From Oceaniferula flava (lineage in GTDB: Bacteria > Verrucomicrobiota > Verrucomicrobiia > Verrucomicrobiales > Akkermansiaceae), in NCBI RefSeq assembly GCF_016811075.1, contig NZ_JAFBGL010000001.1, forward strand, positions 310,001 through 374,000: DNA of 64,000 nt. The letters are read 5' to 3'. Every line of letters begins with the position of its first letter. Position 1 is the stretch's first letter. Shown in pieces: positions 1-64,000 of this stretch. The translations under genes and the position numbers were made by a program. The notes under the pieces were generated by a model. The model had not been told where the DNA came from. It searched no databases and worked only from the letters and a program-made list of their open reading frames with translations.

Positions 1-81
1 CAGTCCCATCTGGGATGGATGGTTCGAATTGGTAAAGGCCTGATCAACAGTTCCTTGGCTTCGCATAGTGAAGGCTTTTAG
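1..81 (+). CDS. possible 3' end of an upstream gene (partial)
   Basis: The first reading frame is open from the window edge for 26 codons and stops at a TAG at 79-81. The peptide ends in Gly-Phe. The frame is too short to assign a family, and no start is visible. It could be the tail of a real upstream gene or a chance open frame. It lies about 100 bp before the next signal-peptide start on the same strand. Confidence 0.25.
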   Translation, partial: QSHLGWMVRIGKGLINSSLASHSEGF

Positions 82-184
82 CTAGTTGTTGGTTCGAAGG
101 TGTCACGGGTATGGGCTTGACAAATTCTTGCGGTTGGCTTTTTTCAAATGTCCCGTTTTGGGAAACCAGACTACATCCACTATT

Positions 185-1087
185 ATGAAACTACCCGTCA
201 TCAGTGCCACAGTGATCAGCTGTGCCAGCGTGTTCACCACTCCTGCGCAGGCAGGGGAGAGTTCATCCAAGACTGTCATCGTCACGCCTCCGGCTCCTGA
301 GTGCTCCACGCGCCAGATTCAGCCGCTATTTTCCCGCTACGCCCAGACTTCCAAAACGTGGACTCTGCGTGCCAGCCATCGTTCCTTTGAGGACGCCAAG
401 CTGCAGGAAGTGGATGAATTCGATGGCTCACTGAGCGACGTCGAACTCACCGTGCCTCTGAGCGAGAGCTTGCAACTGCGTGTTTACTACCCGTTCAACA
501 CCAACGGCGATGCCCGTGAGGTGAGCAGCGGCCAAGAAGTCGAGATTGATGGCAACGGCGGTCTGTTGGATTTCCCCAGCCTGACTCTCGATTGGCAATT
601 CAAACACGCCAGCTCTCCCAGCGACAGCAACATGGCAGTTTACTTCGGTCTGGGCAACGTGCGCCAGAACCTGGAGGGCGAAAACCAGGTGACCAACCGG
701 GTCGACCGCATCAACCACCGTGGCTCCATGGCGAGCTTCGGCTTCAAGATGGACCAACAGCTGAACAACTGCTGGACCTTCGTGGGCAACGTCGGTGGTC
801 GTTACTACTGGGATTCTGACGACATCCACCCAGACGGTGGCAGCGACAAGTTTTTCCTCATCGACGCCTCCGCCGCTTTCATCTACGCCCCACAAGACGC
901 GTGGATTTACCCGATGGTTGAGCTCGTTTACCAAGGCAGCTTCGATAGCTACAGCAGCCTCCAGGTGGTGCCTCAGGTGATCATTCCGGTGTGCGACCAT
1001 CTCGATGTGAACTTGGGCGTGGCCCTTGGATTGCTAGACGACAGCCCAAGCACCGACGCCCGTGCGCAGGTGACCTTGCGCTTCTAG
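185..1087 (+). CDS. outer-membrane beta-barrel protein of unknown function
   Basis: The protein has about 300 residues and a clear signal peptide (MKLPVISATVISCASVFTT, cleavage after AQA). The body is a series of alternating hydrophobic/polar strands rich in Tyr, Trp, Asp and Asn (for example 'WTFVGNVGGRYYWDSDD'). It ends in a terminal Phe (VTLRF), the usual C-terminal signal of BAM-assembled barrels. I start it at the ATG that begins the signal peptide; the open frame extends 33 codons further upstream without coding character. I infer a location in the outer membrane; the substrate or role is unknown. It stands alone on this strand, 94 bp before the tandem kinase. Confidence 0.7.
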   Translation: MKLPVISATVISCASVFTTPAQAGESSSKTVIVTPPAPECSTRQIQPLFSRYAQTSKTWTLRASHRSFEDAKLQEVDEFDGSLSDVELTVPLSESLQLRVYYPFNTNGDAREVSSGQEVEIDGNGGLLDFPSLTLDWQFKHASSPSDSNMAVYFGLGNVRQNLEGENQVTNRVDRINHRGSMASFGFKMDQQLNNCWTFVGNVGGRYYWDSDDIHPDGGSDKFFLIDASAAFIYAPQDAWIYPMVELVYQGSFDSYSSLQVVPQVIIPVCDHLDVNLGVALGLLDDSPSTDARAQVTLRF

Positions 1088-1181
1088 TTCTTCGTGCATT
1101 TCCGCCTTCGATTGGTTACGAATCGCGGCTCATTCGAAGATGAACCAGCGAACCGACAACACATTGGAGCGAGGTGACACC

Positions 1182-2552
1182 ATGCATTTACAGGTCTTGG
1201 AATCGGAATCGTCCGATTTCAAGACCTCTTGCGTTGTAGACTGTGGTAAAAACCTGAGGCATCTTCCCGGACGCCGAAACGTCTGGCAGGCGGTCAGTGA
1301 GGATCGCGAGATCTTGGTCAAAGTCTACGACCCGCACCCCAAGCAGCAGCGCGATGTCTCCCGCGAATGGGACAATGCCAAGCGCCTGGCCGAGGCCCAG
1401 TTAGAGGTTCCACAGCCACTGTTTCTGGTGAAATCCGAGAGCGGGCAGATTGCGGTCGGCTTCGAATGGATTCCCGATGGGGAAACGGTCGACCGCACCC
1501 TATCTCACGCCGAAGCCACGGAGCGGGCTAAGATTTTCCAGCAGTTAGTTTCTCTGCACGAGCGGCAACATGCCGCTGGTATTTTGCAAAGCGACGACCA
1601 TCTGGGTAATTACCTTTGGAGCCGTGGCCAGCTTTGGATGCTGGATGCCGGCACCTGTTTATTTTCTGACGCGCCACTCGAGGAGTCCAAACGGGTGGAA
1701 AACATGGCGGTGCTCGCGGCGAATATCCCACTCGGCCTGCGCCAGACATACGATGCTGCGGTGGCCGAGCACTATGGCCTGTCGCTCACAGGACTGGTCG
1801 ATGCCATACCGAGCTCCATCCAGAACCGCGCGCGCAAGTATTACAAGAAAACCCGGCGGTCGTGCAGTGACTTCGAGCACCACAAGGAAAACGGCAAAGA
1901 GTGGCTGGCCTGCCGTGATTTCTCCAGCAGTTTGAAATCTCGCTTGCAGGAGGACCCGGACCAATTTTTCACCGACACCTCTTGGCTCAAAGACGGCAAC
2001 ACCTGCACGGTGGTGGAGGTTAAAGAAGGGGAAACCTCCTACATTCTCAAACGCTATAACGAAAAATCGCTGAGCTACCGCCTACGCCACGCCCTCTTAA
2101 CACCTAGAGCGCTGATGAGCTGGAGCAATGGCCACGTGCTGCGGCTGTTCGGCGTGCCCACGCCACGCCCCCTTGCCTGCCTGTTAGTGCGCAATGGACC
2201 TCTTTTGAAAAAAGCCTATCTGCTAATGGAAAAGGCAGACGGTGCCGCGCTCGATCAGATTTCGGAGGAAGACCTGGACCGACAGATGCCTGTCATTGCT
2301 GATCAGTTTGTCCAGCGGTGGCATGAGCTCGATGCCCTGCAGGTGACCCACGGAGATATGAAATCCGGGAACTTCATGTTCAGCGAGGACGGGCTGCTCA
2401 GCCTGATTGACCTCGATGGCACAACCTTCCATCAAACAGCCGCGGCCCACCAGCAACGGAAGGAAAAAGACCTGGCTCGCTTCCTCAGGAATTGGGAAAA
2501 GCGACCCGACTGGATCTCCGCCATCCGAGCCAAGCTGGACGCCAGTTCTTAA
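1182..2552 (+). CDS. tandem-domain lipopolysaccharide kinase-like protein
   Basis: About 456 residues contain two protein-kinase-like domains in tandem. The first has a catalytic-like loop near residue 135 (QSDDHLGNYLW) followed by MLDAG. The second has a cleaner loop near residue 388 (THGDMKSGNFMF) and the metal-binding segment LIDLDGT near 407. This matches the InaA/WaaP/Kdo-kinase fold family, which phosphorylates sugars of the LPS core at the cytoplasmic face of the inner membrane. Start chosen at the ATG preceded by GGAGCGAGG, 8 bp upstream; a further ATG 42 bp upstream is open but has no ribosome site. From memory, the Pseudomonas PA5006 protein has similar two-domain architecture and sits beside waaG/waaP. 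The acceptor sugar cannot be told from the sequence. Confidence 0.75.
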   Translation: MHLQVLESESSDFKTSCVVDCGKNLRHLPGRRNVWQAVSEDREILVKVYDPHPKQQRDVSREWDNAKRLAEAQLEVPQPLFLVKSESGQIAVGFEWIPDGETVDRTLSHAEATERAKIFQQLVSLHERQHAAGILQSDDHLGNYLWSRGQLWMLDAGTCLFSDAPLEESKRVENMAVLAANIPLGLRQTYDAAVAEHYGLSLTGLVDAIPSSIQNRARKYYKKTRRSCSDFEHHKENGKEWLACRDFSSSLKSRLQEDPDQFFTDTSWLKDGNTCTVVEVKEGETSYILKRYNEKSLSYRLRHALLTPRALMSWSNGHVLRLFGVPTPRPLACLLVRNGPLLKKAYLLMEKADGAALDQISEEDLDRQMPVIADQFVQRWHELDALQVTHGDMKSGNFMFSEDGLLSLIDLDGTTFHQTAAAHQQRKEKDLARFLRNWEKRPDWISAIRAKLDASS

Positions 2553-2553
2553 G

Positions 2554-3363
2554 CTATGCCGACTTCGGCTTGCGCGTGGCCGCGATCTGACGGGCGATGG
2601 TTTTGGCCTCGGGAGTGAGTTTTTCAATGCCGAGGTAGCGTTTCAAAAACCACAGGCAATCTCTTGCCGGCCACTCAGGAATGCGACGATACATTTTCTC
2701 CAGATCGTTGGTGATCAGCTTGGGTGAATTCACGCCGGGGAACTTGGTGCGTTCGAGATCGATGAGGCAGGCGTGGAAATCATCGGGGATCACAGCCTTG
2801 CCATCGATGATGGGGATGTTTAGGTAGATGTGTCTGCCGTAGAGGGCGTTGTGGATGATGCCGGCATCGTGCATCTTGCGGATCACTTTTTCAATCGCAT
2901 CCAGCATCGCCAATCGCTGCGTGCGTGACGGCCAGGCGGTTTTTTCGAAGCATCGGATGAGATCGTCCAGCGGCGTCATGCCCGCCAGCTCCTCGGAGAC
3001 GATGATGCACTGACGGTTGCCGTTCTGCTTGCGGCTGGCGAAGTGGATGATGTTCAAGGTGGGCACACCGGCTTCTTGCAGTCGCTGATAGTTCCGCCAT
3101 TCCAGCTCGAAGGTCAGCACCTTCTTCATCTTCAGCAGAAGGTTGTTAGGGAAGTGGTTTTGCTGGCGCTTGAGATAAACCGTGCGCCCGTCGGCCAGCT
3201 TGATTCTGGAAACGTGACTCCAGGACGATTGGTCGTCGTTGCCTCGGAAGTTGCCTTCCTCCACCAGTTCCTTTTCCGCATTCCACCACGATTCGAAATC
3301 AGTGTAGCCCGAGGCTTCGAGGTCGGACTGCCAATCGGGGCTGGTGTAGGTAGTGTGCGGCAT
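2554..3363 (-). CDS. InaA-family lipopolysaccharide kinase-like protein
   Basis: A 269-residue kinase-fold protein. It keeps an N-terminal nucleotide-binding half (VYLKRQQNHF with Lys, residues about 60-75) and a C-terminal ACLIDLERTKF near residue 198. In the catalytic loop near residue 170 it reads HNALYGRHIYLN where WaaP-type kinases have HRDxYxxHF, so the usual catalytic Asp is absent. As I recall, InaA-family proteins beside waaP in Pseudomonas also deviate here, so it may be a specialised or inactive kinase. It is convergent with the tandem kinase, with a single base between the two stop codons. It probably acts in LPS-core decoration; substrate unknown. Confidence 0.7.
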   Translation of the reverse strand: MPHTTYTSPDWQSDLEASGYTDFESWWNAEKELVEEGNFRGNDDQSSWSHVSRIKLADGRTVYLKRQQNHFPNNLLLKMKKVLTFELEWRNYQRLQEAGVPTLNIIHFASRKQNGNRQCIIVSEELAGMTPLDDLIRCFEKTAWPSRTQRLAMLDAIEKVIRKMHDAGIIHNALYGRHIYLNIPIIDGKAVIPDDFHACLIDLERTKFPGVNSPKLITNDLEKMYRRIPEWPARDCLWFLKRYLGIEKLTPEAKTIARQIAATRKPKSA

Positions 3364-3463
3364 GGGCTGTCTTTTACATCTGATCTTGGCCGCGAATCAA
3401 TGAAAGAAAATGTCAGGTGGGCAAATGTCCTAAGGGCCACTGGTGGCGATGGGTCACCGTGGG

Positions 3464-4573
3464 CTAGCGAGACTCGTTCTGCTCCAGCGATTGCTGCATC
3501 TTTTCTAACATAATGCTGGCAGCATTGTCCTGATACGCATTCTCCGCCCATGCCAGCGCCTGTGCTTTGAGATCCGGGAGGAGTGGGAGCGATTGCCGGA
3601 TTGTCTCCGCCAGTTCGCTCGGCCTGATCTCGGTATGTAGTGGCGGGCAGCCGGCGTCTTGCACGTGGGAGGCGTAACCGCAGTTCTCCGTGCAGAGCAC
3701 AGGCAGGCCGTAGCTCAGCGCTTCCAGTAGCACCATGCCGGCGGTTTCTTGTCGGGCCGGATGAACCAGCAGGCTGGCACTGGCCATGAGCCGCGGCACA
3801 TCGTCGCGTGGTCCGAGCAGATGCACCCGATCCTCGATCCCCAATTGTTGGGCTTGCTTGCGATAAGGGTCAGCCTGATCTTGTCCGCAGACTACGAGGT
3901 GCAGGTTGTCTTGTTTTACCTCGGCGAGCGCATCGATCGCGCGATCCAGCCCCTTGCGTTGGAAATCCGAGCCGACAAATAACAGCATCTCGCTGTCGGC
4001 TGGGAGATTCATGGACTTCAGGGTCGCTGCCTTGAGATCTGCCGCAGACTGGCTGAATGGTTCCGTCTTTTTCAGCCACGGCGGCAGCAGGGTCATCTGC
4101 GTCTCGGGGATGTGGTAGAATTCTTGATAAGGCGGGATTTCAGAAGCGGCGAGGAAGAAGAGGTGGGTGGGGGAGTCCGGGCCGAAGACTGCGGCTTCGT
4201 TGGCGTGGAGGAAGCGGTAGCGTGGTAGCAGACGCAGGATGGCAGGCTTCTGACGGGCGAACTTTTCTGCGTAGCAGGGGTCGCCACAAAAGTGAAAATC
4301 GCACCCCGGCACCCGACTGAAACAGATGGTAACATCGAACTCCGCCATGATTTGCTGGCAGGCGCTGGCAAATTGGGCGGACTTCTGGTGATTGCTTTGG
4401 CCTCCGCTGTGCAGCTCGCGCACCTCGATGTGCTGGGGTTTCGGCCCCTCCCAAGTCGCGACCACTATAGCCACCTCATGTCCGGCTTCGAACGCCGCCT
4501 CAGCGAGTCTCACCGAGTCCCGCTGGAGGCCTCCGTAGGGGAAATATCGCTGGAGAAAGATGGCTAATTTCAT
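3464..4573 (-). CDS. waaG: LPS core glucosyltransferase WaaG (GT4 family)
   Basis: About 369 residues, the usual WaaG length. The N terminus (MKLAIFLQRYFPYGGLQRD) closely resembles E. coli WaaG (YFPFGGLQRD). Other shared blocks are 'VGSDFQRKGLDRAIDAL' near residue 200 and the GT4 E-x7-E region 'HPARQETAGMVLLEAL' near 265-285, followed by GLPVLCTENCGYA. The family adds the first hexose, usually glucose from UDP-glucose, to heptose II of the LPS inner core. The start is placed at the ATG beginning MKLAIF; an open stretch of 11 codons upstream lacks homology. It is divergent from waaP, about 100 bp away. Confidence is high for the family and moderate for the exact sugar. Confidence 0.85.
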   Translation of the reverse strand: MKLAIFLQRYFPYGGLQRDSVRLAEAAFEAGHEVAIVVATWEGPKPQHIEVRELHSGGQSNHQKSAQFASACQQIMAEFDVTICFSRVPGCDFHFCGDPCYAEKFARQKPAILRLLPRYRFLHANEAAVFGPDSPTHLFFLAASEIPPYQEFYHIPETQMTLLPPWLKKTEPFSQSAADLKAATLKSMNLPADSEMLLFVGSDFQRKGLDRAIDALAEVKQDNLHLVVCGQDQADPYRKQAQQLGIEDRVHLLGPRDDVPRLMASASLLVHPARQETAGMVLLEALSYGLPVLCTENCGYASHVQDAGCPPLHTEIRPSELAETIRQSLPLLPDLKAQALAWAENAYQDNAASIMLEKMQQSLEQNESR

Positions 4574-4674
4574 GAAATCGGGTGGCGAGCATCCATCTGA
4601 ACTCAAGCTTTGCCAAGATTAATTCCTCCCGCAAGCCTTGACCTCGATCCGGAAGCAGGGTCTGCTGTGGCCGG

Positions 4675-5520
4675 ATGATTGAGTTATCTGCCGAGATGCG
4701 TGATAAATTTTCCGGTGCCGATGCCTTTGATCAGGTGATGGCACTGGAAGGTGAGGTCTACCGTGCCAAGGAGGGCCGCCGCACCCTGCTCTTCGAACAC
4801 GGGGGAGAAGAATACTTTGCCAAAATCCACCACGGCATCGGCTGGGGTGAGATTTGGAAAAATCTGACAAGCTTCCGACTGCCGGTCACCGACGCCTCCA
4901 ATGAGTGGCAGGCGGTGGATCTGCTGGAGAAATCCGGCGTCGCCACGGTGAAAATCGTGGGCAAGGGAACACGGGGCGTGAACCCGGCCAAGCGGGAGTC
5001 CTTTGTCATTATGGAGGCGCTTACCGAGCGGGTGGAGGTGGAGGATTTTCTCAAGGAAATCCCCCACAGCTTGAGCCTGGAACGTCAGCTGGCACTGAAG
5101 CGGGCAATTATCCGACAAGTCGCAGACGCCGCCAGACGCATGCACGGTGCTGGTATGAATCATCGCGATTTTTACCTCTGCCACTTTCATATCATCGATC
5201 GTGATTGGTCTTCCTGGACACCGGATGAGCCGCTGCGTCTGCCGTTGATCGATCTTCACCGCGCGCAAATCAGAGCCAGCGTGCCACACCGATGGCTCGC
5301 CAAGGATCTGGGAGCGTTGTTATTTTCCGCCCTCGACTGCCCGATCACCGACCGAGATTTGGTGGCCTTTCTGCGGGTGTATCTGGGCGCCGACTGGAAA
5401 CAGCAGCTGGAAACGGAGACCTCTCTGTGGACGGATGTGGTCAAGCGTGCCAGGGGCTTTTATCGCAAGCACCGCGGACGCGATGCTCAGCTTCCGGGTG
5501 CCTTCGGTCGTCTGCCTTAG
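4675..5520 (+). CDS. waaP: LPS core heptose(I) kinase WaaP (RfaP)
   Basis: 281 residues, close to the 265-residue E. coli enzyme, with similarity across the whole length. Shared blocks include EGEVYRAKEGRRTLLFE, SFRLPVTDASNEW, the catalytic loop HRDFYLCHFHI near residue 162, and LIDLHRAQIRASVPHRW near 190. WaaP uses ATP to phosphorylate heptose I of the inner core, which strengthens outer-membrane cross-linking by cations. It implies a heptose-containing LPS core in this organism. It stands alone on the plus strand between minus-strand genes, and its stop codon overlaps the stop of the downstream convergent kinase by four bases. No strong Shine-Dalgarno sequence precedes the ATG. Confidence 0.9.
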   Translation: MIELSAEMRDKFSGADAFDQVMALEGEVYRAKEGRRTLLFEHGGEEYFAKIHHGIGWGEIWKNLTSFRLPVTDASNEWQAVDLLEKSGVATVKIVGKGTRGVNPAKRESFVIMEALTERVEVEDFLKEIPHSLSLERQLALKRAIIRQVADAARRMHGAGMNHRDFYLCHFHIIDRDWSSWTPDEPLRLPLIDLHRAQIRASVPHRWLAKDLGALLFSALDCPITDRDLVAFLRVYLGADWKQQLETETSLWTDVVKRARGFYRKHRGRDAQLPGAFGRLP

Positions 5521-6155
5521 GCGCTAAGTTCGCGCTTTACATCATCCGCCATGGTGGCCGGAAGTTTCGCGAGGTAGCTCTCCACCAAGTCGGGTAATTC
5601 GGCGTCGCGGATGCGTGCGATGTCTTCGTCATAGCGCAGCGGAGTGCGCAGGTTGTGCGCGCGCTGTTTGGCAGTGAGGGGCTTGCGGAAAAAGCGGACG
5701 TCGGTGAAGTCGATCAGGCCGAAGCCGGAGTCCATTTGTAAGATGTTCCCCAAATGCATGCCGCCGAAGAGGATGCCCTTTTCGTGGAGTTCGGCGATGT
5801 ACTGGCAGAGCGCCTGCATGTCGATTTGTTGAGGGGTTTTCTCTAACAATTCGCGGATGCTGGTGCCGGGCAGGCCACGGTAGGTGACGAGGCGGACGTG
5901 GCTGTTTTCCAGTCGCGCCACACGAATGATGTCCGGCACCGTGATGCCGCGCGCCTTAAGTTGCTGCGCATTTTTTACAAAGCGCTGGGCGTAGGGACGC
6001 AGGGTGGACGAGGAGAAGAGGCCTTTTTTGCGTGCCCAAATCTTGCTGATGCTGCCATCGGGGTGCAAGACCACCGCCGGGTAGCCGCTTTTCTGGTCGA
6101 TCGCTCGGCCGTTGGCGCAAAGCTCGTCCAGCTGGGCTTGGGTGATGGTTTCCAT
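5517..6155 (-). CDS. LPS core kinase-like protein (WapQ/RfaY type)
   Basis: A 212-residue small kinase-fold protein. The catalytic loop near residue 130 reads GGMHLGNILQ and the metal-binding motif near 144 reads GLIDFTDVRF. The nucleotide-binding half is short, with 'SKIWARKKGLFSS' near residue 36. It resembles the family that includes Pseudomonas PA5007/WapQ, sugar kinases acting on the LPS core. The loop has His-Leu-Gly-Asn rather than His-x-Asp, so activity is uncertain. It is the last gene of a minus-strand run: the upstream acyltransferase ends 15 bp before its ATG, suggesting co-transcription. Confidence 0.7.
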   Translation of the reverse strand: METITQAQLDELCANGRAIDQKSGYPAVVLHPDGSISKIWARKKGLFSSSTLRPYAQRFVKNAQQLKARGITVPDIIRVARLENSHVRLVTYRGLPGTSIRELLEKTPQQIDMQALCQYIAELHEKGILFGGMHLGNILQMDSGFGLIDFTDVRFFRKPLTAKQRAHNLRTPLRYDEDIARIRDAELPDLVESYLAKLPATMADDVKRELSA

Positions 6156-6170
6156 GGTCGGGGCGGGGGC

Positions 6171-7568
6171 TCAGACGTCTTCTTCAGCGGGTAATCCCAG
6201 GCTTTCCAGCATGCCGGCGAGGTTGCGCTTGGAGGTCGTTTCGAACATCCGCTTGGTGGTGACGGCGCAGTGGCGCCCCTTGAGTGCGAATGCCGGTTTG
6301 ATGCCTGAGAGCTTGATGATTTCCTCACCCTCGGCATCCGGGGTGACGTCGAGCGCAAGGTCGAGCGGGGTATTGCCTGTCTGATCGAGTCGACGGATGG
6401 CATTGGCCGCGATATGTGGCGGCTCGCTGGGGTCCAGGCGAATGTGCTGGCTGGCACTCGGATCGATGGCGTGCTCGCCCACGGTGATGATTTCCAGATC
6501 GCGACGGTAATTGCGCAGGCGTGCCAATTGTTCGGTGATCTCTGCTGAGTCGGCGGTGGCCTGTCCGGTGAAGAGTAGCACCTTGAACGACTTTGAGGCT
6601 GCGGGGAGCAGGCCATCGTTTTTCTGCTTGTGAACTCCGACGATTTTTAACGGGCGCTTGGTGCCGACTTTCCAGTAACCATGCATCCACAGCACATCGG
6701 CGGGGCTGGTGGCCATGATGCGCTGGAAGGCTTCGGCACAAAGACTCGAGGTCACGGTGGCATTGGTCCGTGCCGCCTCGGAAATCTCCACGGCGGGGTG
6801 AATTTGCACGCGCCACTTGCCATGCGCCACGGTTTCCATGGAGATCGGGATGATCGGCGCGCCGGTGCGGCGGTGCAGCAGGGCCGGAAGGTTGGTGAGC
6901 GAGCCGAGTTTGCCGAAAAAGGGCACGGACATGCCGTGCTTGCTGGCATTCTGATCGGCGAAGGCCCCCAGAACGCCGGCCTTCTTCAGGTGCGCGATGG
7001 GAGTGAAAAAGCCGTCTTTACGACTGAAAAGTTTGGTGCCTGTTTTTTGTCGACGACGTTTGACCAAGCGATCCAGCAGCGGGTTCCCCAGCGGGCGATA
7101 CAGCCCACCGAAAGGGGTGAGGCCTGAGATGATGAGGTGCATCTGCACCAGGATTTCCCAACTGCCCATGTGTGCGAGCAGGAGAATGGCTCCTTGGCCG
7201 TCTTCGCGGGCGTCACGGAGGTTTTCGATGCCGACGATGTCCATGCACTTGTTCAGCTCCTCAGGCTGCATGGTGTTGCCTTTCAGTGAGGCGATGAAGT
7301 TGGCTCCGGAGCGCCAGAAGGTCTTGCGTGCCAGCTGCTGGATTTGCTCCAGACTCAACTGATCGCCAAAGGCAATTCTGAGATTGCGAACGACGATTTT
7401 TTTCCGACCGGGAAAGAGAGCACCGCCAAGCGTGCCGATCATTCCGCCGATGACACACACCAAGGGCATGGGGATCGGTTTTAACGCCAGCTCCAGCCCA
7501 CGGTAGATACCGTAGGAGAGGTAATTGCCCAGGCTGACGGGGCGCTCTTTTTGTGTGGCTTCACCCAT
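6171..7568 (-). CDS. lipid A acyltransferase (LpxL/HtrB family) fused to a GT9-like half domain
   Basis: Residues about 1-310 are a lipid A late acyltransferase. They carry the catalytic H-x4-E motif HMGSWE near residue 132, then 'GLYRPLGNPLLDRLVKRRR', 'GAFADQNASKHGMSVPFFG' and 'APIIPISME'. The family transfers a fatty acid from acyl-ACP to Kdo2-lipid A at the inner membrane, and a hydrophobic N-terminal anchor (residues 15-45) is present. Residues about 328-465 are extra: KVLLFTG, LALDVTPDAEGEEIIKLSG and TSKRNLAGMLESLGLP resemble the N-terminal Rossmann half of GT9 heptosyltransferases. The nucleotide-sugar-binding second half is missing, so heptosyl transfer seems unlikely. It sits in an operon 13 bp after the ABC ATPase and 15 bp before the kinase. 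Confidence 0.8.
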   Translation of the reverse strand: MGEATQKERPVSLGNYLSYGIYRGLELALKPIPMPLVCVIGGMIGTLGGALFPGRKKIVVRNLRIAFGDQLSLEQIQQLARKTFWRSGANFIASLKGNTMQPEELNKCMDIVGIENLRDAREDGQGAILLLAHMGSWEILVQMHLIISGLTPFGGLYRPLGNPLLDRLVKRRRQKTGTKLFSRKDGFFTPIAHLKKAGVLGAFADQNASKHGMSVPFFGKLGSLTNLPALLHRRTGAPIIPISMETVAHGKWRVQIHPAVEISEAARTNATVTSSLCAEAFQRIMATSPADVLWMHGYWKVGTKRPLKIVGVHKQKNDGLLPAASKSFKVLLFTGQATADSAEITEQLARLRNYRRDLEIITVGEHAIDPSASQHIRLDPSEPPHIAANAIRRLDQTGNTPLDLALDVTPDAEGEEIIKLSGIKPAFALKGRHCAVTTKRMFETTSKRNLAGMLESLGLPAEEDV

Positions 7569-7581
7569 GGGCAGACCTTGG

Positions 7582-8382
7582 TTAGGCGCTTTGCTCGATG
7601 TGCGGAATCGCTGCTAACAGTTTCTGGGTGTAGGCGTGCTCGGCGTGGTTGAACACCTGCTCCGCTTCGCCATATTCCACGATTTTCCCCTTGTACATCA
7701 CTGCGATGTTATCCGCAATGTAGCGCACCACCGAGAGGTCGTGGGAGATGAAGATCATGGTGAGTCCGAGGTCCTTGCGGAGCTCGAGTAGGAGGTTGAG
7801 AATCTGCGATTGGATGGAGACATCGAGCGCACTGACTGGCTCGTCCGCGATGACGAGTTTCGGCTCGGGTGCCAGAGCTCGGGCAATGGCAATACGTTGC
7901 CGCTGGCCGCCGGAAAATTCATGCGGATACTTCTTCATGAACCGTTGGTCCAGTCCGCAGCGTTCCATGAGGGCGACGATTTTGTCGTTCAGCCCCTGTC
8001 CTTTGAGCTGCGGGTGTCGCTGGTTGATCGCTTCGGCCAGTGTCGAGTAAATCGTCATCCGCGGGTTGAGCGAGGCGTAGGGGTCCTGGAAGATCATCTG
8101 GAAATCCAGTCGGCGTTTTCTGACCTCGGATTGCGGCAGGGTGGACAGGTTCTGGTCCTCGAGCACCACGGCACCGGATGTTGCCGGAATCAGCTGCATG
8201 ATGGTGCGTGACAGGGTGGACTTGCCACAGCCGGATTCTCCCACCAGACCAAGGATTTCGCCCTGATTGATACTGAGAGAGACGCCGTCGACAGCTTTGA
8301 CCACATCGGTCACTTTTCTGATAACCATGCCCTTGCGCACGGGGAAATGAGTCTGAATGTCCTGAAGTTCCAAAAAGGCCAT
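7582..8382 (-). CDS. oligopeptide/dipeptide ABC transporter ATP-binding protein (OppF/DppF type)
   Basis: About 266 residues form one complete ABC ATPase domain. It has Walker A GESGCGKST near residue 45, Q-loop 'MIFQDPYASLNP', signature SGGQRQRIAIARAL near 155, Walker B LVIADEPVSALDVS near 172 and the H-loop ISHDLS. The C-terminal EHAYTQKLLAAIP tail is typical of OppF/DppF. It would energise peptide or nickel import as one of two different ATPases. No permease, partner ATPase or binding protein is in this window, so it is an orphan here. Start placed at MAFLELQDIQ; the frame extends 11 codons upstream into a repeat-like region. It leads the operon with the acyltransferase. Confidence 0.85.
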   Translation of the reverse strand: MAFLELQDIQTHFPVRKGMVIRKVTDVVKAVDGVSLSINQGEILGLVGESGCGKSTLSRTIMQLIPATSGAVVLEDQNLSTLPQSEVRKRRLDFQMIFQDPYASLNPRMTIYSTLAEAINQRHPQLKGQGLNDKIVALMERCGLDQRFMKKYPHEFSGGQRQRIAIARALAPEPKLVIADEPVSALDVSIQSQILNLLLELRKDLGLTMIFISHDLSVVRYIADNIAVMYKGKIVEYGEAEQVFNHAEHAYTQKLLAAIPHIEQSA

Positions 8383-8388
8383 GCAGCG

Positions 8389-8427
8389 TTCTAAACTCCA
8401 AATGGTAAAAACCAAATACCAATTTGG
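8389..8427 (-). repeat. AT-rich start-codon-proximal repeat, copy 1
   Basis: An AT-rich stretch containing CTAAACTCCAAATGGTAAAA (plus-strand reading) lies 6 bp upstream of the ABC ATPase start codon. It shares its core with two other stretches at 16463-16503 and 30525-30562, each also directly upstream of a minus-strand start codon. This copy is the most diverged. Its function is unknown. Confidence 0.5.
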
Positions 8428-8483
8428 CTAAAATACCACCACTTGGGGGTCGGTATCATGCCTAGTTGCAGCGACCGAGCGAG

Positions 8484-8620
8484 GGCACGGGAGGAAAGTC
8501 AGGGCATTACGGTGCCACGGGGATCATAGGGAACTCCGCGTCAGACCATCCACTTGGGTGCTGAAAAGGTAGCTTAGGGAAGGTGTCGGCCTCTTAATCG
8601 ATGCGGCTCTCCGAGGGGGA
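8484..8620 (+). ncRNA. possible truncated RNase P RNA-like sequence
   Basis: The plus strand contains GGAGGAAAGTC at 8490-8500, followed by AGGGC and then GGTGCCA at 8511-8517. In bacterial type A RNase P RNA, conserved region I (GGAGGAAAGUC-CGGGC) is likewise followed by a GGGUGCCA block. The rest does not fit: the 3' conserved ACAGAA..CGGCUUA element is absent, and a coding sequence begins only about 130 bp downstream. This is at best a 5' fragment or decayed copy between two minus-strand genes, and chance similarity is possible. Confidence 0.22.
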
Positions 8621-8621
8621 G

Positions 8622-10355
8622 TTAGTCGAGGGCTGTCTCTTTGGCCTCGTTATAGCTCAGCCCCATACCGCGATCGTTGTAGAAAGTATCTGCCTTGATA
8701 CGGAGATCTAAAGGAGGAAGGTTGCGCCCCTTCCACGTCATCTGAGCCCAGTGTTGAGGGGATGTGTTCGGGTTGTGGTTCTCTGCGTGGGCGAGGATAC
8801 ATTTGAAGAACTTGGTATTTCCATCCGAATCATAAAAGATCACGATGTCCCCAAGTGCGTAAGGGATGAATTCGCCATTTTTGTTCAGCCCGTCGACGTT
8901 TGGGGTATTTTGGTAAGTTGCATTCCAGACGCTAATGCTCCTCCAGTCGATGTCGTCAGGAAACCCACTGTTTTTAAACTGGATGGTGGGGGCTGCTTTC
9001 TGGACGTTTTCTCGGTGAGTGATCTTACTCCCGTCTCCCAAACTAGTGTAATAAAGGTCGCGTCCTTTTGGATAAATATTCTTTTCAAATAAAATCTCAG
9101 TGTTGCTATTTCCGATCTTGAAAAAACCGGCCGGAGCGTCTGGCGTAACACTCAGGGTATCGTCTGCATCGGGAACAGAGATGTCGCCGTAGACGTTATT
9201 TGAGAAAATGTAAGGGGTGATTCCGTCACCTTGCCACATGTAGCCCATGGTCGTGCGACTCATGCCATAAAAATTATTCCGCATGATGACTGGTTTATCT
9301 TTGCTGGGCGATGTTCGGCCGGTGAGCTTGGCGGAATTGGCATCGCGATAGCGGAATTGGTGGAGAGCGCCATTGGTGCTCATGAAGATATTGTTCTGCA
9401 CCGTGACTCCTCCTTCGACAAAGGAAAATTGGTGCATGTTATCCTGAAACCGAGACTGGAATGGGTGACGAAAGAAGGTGGCGGAACCGAGCGAAACATT
9501 ATTTTCAATGACCGAGCCTTCCGCCAGATTGTCCGTTTGCAGGCACTCCGCTCCTGTGAAGACTGAGATGTTGTTTTTGAGGGTTAATCGGGTGATGTCT
9601 TGGTTATGAGCTTTGGTCGAGTAAGAGATGTAAAAGGCCTCTCCTTCGCCAAACCCTGCAAAGCAATCCTGAATATCGACGTCCACTTCGCCGGGGGTTT
9701 TGGGGTTATCTGTTTTGATGTTAAATGAAGCAAAGTAGCCTCCCCAACTGGCGACATAGTCGACTTTGACCGTTTTAAAGTGGTGGATGCGGACGCCATT
9801 ACCGTAATTTTTGTGGTAGATGATACCTGACCATTTGGGATTTCCCCACAGGCCGTAGCGTTCATAGTAGGCGCCTGAGCCAAGGTTTTGACCCGCGTTG
9901 TGCCCTAGATAGTCGGCATGTCCGGTCTGCTTGGCGGCATCATATTTTCCGGTCAAGTGGAGGTGTTGAAAATTGTAGAGCTCAAGTGCTCGATAGTGGT
10001 TGTTCTCGTGGCTGTTTCCCCAACGCACCTGACCTCCAAGATTGGTAATGATGGTGGGGGTTTCTGCCGTGCTCTGACAACCTTCTCCATTGATAAGAAT
10101 GCGCTCGTAGTCACCGGTGTAGATGAGGATTTTTTTACCGATGGGCAATTCGACCTTTAGGTGGTTTGTCCCTGCGGCGGCGTAGATATCCTCTCCCTTG
10201 TCGGTGTTCCCCTTGAAGAAGATATAGTCTCCTTCATTTACACTCGGCCAATACCGGGCGTCTTCCGTCGTGGCGTAGCGGTTCAATGTGGTGTCCGGCG
10301 TGTCTTGGGCCAAGGCGCAGGAACAGAGGAGAATGTAGAGGATGAATTGTTTCAT
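8622..10355 (-). CDS. secreted right-handed beta-helix protein with a carbohydrate-binding-like C terminus
   Basis: About 577 residues with signal peptide MKQFILYILLCSCALA. The body (residues about 90-430) is a ladder of repeated short strands with Asn turns ('VIENNVSLGSATFF', 'VQNNIFMSTNGALH', 'VIMRNNFYGMSR'), typical of the pectate-lyase-like parallel beta-helix fold. The C-terminal part (about 480-560: YALGDIVIFYD...KFFKCILAHAENHNPNTSP..W) resembles a CBM5/12-type chitin or polysaccharide-binding module. It is probably an exported polysaccharide-degrading or glycan-binding enzyme; the substrate cannot be read. The start is set at the signal peptide rather than eight codons upstream. Neighbouring DNA looks AT-richer than the flanks. 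Confidence 0.65.
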   Translation of the reverse strand: MKQFILYILLCSCALAQDTPDTTLNRYATTEDARYWPSVNEGDYIFFKGNTDKGEDIYAAAGTNHLKVELPIGKKILIYTGDYERILINGEGCQSTAETPTIITNLGGQVRWGNSHENNHYRALELYNFQHLHLTGKYDAAKQTGHADYLGHNAGQNLGSGAYYERYGLWGNPKWSGIIYHKNYGNGVRIHHFKTVKVDYVASWGGYFASFNIKTDNPKTPGEVDVDIQDCFAGFGEGEAFYISYSTKAHNQDITRLTLKNNISVFTGAECLQTDNLAEGSVIENNVSLGSATFFRHPFQSRFQDNMHQFSFVEGGVTVQNNIFMSTNGALHQFRYRDANSAKLTGRTSPSKDKPVIMRNNFYGMSRTTMGYMWQGDGITPYIFSNNVYGDISVPDADDTLSVTPDAPAGFFKIGNSNTEILFEKNIYPKGRDLYYTSLGDGSKITHRENVQKAAPTIQFKNSGFPDDIDWRSISVWNATYQNTPNVDGLNKNGEFIPYALGDIVIFYDSDGNTKFFKCILAHAENHNPNTSPQHWAQMTWKGRNLPPLDLRIKADTFYNDRGMGLSYNEAKETALD

Positions 10356-10701
10356 GAGGTTAGGGATAGGATGACTCATCTCTGCTGATGTTGCATTTAT
10401 AAAGAGCGAGGTCTCTTTAAAACCCTCTGAAAATACACTGATTGTTAGTCTGCTGTGCGTTTTCTCTGGAATGTTACGGGTATGCTTTCTGTTTCCTTTG
10501 TAAAAACTGTCGAGAAATTGTTAGTTTCATTGAAGCTAAACTCAGAGGCGGTTTTGCTCACTGGTTTCTGTAGTAAGGAAACTTGACCTTCTCAATCCTC
10601 AGGCGACCGATGGGGTCGCAGCCAGTGGTGATGAAGGTCAGAAAGGAAACGAGAAAGCAAAATGAATGGGGAGAAAACAGGGCCCCAGCTTTCGCGTGCT
10701 T
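10356..10701. other. intergenic region with nested inverted repeats
   Basis: About 346 bp separate two minus-strand genes. TGACCTTC at 10584-10591 pairs with GAAGGTCA at 10633-10640, and inside them GCGACC (10603-10608) pairs with GGTCGC (10614-10619), giving a possible two-tier stem. There is no following T-run on either strand, so it is not an obvious terminator. On the minus strand a short frame reads through a lipobox-like 'FITTGC' but has no ordinary start codon. No convincing gene is seen. Confidence 0.35.
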
Positions 10702-13404
10702 CTAGTTCTCGATGATTGTTTGCGTGTTAATGCGAATGAAGCCCTTGTCATCGGAGAGGGGGATGGAGGCCGAGACTTTCTCAATGCCATTTGTCCAACC
10801 CAGTGAGCTTTCCGTAAGCCCGTTGCCATCGAGTTGCCAGACTTCCGATGTGACCGACGGCGCCCAGCTGGCAAAAACATCAATGCCCGTGATCGATGGG
10901 TCGCGCCGATAGAAGGTGACGACAAAGTGATCGCCCTCTTGGTGGCTTGTGAGGGTCGGTTGATCGCTGGCCATGGGATTGGTCGCCAGAGCCCACTCCA
11001 TCAGGTTGTTCAATGAATCGCCATCAGGGTTTCCCGAGTCGCTTGTATCCGCATCCTCGGAAGCTCCGGCAAAGTTCTCTGCCACCCATTGCGTGTAGGG
11101 ATCGACCGTAGCTTGCTGGGAAATAGAAATACTGGCCTCGGTGATGGTCGAAACCAGAGGCTCGGTGGTGCTGTTATAACGCTGCGCCTGATACAAAAAG
11201 TGGCCATTTCCGAAATAGTCAACGAACTCACTGCCACTGAAAACCCCACTGATGATGAGTGGTGAAGTATTTCCTAAACCCGTTAGAGTGAATTGATAGC
11301 CGTTGACATCAGCGACGAGTGTTACTTCGAAGCCATCGTAGAGTTCATCGTTGCTAGCGGAATCGCCAGTTTCACCGACATCTTGAAAGGAGTCGGTATA
11401 AATGGAAATGTCTGAACTGGTGTTCGTGGGGCTTAGCTGAATGAGCATGGACTCACCCTCACTTTCCCCCCATGTCGTATAATCCGACATTCCGAAGCGA
11501 ATCCCGTTGGCTTTCAGGGTGCCGGAAATGCCCGATACAGAGAGCTTCATGACGACTCGATCGTCATTGGTCAATGGTCGACCGTTGAGCTCATTGATCG
11601 TCTGCGTGCTCACAATGCCACCATTATTGTAGTTCACAAGAGGGCTGAGATAGCTGAGTTCACCGGGAGTCCCCGACACAGTGCCTTCGCTGCCATTGTG
11701 GATGATGGTCGTGTTGTCCGGCGAAGCATCGAAGACGCTCGCGGAGGGGACAACGGTCATCAATACCGTTGCCGGTGCACTGTCCAATGCCCCATCGTTC
11801 ACGGTGAAGGTAAAGCTGTCGGTGCCCAGATATCCATTTGCTGGGGTGTAGATCAGATTGGGTGCCGTTCCAGACAACACACCGTGAGCCGGTTGAGAGT
11901 TTAGCGCATAGGTGAGCTGATTCTCCTCAGCATCGGACCCTGCTAGAACGATCTCGGAGGAGAGTCCGGCGTCAACGGTGAGGGTCGATTGATCGGCGGT
12001 GGGTGCCGTATTCGCAGCATCCATGACCACGATATTATCGATGGCCGGGTCGCCGTAAGCCCACTGCTTTTTCTTATAACGGAAGCGCACCGAAACGTGT
12101 GAGTTGCCTGCGAATGGTGTGAGGTCGACCTCGGCCTTCCGCCATGCATCTAACTCGTCAGACTGCTGTTCGCCGGATAGGGTCCAGACACTATTGGTCC
12201 AAACCGTTCCGTCAAAAACATCGACATCTAAGGTGCCGATATCGTTGCCAGTCATATGGTAGTCAAACTGCATAACAACTTGAGTCTCGTTAGTGAGGTC
12301 GAAGGCGCAGGCCAGTGAAGTTTCCGCATGCTGACCTCCGTCGTGTCCTTCAACTAAGAGGTATTGGTCTCCCTGGCTCGCCTCGCTTGGACCGGTGCTA
12401 ACTGAGTCGGTATACCCGCTCCCTACGGACCAATCGAAATCGTCATCATACGATTGTTGCCAGTCGCCGATGCCATCTTCAAACCCTTCGAAATAGGGGA
12501 GTGTTTGCGGAAGTCCGCCATTGAGGTATAGATCCATCTGTTCCCGCATGGCGTTATTGATGCTGCCATTGGAGAAGTTAATGTTGACCCAGGAATCATA
12601 AAGAACGATGCCGTCGACGTTGTTTTTCAGGGCAGCTTCCAGTCGTGTTCCCGTTCCGTATTTATCATTATGATTACACTCGGAATCCCAAACGGGTAGG
12701 TTCTTGGCTTTTGCCAAGGCAATGAAATCATCCCATTGATCATGGTTGAAGCCGAGATTGTGGGTGGTCGCAACGGTAATGTTATCGCTGATCCCGGTCG
12801 TCTCAAGAACTTGAATGCTAGCTGGTATCCCCCAGACACATGGTCCAACTTGTTCTGCTCCGTTGAGATTATTTTCAAGGGTGGAGTAGATGGTGTTGAT
12901 TTGGTCAACACTCCACAATACGTCGCTTTTTGCGTCCTCGTTGAAGGCATTAATCCACTTGCAGGGATATTCATTGGCGAAGTCCTGGATCGTATTGATC
13001 AGGGTTTGTGTAGCCACTGGATCGTCCTTCACCGGGTAGAGTCCGGCGGCTTCCAAGGTCCCACAGGCAATCCGATGACCACCTGAACCTTGTGCCGGAT
13101 TGGCAAAGATATGGAATCCTTGTTCGACTGCCTGCTCGAAAAAGTAGGTGAACATCGGCTTGTTCGGATCAGTTCCAGCGGGGAAAATGGGAACCCGAAT
13201 TCCGTTTACGCCCATCTTGTGAAAGCCGGCCAGTAAATGATCGGCTTGAGCTTCAGTCGTCACCAGATTTCGGATAAAGGCCTGCTTGGCATCCCCAATC
13301 ACATAATCCATGTCGTTTGCGAACATGGAGCCATAGGCAGACCATGTTGTTCCAAATGTGATTAAAGATGCGCATATGATCTTACTTGTGCCGTTCGTTT
13401 TCAT
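10702..13404 (-). CDS. large secreted multidomain glycoside-hydrolase-like protein
   Basis: About 900 residues. A signal peptide (MKTNGTSKIICASLITFGTT) is followed at residues 30-290 by a TIM-barrel-like glycosidase region ('GVNGIRVPIFPAG', 'WINAFNEDAKSD', 'LPVWDSECNHND', with Glu in NEDA and SEC as possible catalytic acids). Residues about 305-475 are a jelly-roll/MAM-like module ('YFEGFEDGIGDW', 'AIDNIVVMD'). Residues 480-565 are a cadherin-like Ig domain ('LTYALNSQPAHGVLSG', 'GYLGTDSFTFTVNDG'). A beta-rich region of unknown type follows. The C terminus (DSGNPDGDSLNNLMEWALATNP, ..., GFIRINTQ) is a module common on verrucomicrobial exported proteins. It probably attacks an extracellular polysaccharide. 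A GTG five codons upstream is an alternative start. Confidence 0.65.
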   Translation of the reverse strand: MKTNGTSKIICASLITFGTTWSAYGSMFANDMDYVIGDAKQAFIRNLVTTEAQADHLLAGFHKMGVNGIRVPIFPAGTDPNKPMFTYFFEQAVEQGFHIFANPAQGSGGHRIACGTLEAAGLYPVKDDPVATQTLINTIQDFANEYPCKWINAFNEDAKSDVLWSVDQINTIYSTLENNLNGAEQVGPCVWGIPASIQVLETTGISDNITVATTHNLGFNHDQWDDFIALAKAKNLPVWDSECNHNDKYGTGTRLEAALKNNVDGIVLYDSWVNINFSNGSINNAMREQMDLYLNGGLPQTLPYFEGFEDGIGDWQQSYDDDFDWSVGSGYTDSVSTGPSEASQGDQYLLVEGHDGGQHAETSLACAFDLTNETQVVMQFDYHMTGNDIGTLDVDVFDGTVWTNSVWTLSGEQQSDELDAWRKAEVDLTPFAGNSHVSVRFRYKKKQWAYGDPAIDNIVVMDAANTAPTADQSTLTVDAGLSSEIVLAGSDAEENQLTYALNSQPAHGVLSGTAPNLIYTPANGYLGTDSFTFTVNDGALDSAPATVLMTVVPSASVFDASPDNTTIIHNGSEGTVSGTPGELSYLSPLVNYNNGGIVSTQTINELNGRPLTNDDRVVMKLSVSGISGTLKANGIRFGMSDYTTWGESEGESMLIQLSPTNTSSDISIYTDSFQDVGETGDSASNDELYDGFEVTLVADVNGYQFTLTGLGNTSPLIISGVFSGSEFVDYFGNGHFLYQAQRYNSTTEPLVSTITEASISISQQATVDPYTQWVAENFAGASEDADTSDSGNPDGDSLNNLMEWALATNPMASDQPTLTSHQEGDHFVVTFYRRDPSITGIDVFASWAPSVTSEVWQLDGNGLTESSLGWTNGIEKVSASIPLSDDKGFIRINTQTIIEN

Positions 13405-13820
13405 GAAGTGATTGGTCACCTATCGGGATGTGGGCGGCTGACAAGGCTCTTTTTTTTGAGGCGTTTTTGTGGCTGCATTTTGACCCATTTGCAGCGAACT
13501 CGAGGAAGGCGAAATGGAGTGCGGCCGGGTTCGGTTAAGGCTAATAACCACGGGGGTTGTAGCCTTATTCAGGTGTGCTGATATGCTCCCGTTAGGAAGA
13601 GCGGTATTGCAAAACAAGGGGTAAAACATGAAGCGATTTCATCGCTGTTGACGCCGGTGCTTAGCGTCGATGACATGATTTATGCTTGTGCTCATTTCGG
13701 TGTCAGGAGGGGTGAGTGAGCTTCTTTTTCTGACGGTGGCAACAACACAAGTAAGGCGTATTTCTCCTTCATCTGTTCTACGCGAATTGCTAATTTGCTA
13801 GCCTGCCCCTATATTACTTC
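13405..13820. other. intergenic region between divergent genes
   Basis: About 416 bp separate the large hydrolase from the small secreted protein. A perfect short hairpin (AGCGAT, TTC, ATCGCT) lies at 13632-13646. The right end holds a promoter directly abutting the next ATG, listed separately. No coding frame with a credible start or composition was found on either strand. Confidence 0.4.
13787..13815 (+). promoter_or_regulatory. sigma-70-like promoter giving a leaderless transcript
   Basis: A -35 element TTGCTA (13787-13792) and a -10 element TATATT (13810-13815) are separated by exactly 17 bp. The expected transcription start, about 7 bp downstream of the -10, falls on the ATG at 13821 itself, so the message would be leaderless. 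No Shine-Dalgarno sequence exists. Confidence 0.55.
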
Positions 13821-14192
13821 ATGATCAAAATCCACGCACTCGTCCTACTCCTCACCCTTTGCTCCGCACAAGCTCGAGAAATCCCTTACGATTTCGTTAC
13901 CTACGACACCGTCCGCCAATATGTGAAGGAACACCCCGTCGAATACGATACTTGGCTCCGAGTCTACGTGTATAAAGTCAAATCTGGTGCTGGCGTTACC
14001 CACCCCAGAAAAGGGGCCATTTACTCGAACAAGGATGAAAGCCAACAACTAGCCAACATGCTCTCGTTCTACGCCGAAGTTAGAGAAAATAAAGGGCAAA
14101 GCCTTCACAGCGTCACAGACAAATTCATCGTCTTCAACTTCCATAAGAAAAACACACAAGCTCAACCACCCATCTACCGCACCAGACCGTAA
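13821..14192 (+). CDS. small secreted protein of unknown function
   Basis: 123 residues. A signal peptide (MIKIHALVLLLTLCSAQA) is followed by a mature domain of about 105 residues with Tyr- and Val-rich strands (TYDTVRQYVKEHP, DTWLRVYVYKVKSG). It has no cysteines after the signal peptide and no motif I recognise. It is convergent with priA; between the two stop codons lies an AT-rich inverted repeat (TAAAACA at 14196-14202 with TGTTTTA at 14211-14217) that could act as a weak bidirectional terminator. I assign no function. Confidence 0.6.
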   Translation: MIKIHALVLLLTLCSAQAREIPYDFVTYDTVRQYVKEHPVEYDTWLRVYVYKVKSGAGVTHPRKGAIYSNKDESQQLANMLSFYAEVRENKGQSLHSVTDKFIVFNFHKKNTQAQPPIYRTRP

Positions 14193-14249
14193 TGGTAAAA
14201 CAATGGACTGTGTTTTAATGCGTGTATCAGGGGGCAGATACGACACTTA

Positions 14250-16457
14250 TCAAAAGCCCATGGCATCCATGTCGAAGACCACGGTGACGTCTTCCGGAGC
14301 CGGGGTTTGATCGAGGATGGCGCGGACGTGGCGTGAGAGCTGGCGGGCGGAGGCTCCGAGGATCATCATTTGAAAGCGGAACTGGCCGTGGGCTTTGGTC
14401 AGGGGGGACGGTAGGGGATCGCCTAACTTCATGCCCTTGGGAAGATCGCTGGCGAGCCGTTTGTGCAGGTTTTGCAGGGTGAACTCGGCACGGCGTTCGT
14501 GGCCTGACCGGGTGCCTAACACCGCGCAGTGGGTGAAGGGTGGGTAGCCGAATTGTTTGCGGAAATCGAGCTCCTGTTCGGCGTAGCCTGGGAAGTCGTG
14601 GTGGCGGGCGTATTGAATCGAGGGAGAGTGCGGGGTGTAGGTCTGGACGATGACTTCCCCTTCGAGCTCGCCACGACCGGCGCGACCGGCAACCTGGGTG
14701 AGCAGCTGGAAGGTGCGCTCCCCGGCACGGAAATCGGGGATGTGCAGGCCGAGGTCCGCATTGAGCACGCCGACGAGGGTGACGTTGGGGAAGTGCAGAC
14801 CTTTGGCAATCATCTGAGTGCCGATGATGATGTCGATCTTGCGTTGGTGGAAGGCGCGGAGGGTGTCCTTGAGGGCGTTTTTGCGCCTCATGCTATCGGC
14901 ATCGATTCGGGCCAAGCGCGCCTGGGGGAATACCTTTTTCAAAATCCCCTCAACCTGTTCGGTGCCGTAGCCTTGGAAACGGATGCCCGGATCGCCGCAC
15001 TCGGGGCACTTCTTCGGGGTGATCGCCTGGTGGCCGCAGATGTGGCAGATCAGGCGTTCTTCCTTGCGGTGATAGGTGAGTGGCAGGGCGCAGTGGCGGC
15101 ACTCGCAGACGTGTCCGCAGTCGCCACACTGCAGCGATCGGGCAAAGCCGCGTCGGTTCAGGAAAAGGATGACCTGCTCTCCCTCGGCGAGTTTTTTCTC
15201 CATGTGACCACGCAGGGGATCCGAGAGAATGTTAGGGGCTCCCTTGTGCTTGCGGCCTTCCACCCGCATATCGATCACGCGGATGATCGGCAGGCTCTGT
15301 CCGTCGGCGCGCTCTTCCAGCTTGAGTAGCTGATACTTGCCGCTCTGGGTGTTTTGAAATGATTCCAACGAGGGCGTGGCGGAGCCTAACAAGACGGCGC
15401 ATTTTTCCAAATGCCCGCGCAGCACGGCGAGATCGCGACCGTGGTAGCGGGGGGATGTTTCTTGCTTGTAGGAGTTCTCATGCTCCTCATCGACGATGAT
15501 GATGCCGACCTCGGTGAGGGGAGCGAACACGGCACTGCGTGCACCGATGACCACCCGTGCCTTGCCGGAGCGGATGCGGTGCCATTCATCGAAGCGTTCG
15601 CCCTGGGAGAGGTGGGAATGCAGCACGGCCACCTGATCCTGGATGGAGGCAAAGCGGGACTTGAAGCGCTGCACGGTCTGCGGGGTGAGGGAGATCTCCG
15701 GGAGCAGGACGAGCACGCTTTTTCCTGCATCAATGCAATACTGGGCCGCCTGCAGGTAGATCTCGGTTTTACCGGAACCGGTGACCCCGTGCATCAGCAT
15801 CGGTTTTTCCGGCTGCTTGATTTGTTTCAGCACCTCCTGCATCGCCACTTCTTGTCCGGGGTTGAGCTTGAGGGGTTTGTCCTCGATGAACTCCTCGCCT
15901 TGGTCGGGGTCGCGGCGGACGGCTTCCTCAATGACTTTCACGTAGCCATTTTTAGCCAATGATTTCACCGAGGCGGCCACCGATCCTCCACCGAGGTCAG
16001 CGAGCGCCATTTGTCCTCCGGCGGAGTCTAACAATGCCAGGATCAGGTGCTGGCGGGGAGCGCGCTTGGAGAGTTTTTCCAGTGTCTCATCGTCCGGTTT
16101 GGTATCGATGCAGACCACCTTGCGGGTTTTTTCCGAGTGGCTTTCCTGTCGCACCGCCTCCGGCAGCAGTGAGCGCATCACCTGCTCCATCGGCGCGCCG
16201 TAGTAATCGGCAATCCATTTTCCCAGCTCCATGAGCTTCGGAGTGATCAGCGGTTCGGGATCGATCAGCGCATCCAGCGGGCGCAGGCTGAACTTGGTGG
16301 GCATCTTCTCGGTGATGTCGAGAATGGTGCCGGTGGACGACTTGTTACGCAGGGGCACTTTCACCCGGCAGCCGGTGACCGCCGCCATTCCCTCGGGGAT
16401 GGCGTAGTCGAAGACAAGCTCGGATGGGCCGTCGATAAGAACACGGGCTGCTGGCAC
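14250..16457 (-). CDS. priA: primosomal replication-restart helicase PriA
   Basis: 735 residues, the usual PriA length. Domains in order are an N-terminal 3'-DNA-end-binding region (LVFDYAIPEGM), Walker A GVTGSGKTE near residue 221, the DEEH box near 318, and a zinc-binding insertion with four CxxC pairs between about 442 and 487 (CGDCGHVCECRHC, CHICG, CPEC). Helicase motifs V/VI follow, including GTQMIAKGLHFPN and QVAGRAGR. PriA reloads the replisome at stalled forks in the cytoplasm. The frame starts with GTG and has no Shine-Dalgarno sequence; an AT-rich repeat copy lies 5 bp upstream of it. It is a single-gene unit, convergent with the small secreted protein. Confidence 0.93.
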   Translation of the reverse strand: MPAARVLIDGPSELVFDYAIPEGMAAVTGCRVKVPLRNKSSTGTILDITEKMPTKFSLRPLDALIDPEPLITPKLMELGKWIADYYGAPMEQVMRSLLPEAVRQESHSEKTRKVVCIDTKPDDETLEKLSKRAPRQHLILALLDSAGGQMALADLGGGSVAASVKSLAKNGYVKVIEEAVRRDPDQGEEFIEDKPLKLNPGQEVAMQEVLKQIKQPEKPMLMHGVTGSGKTEIYLQAAQYCIDAGKSVLVLLPEISLTPQTVQRFKSRFASIQDQVAVLHSHLSQGERFDEWHRIRSGKARVVIGARSAVFAPLTEVGIIIVDEEHENSYKQETSPRYHGRDLAVLRGHLEKCAVLLGSATPSLESFQNTQSGKYQLLKLEERADGQSLPIIRVIDMRVEGRKHKGAPNILSDPLRGHMEKKLAEGEQVILFLNRRGFARSLQCGDCGHVCECRHCALPLTYHRKEERLICHICGHQAITPKKCPECGDPGIRFQGYGTEQVEGILKKVFPQARLARIDADSMRRKNALKDTLRAFHQRKIDIIIGTQMIAKGLHFPNVTLVGVLNADLGLHIPDFRAGERTFQLLTQVAGRAGRGELEGEVIVQTYTPHSPSIQYARHHDFPGYAEQELDFRKQFGYPPFTHCAVLGTRSGHERRAEFTLQNLHKRLASDLPKGMKLGDPLPSPLTKAHGQFRFQMMILGASARQLSRHVRAILDQTPAPEDVTVVFDMDAMGF

Positions 16458-16462
16458 GGGGG

Positions 16463-16503
16463 GTATTTAAGCTCTAAGTTTTAAACTCCAAATACCAAAC
16501 TTC
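16463..16503 (-). repeat. AT-rich start-codon-proximal repeat, copy 2
   Basis: Plus-strand reading begins ATTTAAGCTCTAAGTTTTAA and continues ACTCCAAATACCAA. Over 34 aligned bases it matches the copy at 30525-30562 at about 27 positions. It ends 5 bp upstream of the priA GTG start and also lies in the space before the divergent sigma-factor gene. See the related finding. Confidence 0.6.
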
Positions 16504-16560
16504 AGAAAACAGCAAAAAAGATGTCACCTTTCCTCGCCGCCGCGCCAATAGGGGGTGAAG

Positions 16561-17094
16561 ATGATGCAAGCTTTAGATACAAAACCCATGACTGACCATT
16601 CAGATCGAACGTCCTTTGCGATTCTGGTGAAGGAGCACCACCGCAGCCTCCTGACCTACGCCACCGCGCTGACCAAGGAGAGCCATACCTCTCGTGATAT
16701 TGTGCAGGACGCCTTTGTGGTGGCTTGGCGGAATCTGGAAACCTTTGATGTCACTCGTGACTTCGGCTCGTGGATGCGGGGGATCGTTAGAAACAAATGG
16801 CGCGAGTCACTGCGCAAGAATGCCCGCCAGATTGCGCTCGATGAAGAGACGCTGGAATGCCTCGAAGCCGATGCCAAACAGTGGGACGACCTGCGCGATC
16901 AGGGTGGCGTTTTTTCCAAACTGGAAAGTTGCCTGAAAAAGCTGCCCGACACCCTCTCGGATGCGGTCAAGGCCTTCTACTACGAGGAGCAAAGCGGTGA
17001 AGAAGCCGCCGCTGCTCTGGATCTGCAAAGCTCCACCCTACGCAAACGCCTCGAACGCGCCCGCTCCGGTCTGCGCGACTGCCTCCAAGCCTAA
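16561..17094 (+). CDS. ECF-type RNA polymerase sigma factor
   Basis: About 177 residues with region 2 (residues about 20-85: 'DIVQDAFVVAWRNLETFD', 'FGSWMRGIVRNKWRE') and region 4 (about 120-177: 'LPDTLSDAVKAFYYEEQSG', 'STLRKRLERARSGLRDCL'). It would direct RNA polymerase to a small regulon in response to an envelope signal. An AGGGGG ribosome site lies just upstream; the frame also offers GTG at 16555 and ATG at 16564. The next gene begins 28 bp after its stop and encodes a membrane protein with a cytosolic N terminus that could restrain it. I do not see a convincing ECF-type autoregulatory promoter upstream. Confidence 0.85.
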   Translation: MMQALDTKPMTDHSDRTSFAILVKEHHRSLLTYATALTKESHTSRDIVQDAFVVAWRNLETFDVTRDFGSWMRGIVRNKWRESLRKNARQIALDEETLECLEADAKQWDDLRDQGGVFSKLESCLKKLPDTLSDAVKAFYYEEQSGEEAAAALDLQSSTLRKRLERARSGLRDCLQA

Positions 17095-17122
17095 CACCTA
17101 ATTTTAAAACTAAATAATCACC

Positions 17123-19255
17123 ATGAAAAAAGAAGACCAAATGATCGACGCCCTGCTCAACGAGCACGCCCGCAAAGGCTCTGGCGACGATGTTGAATTT
17201 CTCACCGATCTCGAAGCCCGATTGGATGCCGAGAAGAATGTCACCAGTATGCCGACCTCAAGCTCCTCTAACAAAGGCCGAGGCCCGGCGATCGGCGTCG
17301 GCATCGCCGCAGCTCTAACTATCGCGGCCGTGGGATACTACGGCTGGAAAAGCGATCGCGACCGTGACCTCGCGGTGAACGACAGTCAGGCTGCCACCGA
17401 GCAGCTGCAGGAAGCCCCGGTTTCCTATTCCGCGCCCCCCGAACCCAAGCCCTCCTTGCTGCCTGCGGCAGAACAGAAAAAGGCGAAAGATACCCTTGGA
17501 GTGGCCAAGGCCGAGGGACGTATCCGCGCGGCGAGGATTGCTGAGGTGGAATCGACTATGGCAGAAGATGCGGCTCCGGTTCCTCAAGCAGCTCCAGTGC
17601 AGCCAAGGGTTCTGAAACCTCGGCCTATGACCAGAAAGCCTTCTGCTCCTTCCTCCAGCATGGCAAAAATGCGCGGACAAGGTGCCGCTGGAGGAGCCGG
17701 AGCCTATCGCTTAGATCTTCCTAGTAAAGCGCGGGAGATTGGAAATAGCGATGCTTTCGGCGATGGTTGGGGGAGCGAGCGCAGACGTGACCATTTCCAC
17801 GGTCGTCCCGCCAAGGCCCCAGGCAATCGCTACGGCAAACTCGTCGACAACAGCTTCCTCTCGCCATGGAAGGCCCCACTTTCCACCTTCTCCGTGGATG
17901 TCGACACCGCCTCCTACACCAACATGCGCCGCATGATCCAGAGCGGTCAGTCGGTTCCCAAGGATGCAGTGAGGATCGAGGAAATGATCAACTACTTCAG
18001 TTATGATTACCCGCAGCCGGTGGGCAAGCATCCGTTTTCCGTGAATGTGGAAACGGCCTCCTGTCCGTGGAATGAAGAGCACCGACTGGTCAAGATCGGT
18101 TTGCAAGGCAAGGACATCATCCGTGAAAAACGCCCGGCCGCGAACCTCGTGTTCCTGCTCGATGTCTCCGGATCGATGAACGCCCAGGATAAGCTTCCGC
18201 TGTTAGTCGATTCCATGAAAATCCTGCTCAAGGAGCTCAATGGCGACGACTCGGTAAGCATCGTGGTCTACGCCGGGGCACAAGGATTGGCGCTGCCACC
18301 GACCTATGTGGATGAGGACGGACGCAAGACGATCTTGAAAAAGCTCAACAACTTCCGCTCCGGGGGATCGACCAACGGTGGCGCCGGCATCACGCTGGCC
18401 TACAAGATGGCTAAAAAGCACTTTGTTAAAGGCGGAGTGAACCGCGTGATCCTCGGCACCGATGGCGACTTTAACGTCGGCCTCACCGACCGTTCCAAGC
18501 TCGTCTCCATGGTGGAACGCGAGGCAAAAAGTGGAGTCTATCTCTCCGTGTTAGGATTCGGCCAAGGCAACCTGAACGATGCCATGCTCGAAGCCATCAC
18601 TAACAAAGGAAACGGCAACTACTCCTACATCGATTCCCTCCGCGAAGGTCGCAAGGTCTTCCTCGATGACATGATGGGCAACATGGTCACCATCGCCAAG
18701 GACGTGAAAATCCAGGTTGAGTTCAATCCTGCGAAGGTGAAGAGTTACCGCCTGATCGGCTACGCCAACAGAATGCTCAAGGCGGAGGATTTCAAAAACA
18801 AACTGATCGATGCCGGCGAGATTGGGGCAGGTCATACCGTCACCGCACTGTATGAAATCGTCCCCGGCAACGCTGCCGAATCCGCACCGGTGGTGGACGA
18901 CCTGGAGTATCAGAAAAGCAAAAAGCCTGCGCCGAAACCAGCCGACCGCGCTGTGGTGGACAGTCCGAACCTGCTGACCGTGAAGCTCGCCTACAAGGGC
19001 CCGGAAGCCTCCAAGGAAACCGAAAGCACCTACTTCAGGACCCGCGTGATCGATGGAGGCAAGAGCTGGAAGGACGCCAGTGACGACTTCAAATTCGCCT
19101 CGGGAGTGAGCCTCTTCGGTATGCTCCAGCGCGGAAGCGAACACGCCGGGCAGGGGAGCTATCAGCTGGTGCGCAAGCTAGCGGAACAAGGTCGCGGCAA
19201 GGATGAAAAAGGCCACCGCACCGAATTCTCTGACCTTGTTAGGAAAGTAAAGTAG
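17123..19255 (+). CDS. membrane-anchored von Willebrand factor A protein (YfbK-like)
   Basis: 710 residues. The N-terminal 50 residues are short and charged (MIDALLNEHARKGSGDD) and may contact the sigma factor. A single membrane segment follows near residues 55-75 (IGVGIAAALTIAAVGYYGW), then a Pro/Ala-rich linker. A vWF-N module lies near 250-292 (FSVDVDTASYTNMRRMI). The VWA domain has an intact MIDAS DVSGSMN near 346 and 'GGSTNGGAGITLAYKMA'. A C-terminal DUF3520-like region spans about 525-710. Proteins of this layout are annotated YfbK or 'Ca-activated chloride channel homolog', but their role is not established. It is co-transcribed with the sigma factor. Its stop codon lies inside an imperfect palindromic repeat. 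Confidence 0.85.
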   Translation: MKKEDQMIDALLNEHARKGSGDDVEFLTDLEARLDAEKNVTSMPTSSSSNKGRGPAIGVGIAAALTIAAVGYYGWKSDRDRDLAVNDSQAATEQLQEAPVSYSAPPEPKPSLLPAAEQKKAKDTLGVAKAEGRIRAARIAEVESTMAEDAAPVPQAAPVQPRVLKPRPMTRKPSAPSSSMAKMRGQGAAGGAGAYRLDLPSKAREIGNSDAFGDGWGSERRRDHFHGRPAKAPGNRYGKLVDNSFLSPWKAPLSTFSVDVDTASYTNMRRMIQSGQSVPKDAVRIEEMINYFSYDYPQPVGKHPFSVNVETASCPWNEEHRLVKIGLQGKDIIREKRPAANLVFLLDVSGSMNAQDKLPLLVDSMKILLKELNGDDSVSIVVYAGAQGLALPPTYVDEDGRKTILKKLNNFRSGGSTNGGAGITLAYKMAKKHFVKGGVNRVILGTDGDFNVGLTDRSKLVSMVEREAKSGVYLSVLGFGQGNLNDAMLEAITNKGNGNYSYIDSLREGRKVFLDDMMGNMVTIAKDVKIQVEFNPAKVKSYRLIGYANRMLKAEDFKNKLIDAGEIGAGHTVTALYEIVPGNAAESAPVVDDLEYQKSKKPAPKPADRAVVDSPNLLTVKLAYKGPEASKETESTYFRTRVIDGGKSWKDASDDFKFASGVSLFGMLQRGSEHAGQGSYQLVRKLAEQGRGKDEKGHRTEFSDLVRKVK

Positions 19256-19348
19256 GACGACTTTGCAAGTTGTCGGCAAACTAGGCAAATACGTCGTGCA
19301 TGGGCTGATTATACCTAGGGTTGCCGACAAGTTAAAAACTTGTCCTAC
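19252..19348. repeat. 97-bp imperfect palindromic element between convergent genes
   Basis: The left arm begins GTAGGAC (19252) and includes AAGTTGTCGGCAA and CTAGG. The right arm includes CCTAG and TTGCCGACAAGTT, and ends GTCCTAC (19342-19348). The arms pair over about 28 of 35 positions around a roughly 26-bp centre. The element fills the whole gap between two convergent genes and includes the last bases of the upstream stop codon. This looks like a REP/MITE-type palindromic unit and could also serve as a bidirectional terminator. No second copy was seen in this window. Confidence 0.6.
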
Positions 19349-19349
19349 C

Positions 19350-20567
19350 TTACAACCTCCGCAGTAGAAAACTCCCCAGCTTCGCCATCGCTAACCTCCA
19401 CCACGATCTGATGCCTTCCCAATCGCGTGTGACACGCTCGGAGAGCATCAGGTCGTTTTGCCATTGGCGGTCGAGTTCGGCCACCACCTCATCGTTGAAC
19501 ACCACCAAGCCGATCTCGCGGTTCATGAGCACGGAGAGAATATCGAAGTTTGAAGACCCGATCACCGCAATGTGGTCGTCCACCACCATGGTTTTAGCAT
19601 GCAGCACCGGCCCGAGGTATTCCCTCAGCGAGATCCCCCAACTTAACAGCTGCGGATAAAAACCTTCGCGTAACCAATCGACCACTTTTACGTCCGAATC
19701 CCTCGGCAGCAGTAACTTGATATCCACGCCTCGTTGTTTCGCTTTGTTCAGGGCGGCGAGCAATCGTTTGGGGGGCACAAAGTAGGGCATCGTCATCTTG
19801 ATCGACTTCTCTGCCCGAGCGAGATTCACCGAGAACATCCTCCGGATTTCCTTGCTGTCGCGCAGTCCCTGACTGCCGACCACCACGCAGCGGCAGCCTC
19901 CGGAGCGGTCCAGTCCGTCGCCGTGCGCTTGCTGTTCATCATCGGACAAGGGGTGGGGGGCGGGTCGGTGGAAAATCTTCTCCTTGGTCGCGTATTGCCA
20001 AGAATCGATGAACAGCTTGTTGAAATCCTGTGCGGCCGGTCCGATCACGCGGCAGTGGGTATCGCGCCACGAGGAATCGCTGCTCGCTTCCTCCGACCAG
20101 GAATCGGCGATGTTCATGCCACCGGTGAAGGCAATGGCGCCATCAACCACCAAGTTTTTCCGATGGTTTCGGCCAAAAATCCCACTGCGCTTGCGCCAGA
20201 ATGCCACGGGTCGATACTCCACCACCGTCACTCCGGCATCGTGCATGTTAGCCCACTGCATCTGATCGGTTTCCAGCGAGCCAATCGAATCATAGAGCAC
20301 CCGCACGGGGATGCCCTCGCGTGCCTTGGCACTCAGCGCCTCGGCGAACTTGCTGCCGGTGCCATCTGAGAAAAACATATACATTTCCAAGTGCACGTAA
20401 TGTTTGGCATCGCGGATTGCCCCGAGCATGTCGGCGAATGCGCGGTCACCTTCGAAGTAAACTTCCACTGCATTGCCATCGCTGGAGCCGCCGGTCTGAC
20501 CGCCGGAAATTTCGCGCTCGATGCGAGATTTCCAGGCACTCAATTTCGCAGAGACGCGTTGTTTCAC
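19350..20567 (-). CDS. cls: phospholipase D family protein, cardiolipin synthase-like
   Basis: About 405 residues with two HKD motifs: NHRKNLVVDG near residue 133 and LHAKTMVVDD near 322, each followed by the usual GG/SS-N segment (FTGGMN, IGSSN). This pair marks the phosphatidyl-transferase subgroup that makes cardiolipin at the inner membrane. The open frame runs much further upstream but overlaps the divergent antiporter gene and lacks homology there. I therefore choose the GTG at 20567, which begins VKQRVSAKLSAWKSRIE. The start remains uncertain because there is no ATG in this stretch. No N-terminal membrane helices are present, unlike E. coli ClsA and more like ClsB/ClsC. Confidence 0.8.
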   Translation of the reverse strand: MKQRVSAKLSAWKSRIEREISGGQTGGSSDGNAVEVYFEGDRAFADMLGAIRDAKHYVHLEMYMFFSDGTGSKFAEALSAKAREGIPVRVLYDSIGSLETDQMQWANMHDAGVTVVEYRPVAFWRKRSGIFGRNHRKNLVVDGAIAFTGGMNIADSWSEEASSDSSWRDTHCRVIGPAAQDFNKLFIDSWQYATKEKIFHRPAPHPLSDDEQQAHGDGLDRSGGCRCVVVGSQGLRDSKEIRRMFSVNLARAEKSIKMTMPYFVPPKRLLAALNKAKQRGVDIKLLLPRDSDVKVVDWLREGFYPQLLSWGISLREYLGPVLHAKTMVVDDHIAVIGSSNFDILSVLMNREIGLVVFNDEVVAELDRQWQNDLMLSERVTRDWEGIRSWWRLAMAKLGSFLLRRL

Positions 20568-20653
20568 TCCCTGGGATATACGGCTTGTTGGGTCCTTGGC
20601 TGCTTGAGGCACGCAGTGCTTATACGCTAATTGAGATAGAAAACCAGTAAGCC

Positions 20654-20681
20654 TTGCCAAGACCCGCTGCTGTGCTATCTC
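20654..20681 (+). promoter_or_regulatory. probable promoter of the antiporter-ribE unit
   Basis: TTGCCA (20654-20659) and TATCTC (20676-20681) are separated by 16 bp. The ATG lies only 10 bp after the -10 element, so the 5' untranslated leader would be about 4 bases. Confidence 0.4.
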
Positions 20682-20691
20682 AGTTGCGCGT

Positions 20692-22350
20692 ATGAGAACG
20701 AAATTGCTGCCACTTCTGTTACTGTTGTTTACCTTCGCGGTGCCCACGCTGCACGCTGCTGCCGGCGCGCATGCCAAGCCGGAATTTGTCGAACGGATGG
20801 AGCATTTTCCTGCTGAGGAAGAGGCCGCCGGGATGAAGGGGATTGGAGAAATCCTCAGCCACCGTGCCTCCGAGCAGCCGTTCCTGCTAGTGGCGACGAT
20901 TATTTTCGTCCTCGCTATCACGCACACCTTCTTCGCTGTGCCGCTGACCAAGTATTCGCACAAGTTGCAGCATGAACACGATGCGATGATCCGCCGGGAA
21001 AAAGAAGCCGCCGGTGAGTCCGCCACCGCGCAGGACATGGTCAGTTTCAAGGCGACATTTTTCCACTTCCTCGGAGAGATTGAAGCTATCTTCGGAATCT
21101 GGGTGATCGCCCTGATTGCCGCCATCATCGGATTCTACGATGTGGATACCGTGAAGAGCTACATCACCACGGTGAACTTCACCGAGCCGATGTTTGTGGT
21201 GATCATCATGGCCCTCGCCTCCACCCGCCCCGTGCTTCGCTTTGCCGAGAGTGCGCTAAGTTTCTTCGCCAAGTGGGGCAAGGAAACGCCCTCCGCCTGG
21301 TGGCTTTCCATTCTCATCGTGGCCCCCATTCTTGGTTCCTTCATCACCGAGCCGGGAGCCATGACCATCGCTGCGATGTTGCTGGCGAAAAAGTTCTACA
21401 AACTCAAGCCCAGCCCCAAGCTCGCTTACGGCACGCTCGGCCTGCTGTTCGTGAACATCTCCGTCGGGGGTGTGCTGACAAATTTCGCGGCACCGCCGGT
21501 GCTGATGGTGGCCCAGAAATGGGGGCTGACCACTCCTGAGATGTTCATGCATTTCGGGGACAAGGCGATCATTGGTATCTTACTTTCCACGGGGCTTTAT
21601 TACGGTGTATTCCGCAAGGAGCTGGCCAGCCTGTCAGGCAGATTGGAAGATCACGATGGCGATGGCAAAGGTGATCTGCAGGATGACCACAGCCGCACGA
21701 TCCCACTGTGGATCACGCTGACGCACCTGTTTTTCATGGCATGGACAGTGTTCTTTGCCCACACCCCCGCGCTCTTCATCGGTGGTTTCCTATTCTTCCT
21801 CGCCTTCCGTCAAGGCACTGCCCATCACCAGTTCAAGATGGAGCTGAAAGGACCGATTCTGGTGGGCTTTTTCCTGGCTGGTCTGGTGATCCACGGTGGT
21901 CTTCAAGGATGGTGGCTGGCGCCGATCATTACCAGCCTCACCGAGTGGCCACTCTTCGCGGGCTCTGTGTTACTGACCTCGTTTAACGATAACGCCGCCA
22001 TTACCTTCCTCGCCAGTCAGGTGAGTGGTCTTGGGCCAGAGCTGAAATACGCTGTGCTCGCCGGTGCGGTCTGTGGTGGTGGTCTTACCGTGATTGCCAA
22101 CGCACCCAACCCTGCCGGTCAGGCCCTGCTCAGCCGCTTCTTCGGCGATGGTGTTTCACCCGGTAAGTTGCTGATGGGTGCCTTTGTCCCCACCGTGATT
22201 GTATCGCTGGTGATGATGCTGTTCCCGGATGCCACGGTCGACCGCATTTTCGATAAGGAAAAACCACTCGTCGAAGAGGTCGAGGAAACACCTCAGCGTG
22301 GTTTGGTTTCTCCCGAAGCCGATCCAGACGTAAAGGCTGACGCCGAATAA
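20692..22350 (+). CDS. putative Na+/H+ antiporter (Na_H_antiport_3 type)
   Basis: 552 residues. An N-terminal signal-like segment (LLPLLLLLFTFAVPTLHA) is followed by about ten to twelve hydrophobic segments. Conserved-looking polar intramembrane stretches are 'TEPMFVVIIMALASTRPVL', 'SFITEPGAMTIAAML', 'VGGVLTNFAAPPVLM' and 'SFNDNAAITFLASQ'. These resemble the ArsB/NhaD superfamily and in particular the putative Na+/H+ antiporter family found in Chlamydia and Verrucomicrobia. It would exchange sodium for protons at the inner membrane, which fits a marine life style. The acidic C-terminal tail is cytosolic. ribE starts 14 bp downstream, so the two are probably co-transcribed. Confidence 0.8.
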   Translation: MRTKLLPLLLLLFTFAVPTLHAAAGAHAKPEFVERMEHFPAEEEAAGMKGIGEILSHRASEQPFLLVATIIFVLAITHTFFAVPLTKYSHKLQHEHDAMIRREKEAAGESATAQDMVSFKATFFHFLGEIEAIFGIWVIALIAAIIGFYDVDTVKSYITTVNFTEPMFVVIIMALASTRPVLRFAESALSFFAKWGKETPSAWWLSILIVAPILGSFITEPGAMTIAAMLLAKKFYKLKPSPKLAYGTLGLLFVNISVGGVLTNFAAPPVLMVAQKWGLTTPEMFMHFGDKAIIGILLSTGLYYGVFRKELASLSGRLEDHDGDGKGDLQDDHSRTIPLWITLTHLFFMAWTVFFAHTPALFIGGFLFFLAFRQGTAHHQFKMELKGPILVGFFLAGLVIHGGLQGWWLAPIITSLTEWPLFAGSVLLTSFNDNAAITFLASQVSGLGPELKYAVLAGAVCGGGLTVIANAPNPAGQALLSRFFGDGVSPGKLLMGAFVPTVIVSLVMMLFPDATVDRIFDKEKPLVEEVEETPQRGLVSPEADPDVKADAE

Positions 22351-22364
22351 CTCTCGTTGGAACC

Positions 22365-22949
22365 ATGTTTACCGGATTGATCGAAGCCACGGGCAGGGTG
22401 TTGTCACTCGAGCCCCGTGGCGAGCAGGCGCGGCTGGTGATTGAGCTGCCATTCGCCCAAGAGCTCGCCGACGGCGAGTCGGTGGCGATCAATGGTTGCT
22501 GCCTCACCGTGGTGGAGAAAGACGCCACGTCGGCCAGCTTCGACATCCTACGCCAGACGCTGACCGTTACCTCATTGGGCGGTTTGCAAGTGGGTTCCTT
22601 GGTCAATCTGGAGCGTGCCATGCTCGCAGGGGGGCGTTTCGGCGGTCACTTTGTGCAAGGGCACGTCGATGCCACCGGGGAAATCATCGATCTCTCACCG
22701 GTCGGTAACGACCATCGTCTGGAAATCTCACTGCCTCCGGAAATTCATCAACTCTGCATCGATAAAGGCTCTCTGGCGATTGATGGCATCTCGCTCACCA
22801 TCGCCGAACTCACCGATACCAGCGGCGTCTTCTGGATCATCCCGCACACCATGCAGGAAACCCATCTGCAGCAGGCACAGGTCGGCCAAAAGGTGAACTT
22901 GGAAGCGGACGTCATCGCCAAGCACGTGGCGAAGCTAGTGGGCAAGTAA
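22365..22949 (+). CDS. ribE: riboflavin synthase alpha chain
   Basis: 194 residues beginning with the diagnostic MFTGLIEATGRV. Two lumazine-binding barrel repeats are visible: residues 1-90 (with 'VAINGCCLTVVEKD' and 'GSLVNLERAML') and 98-190 (with 'LAIDGISLTIAEL' and 'VNLEADVIAKHV'). 'GHFVQGHVDATGEI' lies at the junction. The enzyme dismutates two 6,7-dimethyl-8-ribityllumazine molecules into riboflavin in the cytoplasm. No FMN riboswitch precedes it, and it is not with other rib genes here; it follows the antiporter gene by 14 bp. Confidence 0.95.
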   Translation: MFTGLIEATGRVLSLEPRGEQARLVIELPFAQELADGESVAINGCCLTVVEKDATSASFDILRQTLTVTSLGGLQVGSLVNLERAMLAGGRFGGHFVQGHVDATGEIIDLSPVGNDHRLEISLPPEIHQLCIDKGSLAIDGISLTIAELTDTSGVFWIIPHTMQETHLQQAQVGQKVNLEADVIAKHVAKLVGK

Positions 22950-22991
22950 GGGCTTTTTGCCCCGCTGACCCTCGTCACTGGGCGACTTCCT

Positions 22992-23489
22992 CTAGGGCGT
23001 CTCTGGAGAGTAGTTGAACTCCTTTTGAGTCAGCGCCTTGTAGGCGAAGATCCAGAAGGCAATCAGGCCCCAGCTCAGGCCGATCATGACGCCGAGATCG
23101 ACGATGCCACGCCACGGCTGCGGACAGTAATTCATCGAGCGGACCAGCAGGGCGATACCAATCGTGAGCACATAGGCCTTGATCAGCGTCTTCTTATTGG
23201 CGTGGAAATAGCCGATGCAGAACAGGGGCGCGAGGAGGCTGCGCAGGGTGTCCGGCTGATCGCGCAAGTAGCGCACCCGGGCGGCGACCCGCGGTGAGTA
23301 TTTTTTCTGAAAGCCTTTGAAGCCCTCGTAATACGCCATGAAAAAGGCAAAGAGCACGAGGGCGATCCAGTGCCAAAGGTTGAACGAGATTTCAAAGGCA
23401 GACGTGACGTGATGGCTCATGCCAACGATCGCTCTGCCAAGGGTGTAAGTAATACCAATGATCCCCCAAACCACGCCAAAAATTCGCAT
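22992..23489 (-). CDS. small integral membrane protein of unknown function
   Basis: 165 residues with about four hydrophobic segments (residues 1-20, 38-52, 100-117 and 128-150). A basic cytosolic loop lies between helices two and three (YEGFKGFQKKYSPRVAARVRYLR). I do not recognise a named family. It lies between ribE (convergent) and another membrane-protein gene on the same strand, 65 bp away. No signal peptide or catalytic motif is visible. Confidence 0.6.
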   Translation of the reverse strand: MRIFGVVWGIIGITYTLGRAIVGMSHHVTSAFEISFNLWHWIALVLFAFFMAYYEGFKGFQKKYSPRVAARVRYLRDQPDTLRSLLAPLFCIGYFHANKKTLIKAYVLTIGIALLVRSMNYCPQPWRGIVDLGVMIGLSWGLIAFWIFAYKALTQKEFNYSPETP

Positions 23490-23554
23490 GGGCGATACTC
23501 ATCAGGGATGCCTGGATTGTAAAGCAGCGGATGCCTCTCGGTGGCGATTTTTTC

Positions 23555-24265
23555 CTACTGGTGCCAGTTGATCAGGCGCCGCTGCTGGGCGAGTGTGATG
23601 CCGGTGACCAGAGCGATGGCCAGGTAGTTCAGGATGACATTGATCGGAGTCGCCACGAGCACCAGCTTGCAGCCGGTGAGGTAGTCGTCGACCGTCTCTG
23701 GGTCTTGCAGCATGCGGGTGCTGACGTTATCGATGAGCATGGAGATGATCCACAACGTCCACCACAGCGGTAGCACGGCCTTGAGCGCATGGTCCTTGCC
23801 GTAGCTGGCGCTGCGGATTTGCTTCATGGCCACATAAGGTTTCCACAGCAAGAGAATGGGAATGAAGTAATAGCCGACGGACCAGGCCGGAGTAATCGTC
23901 ATCCGTGGGGGATCGAGCAGCCAGGCATTCTTACACGAGCGATTGATCCAGATGGCAAAGACGATGATCAGAATGATGCTGAGCCCCATTTTCCCCCAAG
24001 CACTGTACAGCACGATGCTGTCGAGCTGTGAGCTGGTCTCGGACACCAGATAATCCGCGGATTCATACTGCCGCATGTCCATGAAGTTGATCACGCCGTC
24101 ATTGAAAATGATCAGCATGGCATCCAGCACCAGCAGGGAGACCAGCAGGTTCTTCAGCGTGCCGTTCTTGCGAAACGGGCCGTAGGTGCCTGAGATGTTC
24201 TCAGGGCTGACCTGCTCGGTGGCCGCCACCGGTGGGGCGTAAATAGGATTCGGAGTATGGGCCAT
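23555..24265 (-). CDS. DUF4328-like membrane protein
   Basis: 236 residues with about five hydrophobic segments. The block 'PAWSVGYYFIPILLLWKPY' followed by VAMKQIR is characteristic of the DUF4328 family (consensus about PGWAVGWFFIPIxNLWxPYxxM). The N terminus (about 35 residues) is Pro/Ala-rich and soluble. The function of the family is unknown. The gene starts 30 bp after the lysC stop on the same strand, so it may be read from the lysC transcript. Confidence 0.65.
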   Translation of the reverse strand: MAHTPNPIYAPPVAATEQVSPENISGTYGPFRKNGTLKNLLVSLLVLDAMLIIFNDGVINFMDMRQYESADYLVSETSSQLDSIVLYSAWGKMGLSIILIIVFAIWINRSCKNAWLLDPPRMTITPAWSVGYYFIPILLLWKPYVAMKQIRSASYGKDHALKAVLPLWWTLWIISMLIDNVSTRMLQDPETVDDYLTGCKLVLVATPINVILNYLAIALVTGITLAQQRRLINWHQ

Positions 24266-24295
24266 CGTGGCAGATGCTCGGATGTGGGCGGGCGT

Positions 24296-25525
24296 TTAAG
24301 CGACCGGTTTTTTATCGAGCTCAAACACCTCGTGCACCACGCGGGCGGCATCTTCGATGGCGGTCTCGTCCACGGTAACGGCAATTTTGATTTCCGAGGT
24401 GGAGATCATGCCGATGTTGATGCCGGCATCGCCGAGCGCCTGGAACATTTTCGCGGCAACACCGGAGTGGGAACGCATACCGATGCCCACGGTGCTTAGC
24501 TTCGCCAGTCCGGCTTCGGTTTCCAGCTGTGCGTCTGCGGACAGACTGTTGAGCACTGGCTGGAGAGCGGCTTGGGCACGACCGAGGTCATTGGTGTGCA
24601 TGGTGAAGGAATGACGCGCCATGCCATCGCTAGCGATGTTAGAGACGATCATATCGACATTGATTTCCGCATCGGCCAGTGCGCCGAGGATCTTCGCGGA
24701 GTTCCCCGGGCGGTCTGGGATATCGGTGATGGTGACGCGGGCTTGGGAGCGCTCGATGGAGACTCCGCGGATAACTACTGCTTCCATGGCTGGGTGTTCT
24801 TCGGTGACTAGGGTTCCGGGGTTGTTGTTGAGGCTGGAGCAGACTTCGAAGACGACTCCGTATTTTTTCGCAAATTCAACAGATCGCGACTGCATGACCT
24901 TACTCCCGGAGGAGGCCATTTCCAACATTTCATCGTAGGAAATTTCAGGCAGCTTACGCGCATTTTTCACCACCCGTGGGTCACAGGTGTAGACGCCATC
25001 GACGTCGGTGAGGATCTGGCAGAGGTCGGCCTTCAGGGCCGCGGCCACGGCAATGGCGGTGAGGTCTGAACCACCGCGACCGAGGGTGTGAATCAGTCCG
25101 GTCTGGGTGACTCCTTGGAATCCGGCGACGATGATGACTTTCTGCTCGTCGAGGTAAGCTTGCAGCAGGCTCGGGTTGATATCTTCGATGCGTCCGCGGG
25201 TGTGACTGCCGGATGTGACGATGCCGGCCTGTCTGCCGGTGGCGGAAACGGCATCCACTCCCATGCCCTGAAGTGCGGTGGCGAGGAGGGCGATGGATTG
25301 TTGCTCGCCGCTGGAAAGCAGCACATCGAGCTCGCGCTCTGGCGGATTCTCGTTCAGCTGGGTGGCCATGCCGATCAGCTTGTCGGTGACGCCGCCCATG
25401 GCGGAAACCACGGCCACGACTTGATTGCCTTCGTCACGCAATTTCTTGATGCGTGAGGCAACGTTGCGGATGCGATCGAGGCTGCCAACGGAGCTGCCGC
25501 CGTATTTTTGAACGATTAATGCCAT
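24296..25525 (-). CDS. lysC: aspartate kinase
   Basis: 409 residues, the size of monofunctional lysine/threonine-sensitive aspartokinases. The kinase domain begins MALIVQKYGGSSVGS and includes 'VVVSAMGGVTDKL'-type sequence near residue 40 and 'LGRGGSDLTAIAVAAALKAD' near 150. Two ACT regulatory domains follow from about residue 265 ('RVTITDIPDRPGNSAKILG', 'STVGIGMRSHSGVAAKMF'). It phosphorylates aspartate, the first step towards Lys, Met, Thr and diaminopimelate. A -35/-10 pair lies about 37-64 bp upstream of the ATG. There is no alternative internal start with a ribosome site, and there is no Shine-Dalgarno sequence. Confidence 0.95.
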   Translation of the reverse strand: MALIVQKYGGSSVGSLDRIRNVASRIKKLRDEGNQVVAVVSAMGGVTDKLIGMATQLNENPPERELDVLLSSGEQQSIALLATALQGMGVDAVSATGRQAGIVTSGSHTRGRIEDINPSLLQAYLDEQKVIIVAGFQGVTQTGLIHTLGRGGSDLTAIAVAAALKADLCQILTDVDGVYTCDPRVVKNARKLPEISYDEMLEMASSGSKVMQSRSVEFAKKYGVVFEVCSSLNNNPGTLVTEEHPAMEAVVIRGVSIERSQARVTITDIPDRPGNSAKILGALADAEINVDMIVSNIASDGMARHSFTMHTNDLGRAQAALQPVLNSLSADAQLETEAGLAKLSTVGIGMRSHSGVAAKMFQALGDAGINIGMISTSEIKIAVTVDETAIEDAARVVHEVFELDKKPVA

Positions 25526-25561
25526 ATCGGGTGCGCAATGATACTACTGTTGCGGGCGCGC

Positions 25562-25589
25562 AGCATAGTCAGAGGATCGAGCGGGTCAA
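25562..25589 (-). promoter_or_regulatory. probable lysC promoter
   Basis: On the minus strand TTGACC (25589-25584) and TATGCT (25567-25562) are separated by 16 bp. The expected leader is about 30 bases long. It fits in the 76-bp space between the upstream phosphoesterase stop and the lysC start. Confidence 0.5.
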
Positions 25590-25601
25590 GCACTGCGATT
25601 G

Positions 25602-26906
25602 TCACCTGTGGCGGGGCTTCAAGCGGACGCTGCCGATGGTTTCGCGCTTCAAGTTCTCTGCCGTTAGAACGAGGGCGGAAGAATCGGCTTTGATTTGGAT
25701 CAGCGAGGCGTTGTCCAGCTTCGGCCCGCCGCCGACCACTTGGTGCATGGGGAAGTCCGCGCTGGGCGGATCGATCCGGTGGCTGTGCATGTGGCCGCTG
25801 ATCACCATCTGACAGCCGGCGTCCGCCAGAGGTTTCAGCCAGAGCTTCTGTCCGAAGCCGGAGAAGTAGGCGTAGCCCTCGGGCCCCATGCCATCGTTGT
25901 GACCGGGTAACCCATGCAGGGGGATGTGGCACACGGTGATGAGGTAGGGGGCCGATTTGATTTCCGGCTGCTGTAAGGCTTTCAAAAGCCACTCCAGCTG
26001 GGCTTCTCGGTAGGGTTCATAGGCGGCCATGCCGCCCCAGACGTCGCGGGAATCCGGTTTGTCCTCACCGGTGTCGAGACCGATGATGGCCACGGGGCCA
26101 ATGCGCTTGGTGAAGCAATAGCGTCCGCGAATAAAGGGTGAGGGGTTGATGCCCTCGGGATCGCCTGCGGCCATTGGCCAGGGGATCAGCGCTTCCGGCA
26201 CGGTGCGGGCTGCTTCGCCCCGGGCGTCGTGGTTTCCGGGCGTGAACAGCAGGGGGCGGGTGGATGCCCAGCCTCCCGCTGTGGACGCTTCTTTTTTCTG
26301 CCCGGGAGTCAGGGCGATCCGTGCCATCTGCTCGTTGCTGCTGATGGTGTTGTAAACATCGCCATTCCAGATCAGAGCGTCGGGGTTTGCCGCGTTGATG
26401 TTCTTGGCGAGCTGGCTGATGGTCTCGCTGCGGTCGTGGGTGTCGTTGATCACCGCGAGGTGGCAGCGATCGGCATCAGCGCGAGGGAGAGTGAGTTTGC
26501 GGATTTCTCCGGCTTGGGGTTCGCCTTGCTGGATCGAGTAAGCATTTTTGTATCGCACGGCCTTGGTGACCACGCGGTAGTAGACGTCGGCTCCAGCGGG
26601 AATCCCTTCGACCCGGGCGGAGAGCGCGTAGTGACTCATCGCGGCGAGGCCGTGGTGGGCGGGGCGGGTGATGTTTCCGAGCTGTTCCGTGGTGCCCCAT
26701 TCCACCCAGCCAGTGGCGGTGCCATTGACCATCCAAGCGACAGAAAAGGAGGTGGCTGTGGGGGTCTGCACCACCGGCGGGCTGACCGCGCGGATGTCTT
26801 CGAAGCGGGTTTCCGGAGCGCTGGCGGCCTGCACGCTCTGAGGGTGAATCAATGCGGGCGCCGTGCCAGCCAGTGCCATACCTCCGATAAATTTTCTACG
26901 TTTCAT
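25602..26906 (-). CDS. exported calcineurin-like metallophosphoesterase
   Basis: 434 residues. The N terminus MKRRKFIGGMALAG is a probable twin-arginine-type export signal. An Ig/FNIII-like domain follows at about 45-130 (VVQTPTATSFSVAWMVNG), as in purple acid phosphatases. The dinuclear metal motifs are complete: INDTH (about 153), NGDVYN (182), PGNHD (222), CHIPLHG (324) and GHMHSH (369). It would hydrolyse phosphoesters outside the cytoplasm; the substrate is unknown. A perfect palindrome covers its start codon. It is a single gene upstream of lysC on the same strand. Confidence 0.85.
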   Translation of the reverse strand: MKRRKFIGGMALAGTAPALIHPQSVQAASAPETRFEDIRAVSPPVVQTPTATSFSVAWMVNGTATGWVEWGTTEQLGNITRPAHHGLAAMSHYALSARVEGIPAGADVYYRVVTKAVRYKNAYSIQQGEPQAGEIRKLTLPRADADRCHLAVINDTHDRSETISQLAKNINAANPDALIWNGDVYNTISSNEQMARIALTPGQKKEASTAGGWASTRPLLFTPGNHDARGEAARTVPEALIPWPMAAGDPEGINPSPFIRGRYCFTKRIGPVAIIGLDTGEDKPDSRDVWGGMAAYEPYREAQLEWLLKALQQPEIKSAPYLITVCHIPLHGLPGHNDGMGPEGYAYFSGFGQKLWLKPLADAGCQMVISGHMHSHRIDPPSADFPMHQVVGGGPKLDNASLIQIKADSSALVLTAENLKRETIGSVRLKPRHR

Positions 26907-26930
26907 AAGATCTAACGATCTTATACGTAG
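26896..26930 (-). promoter_or_regulatory. palindrome covering the start codon of the phosphoesterase
   Basis: ATAAGATC (26905-26912), TAAC, GATCTTAT (26917-26924) form a perfect inverted repeat. It is extended by CTACGT (26896-26901) and ACGTAG (26925-26930) with a 3-base bulge. The AUG lies in this stem, and the minus-strand TATAAG (26925-26920) could serve as a -10. It could be an operator or a translation-blocking RNA hairpin. Confidence 0.5.
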
Positions 26931-27000
26931 TGGGTGCTGGCGATTAAGGGATTAATTTCCCAAAAGTGAGGAGCTTTTTCCCCACGTCGTAGACCATGAT

Positions 27001-27024
27001 CTGCCGCAGACGGTTCTGCGGCAG
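27001..27024 (-). terminator. perfect hairpin downstream of the beta-CASP gene
   Basis: CTGCCGCAGA (27001-27010), CGGT, TCTGCGGCAG (27015-27024) form a 10-bp GC-rich stem with a tetraloop, about 20 bp after the stop codon of the minus-strand gene. No T-run follows directly, so it may be an RNA 3'-end stabiliser or a weak terminator. Confidence 0.4.
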
Positions 27025-27044
27025 CTAGTTCTTCGTCCTCCGTG

Positions 27045-28397
27045 TTAGAGCTGGTATGGTTTCCCTGGCAGCGGGATGATGGTTTCGCACTCGGGGAGCT
27101 TCTCCTTGAGTTGCTGGGCAAACCACTCAGTGGCAGGGAGGTCGCCATGCACGAGGATGGTTTTCTTCGGTTTCACCCGGAGGATGTAGGATAACAGATC
27201 ATCGCGGGTCGCGTGGCCGGAGAAATCGAAGACTTCCATCGGGCAGTTGAACTGGATCGGATCCTGGGCGGGATCGAGGTCGATCAGGTCGCCTTGCTTC
27301 CCTGCGCGGATGTGGCCGGCGGGCGAATCTGGATCGGCGTAACCGACGAACAGCAGGGAGTTTTTCGGGTTGCTGATGAAGCCGCGGGCAAAGTTGTTGG
27401 AGACAGTTTTTTCCGTCATCATGCCGCTCGACAGGGCGTAAATGCCGCCTGGCTGGTAGACGATGGGGGCGCGTTTGCGACGGCGGCCACCGGTCTTGAC
27501 CTCCATGTCCTTGAGGATGCGGAAGCCTGGTTGATTACGCGGTGTGCTGTCGGCAAATTCGTCGAAAATGATGGTCATCTTCGTGCTCAGTCCGCCGATG
27601 TAAACAGGGGCGTCGGGGATCAGTCCTTCTTGCTTGAAGCGATTGATCATGGTGAGCACCTCCTGGGTCTTGCCCATGGCGAACACTGGGACGAGCACGG
27701 AGCCGCCGCGTTTCAGGCAGTCGTTGATCGACTCGGCAAACTTCTGCTCTTCGACTTCGCGTGAGTAACTTTCACAGCGAGGCGAGGCACCACGGGTGGT
27801 CTCGATGATCAGGGTGTCGATATCCTCTTCGGGAAGATCGGCTCCGGGAATCAGGGTTTGGTCCTCGAATTGAACGTCACCGGTGTAAAAGACCCGTTTC
27901 TCGGGGGTTTCTAACATGATTCCGGACGATCCGAGAATGTGACCGGCGTCATGGAAGGAGGCGCGGACGTTGTCGCCAATCTGGAACGGGCGCTCGTAGT
28001 TGAACGTGCGCCAGCGCTTTTCGTGGTCGTCGAGTTCGCGGTGGGTGTAAAATGGATAATCGGTGATGCCGAGCTCGGTGCGCTTGCTTTCCATCACATT
28101 CACGGAGTTGTGCAGCAGGGCATCGATGAGTTTGGCGGTGGCCGGGGTCATGAAGACATCGGCGCCGGGTTGATCCCGCATTAACACAGGCAGTGAGCCC
28201 GAGTGATCGAGGTGTGAGTGGGAAACAAAGATCGAATCGATGCTGTCCGCCGGCAGCTCATGGTGGGCGGGCAGGGAGTCCAGCCCCTCTTCCTTCGGGT
28301 GCATGCCGGAGTCTAGGACGATGCGTTGACCGTCCATCTCGATGAGATACGAGTTGGCACCAATTTCGTTGCGACGGAGGAGTGAGGTAAATTGCAT
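27045..28397 (-). CDS. metallo-beta-lactamase/beta-CASP RNA-processing exonuclease family protein
   Basis: 450 residues. The metal-binding motif SHSHLDHSG near residue 58, 'HDAGHILGSSGIML' near 148 and 'YTGDVQF' near 170 define the metallo-beta-lactamase core. The beta-CASP insertion carries 'VLVPVFAMGKTQEVL'. The C-terminal motifs are DFSGHATRDDL near 393 and LVHGDLP near 413. This is the CPSF73/Int11-like nuclease family, which cuts or trims RNA in the cytoplasm; some bacterial members are poorly characterised. It differs from RNase J in lacking the C-terminal extension. folC lies 15 bp upstream on the same strand, so it may belong to the accD-folC transcript. Confidence 0.85.
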   Translation of the reverse strand: MQFTSLLRRNEIGANSYLIEMDGQRIVLDSGMHPKEEGLDSLPAHHELPADSIDSIFVSHSHLDHSGSLPVLMRDQPGADVFMTPATAKLIDALLHNSVNVMESKRTELGITDYPFYTHRELDDHEKRWRTFNYERPFQIGDNVRASFHDAGHILGSSGIMLETPEKRVFYTGDVQFEDQTLIPGADLPEEDIDTLIIETTRGASPRCESYSREVEEQKFAESINDCLKRGGSVLVPVFAMGKTQEVLTMINRFKQEGLIPDAPVYIGGLSTKMTIIFDEFADSTPRNQPGFRILKDMEVKTGGRRRKRAPIVYQPGGIYALSSGMMTEKTVSNNFARGFISNPKNSLLFVGYADPDSPAGHIRAGKQGDLIDLDPAQDPIQFNCPMEVFDFSGHATRDDLLSYILRVKPKKTILVHGDLPATEWFAQQLKEKLPECETIIPLPGKPYQL

Positions 28398-28412
28398 AGG
28401 TAAAAAAGGGGG

Positions 28413-29633
28413 TTATTGGCTGCTCGGCGGAGGGGGATTCTGGCAGCTCAGCCTGGCTTTGGCCTGGCCGATGAGAAAAAGGGAACCGGCGATGAGGGTG
28501 GGGGTGGTTGAGGATTGGGTGGCTTCCAGAGCAGCGTCCAAACTTTCGTGAACGGTGAAAGCGGGGCTGTCCTTCGGCAGGGCGGCCTCTAACTCCGCTG
28601 CACTGAGGCTGCGCGGTGAGTTAATCGGCGTGAGATGAATGTGTTCTGCCATGGAGCAAAGGATAGCAAGGACTTTATCGGCATTCTTTCCTTCCACGGC
28701 TCCAAAGATGAGCTGGGATTTTTGCTCGGGAAATTCGTGCTCCCAGGTGGCTAACAAAGCTTCGGCCGCGTGGGGGTTATGGGCTCCGTCGAGGATGATG
28801 GAGCTGTTGGCAATGCGCTCGAAACGCCCCGGCCAGACGACCTTGGCTAGTGCTTGTTGGACAATGTCAAAGCTGAGCGGGACCCCCACTTTCTCGGCAG
28901 CGGCGATTGCGACGGCGGCATTCATCCGCTGATGCGGTCCGGCGAGGTTGATGGTGTAGCCTGTTAGGGGCTCGGTGATGAACTCCAGCGGACTGCGGCT
29001 TTCATTGGCTTCCTGCTCGATCACGCAGTGGGCGGCGGGTTCTTGGGGGCTGCAGACGACCGGTTTGTGCGGCACAATGATGCCCGCCTTTTCTCCGGCG
29101 ACGGCTTCCAAGGTCTCACCTAACCACTGGCTGTGGTCCATGGCGATGGGGGTGATCACCGCGACATCGGCCGGCACCGCCGTGGTGGCATCCAGTCGGC
29201 CACCCATGCCGGTTTCCAAAATGATCAATTCACATTTCTTCTCGCGGAAGTATCGCATCGCCACCGCCAGGGTGAGCTCGAAAAATGTGGGATGATGGTC
29301 CCACGACGAGACCAGCTCCTTGAACTCGCTGAGGTAGCGTGCCGTGATGTCCTCGGGGATGTCCAAACCGCCGACCTTGATCCGCTCGCGGTAATCGATC
29401 AGGTGAGGAGAGGTGAAGAGTCCGGTGCGAGTGCCGCAGGCGCGAGCCAGAGCATCGATGATCGAGCAGGTGGATCCTTTGCCATTGGTGCCCGCCACGT
29501 GAATCACGCGCACCCCATGCCGGGGAAAGCTGAGTGTCTCACGGAGTAAGCGGCGCGCCTGCTCCAAGCCGAGTTTAATACCGAACTGTTGGGTCGAATA
29601 CAGCCATTCGATGCTCTCTTGGTAAGTCATCAT
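28413..29633 (-). CDS. folC: folylpolyglutamate synthase / dihydrofolate synthase
   Basis: About 406 residues starting MMTYQESIEWLYSTQQFGIK, a typical FolC beginning. The P-loop VAGTNGKGSTCS lies near residue 46, followed by 'HLIDYRERIKVGG' and 'LEVGMGGRLDAT'-like sequence (ILETGMGGRLDATTAV). 'DGAHNPHAAEAL' marks the C-terminal domain. It adds glutamate to dihydropteroate and folate in the cytoplasm. The open frame extends 73 codons upstream without homology and overlaps the accD end; the ATG at 29633 is the natural start. It follows accD by 58 bp, the same accD-folC order seen in many bacteria. Confidence 0.93.
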   Translation of the reverse strand: MMTYQESIEWLYSTQQFGIKLGLEQARRLLRETLSFPRHGVRVIHVAGTNGKGSTCSIIDALARACGTRTGLFTSPHLIDYRERIKVGGLDIPEDITARYLSEFKELVSSWDHHPTFFELTLAVAMRYFREKKCELIILETGMGGRLDATTAVPADVAVITPIAMDHSQWLGETLEAVAGEKAGIIVPHKPVVCSPQEPAAHCVIEQEANESRSPLEFITEPLTGYTINLAGPHQRMNAAVAIAAAEKVGVPLSFDIVQQALAKVVWPGRFERIANSSIILDGAHNPHAAEALLATWEHEFPEQKSQLIFGAVEGKNADKVLAILCSMAEHIHLTPINSPRSLSAAELEAALPKDSPAFTVHESLDAALEATQSSTTPTLIAGSLFLIGQAKARLSCQNPPPPSSQ

Positions 29634-29691
29634 GGGCGCGCTGGATGAGTGCCCGCCGTGGGATACGGGAGGCTGGGAAAAGCAGAGACCA

Positions 29692-30522
29692 CTATGGCAG
29701 CATGTAGCCGAGCAGTTGGCCAAGTTTGTCGCGCAGCTTGTTGCGGTGCACAATGTCATCCACCAGGCCGTGTTCCACCATGAATTCGGCGGTCTGGAAG
29801 CCAGGAGGAAGGTCCTGGTGCGTGGTTTCCTTGACCACACGAGGACCGGCAAAGCCGATCATGCACTTGGGCTCGGCCAGGTTGATATCGCCGATGGTGG
29901 CAAAGGAGGCGGTGACACCACCGGTGGTGGGGTGAGTCATCAGGGAAATGTAAGGCAGGCCGGCGTCCGAGTGACGGGCCAGGGCGCCGCAAGTCTTCGC
30001 CATTTGCATCAGGGAGAGCATCCCTTCCTGCATCCGCGCACCGGAGGAGGCGGAAACGATGATAATGCCGCGTTTTTCAGCGGTTGCCAATTCCACCGCC
30101 CGGGTGATTTTTTCTCCCACCACAGAGCCCATGGAGCCGGCGAAGAATTTAAAGTCCATGACGGCGATGACGGCGCGTTTTCCTTGGATGGTAAGCGATC
30201 CTGTGACCACGGCGTCGTTGAGGTCCGTCTTTTCGCGCAGCATGGCGATCTTGTCCTCATATTTGGCGAATCCGAGTGGGTTCTTGGAAAAGAGGTCAGC
30301 ATCGGTTTCTTCAAAGCTGCCTTCGTCCGCAATCAGATTGATGCGCTCACGTGAGCCAATCAGGAAGTGATGGTCACATTTCGGGCAGACCAGTAGGTTT
30401 TGCTTGAGGTCAAGCGAGTGAATCAGCTCTCCACAGTCGCTACATTTGGTCCAGAGATCATCTGGCATGGAGTCGCGTTTGCTGCCTTGGCCTCGAAGTT
30501 TTGGTTTGTTGAAGATGCCCAT
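29692..30522 (-). CDS. accD: acetyl-CoA carboxylase carboxyltransferase subunit beta
   Basis: 276 residues. The N-terminal zinc ribbon has two CxxC pairs (CSDCGELIHS ... CPKC, residues about 27-49). The crotonase-fold carboxyltransferase part includes 'SGARMQEGMLSLMQMAKT', 'PTTGGVTASFATIGD' and 'PKCMIGFAGPRVVKET'. With AccA it transfers CO2 from biotin to acetyl-CoA, the first step of fatty acid synthesis, in the cytoplasm. accA is not in this window. An AT-rich repeat copy sits 2 bp upstream of the ATG, and there is no Shine-Dalgarno sequence. Confidence 0.95.
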   Translation of the reverse strand: MGIFNKPKLRGQGSKRDSMPDDLWTKCSDCGELIHSLDLKQNLLVCPKCDHHFLIGSRERINLIADEGSFEETDADLFSKNPLGFAKYEDKIAMLREKTDLNDAVVTGSLTIQGKRAVIAVMDFKFFAGSMGSVVGEKITRAVELATAEKRGIIIVSASSGARMQEGMLSLMQMAKTCGALARHSDAGLPYISLMTHPTTGGVTASFATIGDINLAEPKCMIGFAGPRVVKETTHQDLPPGFQTAEFMVEHGLVDDIVHRNKLRDKLGQLLGYMLP

Positions 30523-30524
30523 GT

Positions 30525-30562
30525 GGATTTAAATTCTAAGTTCTAAATTATAAATTCCAAGT
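30525..30562 (-). repeat. AT-rich start-codon-proximal repeat, copy 3
   Basis: Plus-strand reading begins ATTTAAATTCTAAGTTCTAA and continues ATTATAAATTCCAA. It aligns with the copy at 16463-16503 at about 27 of 34 positions. It is immediately upstream of the accD ATG, in the 105-bp gap after proS. Confidence 0.6.
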
Positions 30563-30627
30563 ACGGATTGCATGCAAAAGCCGCTGTCGTGGTCTTGGGA
30601 TTGGATGCTTGGTCGGTGGGATGATTT

Positions 30628-32172
30628 TTAGTAGCTGCGTCCCCAGATGGCACGCTGGCTGGTGGCTTCGCCGGTCAGCACACAAGGGGCTTCCGGGCCG
30701 TCCTGCTGGTCGATTGGCAGGCAGCGAATGGTGATTTTGTGCTTTTTGGAAAGTTCTTCCTCCTGCTCGCGGCTGCCACACCACGGGGTGCTCAGCCAGC
30801 CTGGCATTTCCTGCGACCAATGCTTCTCGAAGGTTTCGAGATCGTTGCACTCGGAGATGTTGGAGTCTCGCAGTTCGGTGGCTTTGGCCAGCAGGTTGCT
30901 GTGGATCTCTTGCAGAATATCGGTGACGTTGCGGATGAAGTCTTCTTTCGGGACGAAGGCTTTTTCGTTAGCTGCCTGATCGCGACGCTGGAGGCAGACT
31001 TTGCCGCCTTCAAGATCGCGCGGGCCGATTTCGATACGGATTGGGGTGCCTTTTTTCACCCACTCCCACTTTTTCACGCCACCGCCGATGTCGCGTTTAT
31101 CGACGTGCACCCGCAGCGGTTGGCCACCGTAGGATTTTTCGCGACGGAGGACCTCAGCGAGAGCTTCGCAGGCGTCGATGATGGCTTGTCGGCTGTCTTC
31201 CTTCGGAGTAACTGGGACGATGACAATTTGTTGGGTGGCCACGCGAGGTGGTAGCACCAGTCCGTCATCATCAGAGTGGGCCATGATTAAAGTGCCGATC
31301 AGGCGAGTGGAGACACCCCAAGAGGTGGTGTAGGCATGCTGTTGGGAGCCGTCTCTGGCGGTGAAGCTGATGTCTTGGGCTTTGGAGAAATTCTGACCGA
31401 GATAGTGTGAGGTTCCGGCCTGGATAGCTTTCAGATCTTGTACCATGGCCTCCACGGTGAGGGTCATGTCGGCGCCGGGGAAGCGTTCGGCCTCGGTTTT
31501 TTCGCCAGCGATCACAGGGATGGCAAGGTGGTCGCGCAGGAATGTTTCGTAAAGTCTGTGGATGGTGCGGGTTTCCTCGATTGCCTCTTCCTTCGTTTCA
31601 TGCGCGGTGTGGCCTTCCTGCCAGAGGAATTCGGCGGTGCGCAGGAACATGCGGGGGCGCATCTCCCAACGCATCACATTCGCCCACTGGTTAATGAGCA
31701 GTGGCAGATCGCGATAGGATTCCACCCAACGTGAGAAAGCCGCGCCGATGATGGTCTCGGAGGTGGGGCGAATGACGTAGGGCTCGGTGAGTTCGCCCGT
31801 GGGGATCATTTTGACCGAGCCGTCTTCTTGTTTGGCGGTTTCCAGTCGGTGATGGGTCACCACGGCACACTCGGTGGCAAATCCTTCGGCGTGGCCGGCT
31901 TCCTTTTCCAGATAGGAAAGGGGGATCAGCAAGGGGAAGTATGCGTTCTGGTGACCGGTGGCCTTGAACTGCGCATCGAGCTGCTGCTGGATCAGCTCCC
32001 AGATACCGTATCCCCAGGGTTTGATTACCATGCATCCACGGGTCTCCGAGTTCTCCGCGAGGTCTGCGGCCCGGACCACCTGTTGATACCACTCAGGGAA
32101 GTCAGCTTCCCGTGTGGGCTGGATGGCAGTTTTGTTCTTGGCGGATGATTTGGAAGATTGTGGCTTGGCCAT
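30628..32172 (-). CDS. proS: prolyl-tRNA synthetase (type 3, archaeal/eukaryotic-like)
   Basis: 514 residues, without the editing insertion of the E. coli-type enzyme. Class II motifs are present: 'GCMVIKPWGYGIWELIQ' near the N terminus, 'VIRPTSETIIGAAFSRW' and 'RWEMRPRMFLRTAEFLWQEGHTAH'. The anticodon-binding domain includes 'WEWVKKGTPIRIEIGPRDL'. The C-terminal domain ends in Tyr (GRSY), typical of the ProS type 3 class. It charges tRNA-Pro in the cytoplasm. A Lys/Ser-rich N-terminal extension of about 15 residues is present. It is divergent from the pilus-like locus. Confidence 0.95.
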   Translation of the reverse strand: MAKPQSSKSSAKNKTAIQPTREADFPEWYQQVVRAADLAENSETRGCMVIKPWGYGIWELIQQQLDAQFKATGHQNAYFPLLIPLSYLEKEAGHAEGFATECAVVTHHRLETAKQEDGSVKMIPTGELTEPYVIRPTSETIIGAAFSRWVESYRDLPLLINQWANVMRWEMRPRMFLRTAEFLWQEGHTAHETKEEAIEETRTIHRLYETFLRDHLAIPVIAGEKTEAERFPGADMTLTVEAMVQDLKAIQAGTSHYLGQNFSKAQDISFTARDGSQQHAYTTSWGVSTRLIGTLIMAHSDDDGLVLPPRVATQQIVIVPVTPKEDSRQAIIDACEALAEVLRREKSYGGQPLRVHVDKRDIGGGVKKWEWVKKGTPIRIEIGPRDLEGGKVCLQRRDQAANEKAFVPKEDFIRNVTDILQEIHSNLLAKATELRDSNISECNDLETFEKHWSQEMPGWLSTPWCGSREQEEELSKKHKITIRCLPIDQQDGPEAPCVLTGEATSQRAIWGRSY

Positions 32173-32395
32173 GGCGGGGATAGAAAAACCACAGCCGTCG
32201 CCAATTCACAAGCGCGATGTGCGTGCTAACAACGAATCTCTGCTTGCCGTGTAAGCTGCTCTCCGGACGAATTGTGTCATATCTGCCTCACGATGAATTC
32301 ACAATGGATACACGAAAAAAAATCGCAAATCTTTCACCCTTTATTCTGGCCAAACCTCAGTTCCGTTTCATAGCCTAATCGAAAGCTAGATCATT

Positions 32396-33022
32396 ATGAA
32401 ACATTCAAACCGAAACCATCTGTTGTCCGCCCTTGTGTTAGGCGTCATGTCCATGGCCAGCCCACTTATGGCCCAGGCCGGGAAAGTGACCGTCGATAAG
32501 CCGTCTTTTGACGATCTGCCATCACCTGACGTAGGAGGTAATACAGGAAAGAAAAACTTCAAGCCGAAGGATTGGTTAGAAGTGGAGGTCAAGTTTAAGA
32601 TTGAGATGCCCTCTTCTTACAAGTCCAACTTCGTCGACCGTGTGACCGTGAAATGGTATGTCGCCATTGATGATCCATCAGGTGGGCGGAAGGCTGTTTA
32701 CATGGAGAAGGAAATTAATCATGTGAACGTGCCAGTGGGTGAAGAGGTTTACTCATCCGTTTATCTTTCTCCCGCAGCTGTTCGTCGCATCAGCGGACGC
32801 GAGAGTGCCGGGAAACGCATCGTCAAATCTGTCGGTGGCGAAGTTCTTGTCAATGGTCAGGCTGCTGTGAATCGCGGTGGTGGCTTTTTCTCCTCCACCG
32901 GTAAGCCCGGCTGGTGGACCCAAATTTCTCGTTACGATAAAATTCCACTTCGTCACAAGAATGAGACTCCGTTCGAGTTCCTGTGGTGGGATCGCTATGC
33001 TGAAATTGAAGAACGCCGCTAG
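32396..33022 (+). CDS. Amuc_1102-like pilus-locus protein
   Basis: 208 residues. A signal peptide (residues 1-27, ending PLMAQA) is followed by a periplasmic or surface beta-rich domain ('WLEVEVKFKIEM', 'RVTVKWYVAIDDPSGG', 'FFSSTGKPGWWTQISRYDK'). It is the first gene of a five-gene plus-strand locus in the same order as Akkermansia Amuc_1102 to Amuc_1098, and length and position fit Amuc_1102. Biochemical function is unknown; I infer a role in the pilus-like envelope complex. The 223 bp upstream should hold the operon promoter, but I see no clear -35/-10 pair. The PilM-like gene begins 81 bp downstream. Confidence 0.8.
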   Translation: MKHSNRNHLLSALVLGVMSMASPLMAQAGKVTVDKPSFDDLPSPDVGGNTGKKNFKPKDWLEVEVKFKIEMPSSYKSNFVDRVTVKWYVAIDDPSGGRKAVYMEKEINHVNVPVGEEVYSSVYLSPAAVRRISGRESAGKRIVKSVGGEVLVNGQAAVNRGGGFFSSTGKPGWWTQISRYDKIPLRHKNETPFEFLWWDRYAEIEERR

Positions 33023-33103
33023 TATCACACGGAACAACATACCACTTACACAAACACCCCCTCCTTTTTTTAAATCACTAAATTTTCATAACCAGCACAT
33101 AAC

Positions 33104-34939
33104 ATGGCAGAAGCACAGGCTACCGTTGCACTGAATATTGGATCTCAGCGCATCTCCATGGGGGTTTTCGAGCCCTCGAAGAATGGGGGACTTATCCTCA
33201 AGAAATACGAATCATCATCCATCCTCGCCGATCCGGCCGCCGAAATGGCGCGCTTGCCCCAGATTCGGGTGGCAATCTCGGAATTGGCAGACACTCTGAA
33301 AGTCGGCAAGTCGAAGTTGCGCTACGCAATTTCCGGCCAGTCGGTTTTCACCCGTTTCATTAAGTTGCCTCCAATCGAGGACGACAACATCGAGCAGTTG
33401 GTGGCCTTTGAGGCCCAGCAGCACGTTCCGTTCCCCATCGATGAGGTGATCTGGGACTGGCAGCTTCTCGAGAGTGGCGCTGGCGAAAAAGAGGTCGCTC
33501 TGGTGGCCATCAAGGGCGATGCGCTCAACGACATGAACGATATCGTGATGGAGTCTGGACTCGGCACTGCTGAGGTCGACGCCTCACCGATGGCTCTCTA
33601 CAATGCTCTGCGTTACAACTACCCGGAACTGGAAGAGACAACTCTGCTGATCGATATCGGAGCGAAGACTTGCAACCTGATTTACCTGGAAGGAAACCGG
33701 ATGTTTACCCGCAGCGTGGCTGTTGGTGGCGCTTCCGTAACCACCGCCATCGCCAAGGAATACGGCGTGAGTTTCGCTGAGGCGGAATCACAGAAGTGTT
33801 CTAACGGTATGGTTGCTCTGAACACGGCGCACACATCCGAGCTGGACGAAGCCACGGCGGCTCTGGCCACCGTGATCCGCAATGCCCTCGGTAAGCTGCC
33901 TGCAGAGATTGCCCGCACGACCAACTACTTCCGCAGTCAACACGGCGGTAGCGCACCCAAGCGAGTGATGCTCGCCGGCGGTGGAGCCAACCTCCCGCAC
34001 GTTGCCGATTTCTTCCAAGAGAAACTTCGTCTCCCTGTCGAATTCTTCAACCCGCTGAAACGTATTTCCGTGGGCAAGGGCGTCGACGTCGACCGCATCG
34101 CTGCCGAGGCTCACTTGCTCGGCGAGCTGGTTGGTCTGGGACTGCGCGGAATCGATCAAGCCGCTCTCGAAATTGATCTTGTTCCTGATGTTGTTTCCCG
34201 CGAACGCGACACCGAGCGTCGCAAGCCAATTTTGATTGGTGCCTCCGCGGTGCTGCTCCTGGGTCTGGCTGCATGGGCAGGCTTCAATGTTTGGAAAAAC
34301 GGTCGCATGGGCGAGGAGGAAAAAGCCTTGCAAGCCAAGGTGGCCGATCTCGAAAGCTATGCCGCGCCACTGAAAAAGCTGTCCAAGCGTGAAGAGAACT
34401 TGAATGTCCTCAGCGAGCGCCTGGTGAATGCCCAGAACGCCCGCGTCCTCTGGGTGGATATCTGGGATGACCTCGCTCATCACTTCACCAGTGATACGGT
34501 TTGGCTGGCTGACCTTGATCCTGTGGTGGGTTATTCCGCCAACGGTGAAGGTGCTGCTGATAATGCCCAGTCGGTGATCGTCAGTGATTTCACTCAGACC
34601 GTTTATGGTCAGAGTTCTTTGACCAAGCTGAAGGTGGCACCTCCTGCGCCAACAAGCCGCAAGAAAAGCAAACGTGCTGCTCCGCCAGCCCCGCCGGCGC
34701 CAATGGTGAATGCCATTCGGATTAAAGGCTTCTGGCGTGGTAAAGGCGGTTATAACGAGGTTTATAAACTTCTCGATCGTCTTCGTGCCGATAGCAAATT
34801 CTTCGAGGTTCAGCCGACTGAAAAGCTCGGCCTGACACTGCCAACCAGTTTGGCCGAAGGTAGCTACGCCGCACCTTTCGAGGTGACCTTGGTTCTGAAG
34901 CGACCTATCCCAGCCCCCACGCCTCCTAAATCCCAATAA
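33104..34939 (+). CDS. Amuc_1101-like PilM-family protein
   Basis: 611 residues. Residues about 1-345 are an actin-like ATPase fold of the PilM/FtsA type ('ALNIGSQRISMGVFE', 'RYAISGQSVFTRFIKLPP', 'TLLIDIGAKTCNLIYLEG', 'KRVMLAGGGANLPHVADFF'). A single membrane segment (ILIGASAVLLLGLAAWAGF, near residues 375-393) follows, then a coiled stretch and a periplasmic domain like PilN/GspL C-terminal regions. PilM and PilN functions thus appear fused in one chain. It would be the inner-membrane/cytoplasmic base of a type IV pilus or type II secretion-like machine. It matches the Akkermansia Amuc_1101 position and layout. It is followed by the Amuc_1100-like gene after an 87-bp gap. Confidence 0.87.
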   Translation: MAEAQATVALNIGSQRISMGVFEPSKNGGLILKKYESSSILADPAAEMARLPQIRVAISELADTLKVGKSKLRYAISGQSVFTRFIKLPPIEDDNIEQLVAFEAQQHVPFPIDEVIWDWQLLESGAGEKEVALVAIKGDALNDMNDIVMESGLGTAEVDASPMALYNALRYNYPELEETTLLIDIGAKTCNLIYLEGNRMFTRSVAVGGASVTTAIAKEYGVSFAEAESQKCSNGMVALNTAHTSELDEATAALATVIRNALGKLPAEIARTTNYFRSQHGGSAPKRVMLAGGGANLPHVADFFQEKLRLPVEFFNPLKRISVGKGVDVDRIAAEAHLLGELVGLGLRGIDQAALEIDLVPDVVSRERDTERRKPILIGASAVLLLGLAAWAGFNVWKNGRMGEEEKALQAKVADLESYAAPLKKLSKREENLNVLSERLVNAQNARVLWVDIWDDLAHHFTSDTVWLADLDPVVGYSANGEGAADNAQSVIVSDFTQTVYGQSSLTKLKVAPPAPTSRKKSKRAAPPAPPAPMVNAIRIKGFWRGKGGYNEVYKLLDRLRADSKFFEVQPTEKLGLTLPTSLAEGSYAAPFEVTLVLKRPIPAPTPPKSQ

Positions 34940-35026
34940 GGCAAAATCGATTTGAGCAGGTGGCCTGTAAGGGTCACCACCACTACACTATTTAATAATT
35001 ACACTACACAAGAAGACTACACGACC

Positions 35027-36091
35027 ATGAGTTGGATTCAGGAAAACAAATTTGTCGCCGGATTGATTGGCGTCACTGCCGTCGTTGGCGGAGGAATTCT
35101 CTTTTTCGGTAATTCCCAAGGGAATGCCTATGAAGAGAAGATGGAAAGCTTTGAGACGCTGAAGGGTAAATACTCGACTTTGGAAAAGTCGACACCTTAT
35201 CCCAATGCTGAGAACCGCAAAGCCAAGGAGGAGGCGATGGCTACTTATCACCAAGCGATCAATGAGGTTCGCAAGGGGCTTAACAGCTATCGTCCGGAAA
35301 AATTGGAAACGCTCTCGCCCGAGCAGTTCAGTGACCTCCGTGTCGATATTAGCAAAAGCCTGCGAGCTAAGTTTGAGGAAGCTGGCACTACGCTGCCCGA
35401 GGAGACCGAGTTCGGATTTGAAAAATACGCCAAGAGCGCTATCAAGTCCGCAGCCACTCCGAAGTTGAACTATCAGCTCGGCGCCACCCAGTGGTTGCTT
35501 AGCAAGCTGGCCGAAACCAAGCCTGATGCGCTGGTAAATATCGTTCGCACACCATTGCCGATTGAAACCGGTAAGCCGGCCGCCGCTCCCGCACCACGAG
35601 GTCGAAATAATCGCGCCGGTCGTGCCAATGCCAACCGCAAGGGGGCACAAGGTGCCGCTCCAGATGGCCCTTACCAGCTGATGCCGATGGAACTCACTTT
35701 CACAGCTGATGAAGCTGCTGTTCGTGATTTTCTCAAGGAAATGGTAGGTTCTGATAAGTATTTCTTCGCCATCCGCAGCTTGCGTGTGCGCAATGAAAAG
35801 CAGACTGCCCCATCCGAGGCTGACGCGAATTTTCCAGCCCCAGCTGCAGCACCTGCTGCGGGTGATCCATTTGCCGGTTTCCCTGGTCTTGGTGACTCGG
35901 CGAACACCGGTGAAGGTGATGTCGCGGCTGGCGCTGATGATGCCGGCGCTGCACCAGCACCTGCTGCCAACAGTGGAGAGCAGATCCTGAAGCAGGTCTT
36001 GGGTGATGAAAGCCTTAACGTGCACATCGTTTTCGATATCGTGCTGCTGAAGCCCGTCAGTGAGCAAGCAGCTGAAACCGCAGCCAACTAA
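35027..36091 (+). CDS. Amuc_1100-like pilus-associated membrane protein
   Basis: About 354 residues, starting MSWIQENKFVAGLIG with one membrane helix (residues about 9-28). A coiled region, an alpha/beta periplasmic domain and a low-complexity Ala/Pro linker follow. Blocks shared with my memory of Amuc_1100 are LPIET near residue 183, 'LMPMELTFTADEAAV', 'YFFAIRSLRVRNEK' (Amuc_1100: YLFTVNSIRIRNER) and a C-terminal EQILKQVLGDESLNVHIVFD. Amuc_1100 is the Akkermansia protein reported to act on TLR2; the fold resembles PilO. The start is the ATG before MSWI; 25 upstream codons in frame are non-coding in character. An insertion rich in Gly-Arg-Asn ('PAPRGRNNRAGRANANRKG') is notable. Confidence 0.85.
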   Translation: MSWIQENKFVAGLIGVTAVVGGGILFFGNSQGNAYEEKMESFETLKGKYSTLEKSTPYPNAENRKAKEEAMATYHQAINEVRKGLNSYRPEKLETLSPEQFSDLRVDISKSLRAKFEEAGTTLPEETEFGFEKYAKSAIKSAATPKLNYQLGATQWLLSKLAETKPDALVNIVRTPLPIETGKPAAAPAPRGRNNRAGRANANRKGAQGAAPDGPYQLMPMELTFTADEAAVRDFLKEMVGSDKYFFAIRSLRVRNEKQTAPSEADANFPAPAAAPAAGDPFAGFPGLGDSANTGEGDVAAGADDAGAAPAPAANSGEQILKQVLGDESLNVHIVFDIVLLKPVSEQAAETAAN

Positions 36092-36142
36092 TCAATCATC
36101 ACCGATTATTTAGTCTAAACACCTTATACTATCACATTACCT

Positions 36143-37165
36143 ATGTCCTGGATTTCAGAAAATTACGAAAAGGCTGCCATCGGCGGAGCGGCAGTTGTCG
36201 CCCTTGCTTTCGGTGCCGTCATTCTTAAAAACAAAGGAGCAATTGATGAAGCAATTGTTCTTCCATCCGTAACGCCCAATAACGATGTGTCCGTTCCGGG
36301 CTCACTCGCTATCGAGCATGCACAGAGATCGCTCTCCGAGGTTCATGAGATTGCCGTTGGTGATCTCGATGGCCGCAAGGTCGATCTGTTCACCGGCGTG
36401 CCGCTTTTCTCCAAGAAAGACGACCCCAAGAACCCCGTCGATCTGTTGAAGAGTTCGCCCGTGCATGCAGGCATTCCCAATACCTGGTGGATCGAGGAAA
36501 ATATCGATCCTGGTTACGCAGACTCTCCTGAGCGCGATCCTGATGAGGACGGTTTCACCAACCGCGAGGAATACACGGCCGAGACTGACCCGAACGATCC
36601 AGCCAAGCATCCCAACCCCATCGCCAAGCTGAATGCTGTGGGAATCGAAACCACCGAAGTTCACCTGAAAGCCAGCGATTTTGGTGGTGGTCAGTTCACC
36701 TTCAAGTTGCAAACCAAGCTTGAGCGTCGTGTAAACAAGATGCCAGCCGAGCCCATCAAAGAGGGAACGGATATCGTCTTCGAAAAAGAACTGATGAAGA
36801 ACCGGTTCAAGTTCGTTCGTCTCGAGAAGAAGCAAGTCAAGAAAGGTGGGATCACTACCGAAGAACGCTTCTGGATCATCGAGGATAAGCAGTCTAACAA
36901 AAAGGGCGTCACCTATGAGATCGATCGTCAAGGTAACCCTGGCATTTTCGACAGCACAGTCGAGTTCCAACTCAATGCTCTTGGCCAAGAAGGTGAGACA
37001 TTCAAAGTGCCTGAAATGACCCGCTTCTCGCTGCCATTCGATGCCAACGCCACAGAAAAACCTTATCTGTTGAAGAGTGTCGATCGCATCAATAACAAGG
37101 TCGAAATCGAATATACCGACAAAGAGGGGAACACCAAAACACAGGTCCTCGACATCAAAAAATAA
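36143..37165 (+). CDS. Amuc_1099-like pilus-system protein
   Basis: 340 residues, again starting MSWI (MSWISENYEKAAIGG) with one membrane helix at about 10-30, then an extracytoplasmic domain. A calcium-binding-like acidic stretch is seen near residue 130 (DPDEDGFTNREEYTAETDP), similar to thrombospondin type 3 or EF-hand-like Asp motifs. The rest is beta-rich ('GGQFTFKLQTKLERRVNK', 'TYEIDRQGNPGIFDSTVEF'). It is the fourth gene of the Amuc_1102-1098-like locus. The common MSWI-x-EN start with the preceding protein suggests an ancient duplication or a shared targeting end. Function unknown; probably a PilP-like linker between inner-membrane parts and the secretin. Confidence 0.78.
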   Translation: MSWISENYEKAAIGGAAVVALAFGAVILKNKGAIDEAIVLPSVTPNNDVSVPGSLAIEHAQRSLSEVHEIAVGDLDGRKVDLFTGVPLFSKKDDPKNPVDLLKSSPVHAGIPNTWWIEENIDPGYADSPERDPDEDGFTNREEYTAETDPNDPAKHPNPIAKLNAVGIETTEVHLKASDFGGGQFTFKLQTKLERRVNKMPAEPIKEGTDIVFEKELMKNRFKFVRLEKKQVKKGGITTEERFWIIEDKQSNKKGVTYEIDRQGNPGIFDSTVEFQLNALGQEGETFKVPEMTRFSLPFDANATEKPYLLKSVDRINNKVEIEYTDKEGNTKTQVLDIKK

Positions 37166-37198
37166 CCCATTAACCAACAACTTGATCACTCGTGAGTA

Positions 37199-37228
37199 TT
37201 GACGAACGAGATGGATTGAAAATAATCA
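37199..37228 (+). promoter_or_regulatory. possible internal promoter of the secretin gene
   Basis: TTGACG (37199-37204) and TAATCA (37223-37228) are spaced by 18 bp, about 55 bp before the secretin ATG. The 117-bp gap is the longest inside the locus, which fits a second promoter for the abundant outer-membrane component. Confidence 0.4.
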
Positions 37229-37282
37229 AAAAATACGCTTCACAAACCTAGGTCAAGAAGTCAGAAACTATACACATCTATT

Positions 37283-39904
37283 ATGGAAACCACACCTACG
37301 CACCAACCTACACACACTACTCTCCTCGCGGGGAATAGTGATCGTGGCCACTCCGTGCTTCGGCACGTGAGCCGTAAGGCGGCGATCCTGATGGCCGTTG
37401 CTGCCGCTATGCCTGTTGCTATTGAAGTAGCACATGCACAGTCCAGCATCGCCTCCGGTGAAATCGCACGTCGCTCGCAGCTCGTTGTCGAGGCTGATAA
37501 AGCGCTCCTTTTGGGACGCAAAGCCTACGCAGAAAACGACTATGAGGAAGCTGTTAAACAGTATCAACAAGCTGTTAGCTTGCTGCCTCCTGGTCCAGCA
37601 CTTGCTGACCGCCGCCACTCCTACACCGGTCACTTGGGCGATGCTACTGTAGCACTTGCTCAGAAATACCGCCGCGTGGGTAAATACAACGAGGCTCGCA
37701 CCATGCTTGAAGGTGTCCTCGCCAAGGATCCTGCGAACTTCGCTGCCAAGAAGCAGCTGGAGTATCTTGACGATCCTATCCGCACCAACCCAGCTCTTGA
37801 CTACCAGCACACGCAAAACGTCGATCGCGTGCGCAAGGCTCTCTACATGGGTGAAGGATACTTCAACCTCGGCAACTTCGATGCTGCAGAAAACGAATTC
37901 AAAAAGGTTCTGCAAGTTGACAAATACAACACAGCCGCACGTCGCTGGCTTGAGAAGATTGCTTCTAAAAAGTCTGACTACTATCGCTCAGCTTACGACC
38001 ACACCCGCGCTCAGTTGCTTTCCGAAGTGGACCGCGCTTGGGAAATGGCCGTTCCTCCAGAGCTTCCTACTGCTCGTCCTGATGAAACACCAGAGGGCCC
38101 TGCTTACGGAGTTCAGTATATCAAGCAAAAGCTCAACAACATCATCATTCCCGTTGTCGATTTTGATAACACCACTGTTGAAGAAGCATTGGATTTCCTT
38201 CGCCTCCGTGCTCGTGAGCTCGATCCAGAGCCCGATGAAGGACGAAAAGGAATCAACTTCATCGTTCGCAAGCCTCGCACCGATGGTGCAGCTGCTGGCG
38301 GAGAAGCTGACCTCGCTGCTGACGCAGGAGCCGCTGCTCCTAACCCAGCCAACCTGCGCATCAAAGAGCTGAAGCTTCGCCAAGTTCCACTCGGCACCGT
38401 GCTTCAGTATATCTGTGACGCAACTCGCCTTCGCTACAAGCTGGACGAACACTCCGTTGTGCTTCTTCCTCTTGACGCACTTGAGGTTTCCGATCTCTAC
38501 ACCCGTTCATTCACTGTTCCACCAGATTTCATCTCCAAACTTTCTGGTGCTGAAGGTGGCGGCGACGGTGGAGCTGATCCCGATCCATTCGGTGGCGGAG
38601 CTGACACAGGTGGCGGCGATGCTCTCAAAGCACGTGCCGGCGCCAAGGAGCTTCTCCTTCGTAACGGTGTGAGCTTCCCGGACAATGCCTTTGCGAACCA
38701 CATCGCAGCGACATCCACTCTGCTGGTTCACAACACCCTGGGTAACCTCGACATCATCGAGCAGATCATCAACAACATGCGTCAAGGCGGTCCTCGTCAG
38801 GTGCGCATCATGACCAAGTTCATCGAAGTCTCCCAAGAGAACAGTGATGAACTCGGATTTGATTGGATTCTCAACCCTGTCAGCCTCAACGGTAGCAGCA
38901 GCTTCCTGAGTGGTGGTAGCACCGGCAACGGTTCAGCGCGTTCCATCGCAGACTTGGGTGATCCTTCGATCCTCGGCACTGGCGCAACTTCCGTTTCCAA
39001 TATCGCCACCTCCGGTCTTCGTAGTGGTGATTACGCAACAACTCGTAACAGCATCGACTCGATTCTGAACAACCCTGACCGCACAGCTCAGACAAGCAGT
39101 GTGGCTCCTGGTATCCTTTCCTTCACTGGTCTGTTCACAGACGGTGAGGTGCAAATGATCATGCGCGGATTGGCTCAGAAGAAGGGCACTGATGTGATGA
39201 CCGCTCCAAGTGTTCTCGCCCGTAGTGGTGAGAAAGCGACTATTGAGGTCATTCGCGAGTTTATCTACCCAACTGAGTATGAACCACCAGAACTTCCTAA
39301 CTCCGTGGGGGTGGGCACTGGCGATTCTGACACTGGCACCAGTGCAGCAATCTTCCCAGTGACTCCAGCAACGCCTACTGCGTTCGAAACACGGAACACA
39401 GGTGTAACTCTTGAAATCGAGCCAACCATCGGTGAAAACAACTACACCATCGACCTCCGCTTTGCTCCTGAGCTGGTTGAGTTCGAAGGCTTCATCAACT
39501 ACGGTAGCCCAATTCAGAGCCCATCCACAGATGCTCTCGGTAACCCGATCTCAATCACCATCACAGAAAACCGCATCGAGATGCCAGTCTTCTCAACCCG
39601 CCGCGTGACAACTGCGCTGACCATCTATGATGGTTACACCGTTGCCGTTGGTGGTCTGATGAGTGAAGATGTGCAAAACGTGCAGGACAAGGTGCCAATA
39701 CTTGGTGACCTTCCAATCATCGGACGCCTCTTCCAGAGCAAGTCCGAAAGCCGCATCAAGAGTAACCTGATCATCTTCGTGACTGCTCAGATTATCGATG
39801 CTGCTGGTTCTCCGATCAACAACACTGCTGCACCATCTGCAGCTGGCACCGGAGGAGCTGCTGGAGCACCAGCTGATGGCCCAGGTCTTCTGCCTACGCC
39901 TTAA
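37283..39904 (+). CDS. Amuc_1098-like secretin (type IV pilus/type II secretion outer-membrane pore)
   Basis: 873 residues. An unusually long N terminus precedes the signal peptide core (AILMAVAAAMPVAIEVAHA, residues 36-54). TPR-like repeats follow at about 70-240 ('KALLLGRKAYAENDYEEAV', 'EGYFNLGNFDAAENEFKKV'). N-domain/secretin-like segments with acidic low-complexity insertions span about 290-460. The C-terminal secretin domain ends with 'YTVAVGGLMSEDVQNVQ' and 'VPILGDLPIIGRLFQS' near 790-820. It would form the outer-membrane ring. Codons look biased to T-ending forms (GCT, CCT, GGT) compared with neighbours, a pattern seen in highly expressed genes. A strong terminator follows. Confidence 0.9.
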   Translation: METTPTHQPTHTTLLAGNSDRGHSVLRHVSRKAAILMAVAAAMPVAIEVAHAQSSIASGEIARRSQLVVEADKALLLGRKAYAENDYEEAVKQYQQAVSLLPPGPALADRRHSYTGHLGDATVALAQKYRRVGKYNEARTMLEGVLAKDPANFAAKKQLEYLDDPIRTNPALDYQHTQNVDRVRKALYMGEGYFNLGNFDAAENEFKKVLQVDKYNTAARRWLEKIASKKSDYYRSAYDHTRAQLLSEVDRAWEMAVPPELPTARPDETPEGPAYGVQYIKQKLNNIIIPVVDFDNTTVEEALDFLRLRARELDPEPDEGRKGINFIVRKPRTDGAAAGGEADLAADAGAAAPNPANLRIKELKLRQVPLGTVLQYICDATRLRYKLDEHSVVLLPLDALEVSDLYTRSFTVPPDFISKLSGAEGGGDGGADPDPFGGGADTGGGDALKARAGAKELLLRNGVSFPDNAFANHIAATSTLLVHNTLGNLDIIEQIINNMRQGGPRQVRIMTKFIEVSQENSDELGFDWILNPVSLNGSSSFLSGGSTGNGSARSIADLGDPSILGTGATSVSNIATSGLRSGDYATTRNSIDSILNNPDRTAQTSSVAPGILSFTGLFTDGEVQMIMRGLAQKKGTDVMTAPSVLARSGEKATIEVIREFIYPTEYEPPELPNSVGVGTGDSDTGTSAAIFPVTPATPTAFETRNTGVTLEIEPTIGENNYTIDLRFAPELVEFEGFINYGSPIQSPSTDALGNPISITITENRIEMPVFSTRRVTTALTIYDGYTVAVGGLMSEDVQNVQDKVPILGDLPIIGRLFQSKSESRIKSNLIIFVTAQIIDAAGSPINNTAAPSAAGTGGAAGAPADGPGLLPTP

Positions 39905-39932
39905 GTTGGAACACTAGCAACCAATCATTCAA

Positions 39933-39971
39933 CCCTGACCGTGGTGACGCGGTCAGGGCTTTTGTTTTTTT
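39933..39971 (+). terminator. rho-independent terminator of the pilus-like locus
   Basis: CCCTGACCG (39933-39941) and CGGTCAGGG (39950-39958) form a perfect 9-bp stem with an 8-base loop, followed by a run of T (CTTTTGTTTTTTT). It separates the secretin gene from coaE. Confidence 0.9.
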
Positions 39972-40077
39972 GTGTATGTGGTTTTCGAATCGGCACGGTG
40001 CCGGTTTCTTCTCGGCTTGCCCCTTGGCGCTTGCTTGGCTAGGTTTTTTCATCAGTCGCAGGTGGCTGTTGAATTTT

Positions 40078-40698
40078 ATGACGAACTCGCAATTAACGAT
40101 CCTTGGGCTCAGTGGGGGAATTGCCACAGGGAAGTCGACCTGTGCCAAGGTTCTATTGGATCTTTTGCCAGAGACCGTCCTTTTTGATGCCGATGCCTGT
40201 GTTCGCGATCTCTATCAGCGTGATACTGTGCTTCGGGCTTTAGCCGCTCACTTTGGTGACGGCCTATTTAGCGATGGTGGAGAAATCAACAAAGGGCTGT
40301 TGCGTGAGCGGGCGTTTTCAAATCCAGCCGACAAGCAATTTCTGGAAGATCTCTTTCATCCCTTGGTGCGTCAGGAATGTCTTGCATTGCTGGCTCAAAC
40401 GGTTAAAAACAGTCAGTCTCGCCTGTTCGTTGCGGATGTCCCTCTCCTGTTTGAGAACGGATTTGATTTTGGTCAGTCGACCAATTTGCTGGTAGCTACC
40501 AGTAGAAATACTCAAGTCAATCGACTGAGGCAACGGAACAATTGGGATGCCAACACGGTGCAATCTGTGCTCTCATCGCAGATGCCTATCGAGTCCAAGT
40601 TTGCCTTGGCCGATGTGGTGATCTGGAATGAGGGGCCGGTTAAAACACTGCGCAGCCAATGCCGCCGTTACCTCAATTCCCTCAATTTGAATCTTTAA
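40078..40698 (+). CDS. coaE: dephospho-CoA kinase
   Basis: About 206 residues with P-loop LGLSGGIATGKSTCAKVL near residue 10, 'VLFDADACVRDLY' and 'FVADVPLLFENGFD' in the usual CoaE order. It phosphorylates dephospho-CoA, the last step of CoA synthesis, in the cytoplasm. The start is the ATG before TNSQLTI; the frame is open 36 codons further upstream, into the terminator region. As in Akkermansia, where I recall coaE and rho next to the Amuc_1098 gene, it follows the secretin. Confidence 0.92.
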   Translation: MTNSQLTILGLSGGIATGKSTCAKVLLDLLPETVLFDADACVRDLYQRDTVLRALAAHFGDGLFSDGGEINKGLLRERAFSNPADKQFLEDLFHPLVRQECLALLAQTVKNSQSRLFVADVPLLFENGFDFGQSTNLLVATSRNTQVNRLRQRNNWDANTVQSVLSSQMPIESKFALADVVIWNEGPVKTLRSQCRRYLNSLNLNL

Positions 40699-40810
40699 GG
40701 TTCATTATTGAGCCAGCCATCCGGCGCGTCGAACCATAGCTCATACCAAGCCGGAGATTTCATCCCGATTCGTGCCCTTTGCCACCTACACTTTTCCCAA
40801 CCATTTCCCC

Positions 40811-42235
40811 ATGACCGACAAGCCAGAAACCAACGAAGACGCCAAAGAGGCTGCATCCGATGATATCGATCAATCGGCTGCCCAATCAGCTCCAGCCTCG
40901 GCTTCCGACCAGACTGCTGAAAAACCAGATTCAGAAACTCAGGAAGAGGCAAAACCCTTAATGCCTGATTTGCCAAAATCGATCAATATTAACGAGTTTC
41001 GTGAGAAGCCCTTGTCGGAGATCTATAGCCTGTTAGAAGCTCTGCCAGTGAAGATCCCAGCCAAGGCCTCCAAGAGTCAACTGATTTTCGAATTGGTTGC
41101 TTTTTATGGACGTGAAGGAGTCGAGCTCGAGGGCGAGGGGATTCTAGAGCAGGCGAAGGATAATTACGCTATGCTGCGTGATCCGGTTAAAAGTTTCAAG
41201 ACGTCACCCGACGATCTCTACATCAATGGTAACCTGATCCGCGAACATGGATTGTTAGTGGGCCAGAAAATTAAAGTGCGTTTACGTGGGCCTAAAGGGC
41301 GGGATAAATACATTTCAGCCAGTGAGGTAGTGGAAATTGAAGGGATGCCAACGGATGAATATAAAAAGCCAAAAAGCTTCGATCATCTTACCGCGATGTT
41401 CCCTGACCGTCGAATTATTCTTGAGAACGTAGAGACCGGTATGACCCCTCGCGTGCTCGATCTTGTGGCACCTCTGGGTAAAGGACAGCGTGGATTGATT
41501 GTTGCTCCGCCACGTGGAGGTAAGACGATTGTGCTGAAGCAAATTGCCAAATCCATTCAGCTCAATCACCCGGAAGTGGAATTGATTATCCTGCTGCTCG
41601 ATGAGCGGCCAGAAGAGGTCACTGATTTTGAGGAAACCGTGGATGCTGAGGTGTTTAGCTCAACCTTTGATGAGCCTTCGAAACGTCACGCACAGGTTTC
41701 GGATCTGGTCATGGAGCGTGCCAAGCGATTGGTCGAGCTCGGTAAGGATGTGGTTCTTCTGTTAGATAGTTTGACGCGACTTGCCAGGGGGCATAACAAC
41801 ACTCAGCGTAATGGTCCGATTGGTTCCGGTGGCTTGAGTCCTGCCGCCCTTCAGCAAAGCCGTAAATTCTTTGGCGCTGCGAGGAACTGTGAGGAAGGTG
41901 GGAGCTTGACAATTTTGGCCACAGCTCTGATTGAAACTGAATCCAAGATGGATGAGGTGATCTTCGAGGAGTTCAAGGGCACCGGCAACATGGAGGTGCG
42001 TTTGGATCGCGAGCTTGCGGAGCAGCGGATCTACCCGGCGATCCATATCCCACAGAGTGGCACTCGAAATGACGACCGACTCTATCACCCTGATGAAATG
42101 GCTAAGGTGCTCGAGATTCGCCGCCAGTTGGCCTCTCTTCCGGTTGGCGAAGCCATCGAAACACTACTTAAAAACCTGAGAAGAACGGGGACTAATGCGG
42201 AGCTGCTGCTCAGTGGATTGACCATCGGTCGCTAA
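40811..42235 (+). CDS. rho: transcription termination factor Rho
   Basis: About 474 residues. An acidic, Ala/Ser-rich N-terminal extension of about 60 residues is followed by the Rho N-terminal domain ('[19 protein letters not shown]'), the RNA-binding cold-shock-like domain ('[19 protein letters not shown]') and the hexameric ATPase. The P-loop APPRGGKT lies near residue 234, then '[15 protein letters not shown]', '[16 protein letters not shown]' and '[21 protein letters not shown]'. It terminates transcription at unstructured C-rich RNA. The ATG at 40811 is preferred; a GTG 13 codons upstream is possible. Confidence 0.95.
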
Positions 42236-42378
42236 GGGGCGGCCGTGTTTCATGCGCAGAAACCGAAGTGTGTGCTGGGGTTAGTGACTAAGTTTGAGAT
42301 TGTCTCTTGACCGATGCGGCGGATGATGTTTTTTCAAAGACGCAAGCAACTGGTGCCCCCCAGTATTGTTTCATGTAA

Positions 42379-42390
42379 GTGCAAATGCAC
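42379..42390. promoter_or_regulatory. perfect palindrome upstream of the PEP-CTERM gene
   Basis: GTGCA-AA-TGCAC is a perfect inverted repeat ending 22 bp before the ATG, in an AT-rich leader that also contains CATATTAC. It could be an operator; it may also be chance. Confidence 0.3.
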
Positions 42391-42412
42391 AAATCCATAT
42401 TACGACTTAATA

Positions 42413-43045
42413 ATGAATAACTTATATACAAGAGGACGATATTCCGCTCAGGTGCTCGCTACAGGCGCTATTCTTCTTGCCTCTGGATTAGTTTGCCAGA
42501 CAGCAAATGCAGCTCTTCTCATTACCTTTTACCAAGACGGTTCTGATGTGAAGGCCGTGACCAGTGGTGAACTCAGCGTTGGCACAGGCACTTTGCAAGT
42601 AGCCGATTCTTCAGCACTGCTAGACGGCTCGTCCACCAGTCTGCAAGGGGTGCATGCCAGGTCGGATCAGTCGACCTATGATATCTACAGCGGTGGTTCT
42701 TCAACTGATTCCGATCTGATCGCTAGCCCTGATTACTTCACCGGAGATACTTTTGGTTACACAGGAACACAGGTGATTGCGAATGATGATATCGAGTCTT
42801 TCGATGGCTTGGATGACGACAATCAAATCGTCAACGTTCTGAACCCCAGCACGACTTGGGTTTGGGAAAATACGACTCTGTCTGACATCGGTCTCGGTGG
42901 GCTCTCAACCACTTCTGAGGTGGTCTACACTTCGTCCGCAGGGGATACCATTTCCTTCGCTAGCACGACCAGTGTTCCTGAGCCCAGCAGCATTCTGATG
43001 CTTGCTCTTGGTGCCGTTGGCTTTACGCTTCGCCGCCGCCGCTAG
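42413..43045 (+). CDS. PEP-CTERM sorting-domain protein
   Basis: About 210 residues. A signal peptide (cleavage near QTANA at 30) is followed by a Ser/Thr/Asp-rich mature domain ('GTLQVADSSALLDGSSTS', 'DNQIVNVLNPSTTWVWEN'). The C-terminal sorting signal has VPEPSS, a hydrophobic helix (ILMLALGAVGFTL) and the basic tail RRRR. Such proteins are recognised by an exosortase (EpsH/XrtA type) and are linked to exopolysaccharide-associated surfaces. No exosortase gene is in this window. The frame extends upstream, but MNNLYTRGRYSAQ is the natural start. A strong terminator follows. Confidence 0.88.
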   Translation: MNNLYTRGRYSAQVLATGAILLASGLVCQTANAALLITFYQDGSDVKAVTSGELSVGTGTLQVADSSALLDGSSTSLQGVHARSDQSTYDIYSGGSSTDSDLIASPDYFTGDTFGYTGTQVIANDDIESFDGLDDDNQIVNVLNPSTTWVWENTTLSDIGLGGLSTTSEVVYTSSAGDTISFASTTSVPEPSSILMLALGAVGFTLRRRR

Positions 43046-43094
43046 GCGACGTCGCCGTTGCCTGCATTTGCTGCGACGGTCAATTTTACTTTCC

Positions 43095-43134
43095 AAGGTG
43101 ATGGGTTTACGCCCATCACCTTTTTTGTTTTTGG
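43095..43134 (+). terminator. rho-independent terminator after the PEP-CTERM gene
   Basis: AAGGTGATGGG (43095-43105), loop TTTACG, CCCATCACCTT (43112-43122), then TTTTGTTTTT. A perfect 11-bp stem. Confidence 0.92.
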
Positions 43135-43180
43135 ATATTTCGCTTTTTTCCCAGCCTTATTCAGCGCATGTTCTCTGTGA

Positions 43181-44236
43181 ATGATCAGTAACAAAGAGGA
43201 TCTCAGCGCTTTTCTCACTGGGCGCCCAGAACAAGAGGTGAGGGTCTGTGCGGTCGATACAGAGGCCGATAGTTTGCACCGCTACAGTGAAAGTTTGTGC
43301 TTGGTGCAGTTTAGCGATGGCGTGGATCACGTGTTGATCGACCCCTTGGCGATCGATGACTTGTCAGACCTGAAGACCTACTTGGAGACGGCAACGTGTT
43401 GGATGCACGGTGCGGATTACGATATGCACATGCTCAAGCAAAACTTGGGGATGATTCCGCCGGTGGTGTATGATACCCAGATCGGAGCACGCTTACTGGG
43501 TGTGCGAAAGTTTGGTTACGGAAATCTCGTCGAGCATTACATGGGCGTGGAGTTGGAAAAGACGTCGCAGAAGGCGGATTGGGCTAAGCGTCCATTAACT
43601 CCTGTGATGGAGGAGTATGCTCTGAATGACGTCGTTTATCTGCTGCCGATGGCTGAGATGATCGTCTCTCAGCTGAAAGAAAAAGGTCGCTATGAATGGT
43701 TTACCGAAAGCTGTGTGGCGGCGCGCGACAAGGCTCTTGAGAGGAAGGCTGAGAAGACCGACCGCTGGAGGATCAAGGGTAGTGGGAAGTTGGACCCCAA
43801 GGGCTTAACTTTCCTTCGTGCTCTGTGGAACTGGCGTGATTCCGAGGCAGAAAGCTGGGATCGTCCACCATTCATGGTCGCTGGAAATAAGCAACTGCTC
43901 GATTGGGTGGCCGACCTTTCAGAGGGGCGTAGTCCTAAGATGCCACGACACTACCGCTCCAGCCGGGTGAAGGCATTCCATGCTGCCGTGGCCAAGGCCA
44001 AGGAGGTTCCTGCTGAGGAAATGCCGCAAAAGATTCGCGGCAAGAGACGTCGCAAAGATCCTGATTTTGATAGTAAATTGGATGCTTTGATGGCCAAGCG
44101 TGACCGTATTGCTGAAGAGCTCGATATCGATAGCTCGTTGATCGCTGCTCGGGCTGCGTTAGAGGCGCTCGCTGGCGAACATGAAGGTGCAGCTGAGCAA
44201 TTACTTCCATGGCAGCGGAATCTGCTTGGCATTTGA
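43181..44236 (+). CDS. rnd: ribonuclease D-like 3'-5' exonuclease with HRDC domain
   Basis: 351 residues. The DEDDy exonuclease residues are visible: VDTEADS near residue 26 (Asp, Glu), HGADYDMHML near 78 (Asp) and YALNDVVYL near 146 (Tyr-x3-Asp). An HRDC domain follows at about 210-280 ('FLRALWNWRDSEAESWDRP', 'LLDWVADLSEGRSPKMPRH'). The C-terminal 70 residues are a basic and charged extension. It would trim the 3' ends of tRNA and other RNAs. There is no Shine-Dalgarno motif. The zinc-ribbon gene follows after 42 bp. Confidence 0.9.
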   Translation: MISNKEDLSAFLTGRPEQEVRVCAVDTEADSLHRYSESLCLVQFSDGVDHVLIDPLAIDDLSDLKTYLETATCWMHGADYDMHMLKQNLGMIPPVVYDTQIGARLLGVRKFGYGNLVEHYMGVELEKTSQKADWAKRPLTPVMEEYALNDVVYLLPMAEMIVSQLKEKGRYEWFTESCVAARDKALERKAEKTDRWRIKGSGKLDPKGLTFLRALWNWRDSEAESWDRPPFMVAGNKQLLDWVADLSEGRSPKMPRHYRSSRVKAFHAAVAKAKEVPAEEMPQKIRGKRRRKDPDFDSKLDALMAKRDRIAEELDIDSSLIAARAALEALAGEHEGAAEQLLPWQRNLLGI

Positions 44237-44278
44237 CGGGCCTCAGGCTTGCATGACTGCGATCGCTTTTTTCCTATC

Positions 44279-44725
44279 ATGTCACTCCCTCAAGTTAGAT
44301 CGGTCTCGCAGTCGGCCGAGCGGAAATTACTCAGGTTCGGTTGCCCCGCTTGCGGCGTGCGCCTAGTCGTTGACCAATCGATTGCCGGGGTAGAGGGCCC
44401 GTGCCCATCGTGCGGTGCAAAAATTGTAGCCCCTCCGGCTGAGGTGGGGCGTGAGCTGGTGTCGAAACCTGCATCACCTCTGGCTGTGCAGCCTCGGCAG
44501 GTTCCCGGACAAAGCGCTGCAGCCCCTGAGCCTGATAATCAGGACACGCCAAAGGCAAAGGCCGAGATTGATTACCCTCCATCAAAACGGCGTTCAGTTT
44601 CCCCGAATACAGTGATTTCGGAGAAACACATGGAGACGACCAACACCTTGGTCTTTTTGAAAATACTGGCCGCTGTGCTGATCGTGGCGTTGATTGTGGT
44701 CGCAGTTTATTTGGCTCTCAAATAA
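44279..44725 (+). CDS. small zinc-ribbon protein with a C-terminal membrane helix
   Basis: About 148 residues. An N-terminal zinc ribbon with two CxxC pairs (CPACG near residue 22, CPSCG near 41) is followed by a Pro/Ala-rich linker and one C-terminal hydrophobic helix (VFLKILAAVLIVALIVVAVYL) ending just before the stop, so a tail-anchored layout is likely. Such proteins are common in Planctomycetes and Verrucomicrobia and have no assigned function. The start is taken at MSLPQVRS; ten further codons are open upstream. It lies between rnd and gyrB on the same strand. Confidence 0.65.
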   Translation: MSLPQVRSVSQSAERKLLRFGCPACGVRLVVDQSIAGVEGPCPSCGAKIVAPPAEVGRELVSKPASPLAVQPRQVPGQSAAAPEPDNQDTPKAKAEIDYPPSKRRSVSPNTVISEKHMETTNTLVFLKILAAVLIVALIVVAVYLALK

Positions 44726-44814
44726 CAGATCGGATACTGCTGAGATTCAAGCAATCAGGTCCTCGTTAGAAGGGGGGATCGGTGAGCTCTGGTTAAGGTA
44801 AAAAAATGCCGTAA

Positions 44815-47445
<2,631 letters not shown>

Positions 47446-47490
47446 CGCATTCGTCCTAACCAGACCTATTAGTCCTATACCTATTTCCCA

Positions 47491-50133
47491 ATGTCGAACG
47501 ACAATATAAAACCAATCAACGTAGCCGACGAGATGTCGAAGTCCTTCTTGGACTACTCGATGTCGGTGATTATTTCCCGTGCTTTGCCAGATGCGCGTGA
47601 CGGCCTGAAGCCATCACAGCGGCGTATCCTCTACGCGATGCACAACGACCTATCGCTTTCCCCGACCAAACCTCACTTGAAGAGTGCGCGTATTGTGGGT
47701 GACACGATGGGTAAGTATCACCCGCACGGTGACAGCGCCATTTACACCACCCTGGTGAACATGGCCCAACCGTGGACGATGCGTGAAACGCTCATCGATG
47801 GTCAGGGTAACTTCGGTTCTGTCGAAGGTGACGCCGCTGCAGCGATGCGATACACCGAGGCCCGCCTGACCCACATGGGCACGGCGATGATGACCGATCT
47901 CGAAAAAGAGACCTGTGATTTCCAACCCACCTATGATGAAACCCGTAACGAACCCTGCGTTCTTCCGGCAGCTATTCCTAACCTGTTAGTCAACGGTGGC
48001 ACAGGCATCGCGGTGGGTATGGCCACGAACATTCCATCCCATAACATGGGCGAGGTGATCGATGGGGTCTGCGCCAGAATCGATAACCCACAGCTCACCA
48101 TCGAGGAGCTGAAGCAGCATATCAAGGGGCCTGACTTTGCCGGGCGTTGCGAAATCCGCGGCTTCAAGGGGATTGATTCCTATTTCCACACCGGTCGTGG
48201 CAGCATCAAGATGCGAGGCACGATGGAGGTGGAGGAAAAAGCCTCCGGCATCGCCATCATCACCATCACCGATGTGCCCCACGGGGTGAACCGGGCTGTT
48301 CTACAGCAACGAATCGCCGAGCTGGTGCGGGAGAAAATCCTGCTCGATATCTCCGGCATGCGTGACTTGTCCGATGATGAAACACGCATCGAGATCACCC
48401 TCAAGCGCGACGCCCGTCCGCAGGTGGTGATCAATCAGATTTTCAAACTCACCGCGATGGAAACATCTTTCGGGGTGAACATGCTCGCCATTCACGAACG
48501 CCGGCCGAAACAGCTGTCGATCATGGATGCGCTGGACTGCTTCATCGAGCACCGCCGTGAGGTGATCATCCGCCGGACACGCTTCCTGTTGCAGAAAGCC
48601 GAAGACCGTGCTGAGAACTTGGAGGCCTTCCTTCTGGCGCTCGGCCACCTCGATGATTTCATCAAGATCATCCGCGATTCTAAGAACCGCGATGAAGCGC
48701 GTGAGCGACTCAAGGCCTACACTTTCCCTGTGACTACCGCCGAGCAGTTAGGCATCCTCATCCGCTCGCAGCCTAGCGTTCGCGGTGAGAAATACGTGTT
48801 CACCGATCGCCAGGTTAACGCTATCCTCGAACTCCGCCTCTACCAACTCACCGGTATGGAGCGCGACAAGGTGAAGACCGAATACGATAACATCCTCGAG
48901 GAAATCAAAGACTACTTGGACATCCTTGCCAAGGAAGCCCGCGTGCTCGCGATCATCAAAGATGAGCTGCTGCTGATTAAGGAAAAACACGCGACTCCGC
49001 GCCGTTGCCCTATTCTTCCTGATGATGGTGAGATTGCCATCGAGGACCTGATTGCCAACGACGGCATGATCGTAACGCTCTCTAACAAAGGTTATATCAA
49101 GCGCACACCATCCGCCGAATACCGTGTTCAGGCACGTGGCGGTAAGGGGGTGCGGGGCATGGAAACTCGGAAGTCGAACAAAGCGGAAGACGAAGAGGAC
49201 GATTTTGTCGAGCAGCTGTTCTCCGCCCAGGCGCATGATTACCTCATGTTCTTCACCAACACCGGTCGTGTTTACGTCGAGCGTGTTTACGGTATTCCTG
49301 AAGGCTCCCGTGCTTCCAAAGGCCGGAGTATCAAGAATGTGCTCAACCTCGCTGCGGACGAAAACATCGCCGCGACACTGCGTCTCGAACGTAAAACAAA
49401 CGAAGACGGTGAGGACATCACCTTTGGCGAGGAAAATGGCTTTGTTCTGTTCGCTACCCGCAACGGCAAGGTGAAGAAAACGTCGCTCAGCGACTTCAAG
49501 AATTACCGCAAGGATGGCATCATTGCGATCAAACTGGACGAGGCCAACGAGCTCATCGATGTGCGCCTGACCTCTGGCTCTGATGAGGTTGTGCTGGTGA
49601 CCCGCAAGGGCCTCAGCCTGCGCTTCAATGAAGAGCAATCTCGCTCCATGGGCCGCGCCACCGCCGGTGTGCAAGGCATCAAACCGGTCGATGGGGACTA
49701 CGTCGTCGGCCTCGCTCTGGTCAATGACGAGGGCACTCTGTTAGTAGCCTCCGAGAATGGCATCGGTAAACGCTCACCATTTGCCGATTACCGATCGCAG
49801 TCACGCGGCGGTAAGGGCATCATCACCATGAAGTGCAATGAGAAAACCGGAGAGGTCGTTGGCGCAGCCACCGTCTTCGCCGATGATGAACTCATGTTGA
49901 TGACCTCCGACGGTCAATCGATCCGTATCCGCTGCGCCGACGTGCGTGAGGCCGGACGAAATACCCAAGGGGTGAAACTGGTCACTCTCAAAGAGGGCGA
50001 GAAACTTCAGGATATCGCCCGCGTGGTGCCGGATGACGACTCTGACGAGGAGGAAACGGATGCCGCATCCGAGGAATCCACCGATGTCGATCCATCTGCC
50101 GAATCTACCGACGCTCCTGAGGGGGAGGAGTAA
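47491..50133 (+). CDS. gyrA: DNA gyrase subunit A
   Basis: 880 residues. The N-terminal breakage-reunion domain has 'SRALPDARDGLKPSQRRIL', 'HPHGDSAIYTTLVNMAQPW' and the catalytic Tyr in RYTEARL (about residue 121). The C-terminal beta-pinwheel contains a GyrA-box-like 'QARGGKGVRGM' and a second repeat 'QSRGGKGIITM'. The last 35 residues are strongly acidic (DDDSDEEETD), as in other gyrases. At the position of E. coli Asp87 in the quinolone-resistance region there is Thr, while Ser83 is kept. It is in one operon with gyrB and the downstream nuclease, whose ATG is 3 bp after the gyrA stop. Confidence 0.96.
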   Translation: MSNDNIKPINVADEMSKSFLDYSMSVIISRALPDARDGLKPSQRRILYAMHNDLSLSPTKPHLKSARIVGDTMGKYHPHGDSAIYTTLVNMAQPWTMRETLIDGQGNFGSVEGDAAAAMRYTEARLTHMGTAMMTDLEKETCDFQPTYDETRNEPCVLPAAIPNLLVNGGTGIAVGMATNIPSHNMGEVIDGVCARIDNPQLTIEELKQHIKGPDFAGRCEIRGFKGIDSYFHTGRGSIKMRGTMEVEEKASGIAIITITDVPHGVNRAVLQQRIAELVREKILLDISGMRDLSDDETRIEITLKRDARPQVVINQIFKLTAMETSFGVNMLAIHERRPKQLSIMDALDCFIEHRREVIIRRTRFLLQKAEDRAENLEAFLLALGHLDDFIKIIRDSKNRDEARERLKAYTFPVTTAEQLGILIRSQPSVRGEKYVFTDRQVNAILELRLYQLTGMERDKVKTEYDNILEEIKDYLDILAKEARVLAIIKDELLLIKEKHATPRRCPILPDDGEIAIEDLIANDGMIVTLSNKGYIKRTPSAEYRVQARGGKGVRGMETRKSNKAEDEEDDFVEQLFSAQAHDYLMFFTNTGRVYVERVYGIPEGSRASKGRSIKNVLNLAADENIAATLRLERKTNEDGEDITFGEENGFVLFATRNGKVKKTSLSDFKNYRKDGIIAIKLDEANELIDVRLTSGSDEVVLVTRKGLSLRFNEEQSRSMGRATAGVQGIKPVDGDYVVGLALVNDEGTLLVASENGIGKRSPFADYRSQSRGGKGIITMKCNEKTGEVVGAATVFADDELMLMTSDGQSIRIRCADVREAGRNTQGVKLVTLKEGEKLQDIARVVPDDDSDEEETDAASEESTDVDPSAESTDAPEGEE

Positions 50134-50136
50134 TCC

Positions 50137-52977
50137 ATGTCCCAAATTGAGTTCGATCTTAGCACGGAGCCAGAGGCAGAGCCTCTACCAGACCGGGAGT
50201 TTCTCGGCTGGGATGCTCCGTTGTTAGAATCGCTGACTCAATGGCTGCTCGATCTGGGGCCGGACCTCGCGAGCACCTTGGTCGTGGTTCCCACAACCAA
50301 CAGTGGCAGGCGACTCCGCATGGCGCTAGCCACTGGTGGTCCGGGCGGCACAGGGGTGTTAGCACCTCATGTGATGCCTCCCAACCGCCTGTTTGAGGCG
50401 GAACATGCGGCGTCTCGCCAAGAATCCTTGTGGGCCTGGGTGCGCACCATCCAGAATATCGCGGTCGAGGATTTTCCCACCCTGTTGCCGAACCACGTTT
50501 CCGGATCCACCCGCTCATTCAGCGCGGCACTGGCATTGGCCCGACAGCTGATGACCCTGCGCGACCAGCTGGCCGACGGCGATGCCACCTTCCGCGATGC
50601 AGGCTTTCACAGTCAGGAAAAGGAACGTTGGCAGGAACTGGAGGCTTTGGAAACGGCGATGCTGCAGCGACTCGGTCAGTGGAAGCTGTCCGACCCGGTG
50701 CTGGCGAAACGGAACACCGCAAAGAACCCCGAGCTCATCACCGGTGTCAAACGCGTCGTGCTCGCTTGTGTGCCAGATCCAACACCGCTCGCATTACGTG
50801 CGATTAAAGCTTTCCTAACAAAAAATATTCCAGTGACGGTGCTGATCCACGCCCCCGAGTCGGAAGCGGATAGTTTCGATGCCTGGGGGACACCGATCAC
50901 CGAAGTCTGGCAGAGGAAAACAATCGATTTCCCCGAGTGGCAAGAGCGCATGCATGTGGTCGACTCTGCCAGCGAAGCTGCGGAAACCTGTCTGCAGGTT
51001 TTGGCTGAGGCGAAGTCGGAATCGTCTGATGTTGCGCTGGCACTTTGCGACCCTAGCTTCAGTGCCTCGTTGGGAAAATCCTTCACCGAGGCTGGTTGGC
51101 CCTTGTTTGATCCCGAGGGGAAAAGCTTGGCCGACTCGGGCTTGATGCGCCTGCTCCGTGTGATGCGCGACCTGACGGCTGAGAATGCGCCTTTCGCTGC
51201 CTTGCAAGAATTTGTCAGGCTGCCAGGCGCGGAAGAATTTTTGCCTCGAGATCTCAGCCGCCGTGCAGCCGCTGCGGAACTGGACCGACTGCAGGTCAGG
51301 CACCTGCCTGAGACAGTGAAGGATGCCTTGCAGCTGACTCGTTCAGACAGCGCCAAAGCCATCATCAACAGCGTCGGCGATGGTATTTCCAAGCTGTCAT
51401 CGGATCGATCCGGTGAGGTGCTTCGACAGTGGTTGACCCGCTGGCTGAAGGCCACTGAGGATCGCTTGTCAGGCACCGCCGAGGCTGCCGAACCTCGCTT
51501 TGCCGAGGCGCTGGACGCTTTGGCCCGACTCGAACAATTCGGTGAAAAGCCGAAGCCTGCAGATGTGTTCGAAATGCTTGCGGAGAGCCTGCAATCGGCA
51601 ATGGCGAGTTCTAACCGAGATTCCACCGTGCTCGATCTGCAAGGGTGGTTAGAGATTTCCTACGATCCGGCGGCGCACCTGCTGCTCGCCGGAATGCACG
51701 AAGAGTGCGTGCCTGACGGTTCGGTGGACGATGTTTTTGTGCCGGACTCCTTGCGAGAAAAACTGGGTCTCAGAGACTCGGCGGGTCGTTTCGCCCGCGA
51801 TGCTTTTTTACTGCATTCGGCCCTGCGGTCACGCGATGCGAATGGTCGGGTCGATGCCGTGGTGGCTCGGTTCAACGATGCCGGAGAAGCCCGCAAGCCG
51901 TCGCGCTTGCTGATGCGTCAGCAGGGGAAGGATCTGCCTGCCGTGGTGCAGCATTTGTTTGCCGAATCCGATTCCACCCGATCGAAAGGTGGCCCATGGC
52001 GGCGCGACTGGGTGCTGGATTTACCCGAGGTGGAGAACCCCTACACCAAAGATCCGCCAAGCCGTATTTCACCCTCGGCTTTGGGCGATTACCTGAATTG
52101 TCCACTACGCTTCTATCTCAAGCGGATATTAAAAATGCAGCGCTACGATGCCGGCAAGCGTGAGATGGATGCCATGGACTTCGGTAATCTCTGCCACAAA
52201 GTGGTGGAAGAGTTCGGCCGTGATGCGGCGGTGAAAGACTCCGTGGACGAAGCTGAAATCCGCAATTATTTGTTCGCTACTCTCGACCAGCAGATCCAAA
52301 AAATCTACGGCAAACATCTCAGCCTGCCGCTGATGGTGCAGCAGGAAAGTGCGCGTGAACGCCTGCGGGCATTCGCGAGAGAACAAGCCGCCTATCGCGC
52401 TGATGGCTGGGAAATTGTCGCCACCGAACTGGCAGTGGGTAGCAGTCAGGATGAGAACCCACTCGAGTGGCAACTAAGCGGGCATCCGCTGACGATGGTT
52501 GTCGACCGCATTGACCGCCATGAAGACGGCGAGCGCTGGCGTGTCTGGGATTACAAAACCTCCGGCAAGGCACACCCGCCTGAAGAGCAGCATCTGAAAG
52601 CGTGGGACGAAAAGGAAAACCGACTATTGTTAGGCGACCTGTTATCGGCCAAACGAAAAAATGGCAGAGATCGTCGCTGGGCCAACTTGCAGTTGCCCAT
52701 CTACGCCGCCTTCGTGCAGGAGCATTTTAACACCGGGGAGCTGCCACAGGTGGGCTACATCAATTTACCTCGCGCTGTGGGAGATGTTGGATTTAGCCCA
52801 TGGGAAGGTTTTGATCAGGGGATGTTAGATCACGCGCTGGTCTGGGCCGGTCATGCCATTGAGCACATCAAAGCCGGCCATTTCCATCAAGCGGCCGAGC
52901 TCTCCGCCCAAGAGCGCGAGTGGGACGATTTTTACGAGCTGGCCCCCGATGGCTTGGCCGCCGCATTTGGCATTTGA
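50137..52977 (+). CDS. AddB/RexB-like PD-(D/E)XK nuclease
   Basis: 946 residues. The N-terminal two-thirds resemble a degenerate superfamily I helicase (AddB type: 'STLVVVPTTNSGRRLRMAL', 'VALALCDPSFSASLG'). The C-terminal nuclease domain starts near 644 with 'ISPSALGDYLNCPLRFYL' and carries the active-site pair VVDRID and VWDYKTSG near 785-805. The four-cysteine iron-sulfur cluster of B. subtilis AddB is not evident: one Cys is in the NCPLRF segment and no Cys triplet is near the C terminus. It would act in double-strand break repair with an AddA-type helicase, not present here. It is tightly coupled to gyrA (3-bp gap), which is unusual. Confidence 0.82.
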   Translation: MSQIEFDLSTEPEAEPLPDREFLGWDAPLLESLTQWLLDLGPDLASTLVVVPTTNSGRRLRMALATGGPGGTGVLAPHVMPPNRLFEAEHAASRQESLWAWVRTIQNIAVEDFPTLLPNHVSGSTRSFSAALALARQLMTLRDQLADGDATFRDAGFHSQEKERWQELEALETAMLQRLGQWKLSDPVLAKRNTAKNPELITGVKRVVLACVPDPTPLALRAIKAFLTKNIPVTVLIHAPESEADSFDAWGTPITEVWQRKTIDFPEWQERMHVVDSASEAAETCLQVLAEAKSESSDVALALCDPSFSASLGKSFTEAGWPLFDPEGKSLADSGLMRLLRVMRDLTAENAPFAALQEFVRLPGAEEFLPRDLSRRAAAAELDRLQVRHLPETVKDALQLTRSDSAKAIINSVGDGISKLSSDRSGEVLRQWLTRWLKATEDRLSGTAEAAEPRFAEALDALARLEQFGEKPKPADVFEMLAESLQSAMASSNRDSTVLDLQGWLEISYDPAAHLLLAGMHEECVPDGSVDDVFVPDSLREKLGLRDSAGRFARDAFLLHSALRSRDANGRVDAVVARFNDAGEARKPSRLLMRQQGKDLPAVVQHLFAESDSTRSKGGPWRRDWVLDLPEVENPYTKDPPSRISPSALGDYLNCPLRFYLKRILKMQRYDAGKREMDAMDFGNLCHKVVEEFGRDAAVKDSVDEAEIRNYLFATLDQQIQKIYGKHLSLPLMVQQESARERLRAFAREQAAYRADGWEIVATELAVGSSQDENPLEWQLSGHPLTMVVDRIDRHEDGERWRVWDYKTSGKAHPPEEQHLKAWDEKENRLLLGDLLSAKRKNGRDRRWANLQLPIYAAFVQEHFNTGELPQVGYINLPRAVGDVGFSPWEGFDQGMLDHALVWAGHAIEHIKAGHFHQAAELSAQEREWDDFYELAPDGLAAAFGI

Positions 52978-53008
52978 AAGCTGCCTTTTTTAACGCATCA
53001 TTATTACT

Positions 53009-54439
53009 ATGGCAACGCCCCCTAACAATTCGCATAACCATGACCCTCACGAGATCGAAGGGGTGAAGCGCAGAGGCTCGAAAGCAGCCTCGTTTCCCTG
53101 GATTCGGGCATCTTTTTTTGTGCTCGTCTGTGGCTTGGTCGTCGTCTCGCAGGGGCCGCTGCCGGGGAAAATCTGGCGTAAGCTCAAGTCCTTGCAGAAC
53201 CATGAGCGCAACGAGCGCCCCTCGCAACCCGCCACCGCTGAGGACGGTGCCGCCCCCGTGACGGTCACTCCGCCGGAACCACCACCGGTCGTTCCGCCTA
53301 AAATCATCGTTCCCACCGACCACACCGCCAGCTCAGGGGGCGATATTCGCAAGATGTCGAAAGGCTTCATCCTCGAAACCAAGGTGAGTGTGGAAAAAGG
53401 CAAGGCGGCGTCTCTCGAGAGAGTGAAGGACGAAAGTTATACCGCGAGCTACGAACTGAAGATCCGTCTGCCGGAAGCCACGCGAACCATGGATCAGCTT
53501 CATCAGGTGAACCCCGAGCTGGGCAGCATGCTCCCGGGTCTCGCAGCGATGCTTCCCAAGGCTCAGGTGTCGCCATTTTTCTATCAGCTATACGAAAACA
53601 AAACTAAGCGACTGAAACTGAAAGCGACGAAGCTGGACGAACTGATGACGCGGCACAATTTTTACGATTGTGAAACCATGCTCAAGTTGAAGAACGAGAG
53701 CACTGGCAGGCGCCTGCTGCTGGTTCAAGCCGAGATGGATGTGGTCTCGGACGGTTCCGATGGCGATCGCTTGCCAACCATGCCCGACAAGATAGTCAAC
53801 TCCACCCACTACCAGCCGATGACTAGTTACGGCTGGCGAAAAACCGGTAAGACACCAAACCCCTTGATCGCCGGTTGGAAACGGAGAATTGAAAATGCCA
53901 ATAAGGAGCTGGCACTTGCTGGCACTAGTGCGGAGCGCAAGAGTTGGTTGCGGATGCGCATTGCCAAGATCAAACGCGAAATCCAGGACATGGAAGCCCG
54001 CAGTTATCTCATTGCGGACTACGATCCCTTCATTGTCATGCCCATCAACATGGTCACAGCACGCGGCGATAAGTATGCGGCGAAGGTGGGGGATTACGCT
54101 GTGGTGGCTTATAAAAACAAACTCTACCCGGCGATCGTCGGTGACGCTGGCCCCAGCTTTAAAGTAGGTGAGGCATCGCTGCGGATGGCAAAGGAGCTGA
54201 ACCCCAGGGCGAGCCCGTATTCTCGTCCGGTCAGTGACCTCACCGTGACTTATCTGGTCTTTCCCGGCAGTGCAGACAAGTTCCAAGCTCCCGACTACTC
54301 ACGTTGGCACGAACGATGTTCCAGCTTGCTTACCGAGGTGGGTGGTTTGGGCGCGGGTGTGACGTTGCATCAGTGGGAAAATACTCTGCCTGAGATCGAA
54401 ACTGACACAGAATCAACGGACACGACCGCAGCTCCCTGA
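53009..54439 (+). CDS. membrane-anchored GH75 chitosanase-like protein
   Basis: 476 residues. The cytosolic N terminus is basic. One membrane helix (ASFFVLVCGLVVVSQGPL, about 32-50) is followed by a Pro-rich linker. A beta-rich middle part with a Lys-rich helix spans about 280-330. The C-terminal domain (about 335-430) reads 'YDPFIVMPINMVTARGDKY', GDYAVVAYKNKLYPAIVGDAG, then FKVGEASLRMAKELNP. The VGD-x-GP plus GEAS pattern resembles the catalytic Asp/Glu region of GH75 chitosanases. Hydrolysis of chitosan-like or cell-wall glycan in the periplasm is an inference. It follows the nuclease gene by 31 bp, probably in the same transcript. Confidence 0.55.
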   Translation: MATPPNNSHNHDPHEIEGVKRRGSKAASFPWIRASFFVLVCGLVVVSQGPLPGKIWRKLKSLQNHERNERPSQPATAEDGAAPVTVTPPEPPPVVPPKIIVPTDHTASSGGDIRKMSKGFILETKVSVEKGKAASLERVKDESYTASYELKIRLPEATRTMDQLHQVNPELGSMLPGLAAMLPKAQVSPFFYQLYENKTKRLKLKATKLDELMTRHNFYDCETMLKLKNESTGRRLLLVQAEMDVVSDGSDGDRLPTMPDKIVNSTHYQPMTSYGWRKTGKTPNPLIAGWKRRIENANKELALAGTSAERKSWLRMRIAKIKREIQDMEARSYLIADYDPFIVMPINMVTARGDKYAAKVGDYAVVAYKNKLYPAIVGDAGPSFKVGEASLRMAKELNPRASPYSRPVSDLTVTYLVFPGSADKFQAPDYSRWHERCSSLLTEVGGLGAGVTLHQWENTLPEIETDTESTDTTAAP

Positions 54440-54475
54440 GCTTGCAAAATTGGCAAAACTGGCTAACTTTTCGAA

Positions 54476-54910
54476 ATGAAATCACCTTTACTCATCGCCA
54501 TGGCAGTGACTCTGGCTCTGACCGCATGCGATTCCGTTTTTGCTCCCGCTGGCTGGCCTGTCACGGTGACATCAGACCGGAAAGCCGTGAGCCATATGGT
54601 GGATCATGTCAAATTCACGGGTTCCACTACGAACCTCAGCCATCAAGAGAAAGTGCTGCTTACGTTTCTTGATGATCCGAAAAATATCGCCGACTCCATT
54701 GGTGAGGAGCATCATGAGAACTCCCATAAGTGGACCGCTGCCGAAGTGTATTTGGTAGAGCCCGGAAAGCATGTCTCCGTATTGTGTGAAAATGGCGTCG
54801 AGCAGAAACCGGTGTATTTCCATTACCATGAAACGGAGAAAACCTGGTATCGAGTCGGCAATCTTGAGCCCGAACATTCCAAAGGCGTTGCTGCCGTGGT
54901 GGTGCAATAG
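54476..54910 (+). CDS. small lipoprotein of unknown function
   Basis: 144 residues. An N-terminal signal ends in a lipobox (LTAC, Cys near residue 19), followed by Asp at +2, which in proteobacteria favours retention at the inner membrane. The mature part has no motif I recognise ('EEHHENSHKWTAAEVYLVEP', 'ETEKTWYRVGNLEPEHSKG'). It lies 36 bp after the GH75-like gene and is convergent with the EamA gene with one base between the stop codons. Confidence 0.65.
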   Translation: MKSPLLIAMAVTLALTACDSVFAPAGWPVTVTSDRKAVSHMVDHVKFTGSTTNLSHQEKVLLTFLDDPKNIADSIGEEHHENSHKWTAAEVYLVEPGKHVSVLCENGVEQKPVYFHYHETEKTWYRVGNLEPEHSKGVAAVVVQ

Positions 54911-54911
54911 C

Positions 54912-55811
54912 TCATCGCTGCTGGCTGGCTAACAAACTCCCCGTCACCGAGAGTGCAACTCCGGCGCATTGCAGTCCACTGGGGAACTGACCGGCCATTG
55001 CCAACGACAGGATAATGGTTGCCACAGGCCCTGCCGAGGAAAGCACCGCGTAGGACGTGGCGGGGATTTTCGAAAGCCCGAAGGATAAAATATAGGTGGG
55101 AAGCACGGTGCCAAAGACGCCGATGATGACCCCGTAGCTGAGCACTTTAGCGGAGGCTGTTAGTGCGCCGATATCGCCCTCCGTCGTGGCAAAGTAGCCG
55201 AGGACCCATACGCAGGATATGCACATGACCACGCTGGTGTATGCCTCGGATCCCACCCGCATGATCAAGGGTTTTGAAATCAAGATATAACAGGCGTAGA
55301 GGACGGCGCTAAAGAACACCAGGCCACTGCCGAGCAAAATTCGGGAGGCCTGGTGGTGGAGATGAATTTCATCTTGGATGACCAAGTAGAGTCCGATCCA
55401 CGACAGCAAACAGGCTGCCAGCAAGGCCTTGGCGGGTCGTTTCCGCTGAACCATCGCCGATCCTAACAGCACAACAGAAGGGTAGCAGAATAAGATCACT
55501 CGTTCCAAACCGACGCTGATGAATTGCAGCCCGATCATGTTGACCAAGGAGCAGAGGAAATAGCCGAGCAAGGCGAGACCGGCAATGCTGCACCAGTCTC
55601 GGCTGGAGATGGCGCCTAACTTTTTACGCAGGATGATAGCGATCACCAAGTAGAAGGGCAAAGCGATGATCATCCGCAGCATCAAAACACTGGCGGGACT
55701 GAGTCCCTCGGCATACATCAACTTGATGACAATCCCTTTCGAGGAAAAGAGAAAGGCACCCAGAATGACGATGGCTGGTATCAGGGCGGAGGTCGGAGGT
55801 GTGGTTTTCAT
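54912..55811 (-). CDS. EamA/DMT-family exporter
   Basis: About 299 residues with ten hydrophobic helices and an internal duplication typical of EamA proteins ('ILGAFLFSSKGIVIKLMY', 'SPASVLMLRMIIALPFYL', 'GTVLPTYILSFGLSKIPAT', 'VLSSAGPVATIILSLAMA'). The family exports metabolites or amino acids across the inner membrane. The start is the ATG before KTTPPTS; the frame is open 31 codons upstream, through the terminator-like hairpin. Upstream lie a Leu-rich short frame and a rho-independent terminator, which suggest control by attenuation and possibly an amino-acid substrate. No Shine-Dalgarno sequence. Confidence 0.82.
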   Translation of the reverse strand: MKTTPPTSALIPAIVILGAFLFSSKGIVIKLMYAEGLSPASVLMLRMIIALPFYLVIAIILRKKLGAISSRDWCSIAGLALLGYFLCSLVNMIGLQFISVGLERVILFCYPSVVLLGSAMVQRKRPAKALLAACLLSWIGLYLVIQDEIHLHHQASRILLGSGLVFFSAVLYACYILISKPLIMRVGSEAYTSVVMCISCVWVLGYFATTEGDIGALTASAKVLSYGVIIGVFGTVLPTYILSFGLSKIPATSYAVLSSAGPVATIILSLAMAGQFPSGLQCAGVALSVTGSLLASQQR

Positions 55812-55824
55812 GGTGGCTAAACAC

Positions 55825-55856
55825 AAAAAACCCGCATCGAACGAATCGAGGCGGGT
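55825..55856 (-). terminator. terminator hairpin inside the EamA leader
   Basis: On the minus strand ACCCGC (55856-55851) pairs with GCGGGT (55835-55830), with an inner TCGA/TCGA pairing, and is followed directly by TTTTTT. It lies 14 bp upstream of the EamA ATG and 29 bp after the short leader frame, so it can only stop transcripts coming from upstream on this strand. Confidence 0.8.
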
Positions 55857-55884
55857 CGGTGAGTGGTGTTCTGGTTCAATTCTA

Positions 55885-55968
55885 TCAATCGATCGCACGC
55901 ACATTCCTTCCCACCGGACGAAGCCAGAGTAGAAGGTTGAGAAGGGTTGCTGAAGCGATGCGGATCAT
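55885..55968 (-). CDS. candidate attenuator leader peptide (27 residues)
   Basis: A short frame starts MIRIASATLLNLLLWLRPVG and ends NVRAID. It is rich in branched-chain residues: six Leu, of which five fall in LLNLLL, with three Ile and two Val. AGGATGG lies 7 bp upstream of its ATG. Its stop is followed by a terminator hairpin and then the EamA gene. This is the layout of amino-acid attenuators such as leu or ilv leaders. The sequence around the stop (ATCGATTGAT) can pair with the inner terminator region, a possible antiterminator. A longer version of the frame (49 residues) starts further upstream at MKIMSLALP. Confidence 0.5.
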   Translation of the reverse strand: MIRIASATLLNLLLWLRPVGRNVRAID

Positions 55969-56061
55969 TGCGACGCCATCCTGTTGGCGTCCTTGAAAAT
56001 GTAAAGAGGGAAGGGCGAGTGACATGATTTTCATCAATTTGACAAGAGAGTGAAAAAAAGT

Positions 56062-56090
56062 TTGCCAAGTTGCAGGATGCTCGCTAGCTT
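56062..56090 (+). promoter_or_regulatory. probable promoter of tRNA-Ser
   Basis: TTGCCA (56062-56067) and TAGCTT (56085-56090) with 17-bp spacing, about 27 bp before the tRNA 5' end. A second -35-like TTGACA lies at 56039-56044. The antiporter promoter at 20654 uses the same TTGCCA. Confidence 0.45.
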
Positions 56091-56116
56091 CCGCCCGCAT
56101 CCCACAGGATACCTCA

Positions 56117-56206
56117 GGACAGGTGGCAGAGTGGTCGAATGCGCACGCTTGGAAAGCGTGTGAGGCAGCAATGTCTCCGCGGGTTCGAATCCCGCCCTGT
56201 CCGCCA
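56117..56206 (+). tRNA. tRNA-Ser (anticodon GGA)
   Basis: The acceptor arms GGACAGG (56117-56123) and CCTGTCC (56196-56202) pair perfectly, with discriminator G and an encoded CCA end. The D arm contains GTGGTCGAATGC, the anticodon arm is ACGCTTGGAAAGCGT with GGA, a long class II variable arm follows, and the T arm contains GGTTCGAATCC. It reads serine UCC and UCU codons. It is transcribed divergently from the EamA leader. Confidence 0.97.
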
Positions 56207-56208
56207 TT

Positions 56209-56274
56209 CTTCGCTCAAGCGCAGCGAAGAGAGAAGAATGCCCTTCATAGCGAACAGCGACGAAGGGCTTTTTT
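56209..56274 (+). terminator. double hairpin and terminator after tRNA-Ser
   Basis: A first stem CTTCGCT (56209-56215) / AGCGAAG (56223-56229) begins 3 bp after the tRNA CCA. A second stem GCCCTTC (56240-56246) / GAAGGGC (56262-56268) is followed by TTTTTT, a standard intrinsic terminator. Confidence 0.85.
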
Positions 56275-56296
56275 GTGTTCGAGGGGCGGAGAGTTC

Positions 56297-57742
56297 TTAC
56301 TTTTCATTCTTTGCCCGATAATGCGGGCTGCCTTCGAGCCAGTCGTAGTCGGCGTATTGGATGTTTTTGTCACCGGTCCAGCGGGGGCTTTTTGTCGTTG
56401 TCCCATTCCAGCCAGCGGGCCTTCATCGACTGCACTTTTTCCGGATATTTTGCCGCCAAGTTGTGTTTTTCGCCCAGGTCGTCTTTCAAATGGTAGAGTT
56501 CGACCCTATTGTTGCGGATGATGAGTTTGAAGTCTCCCTCACGGATCACTCCCTCGGGATCCATGTTGCGCGCGGTGTGCCAGTAGAGAGTCTGATGGGG
56601 GGCTTGGGTCGATTCCTGAGTCAGGTAGCTGCGGATATCCTTGCCGTGGAGACCCGCCTGTTGCGGCTGTCCGCCTGCCATGGCCAATGAGGTGGCCCCG
56701 ATATCGAGAGAGGTGATGGCGTCTGTTAGCACTTTGCCGCTGGCTGTCTTGCCCGGCCATTTGACAAACATGGGCACCCGGATTCCTCCTTCGTAGGATG
56801 ATCCTTTGGCCCCTCGAAGCGGTCGGTTATCGCTGGTTTTTCTCATCCCTCCATTGTCGCTCAGGAACCAGATCACGGTGTTATCGCTCAGTCCGAGGGC
56901 GTCGACCTTCGCCAGCAGTTTGCCGATCCCTTGGTCCATTTCGTAAACCATGGCGCCATAGATGGAGCGCGACTTCGGGCTGACTCCAGGCAGCTTGCTC
57001 ATCTTCTTGGGTGGAAATTTGGCGATGGTTTGCTGTGGCGCTTCCAGATCGAGGTGGGGCGCGTTGTACGACATGAAGAGGAAGAACGGTTTCTCGGTGT
57101 TCTCTACCAAAAAGCGGATACCGGCATCCGTCAGCTCGCGTGTGAGATACTGCTCCCATTGCACCGGTTTCCGGTTGTGAATCACGGGCAGTGTGTGCTG
57201 CAGATACTTGTGATTCAGGGGCTTTTTCATGGGCGAAAAGCGACCTTTGTAAGAGGGATGATCGAGCGGGAAATACATCAGTCCGCCGCCGAGGAAGTCA
57301 AACCAATCGTCAAAGCCCATGGCGTTCGGGTGTTGATCGTTGGTGGTGCCCATGTGCCACTTACCCACGCCTCCGGTGACGTAACCCTGCTTTTGCAGCA
57401 GGCTGGCGATGGTCTCCATTTTGGGCAGGCCCTGTTGGGGGTCGAAGGGGGCTGAGACGTTCTTGTAGTAGCCGAATTTCGATTGATGCTTGCCGGTCAG
57501 GAAGCCGGCACGCGAAGGGCCGCACATCGGCCAGGTGACATAGGCGGATGTGAAGCGCACCCCTTCTTTGGCGAGCTTGTCGAGATGGGGGGTGGGGATG
57601 TCCTTGCAGCCGTAGACGCCGAGATCGTTATAACCCAAGTCATCCGCCATGATGACGATGATGTTAGGTTTTTGGGCGGCTGTGATCACGCTGCAGCTGC
57701 CAGGAGTAACAGGGCGGTGAGCAGGGATGGGAGGCGCAACAT
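56297..57742 (-). pseudogene. sulfatase gene with two apparent frameshifts
   Basis: The main frame (57689-56370) encodes a family S1 sulfatase: 'KPNIIVIMADDLGYNDLG', the formylglycine motif CGPSR, GKWHMG and 'VIWFLSDNGG'. Two breaks stand out. (1) Upstream, an ATG at 57742 encodes a perfect signal peptide (MLRLPSLLTALLLLAAAA) in another frame that ends at a TGA overlapping the GTG that opens the main frame. (2) At the 3' end, inside a run of five C at about 56383-56387, the main frame goes to stop (PPLDR). A one-base shift would instead continue WTGDKNIQYADYDWLEGSPH to a TAA at 56297, a typical sulfatase tail. Both need single-base changes to restore a full exported sulfatase. It could be a decaying gene or sequence error. 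Confidence 0.7.
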
Positions 57743-57778
57743 CAGCGTGCTAGGATTCAGGTGAATGAATGATTGGGA

Positions 57779-59332
57779 TTACTTCTTGATGGGATGACTG
57801 GAGGAACGGGTGGATTCTAACAGATTTCGCATCTCTTTCACCACCTCCGGATATTTGCGATAGAGGTTGGTGGTTTGGTTACGATCTACCTCGAGGTTGT
57901 AGAGCTGGGCTGGGGGAGCGTTTTTCACAATCTTACCCTTTTGGATATCGCTGTTTTCATTGCCCACGAAGAAGATCGCAGCAGGTCCGCCAGCGCCATG
58001 GGTGCCAGGTTTTCCTCGGAAGCCGCCGTTTCCTCGTGCTGGGATATACATCCATTTCCCCTTACGGATCGCCAGATGTTTGGCGCTGCGTGGGACGATC
58101 ACGAGGCTTTCGCGCATGGGAACTTCAGGCTCATCGACCAGGGCGGGAAGCACATTGATGCTGTCGGCAAGTTGCTCGTCCGAGATGTTCTGCCCCGTCA
58201 CCGCGGCCAAGGTGGCGAGCATATCGATGCCACTGATCAACTGATCGGAGACTGTGTCGGCTGGGATTTTGCCAGGCCACTTGGCGATGAAGGGAACGCG
58301 GTGGCCACCCTCCCAGACGCCGAACTTGAAGCCGAGCAGATCGCCATTGATCCTGTGTCCGTCTTGAAAGGCATCTTGACCGCCCCGGTTGAACATGCCC
58401 CCGTTGTCGCTGGTGACAATGATCAGGGTGTTGTCGATGAGGTTATTTTTCTCCAGACATTTCACGATTTCGCCCACCTGCCAATCGAGCTCGTGAATGA
58501 AATCGCCATAAAGTCCCGCCTGGCTGGTGCCTTTGAATCGGGGGGCGGGAGTGAACGGGTGGTGGACGTTCGGTGAGGGGAAATAGAGAAAGAATGGTTT
58601 CTCCTTATTCGCATCGATCCATTGCACGGCCTTCTCCGCCAGCAGGGTGCCGGTTTTCTCGTCGTCGTAAATCGCATGCGCTTTCTTGGCGCCACCGATG
58701 CGATTGATGGTTTTTTTCCCGGCTTCCGGTGGATAGGTGGTGGTTTTTGAGTAGGGCTGATCGTAGCTGATCGGATCGTTGGGGTCGTAGCCCACAATGC
58801 CGTCGTTTTCCACATAGACGTAGGGGAAGCCGCTGTTGACCTTGGGCAGGCCAAAGTAGTAATCAAAGCCTAACTCCAGGGGGCCGGGGCGCAGGGGTTT
58901 GTTCCAATCGGTCTCGCCCTTGCCAAAGCCGAGGTGCCACTTGCCGATGGCGGCGGTGGCGTAGCCTCGGTTTTTGAAGAGCTGGCCAAGGGTGAGTTTT
59001 TCGGTATCGATCAGCAAGGGCTGCAGGTGATCGCACGGGCCCCAGATGCCTTTGCCGTTATTGGCTCGAAACGGATACTCGCCTGTGAGCAAGCCATAGC
59101 GTGACGGGGTGCAGACTGCTGAGGCCGAGTGGGCATCGGTAAAGCGGCGACCCGCCTTGGCGATGCGGTCAATGTTCGGTGTCTGCACCTTGGTGGCACC
59201 GTAGCAGCTGAGATCGCCGTAGCCGAGGTCATCGGCGAAGATGAGCACGACGTTAGGTGGTTTGGCCGAAACGCTTGCGGCTGCTAGAAGGCTGAGGACT
59301 AAGCCGGGAAGGTGTGTTTTTACGAAAGTCAT
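57779..59332 (-). CDS. exported sulfatase (family S1)
   Basis: 517 residues. Signal peptide with core LPGLVLSLLAAASVSA. Metal ligands in 'PPNVVLIFADDLGYGDLSC'; formylglycine motif CTPSRYGLLTGEY near residue 71; GKWHLG near 126; 'IVTSDNGGMFNRGGQDAF'. The C-terminal subdomain ends with 'YNLEVDRNQTTNLYRKYPE'. The Cys must be converted to formylglycine by a sulfatase-modifying enzyme or anaerobic SME, not present in this window. It would remove sulfate esters from a polysaccharide in the periplasm or outside. It starts 3 bp after the upstream hydrolase stop; part of a four-gene minus-strand operon. Confidence 0.9.
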   Translation of the reverse strand: MTFVKTHLPGLVLSLLAAASVSAKPPNVVLIFADDLGYGDLSCYGATKVQTPNIDRIAKAGRRFTDAHSASAVCTPSRYGLLTGEYPFRANNGKGIWGPCDHLQPLLIDTEKLTLGQLFKNRGYATAAIGKWHLGFGKGETDWNKPLRPGPLELGFDYYFGLPKVNSGFPYVYVENDGIVGYDPNDPISYDQPYSKTTTYPPEAGKKTINRIGGAKKAHAIYDDEKTGTLLAEKAVQWIDANKEKPFFLYFPSPNVHHPFTPAPRFKGTSQAGLYGDFIHELDWQVGEIVKCLEKNNLIDNTLIIVTSDNGGMFNRGGQDAFQDGHRINGDLLGFKFGVWEGGHRVPFIAKWPGKIPADTVSDQLISGIDMLATLAAVTGQNISDEQLADSINVLPALVDEPEVPMRESLVIVPRSAKHLAIRKGKWMYIPARGNGGFRGKPGTHGAGGPAAIFFVGNENSDIQKGKIVKNAPPAQLYNLEVDRNQTTNLYRKYPEVVKEMRNLLESTRSSSHPIKK

Positions 59333-59335
59333 TGC

Positions 59336-60907
59336 TTAGGGTGACTCGAATGAGATGGAAACCTTATCCAAGATCGGCTTGGACTCGTTCTCGGTGGTGT
59401 CTGTTAGTCGGATCTCGTATTGAAATCCGTAAGCGTCAGGCAGCTTGCTGAGATCGAGCTGAGCGGGAGTTTTTGCCACTTGCTTGGCAAAGCCGGGGAT
59501 GTAGTCGTAGCTTTCCTTGACCTCCTGCCAGTCGGTCCATTGGTCGGCTTTTTGATCGTTGTTAGTGTCCACTCCCACGCGCACTTCCACGCCATCAACC
59601 CACGGGCCGGAGCTGACGTAGTCGGTCTTCATCTGGGTCGCGAGGTAGAACTGGCCTTCGGCAAAAATGACATCCGGATCCGGGTGGCCGCTGCCGAGGT
59701 TGCCACAGAAGCTGAACTGCTGATCGATGCTGGATGAGGTGAACCAAGCCACGCTCATGGCTTTCTTATCACGGTGCGCGTCGGACGGATCGTAGTCGCA
59801 GAACAGGTAATACTGGCCGCCGACGGAGATCGCCGCCCAGTCGCCGAAGGCATTTTGCGCCGGCTCATGGATTTCGTATTTGGAAAAGGCCACTCGTTGT
59901 CCCGGCTTGATGCCGTGATGCACTGTTTTGCCCTCGTAGATTTTCCCCGGGTAATTCTCGCGGTCTTCCTTGTGCCAGTGCGGGTGCAGGAACTCGGCAA
60001 ACTTACCGGTCGACTTGCTGCGTTCGTCCACCGCCGGGTTCATGATTTTGAAATCGCCACGGCCATCAGGGCTGACCGCGTGACCCGCCAGAGGGGAGTC
60101 CCAGGCGTTGACGCTGGCATCGATCGGGCTCCAGTCCTCGTAGATGATGTGGAACTTACCATCGAGATCGCGGATGATGCCACAGTCGGATCCGTCCGAG
60201 GGATCTTTGAAAGCCATGCCGATTTTCTCGCCGATTTTGCCATCGGTGAGGTCCTCGTCGATGATCAGGTGCGGGTCCTGGTCGTTGGGGAAATCGTAGT
60301 AGAGGTAGGCTTTGCCATCGACCACTTCGGCGGTGGTCATCCATCTCGACTGCTTGTCGGAGACCGGACCGTGGTGCACCCAGTTGACCATGTCCTTGCT
60401 CTGCCAAGCGTGGTAGCCGCCAAGAGATTTTTCCAAACCTCCAGGCGCGTTGAACTGGTGAGGATGGGCGGTGGTGGTGAGTGGCACATCGAAGCCTTCT
60501 AGTTTGGCGGGTTTTCCGGCGGCGTTCGCTTGTTTGCCGAGCTGGCCGTATTTGCCAAACATCCAGTAGTTGTCAGGACCCATCTGAAGAAATACCGGAG
60601 CGTCTTTGAGATTGGACGGCCCTAAGTTTTTCACCGGCTTCCAGTTCAGCCAGACGGGCGACTGACTGATGGTTAAGTTGCTGGCACTGCGTTTCTTGGC
60701 AAACGACTTCATCGCGCTCTTAAACGTCGCCTTTTCCCCGGTGGGGGAAACCATGCCGTTCTTGATCTCCACCCCTTCTTTATGGGCGGTGTTTTTTACC
60801 CATTGTTCTTGGGTGTCCATGGTCCACTCCGCGGCTTGAGCCGAGAGTGTGAGGTTTCCTGCGATGGCTGCGGTGAGGGCGGCTGTGATGGTGGTGGCTG
60901 GCTTCAT
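59336..60907 (-). CDS. exported beta-propeller glycoside hydrolase-like protein
   Basis: 523 residues with a signal peptide ending LSAQA. The mature protein has five-bladed beta-propeller character, with repeated 'GYHAWQSKDMVNWVHHGPV', 'GKAYLYYDFPNDQDPHLI', 'KFHIIYEDWSPIDASVNAW', 'QYYLFCDYDPSDAHRDKKA' and 'HPDPDVIFAEGQFYLATQ'. This is the fold of clans GH-F/GH-J and of GH117-like enzymes. Acid residues in 'DCGIIRD', 'YEDW' and 'HPDPDV' are candidate catalytic groups. The exact family cannot be fixed by eye. Enclosed by sulfatase genes (5-bp and 3-bp gaps), it probably cleaves a sulfated or anhydro-sugar glycan after desulfation. Confidence 0.7.
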   Translation of the reverse strand: MKPATTITAALTAAIAGNLTLSAQAAEWTMDTQEQWVKNTAHKEGVEIKNGMVSPTGEKATFKSAMKSFAKKRSASNLTISQSPVWLNWKPVKNLGPSNLKDAPVFLQMGPDNYWMFGKYGQLGKQANAAGKPAKLEGFDVPLTTTAHPHQFNAPGGLEKSLGGYHAWQSKDMVNWVHHGPVSDKQSRWMTTAEVVDGKAYLYYDFPNDQDPHLIIDEDLTDGKIGEKIGMAFKDPSDGSDCGIIRDLDGKFHIIYEDWSPIDASVNAWDSPLAGHAVSPDGRGDFKIMNPAVDERSKSTGKFAEFLHPHWHKEDRENYPGKIYEGKTVHHGIKPGQRVAFSKYEIHEPAQNAFGDWAAISVGGQYYLFCDYDPSDAHRDKKAMSVAWFTSSSIDQQFSFCGNLGSGHPDPDVIFAEGQFYLATQMKTDYVSSGPWVDGVEVRVGVDTNNDQKADQWTDWQEVKESYDYIPGFAKQVAKTPAQLDLSKLPDAYGFQYEIRLTDTTENESKPILDKVSISFESP

Positions 60908-60912
60908 AAGTG

Positions 60913-62418
60913 TTATTTGTTATTTTTCCAAAGTTGAATGTTCTCGATGTCGTTCTGACTGGCCGATCCGGCGGTGCTGCGGCCCTTGCTGACGTCTGCT
61001 TGGAGTTGTTGGAGCAGTTGTTTGGCGACTTCCGGGTGGGAGGTGTAGAGGTTCTTGGTTTCGCCCGGGTCCGCTTCCATGTCGTAGAGCTGGGCGACCG
61101 GGGACCCCGGCTTGACTTGTCGCTCGGTAGGGCTGGTCCAGCCGCCGGAGCCTTTGGCCAGGAGTAGCTTCCATTTCCCTTGGCGGTAAGCAAAGTGGCC
61201 GCTGATGGAGTGGTGAATCACGCCCTGGCGCGTCGATTGAATCGGCTCGCCCTTGAGTGCTGGCGCAAAGCTCACACTGTCTTCGCCTGCATGGGGCGGA
61301 ACGGTGGTGCCGGCGAGCTCGGCGGCTGTGGCCATGAGGTCGGTTAGACAGATCGTCTCATCACTGGTCGATCCTGCTTGCACGCCCTTCGGCCAGCGCA
61401 CGATGAATGGCACGCGATGTCCGCCGTCCCAGAGGTCGGCCTTCGAGCCACGCAGGTGGGCCGAGGGGAAGTGGCCTTTCTTTTCCAAACGATCGATCTT
61501 AGCGGCCTTGGAGCAGCCGTTGTCGGCGGTGACGATGACCACCGTGTTCTCCGCGAATTCCGAGGCGTCCACGGCTTTCATGATCTGCCCGATCACGTGA
61601 TCCGTTTCCATCATGAAGTCGCCATAGCTGCCGAGGCTGCTTTTTCCCTTCCACTGCGCAGACGGCACGATGGGGGTGTGCGGCGAGGTCAGGGGAACGT
61701 AGATGAAGAAGGGTTTCGAGGCGTCCTGCTTTTTAAGATACTCCACCGTCTTGTTGCCGATGGAGGCTAACACTTGGTCTTTTTTAAAACCAGGAGCTGG
61801 TTTGGATGGATGATGGTTATCGGCCTCGCCGACAAAGCGATCGTTTTCAATCCAGATATAAGGCGCCATATCGAGTGAGGCGGAAATGCCGTAGAGGTAG
61901 TCAAAGCCACGGTCCACCGGGCCTTCTTTGATTTCGCCTTTCCAGTCGATATTCGTTTTCTTCGGCTTGCGCTGATCTTTTTTGCCCTCCATCACCGGTT
62001 TGCCGTCGAGCGTTGGCAGCTCCATTCCCAGATGCCATTTGCCGATCATGGCGGTGTTGTAGCCCTGTTGTTTTAAAAGTTGCGGCACAGTGAGTCGGTC
62101 GGCTGCGATGAGTGGTTTACTGTAGCCCCAGATGACTCCTTCTTGGAGATGGGTGCGCCAATTGTATCGGCCTGTCATCACGCCGTATCGCGTGGGCGTG
62201 CAGACCGACGAGCTGGAATGGGCATCGGTGAAAATCATGCCTTCTGCGGCCAGTCGATCGATGTGGGGCGTGGCAATTTTGCTTCGCTCAGGATTGAGGC
62301 AATGCACATCGCCGTAGCCCATGTCATCGGCGAGGATGTAAATGATGTTGGGCTTGGGCGCGGCATGGGCGACGAGAGCCAGGCAGGTGGAGAGGAGGGG
62401 AATGAGTGTTTTTTTCAT
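60913..62418 (-). CDS. exported sulfatase (family S1)
   Basis: 501 residues, first gene of the sulfatase operon. Signal peptide MKKTLIPLLSTCLALVAHA. Metal-binding 'KPNIIYILADDMGYGDVHC'; formylglycine motif CTPTRYGVMTGRYNWR near residue 73, with Thr where CxPSR usually has Ser. GKWHLGME lies near 130, and 'PLTSPHTPIVPSAQWKGKS' and 'VTADNGCSKAAKIDRLE' follow. C-terminal part 'PVAQLYDMEADPGETKNLY'. The substrate is a sulfated glycan of unknown identity. The promoter should lie in the 161-bp divergent space with ilvD; I see no strong consensus there. Confidence 0.92.
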   Translation of the reverse strand: MKKTLIPLLSTCLALVAHAAPKPNIIYILADDMGYGDVHCLNPERSKIATPHIDRLAAEGMIFTDAHSSSSVCTPTRYGVMTGRYNWRTHLQEGVIWGYSKPLIAADRLTVPQLLKQQGYNTAMIGKWHLGMELPTLDGKPVMEGKKDQRKPKKTNIDWKGEIKEGPVDRGFDYLYGISASLDMAPYIWIENDRFVGEADNHHPSKPAPGFKKDQVLASIGNKTVEYLKKQDASKPFFIYVPLTSPHTPIVPSAQWKGKSSLGSYGDFMMETDHVIGQIMKAVDASEFAENTVVIVTADNGCSKAAKIDRLEKKGHFPSAHLRGSKADLWDGGHRVPFIVRWPKGVQAGSTSDETICLTDLMATAAELAGTTVPPHAGEDSVSFAPALKGEPIQSTRQGVIHHSISGHFAYRQGKWKLLLAKGSGGWTSPTERQVKPGSPVAQLYDMEADPGETKNLYTSHPEVAKQLLQQLQADVSKGRSTAGSASQNDIENIQLWKNNK

Positions 62419-62579
62419 GAAGCTAGGGCTGCAGGATGAGCATACGGAATAAAATCGGGGCTCATTTCAAGAATGGCAACCACCATCCTCGAAAAGCGTG
62501 GCATGGGCTTCGCTTGCGCCTAGGGCAACATACAAACTTGTCTATTTACAATTATGTCCCGATCTCATAGCAACTGTGC

Positions 62580-64000
62580 ATGTCTGATTGCCGCCGCCCA
62601 TTTTCCTCACAAGTATTCGATGGCCCTGATCGCGCACCTAGCCGTGCGATGATGCATGCCGTCGGTTTTAAAAACGAAGATTTCGAGAAACCACAGATCG
62701 GAGTGGCCTCCACCTGGAGCCAGGTCACGCCCTGCAACATGCACATCGATCGTCTCGCCAACGAGTCCGCCAAAGGTGTCGATGCCGCCGGTGGTAAGGC
62801 CGTGATTTTTAACACCATCACTATTTCCGATGGAATCTCCATGGGCACCGAGGGGATGAAATACTCCCTCGTCTCGCGTGAAGTCATCGCCGACTCCATT
62901 GAAACCGTGGCCGGCTGCGAAGGCATGGACGGCGTGGTCGCCATCGGTGGCTGCGATAAAAACATGCCGGCATGCATCATCGCTCTGGCTCGGATGAACC
63001 GCCCCAGCGTCTTTGTCTACGGCGGCACCATCCTTCCCGGTTGTGCGAGCATTAAGGGGGAGGAAAAGGATCTCGATATCGTCTCCGTGTTCGAAGCCGT
63101 GGGAAAACACGCCGCCGGTGAGTTCTCAGATGAAGAGCTGAAGACCGTGGAGGAAAATGCCATCCCCGGCGAAGGCTCTTGCGGCGGCATGTACACCGCG
63201 AACACCATGGCCTCCGCCATTGAGGCGCTTGGGATGTCGCTTCCTAACAGCTCTGCGCAAGCGGCGGTTGGCGATGACAAGATGATCGACTGCTTCGATG
63301 CCGGCGCCGCCGTGCTGAACATGATCGACAAAGGCATCCGCCCACTCGACATCCTCACACGCAAGGCCTTCGAGAATGCGGTCACCGTGGTGATTGCTCT
63401 CGGCGGCTCCACCAATGCCGTGCTGCACCTTCTCGCCATGGCGCACGCCGCAGGTGTGGATCTGACCATCGAAGACTTCACCGAAATCGGCAAACGCGTC
63501 CCAATGCTGGCCGATCTGAAACCGTCGGGCAAATACGTCATGGCCGACCTGGTAAAAATCGGCGGCACCGTGCCACTGATGCGCATTCTGCTGGAGGCTG
63601 GTCTGCTTCATGGCGACTGCCTCACCGTCACCGGCAAGACCATGGCGGAAAACCTCGCCAATTCACCAATCAAGTATCCAGAAGACCAGGATATCATCCG
63701 TCCGCTGGATAATCCGATCAAGAAAGACAGCCACCTGCGCATCCTCTACGGCAACCTCGCTCCAGAAGGGGCTGTGGCCAAGATCACCGGTAAGGAAGGC
63801 AACAGCTTCACCGGCAGCGCCCGTGTCTTCGACTGTGAGGAAGACGCAATGAAAGCCATCCTTGACGGCAAAATTGTCGACGGCAATGTCATCGTCATCC
63901 GCCGCGAAGGGCCGAAAGGCGGTCCTGGTATGCGTGAGATGTTAGGGCCCACCTCCGCCGTCATGGGCCGAGGCCTCGGCGATACTGTCGCGCTGATCAC
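62580..64000 (+). CDS. ilvD: dihydroxy-acid dehydratase (3' end beyond window)
   Basis: 473 codons are visible without a stop. The sequence begins [20 protein letters not shown], then [10 protein letters not shown]. The iron-sulfur ligands are visible: TPCNMHID near residue 51, GGCDKNMPA near 124 (Cys, with the adjacent Asp-Lys of the metal site) and [14 protein letters not shown] near 200. '[14 protein letters not shown]' and '[18 protein letters not shown]' follow. The enzyme dehydrates dihydroxy-acids in isoleucine and valine synthesis in the cytoplasm. It is divergent from the sulfatase operon. An AT-rich stretch with TACAAT (62547-62552) may be its -10; no good -35 is seen. Confidence 0.95.

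Follow-up and report, generated by a model that had tools for sequence, protein, structure and literature searches.

The short reading frame and intrinsic terminator that precede a lone DMT/EamA transporter gene in Oceaniferula flava probably constitute a ribosome-mediated transcription attenuator of the trpL kind, which would sense charged tRNA-Trp. Five parts of this reading are supported by comparison of genomic sequences. These are the leader frame, a Trp codon that stays constant, alternative pairings that are matched within each species, the terminator, and the link of all these to a single transporter lineage. The original prediction of leader-peptide attenuation ahead of the EamA gene is thus supported by conservation and by the species-matched hairpins, while the amino acid that it proposed is replaced by another.

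All coordinates given here refer to the window, that is, the whole stretch of 64,000 nucleotides that was analysed, and the parts of the switch lie on its minus strand. The leader peptide frame (55968-55885) starts with an ATG at 55968, comprises 27 codons and a stop that ends at 55885, and encodes MIRIASATLLNLLLWLRPVGRNVRAID; codon 15 (55924-55926) is the Trp codon, UGG. After a gap of 29 nt comes the terminator, with a stem at 55855-55831 (-14.4 kcal/mol by folding) and six T at 55830-55825. These coordinates confirm the predicted 27-codon frame ending 29 nt before an intrinsic terminator in the EamA leader. The terminator (55855-55825) is absent from the list of the consensus terminator scan, and its stem is interrupted. 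The proposed controlled gene (54912-55811, ATG at 55811) encodes a transporter of 299 residues, and a convergent frame of 144 codons lies downstream of it. Upstream of the leader and divergent from it is a tRNA-Ser(GGA) gene (56117-56206, plus strand), which is overlapped by a sub-threshold Rfam match to sX4; a tRNA-Ser was also seen by eye upstream of the G013 ortholog, so that the two share a tRNA-transporter neighbourhood. Further upstream, on the minus strand, are two adjacent sulfatase-like frames, the first (56370-57689) identified by Pfam (Sulfatase, E=1e-61) and the second (57779-59332) by eye. No recurrent gene neighbour was seen when the bare frames at 15 loci were inspected by eye; the surroundings in the window and in G013 are alike.

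A Trp-containing frame and a terminator stand ahead of 23 of 23 close EamA orthologs, from 14 genera and six families. These comprise the 22 orthologs in which the pattern was seen and one hold-out (G968), found after the pattern was known, which fits it with the peptide MAKRIKALLWIGGLPGPARRVFVV, a stop and a terminator. The comparative search that had been proposed as a check thus recovers the leader in relatives, and the frame is not lost from close orthologs that keep the gene. The gene itself occurs in 9 of 98 genomes in a protein search of relatives. A profile made from eight orthologs finds it in 21 of 386 genomes of the order, in 5 of 387 genomes of a phylum sample and 11 of 384 of a class sample, and in 7 of 68, 6 of 197 and 3 of 4 genomes of one family, another order and another family, respectively, these samples being overlapping and searched at different thresholds. 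Combined, the profile searches give 29 genomes: the 23 with the leader, and six with more distant homologs that lack the strict frame motif described below (G327, G340, G289, G360, G457 and G883). When one rule is applied throughout to the 220 nt that precede the gene, 22 of 22 leader-bearing orthologs, together with the hold-out, show a terminator-like hairpin, versus one of the six distant homologs (G457), where the site by its appearance lies in upstream coding sequence. In the protein tree, seven leaderless homologs group together (97/92) and the leader-bearing genes fall outside them.

Two further relatives were left out of the distant-homolog control of the motif test. One, Alteromonas L010, was the single relative given by a scan of genome contigs and has no such terminator. 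The other, L009 from G071 (E=7e-6, 24% identity), came from the protein search of relatives alone and sits on a very long branch that is unplaced in the tree; upstream of this far EamA homolog are a frame beginning MILWLRNARPR and a weak terminator-like site; the resemblance may be due to chance, or this may be a remote member of the leader family.

Since the RNAalifold consensus of a MAFFT leader alignment contained no base pair, the leader was modelled by sequence only. This model, trained on 22 of the 23 genomes, finds one place per genome, ahead of the EamA gene, in 23 of 23 genomes (E=7e-6 for the hold-out), with one additional weak match in G241 that is unrelated, having neither such a frame nor such a gene; the EamA gene of G241 is truncated by a contig end. 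At the sensitivity of the model, the switch would therefore serve the EamA transporter alone. No Rfam leader family matches the minus strand of the leader at E values up to 1; the sole minus-strand match, far under its cut-off (E=0.033), is located in the tRNA-Ser gene. Nine close pairs of leaders, which are not independent, show no indel inside the frame in 8 of 9 cases and no clear codon-position bias. In two of three related leaders (G663, L032, and G860, L034), 26 bases after the Trp codon are nearly identical while the remainder of the leader has diverged, a degree of conservation that exceeds what the peptide alone would demand; the third, that of G968 (L071), has a similar peptide but other bases.

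Once the leader peptides are lined up, the constant codon is UGG. The line-up was itself made on UGG, and a separate chance test was therefore carried out on 15 representatives, which cover 14 genera (the window and G013 belong to one genus). By motif criteria that were set after the sequences had been seen, 10 of the 15 representatives have a frame of 18-40 codons in which [LI]W[LI] stands 7-24 codons ahead of the stop; dinucleotide shuffles give a mean of 0.1 and a maximum of 2, the reverse strand 0 of 15 and the distant homologs 0 of 6. A looser motif, W[LIAVR], occurs in 15 of 15, compared with a mean of 2.0 and a maximum of 7 in shuffles, 1 of 15 on the reverse strand and 3 of 6 distant homologs. 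Four of the leader start codons are GTG or TTG and were picked by us. Most leaders have a single Trp codon and none of 22 has adjacent UGG codons, the G097 group, G165, G148 and G241 having W-x-W or W-x-x-x-W; tandem Trp codons are here taken as usual for attenuators of the trpL kind, not as defining them.

The original prediction was of a branched-chain, chiefly leucine, attenuator, in which stalling at Leu, Ile or Val codons would free the antiterminator. Leu codons are indeed present in 22 of 22 peptides (mean 3.87 each, and seven in the window leader) and often flank the Trp codon. However, their number and place vary, Ile is missing from 4 of the 22 peptides and Val from 3, and the switch point in the folding scan described below is the Trp codon together with the next one. 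Leu, Ile and Val codons thus have no constant place and form no conserved run at the switch point, and the branched-chain reading, which we consider highly improbable, was rejected.

In most leaders the Trp codon lies within or beside the 5' strand of a predicted hairpin, 1:2, which would act as an anti-antiterminator and in the window surrounds the codon (55906-55936). The best duplex partner of the terminator 5' arm is in most leaders a G-rich segment 2 at about W+9 to W+29. In the window, the duplex search and the swap test described next point to GGTGGG (55910-55915) as segment 2, the antiterminator 5' strand, and to CCCGCC (55850-55855) as segment 3, which would be both the terminator 5' arm and the antiterminator 3' strand. 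The stop region had been proposed as the partner of the terminator; the conserved antiterminator strand is instead GGTGGG, which comes shortly after the Trp codon. Within single genomes, shuffle tests of the 2:3 duplex are significant in a few cases and mostly not, because G-richness is itself conserved. As shuffling is unable to part pairing from G-richness, partners were swapped between genomes. Across the 15 representatives, own 2:3 duplexes average -16.8 kcal/mol versus -14.8 kcal/mol for permuted ones (p=0.0004) and own 1:2 hairpins -18.1 versus -15.0 kcal/mol (p=0.0001), while a control stretch 5' of the Trp codon gives p=0.75; when each genus is represented by one genome, the corresponding values are p=0.0003, p=0.0001 and 0.68. 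The alternative pairings are therefore species-matched across relatives. The family thus has a set of mutually exclusive hairpins (1:2, 2:3 and 3:4) whose placement follows the Trp codon, the set being weak in the window, G018 and G013. In rank, a leader's own terminator arm comes 15th of 15 in G018; for G013 and G148 the rank is 11th.

The effect of a ribosome on these hairpins was followed by folding the RNA downstream of it at each codon, with the leading edge assumed to lie 13 nt from the A-site codon; leading edges of 10-16 nt give similar profiles. With UGG in the A site, the terminator forms with a mean probability of 0.59; one codon later the value is 0.61, and it rises to 0.87 at two codons and to at least 0.94 from four codons onwards. 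Within one codon of UGG, 10 of 22 leaders drop below 0.5 in this equilibrium scan. The window's own leader does not respond, its terminator probability being 0.97 with UGG in the A site. The equilibrium scan is a poor judge in this respect, since the known attenuator E. coli trpL also scores 0.95 at UGG. A second measure is how far the terminator 5' arm is sequestered while the 3' arm has yet to be made; here the window gives 0.31 at UGG, 0.19 at the stop and 0.43 with no ribosome, and E. coli trpL gives 0.62 at UGG versus 0.01 at the stop. In silico, the antiterminator of the window's leader is weak, and the proposed mechanism is therefore rested on the family and not on the window alone.

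The position of the ribosome also bears on an arrest of the TnaC type, in which free Trp in the ribosome would stall the nascent peptide and switch on an aromatic exporter at high Trp. This direction would suit an exporter, and a lone Trp about 12 residues before the stop, as seen in several leaders, recalls TnaC. However, the distance from Trp to stop is not fixed, ranging from 8 to 22 residues across leaders, and with the stop codon in the A site the terminator is formed, with a probability of at least 0.83 in 22 of 22 leaders. A stall at the stop was rejected as the main reading on these two grounds, and we regard it as having a very slight chance of being correct.

The probable start of the RNA is suggested by promoter-like sequences. 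Of the 15 representatives, 13 have a hexamer that matches TTGACA in at least 4 of 6 positions in the bin 40-31 nt ahead of the frame, and 8 have one that matches in at least 5; in the other 32 bins these counts reach at most 7 and 2, respectively. The window has TTTACA (56000-56005), 37 nt 5' of the leader ATG, and in the G097 group the likeliest hexamer is TTGCAC, 48 nt before the frame. Given ordinary promoter spacing, this suggests that the RNA starts at the leader AUG or a few nucleotides before it. A weak -10-like hexamer read by eye, CAGGAT (3/6, 55978-55983), would place the start about 3 nt 5' of the ATG. The string AGGATGG (55981-55975, minus strand), 7 nt ahead of the ATG, had been taken as a ribosome site; with the RNA starting by the AUG, it probably is none and lies upstream of the transcript start, within the promoter. 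A precedent for an RNA that begins with the leader AUG is Sinorhizobium meliloti trpL (rnTrpL), described in the excerpt of PMC7298713; there the start is mapped and trpE(G) is controlled, whereas here the start is deduced from promoter-like spacing and the controlled gene would be a transporter. Around AGGATGG, just ahead of the leader ATG, is a 7-bp inverted repeat, GACGCCA-acagga-TGGCGTC (55972-55991, minus strand), which, if the RNA starts near the ATG, would be a feature of promoter DNA, perhaps an operator.

Terminator-like hairpins are common, and untranslated leaders with terminators are a known class; the locus could thus hold a plain terminator, or a leader that binds a metabolite or protein, with the frame incidental. 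Against this stand the frame motif at 10 of 15 where 0.1 is expected, a promoter whose distance to the start of the frame is fixed, pairing that is keyed to the Trp codon, and the lack of any Rfam family on the leader's strand at the threshold given above. We consider this the least probable of the alternatives.

The protein carries EamA domains (Pfam, E=4.3e-23) and the DMT fold and is thus a member of the DMT family. In a search of solved structures by sequence profile, no match was found at 1e-5. The AlphaFold model of the protein is a confident one, with a mean pLDDT of 84.2. Among its nearest solved folds by Foldseek are the chains of 5i20, with TM-scores (on the model) of 0.53-0.72, and LicB (7paf), with 0.73, at 14-19% identity. 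The first of these is YddG, an amino-acid exporter; LicB is a choline importer. An exporter role for the 5i20 protein is also cited from the excerpt of PMC13170310. As both exporters and importers of the DMT family are matched by the predicted fold, it fixes neither direction nor substrate. The original prediction of an EamA gene stands, but the word exporter is a family label that carries no evidence of direction.

A further property of the transporter is its low Trp content, 1.13% in the 15 representatives versus 2.79% in 18 other EamA matches from six genomes (p=0.0001, in a comparison that ignores kinship and in which some of the other matches are short or fused frames). This content and the constant place of the Trp codon relative to the hairpins would be left unexplained by a general sensor of slowed translation like that of BmrB-BmrCD in Bacillus subtilis, in which antibiotics that target the ribosome arrest it on the leader and so induce the pump. 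Such control of a transporter operon, by ribosome-mediated transcription attenuation, is described in the excerpt of PMC4191407 and would suit an exporter; it differs in responding to ribosome-targeting antibiotics and in having a 53-residue frame and an ABC transporter. A sensor of this general kind appears very unlikely here.

Genes for tryptophan synthesis are present in the same organisms, trpB being over the cut-off in 22 of 22 genomes and trpE in 20 of 22. Inspection by eye upstream of trpE at 20 loci revealed no frame with a Trp codon and a terminator; in L052 and L060 a contig end confines the stretch inspected to the gene itself. The idea of a Trp regulon that also covers biosynthesis was accordingly rejected. 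In L042 (G013), a unit of some 30 bases (GGAAATCCGACACGATTTCTTCAATGGAACA) is directly repeated several times in the region before trpE.

The tRNA-Trp attenuator would operate as follows. A promoter directly upstream would start the RNA at the leader AUG or a few nucleotides before it. When charged tRNA-Trp is plentiful, the ribosome would clear UGG and reach the stop; segment 2 would then be covered or folded onto segment 1, the terminator 3:4 would form and the gene would be off. When charged tRNA-Trp is scarce, the ribosome would wait with UGG in the A site and its leading edge would open hairpin 1:2, so that segment 2 could pair with segment 3 and the polymerase continue into the transporter gene. 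We infer four parts of this scheme: that the ribosome stalls, where the RNA starts, which state is ON and which OFF, and what the physiological role is. In its layout the leader resembles known trpL attenuators, including that of the E. coli trp operon: a short frame with one or more Trp codons, a hairpin, an antiterminator, and a GC-rich terminator with a U tract. Known Trp attenuators include those of Corynebacterium and Streptomyces trp operons and of Streptomyces trpS (excerpt of PMC1262725). The trpL leaders described in the excerpts precede genes for biosynthesis or a synthetase and have double or triple UGG, whereas here there are a lone DMT/EamA transporter and usually one Trp codon. 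Because few regulatory codons give low sensitivity in the model of PMC1183508, as far as its excerpt goes, a single UGG should respond to marked shortage only. Among the literature matches listed, which are open-licence papers, none describes a Trp leader ahead of an EamA/DMT gene, or leader-peptide attenuators in Verrucomicrobia or Akkermansia.

In classical attenuation the gene is on when the amino acid is short, which would suit an importer of Trp or an aromatic relative. The role is therefore most simply uptake of such a compound during Trp shortage, a suggestion to which we give somewhat less than even chances. For an exporter this direction is odd and counts against our preferred reading; it would fit only the export of a compound that, like a synthetase inhibitor, itself depletes charged tRNA-Trp. 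A rather unlikely idea in this regard is that the protein is indeed an exporter and that the switch warns of compounds that poison the charging of tRNA-Trp: charged tRNA-Trp would be depleted by an inhibitor of Trp-tRNA synthetase, for example indolmycin, or by a toxic analogue of Trp, the ribosome would wait at UGG, and a Trp-poor pump, which could be produced with little Trp, would expel the compound. AexB of B. subtilis, an aromatic amino acid exporter, has been suggested possibly to expel indolmycin (excerpt of PMC13170310). If true, this idea would reconcile an exporter with a gene that is on when charged tRNA-Trp is short, and the leader would act as an attenuator that senses drugs through a single tRNA, on an RNA that starts at the leader codon.

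The attenuator would thus provide a regulatory clue that points to tryptophan for this DMT/EamA lineage. It would also extend leader-peptide attenuation beyond Trp biosynthesis, to a transporter gene that stands alone, and would do so in a compact form that mostly has a single UGG and whose RNA seems to start at the leader codon. If the transporter is an importer, the label 'exporter' misleads for the lineage; if it is an exporter, the switch would be a sensor of Trp-tRNA poisons.
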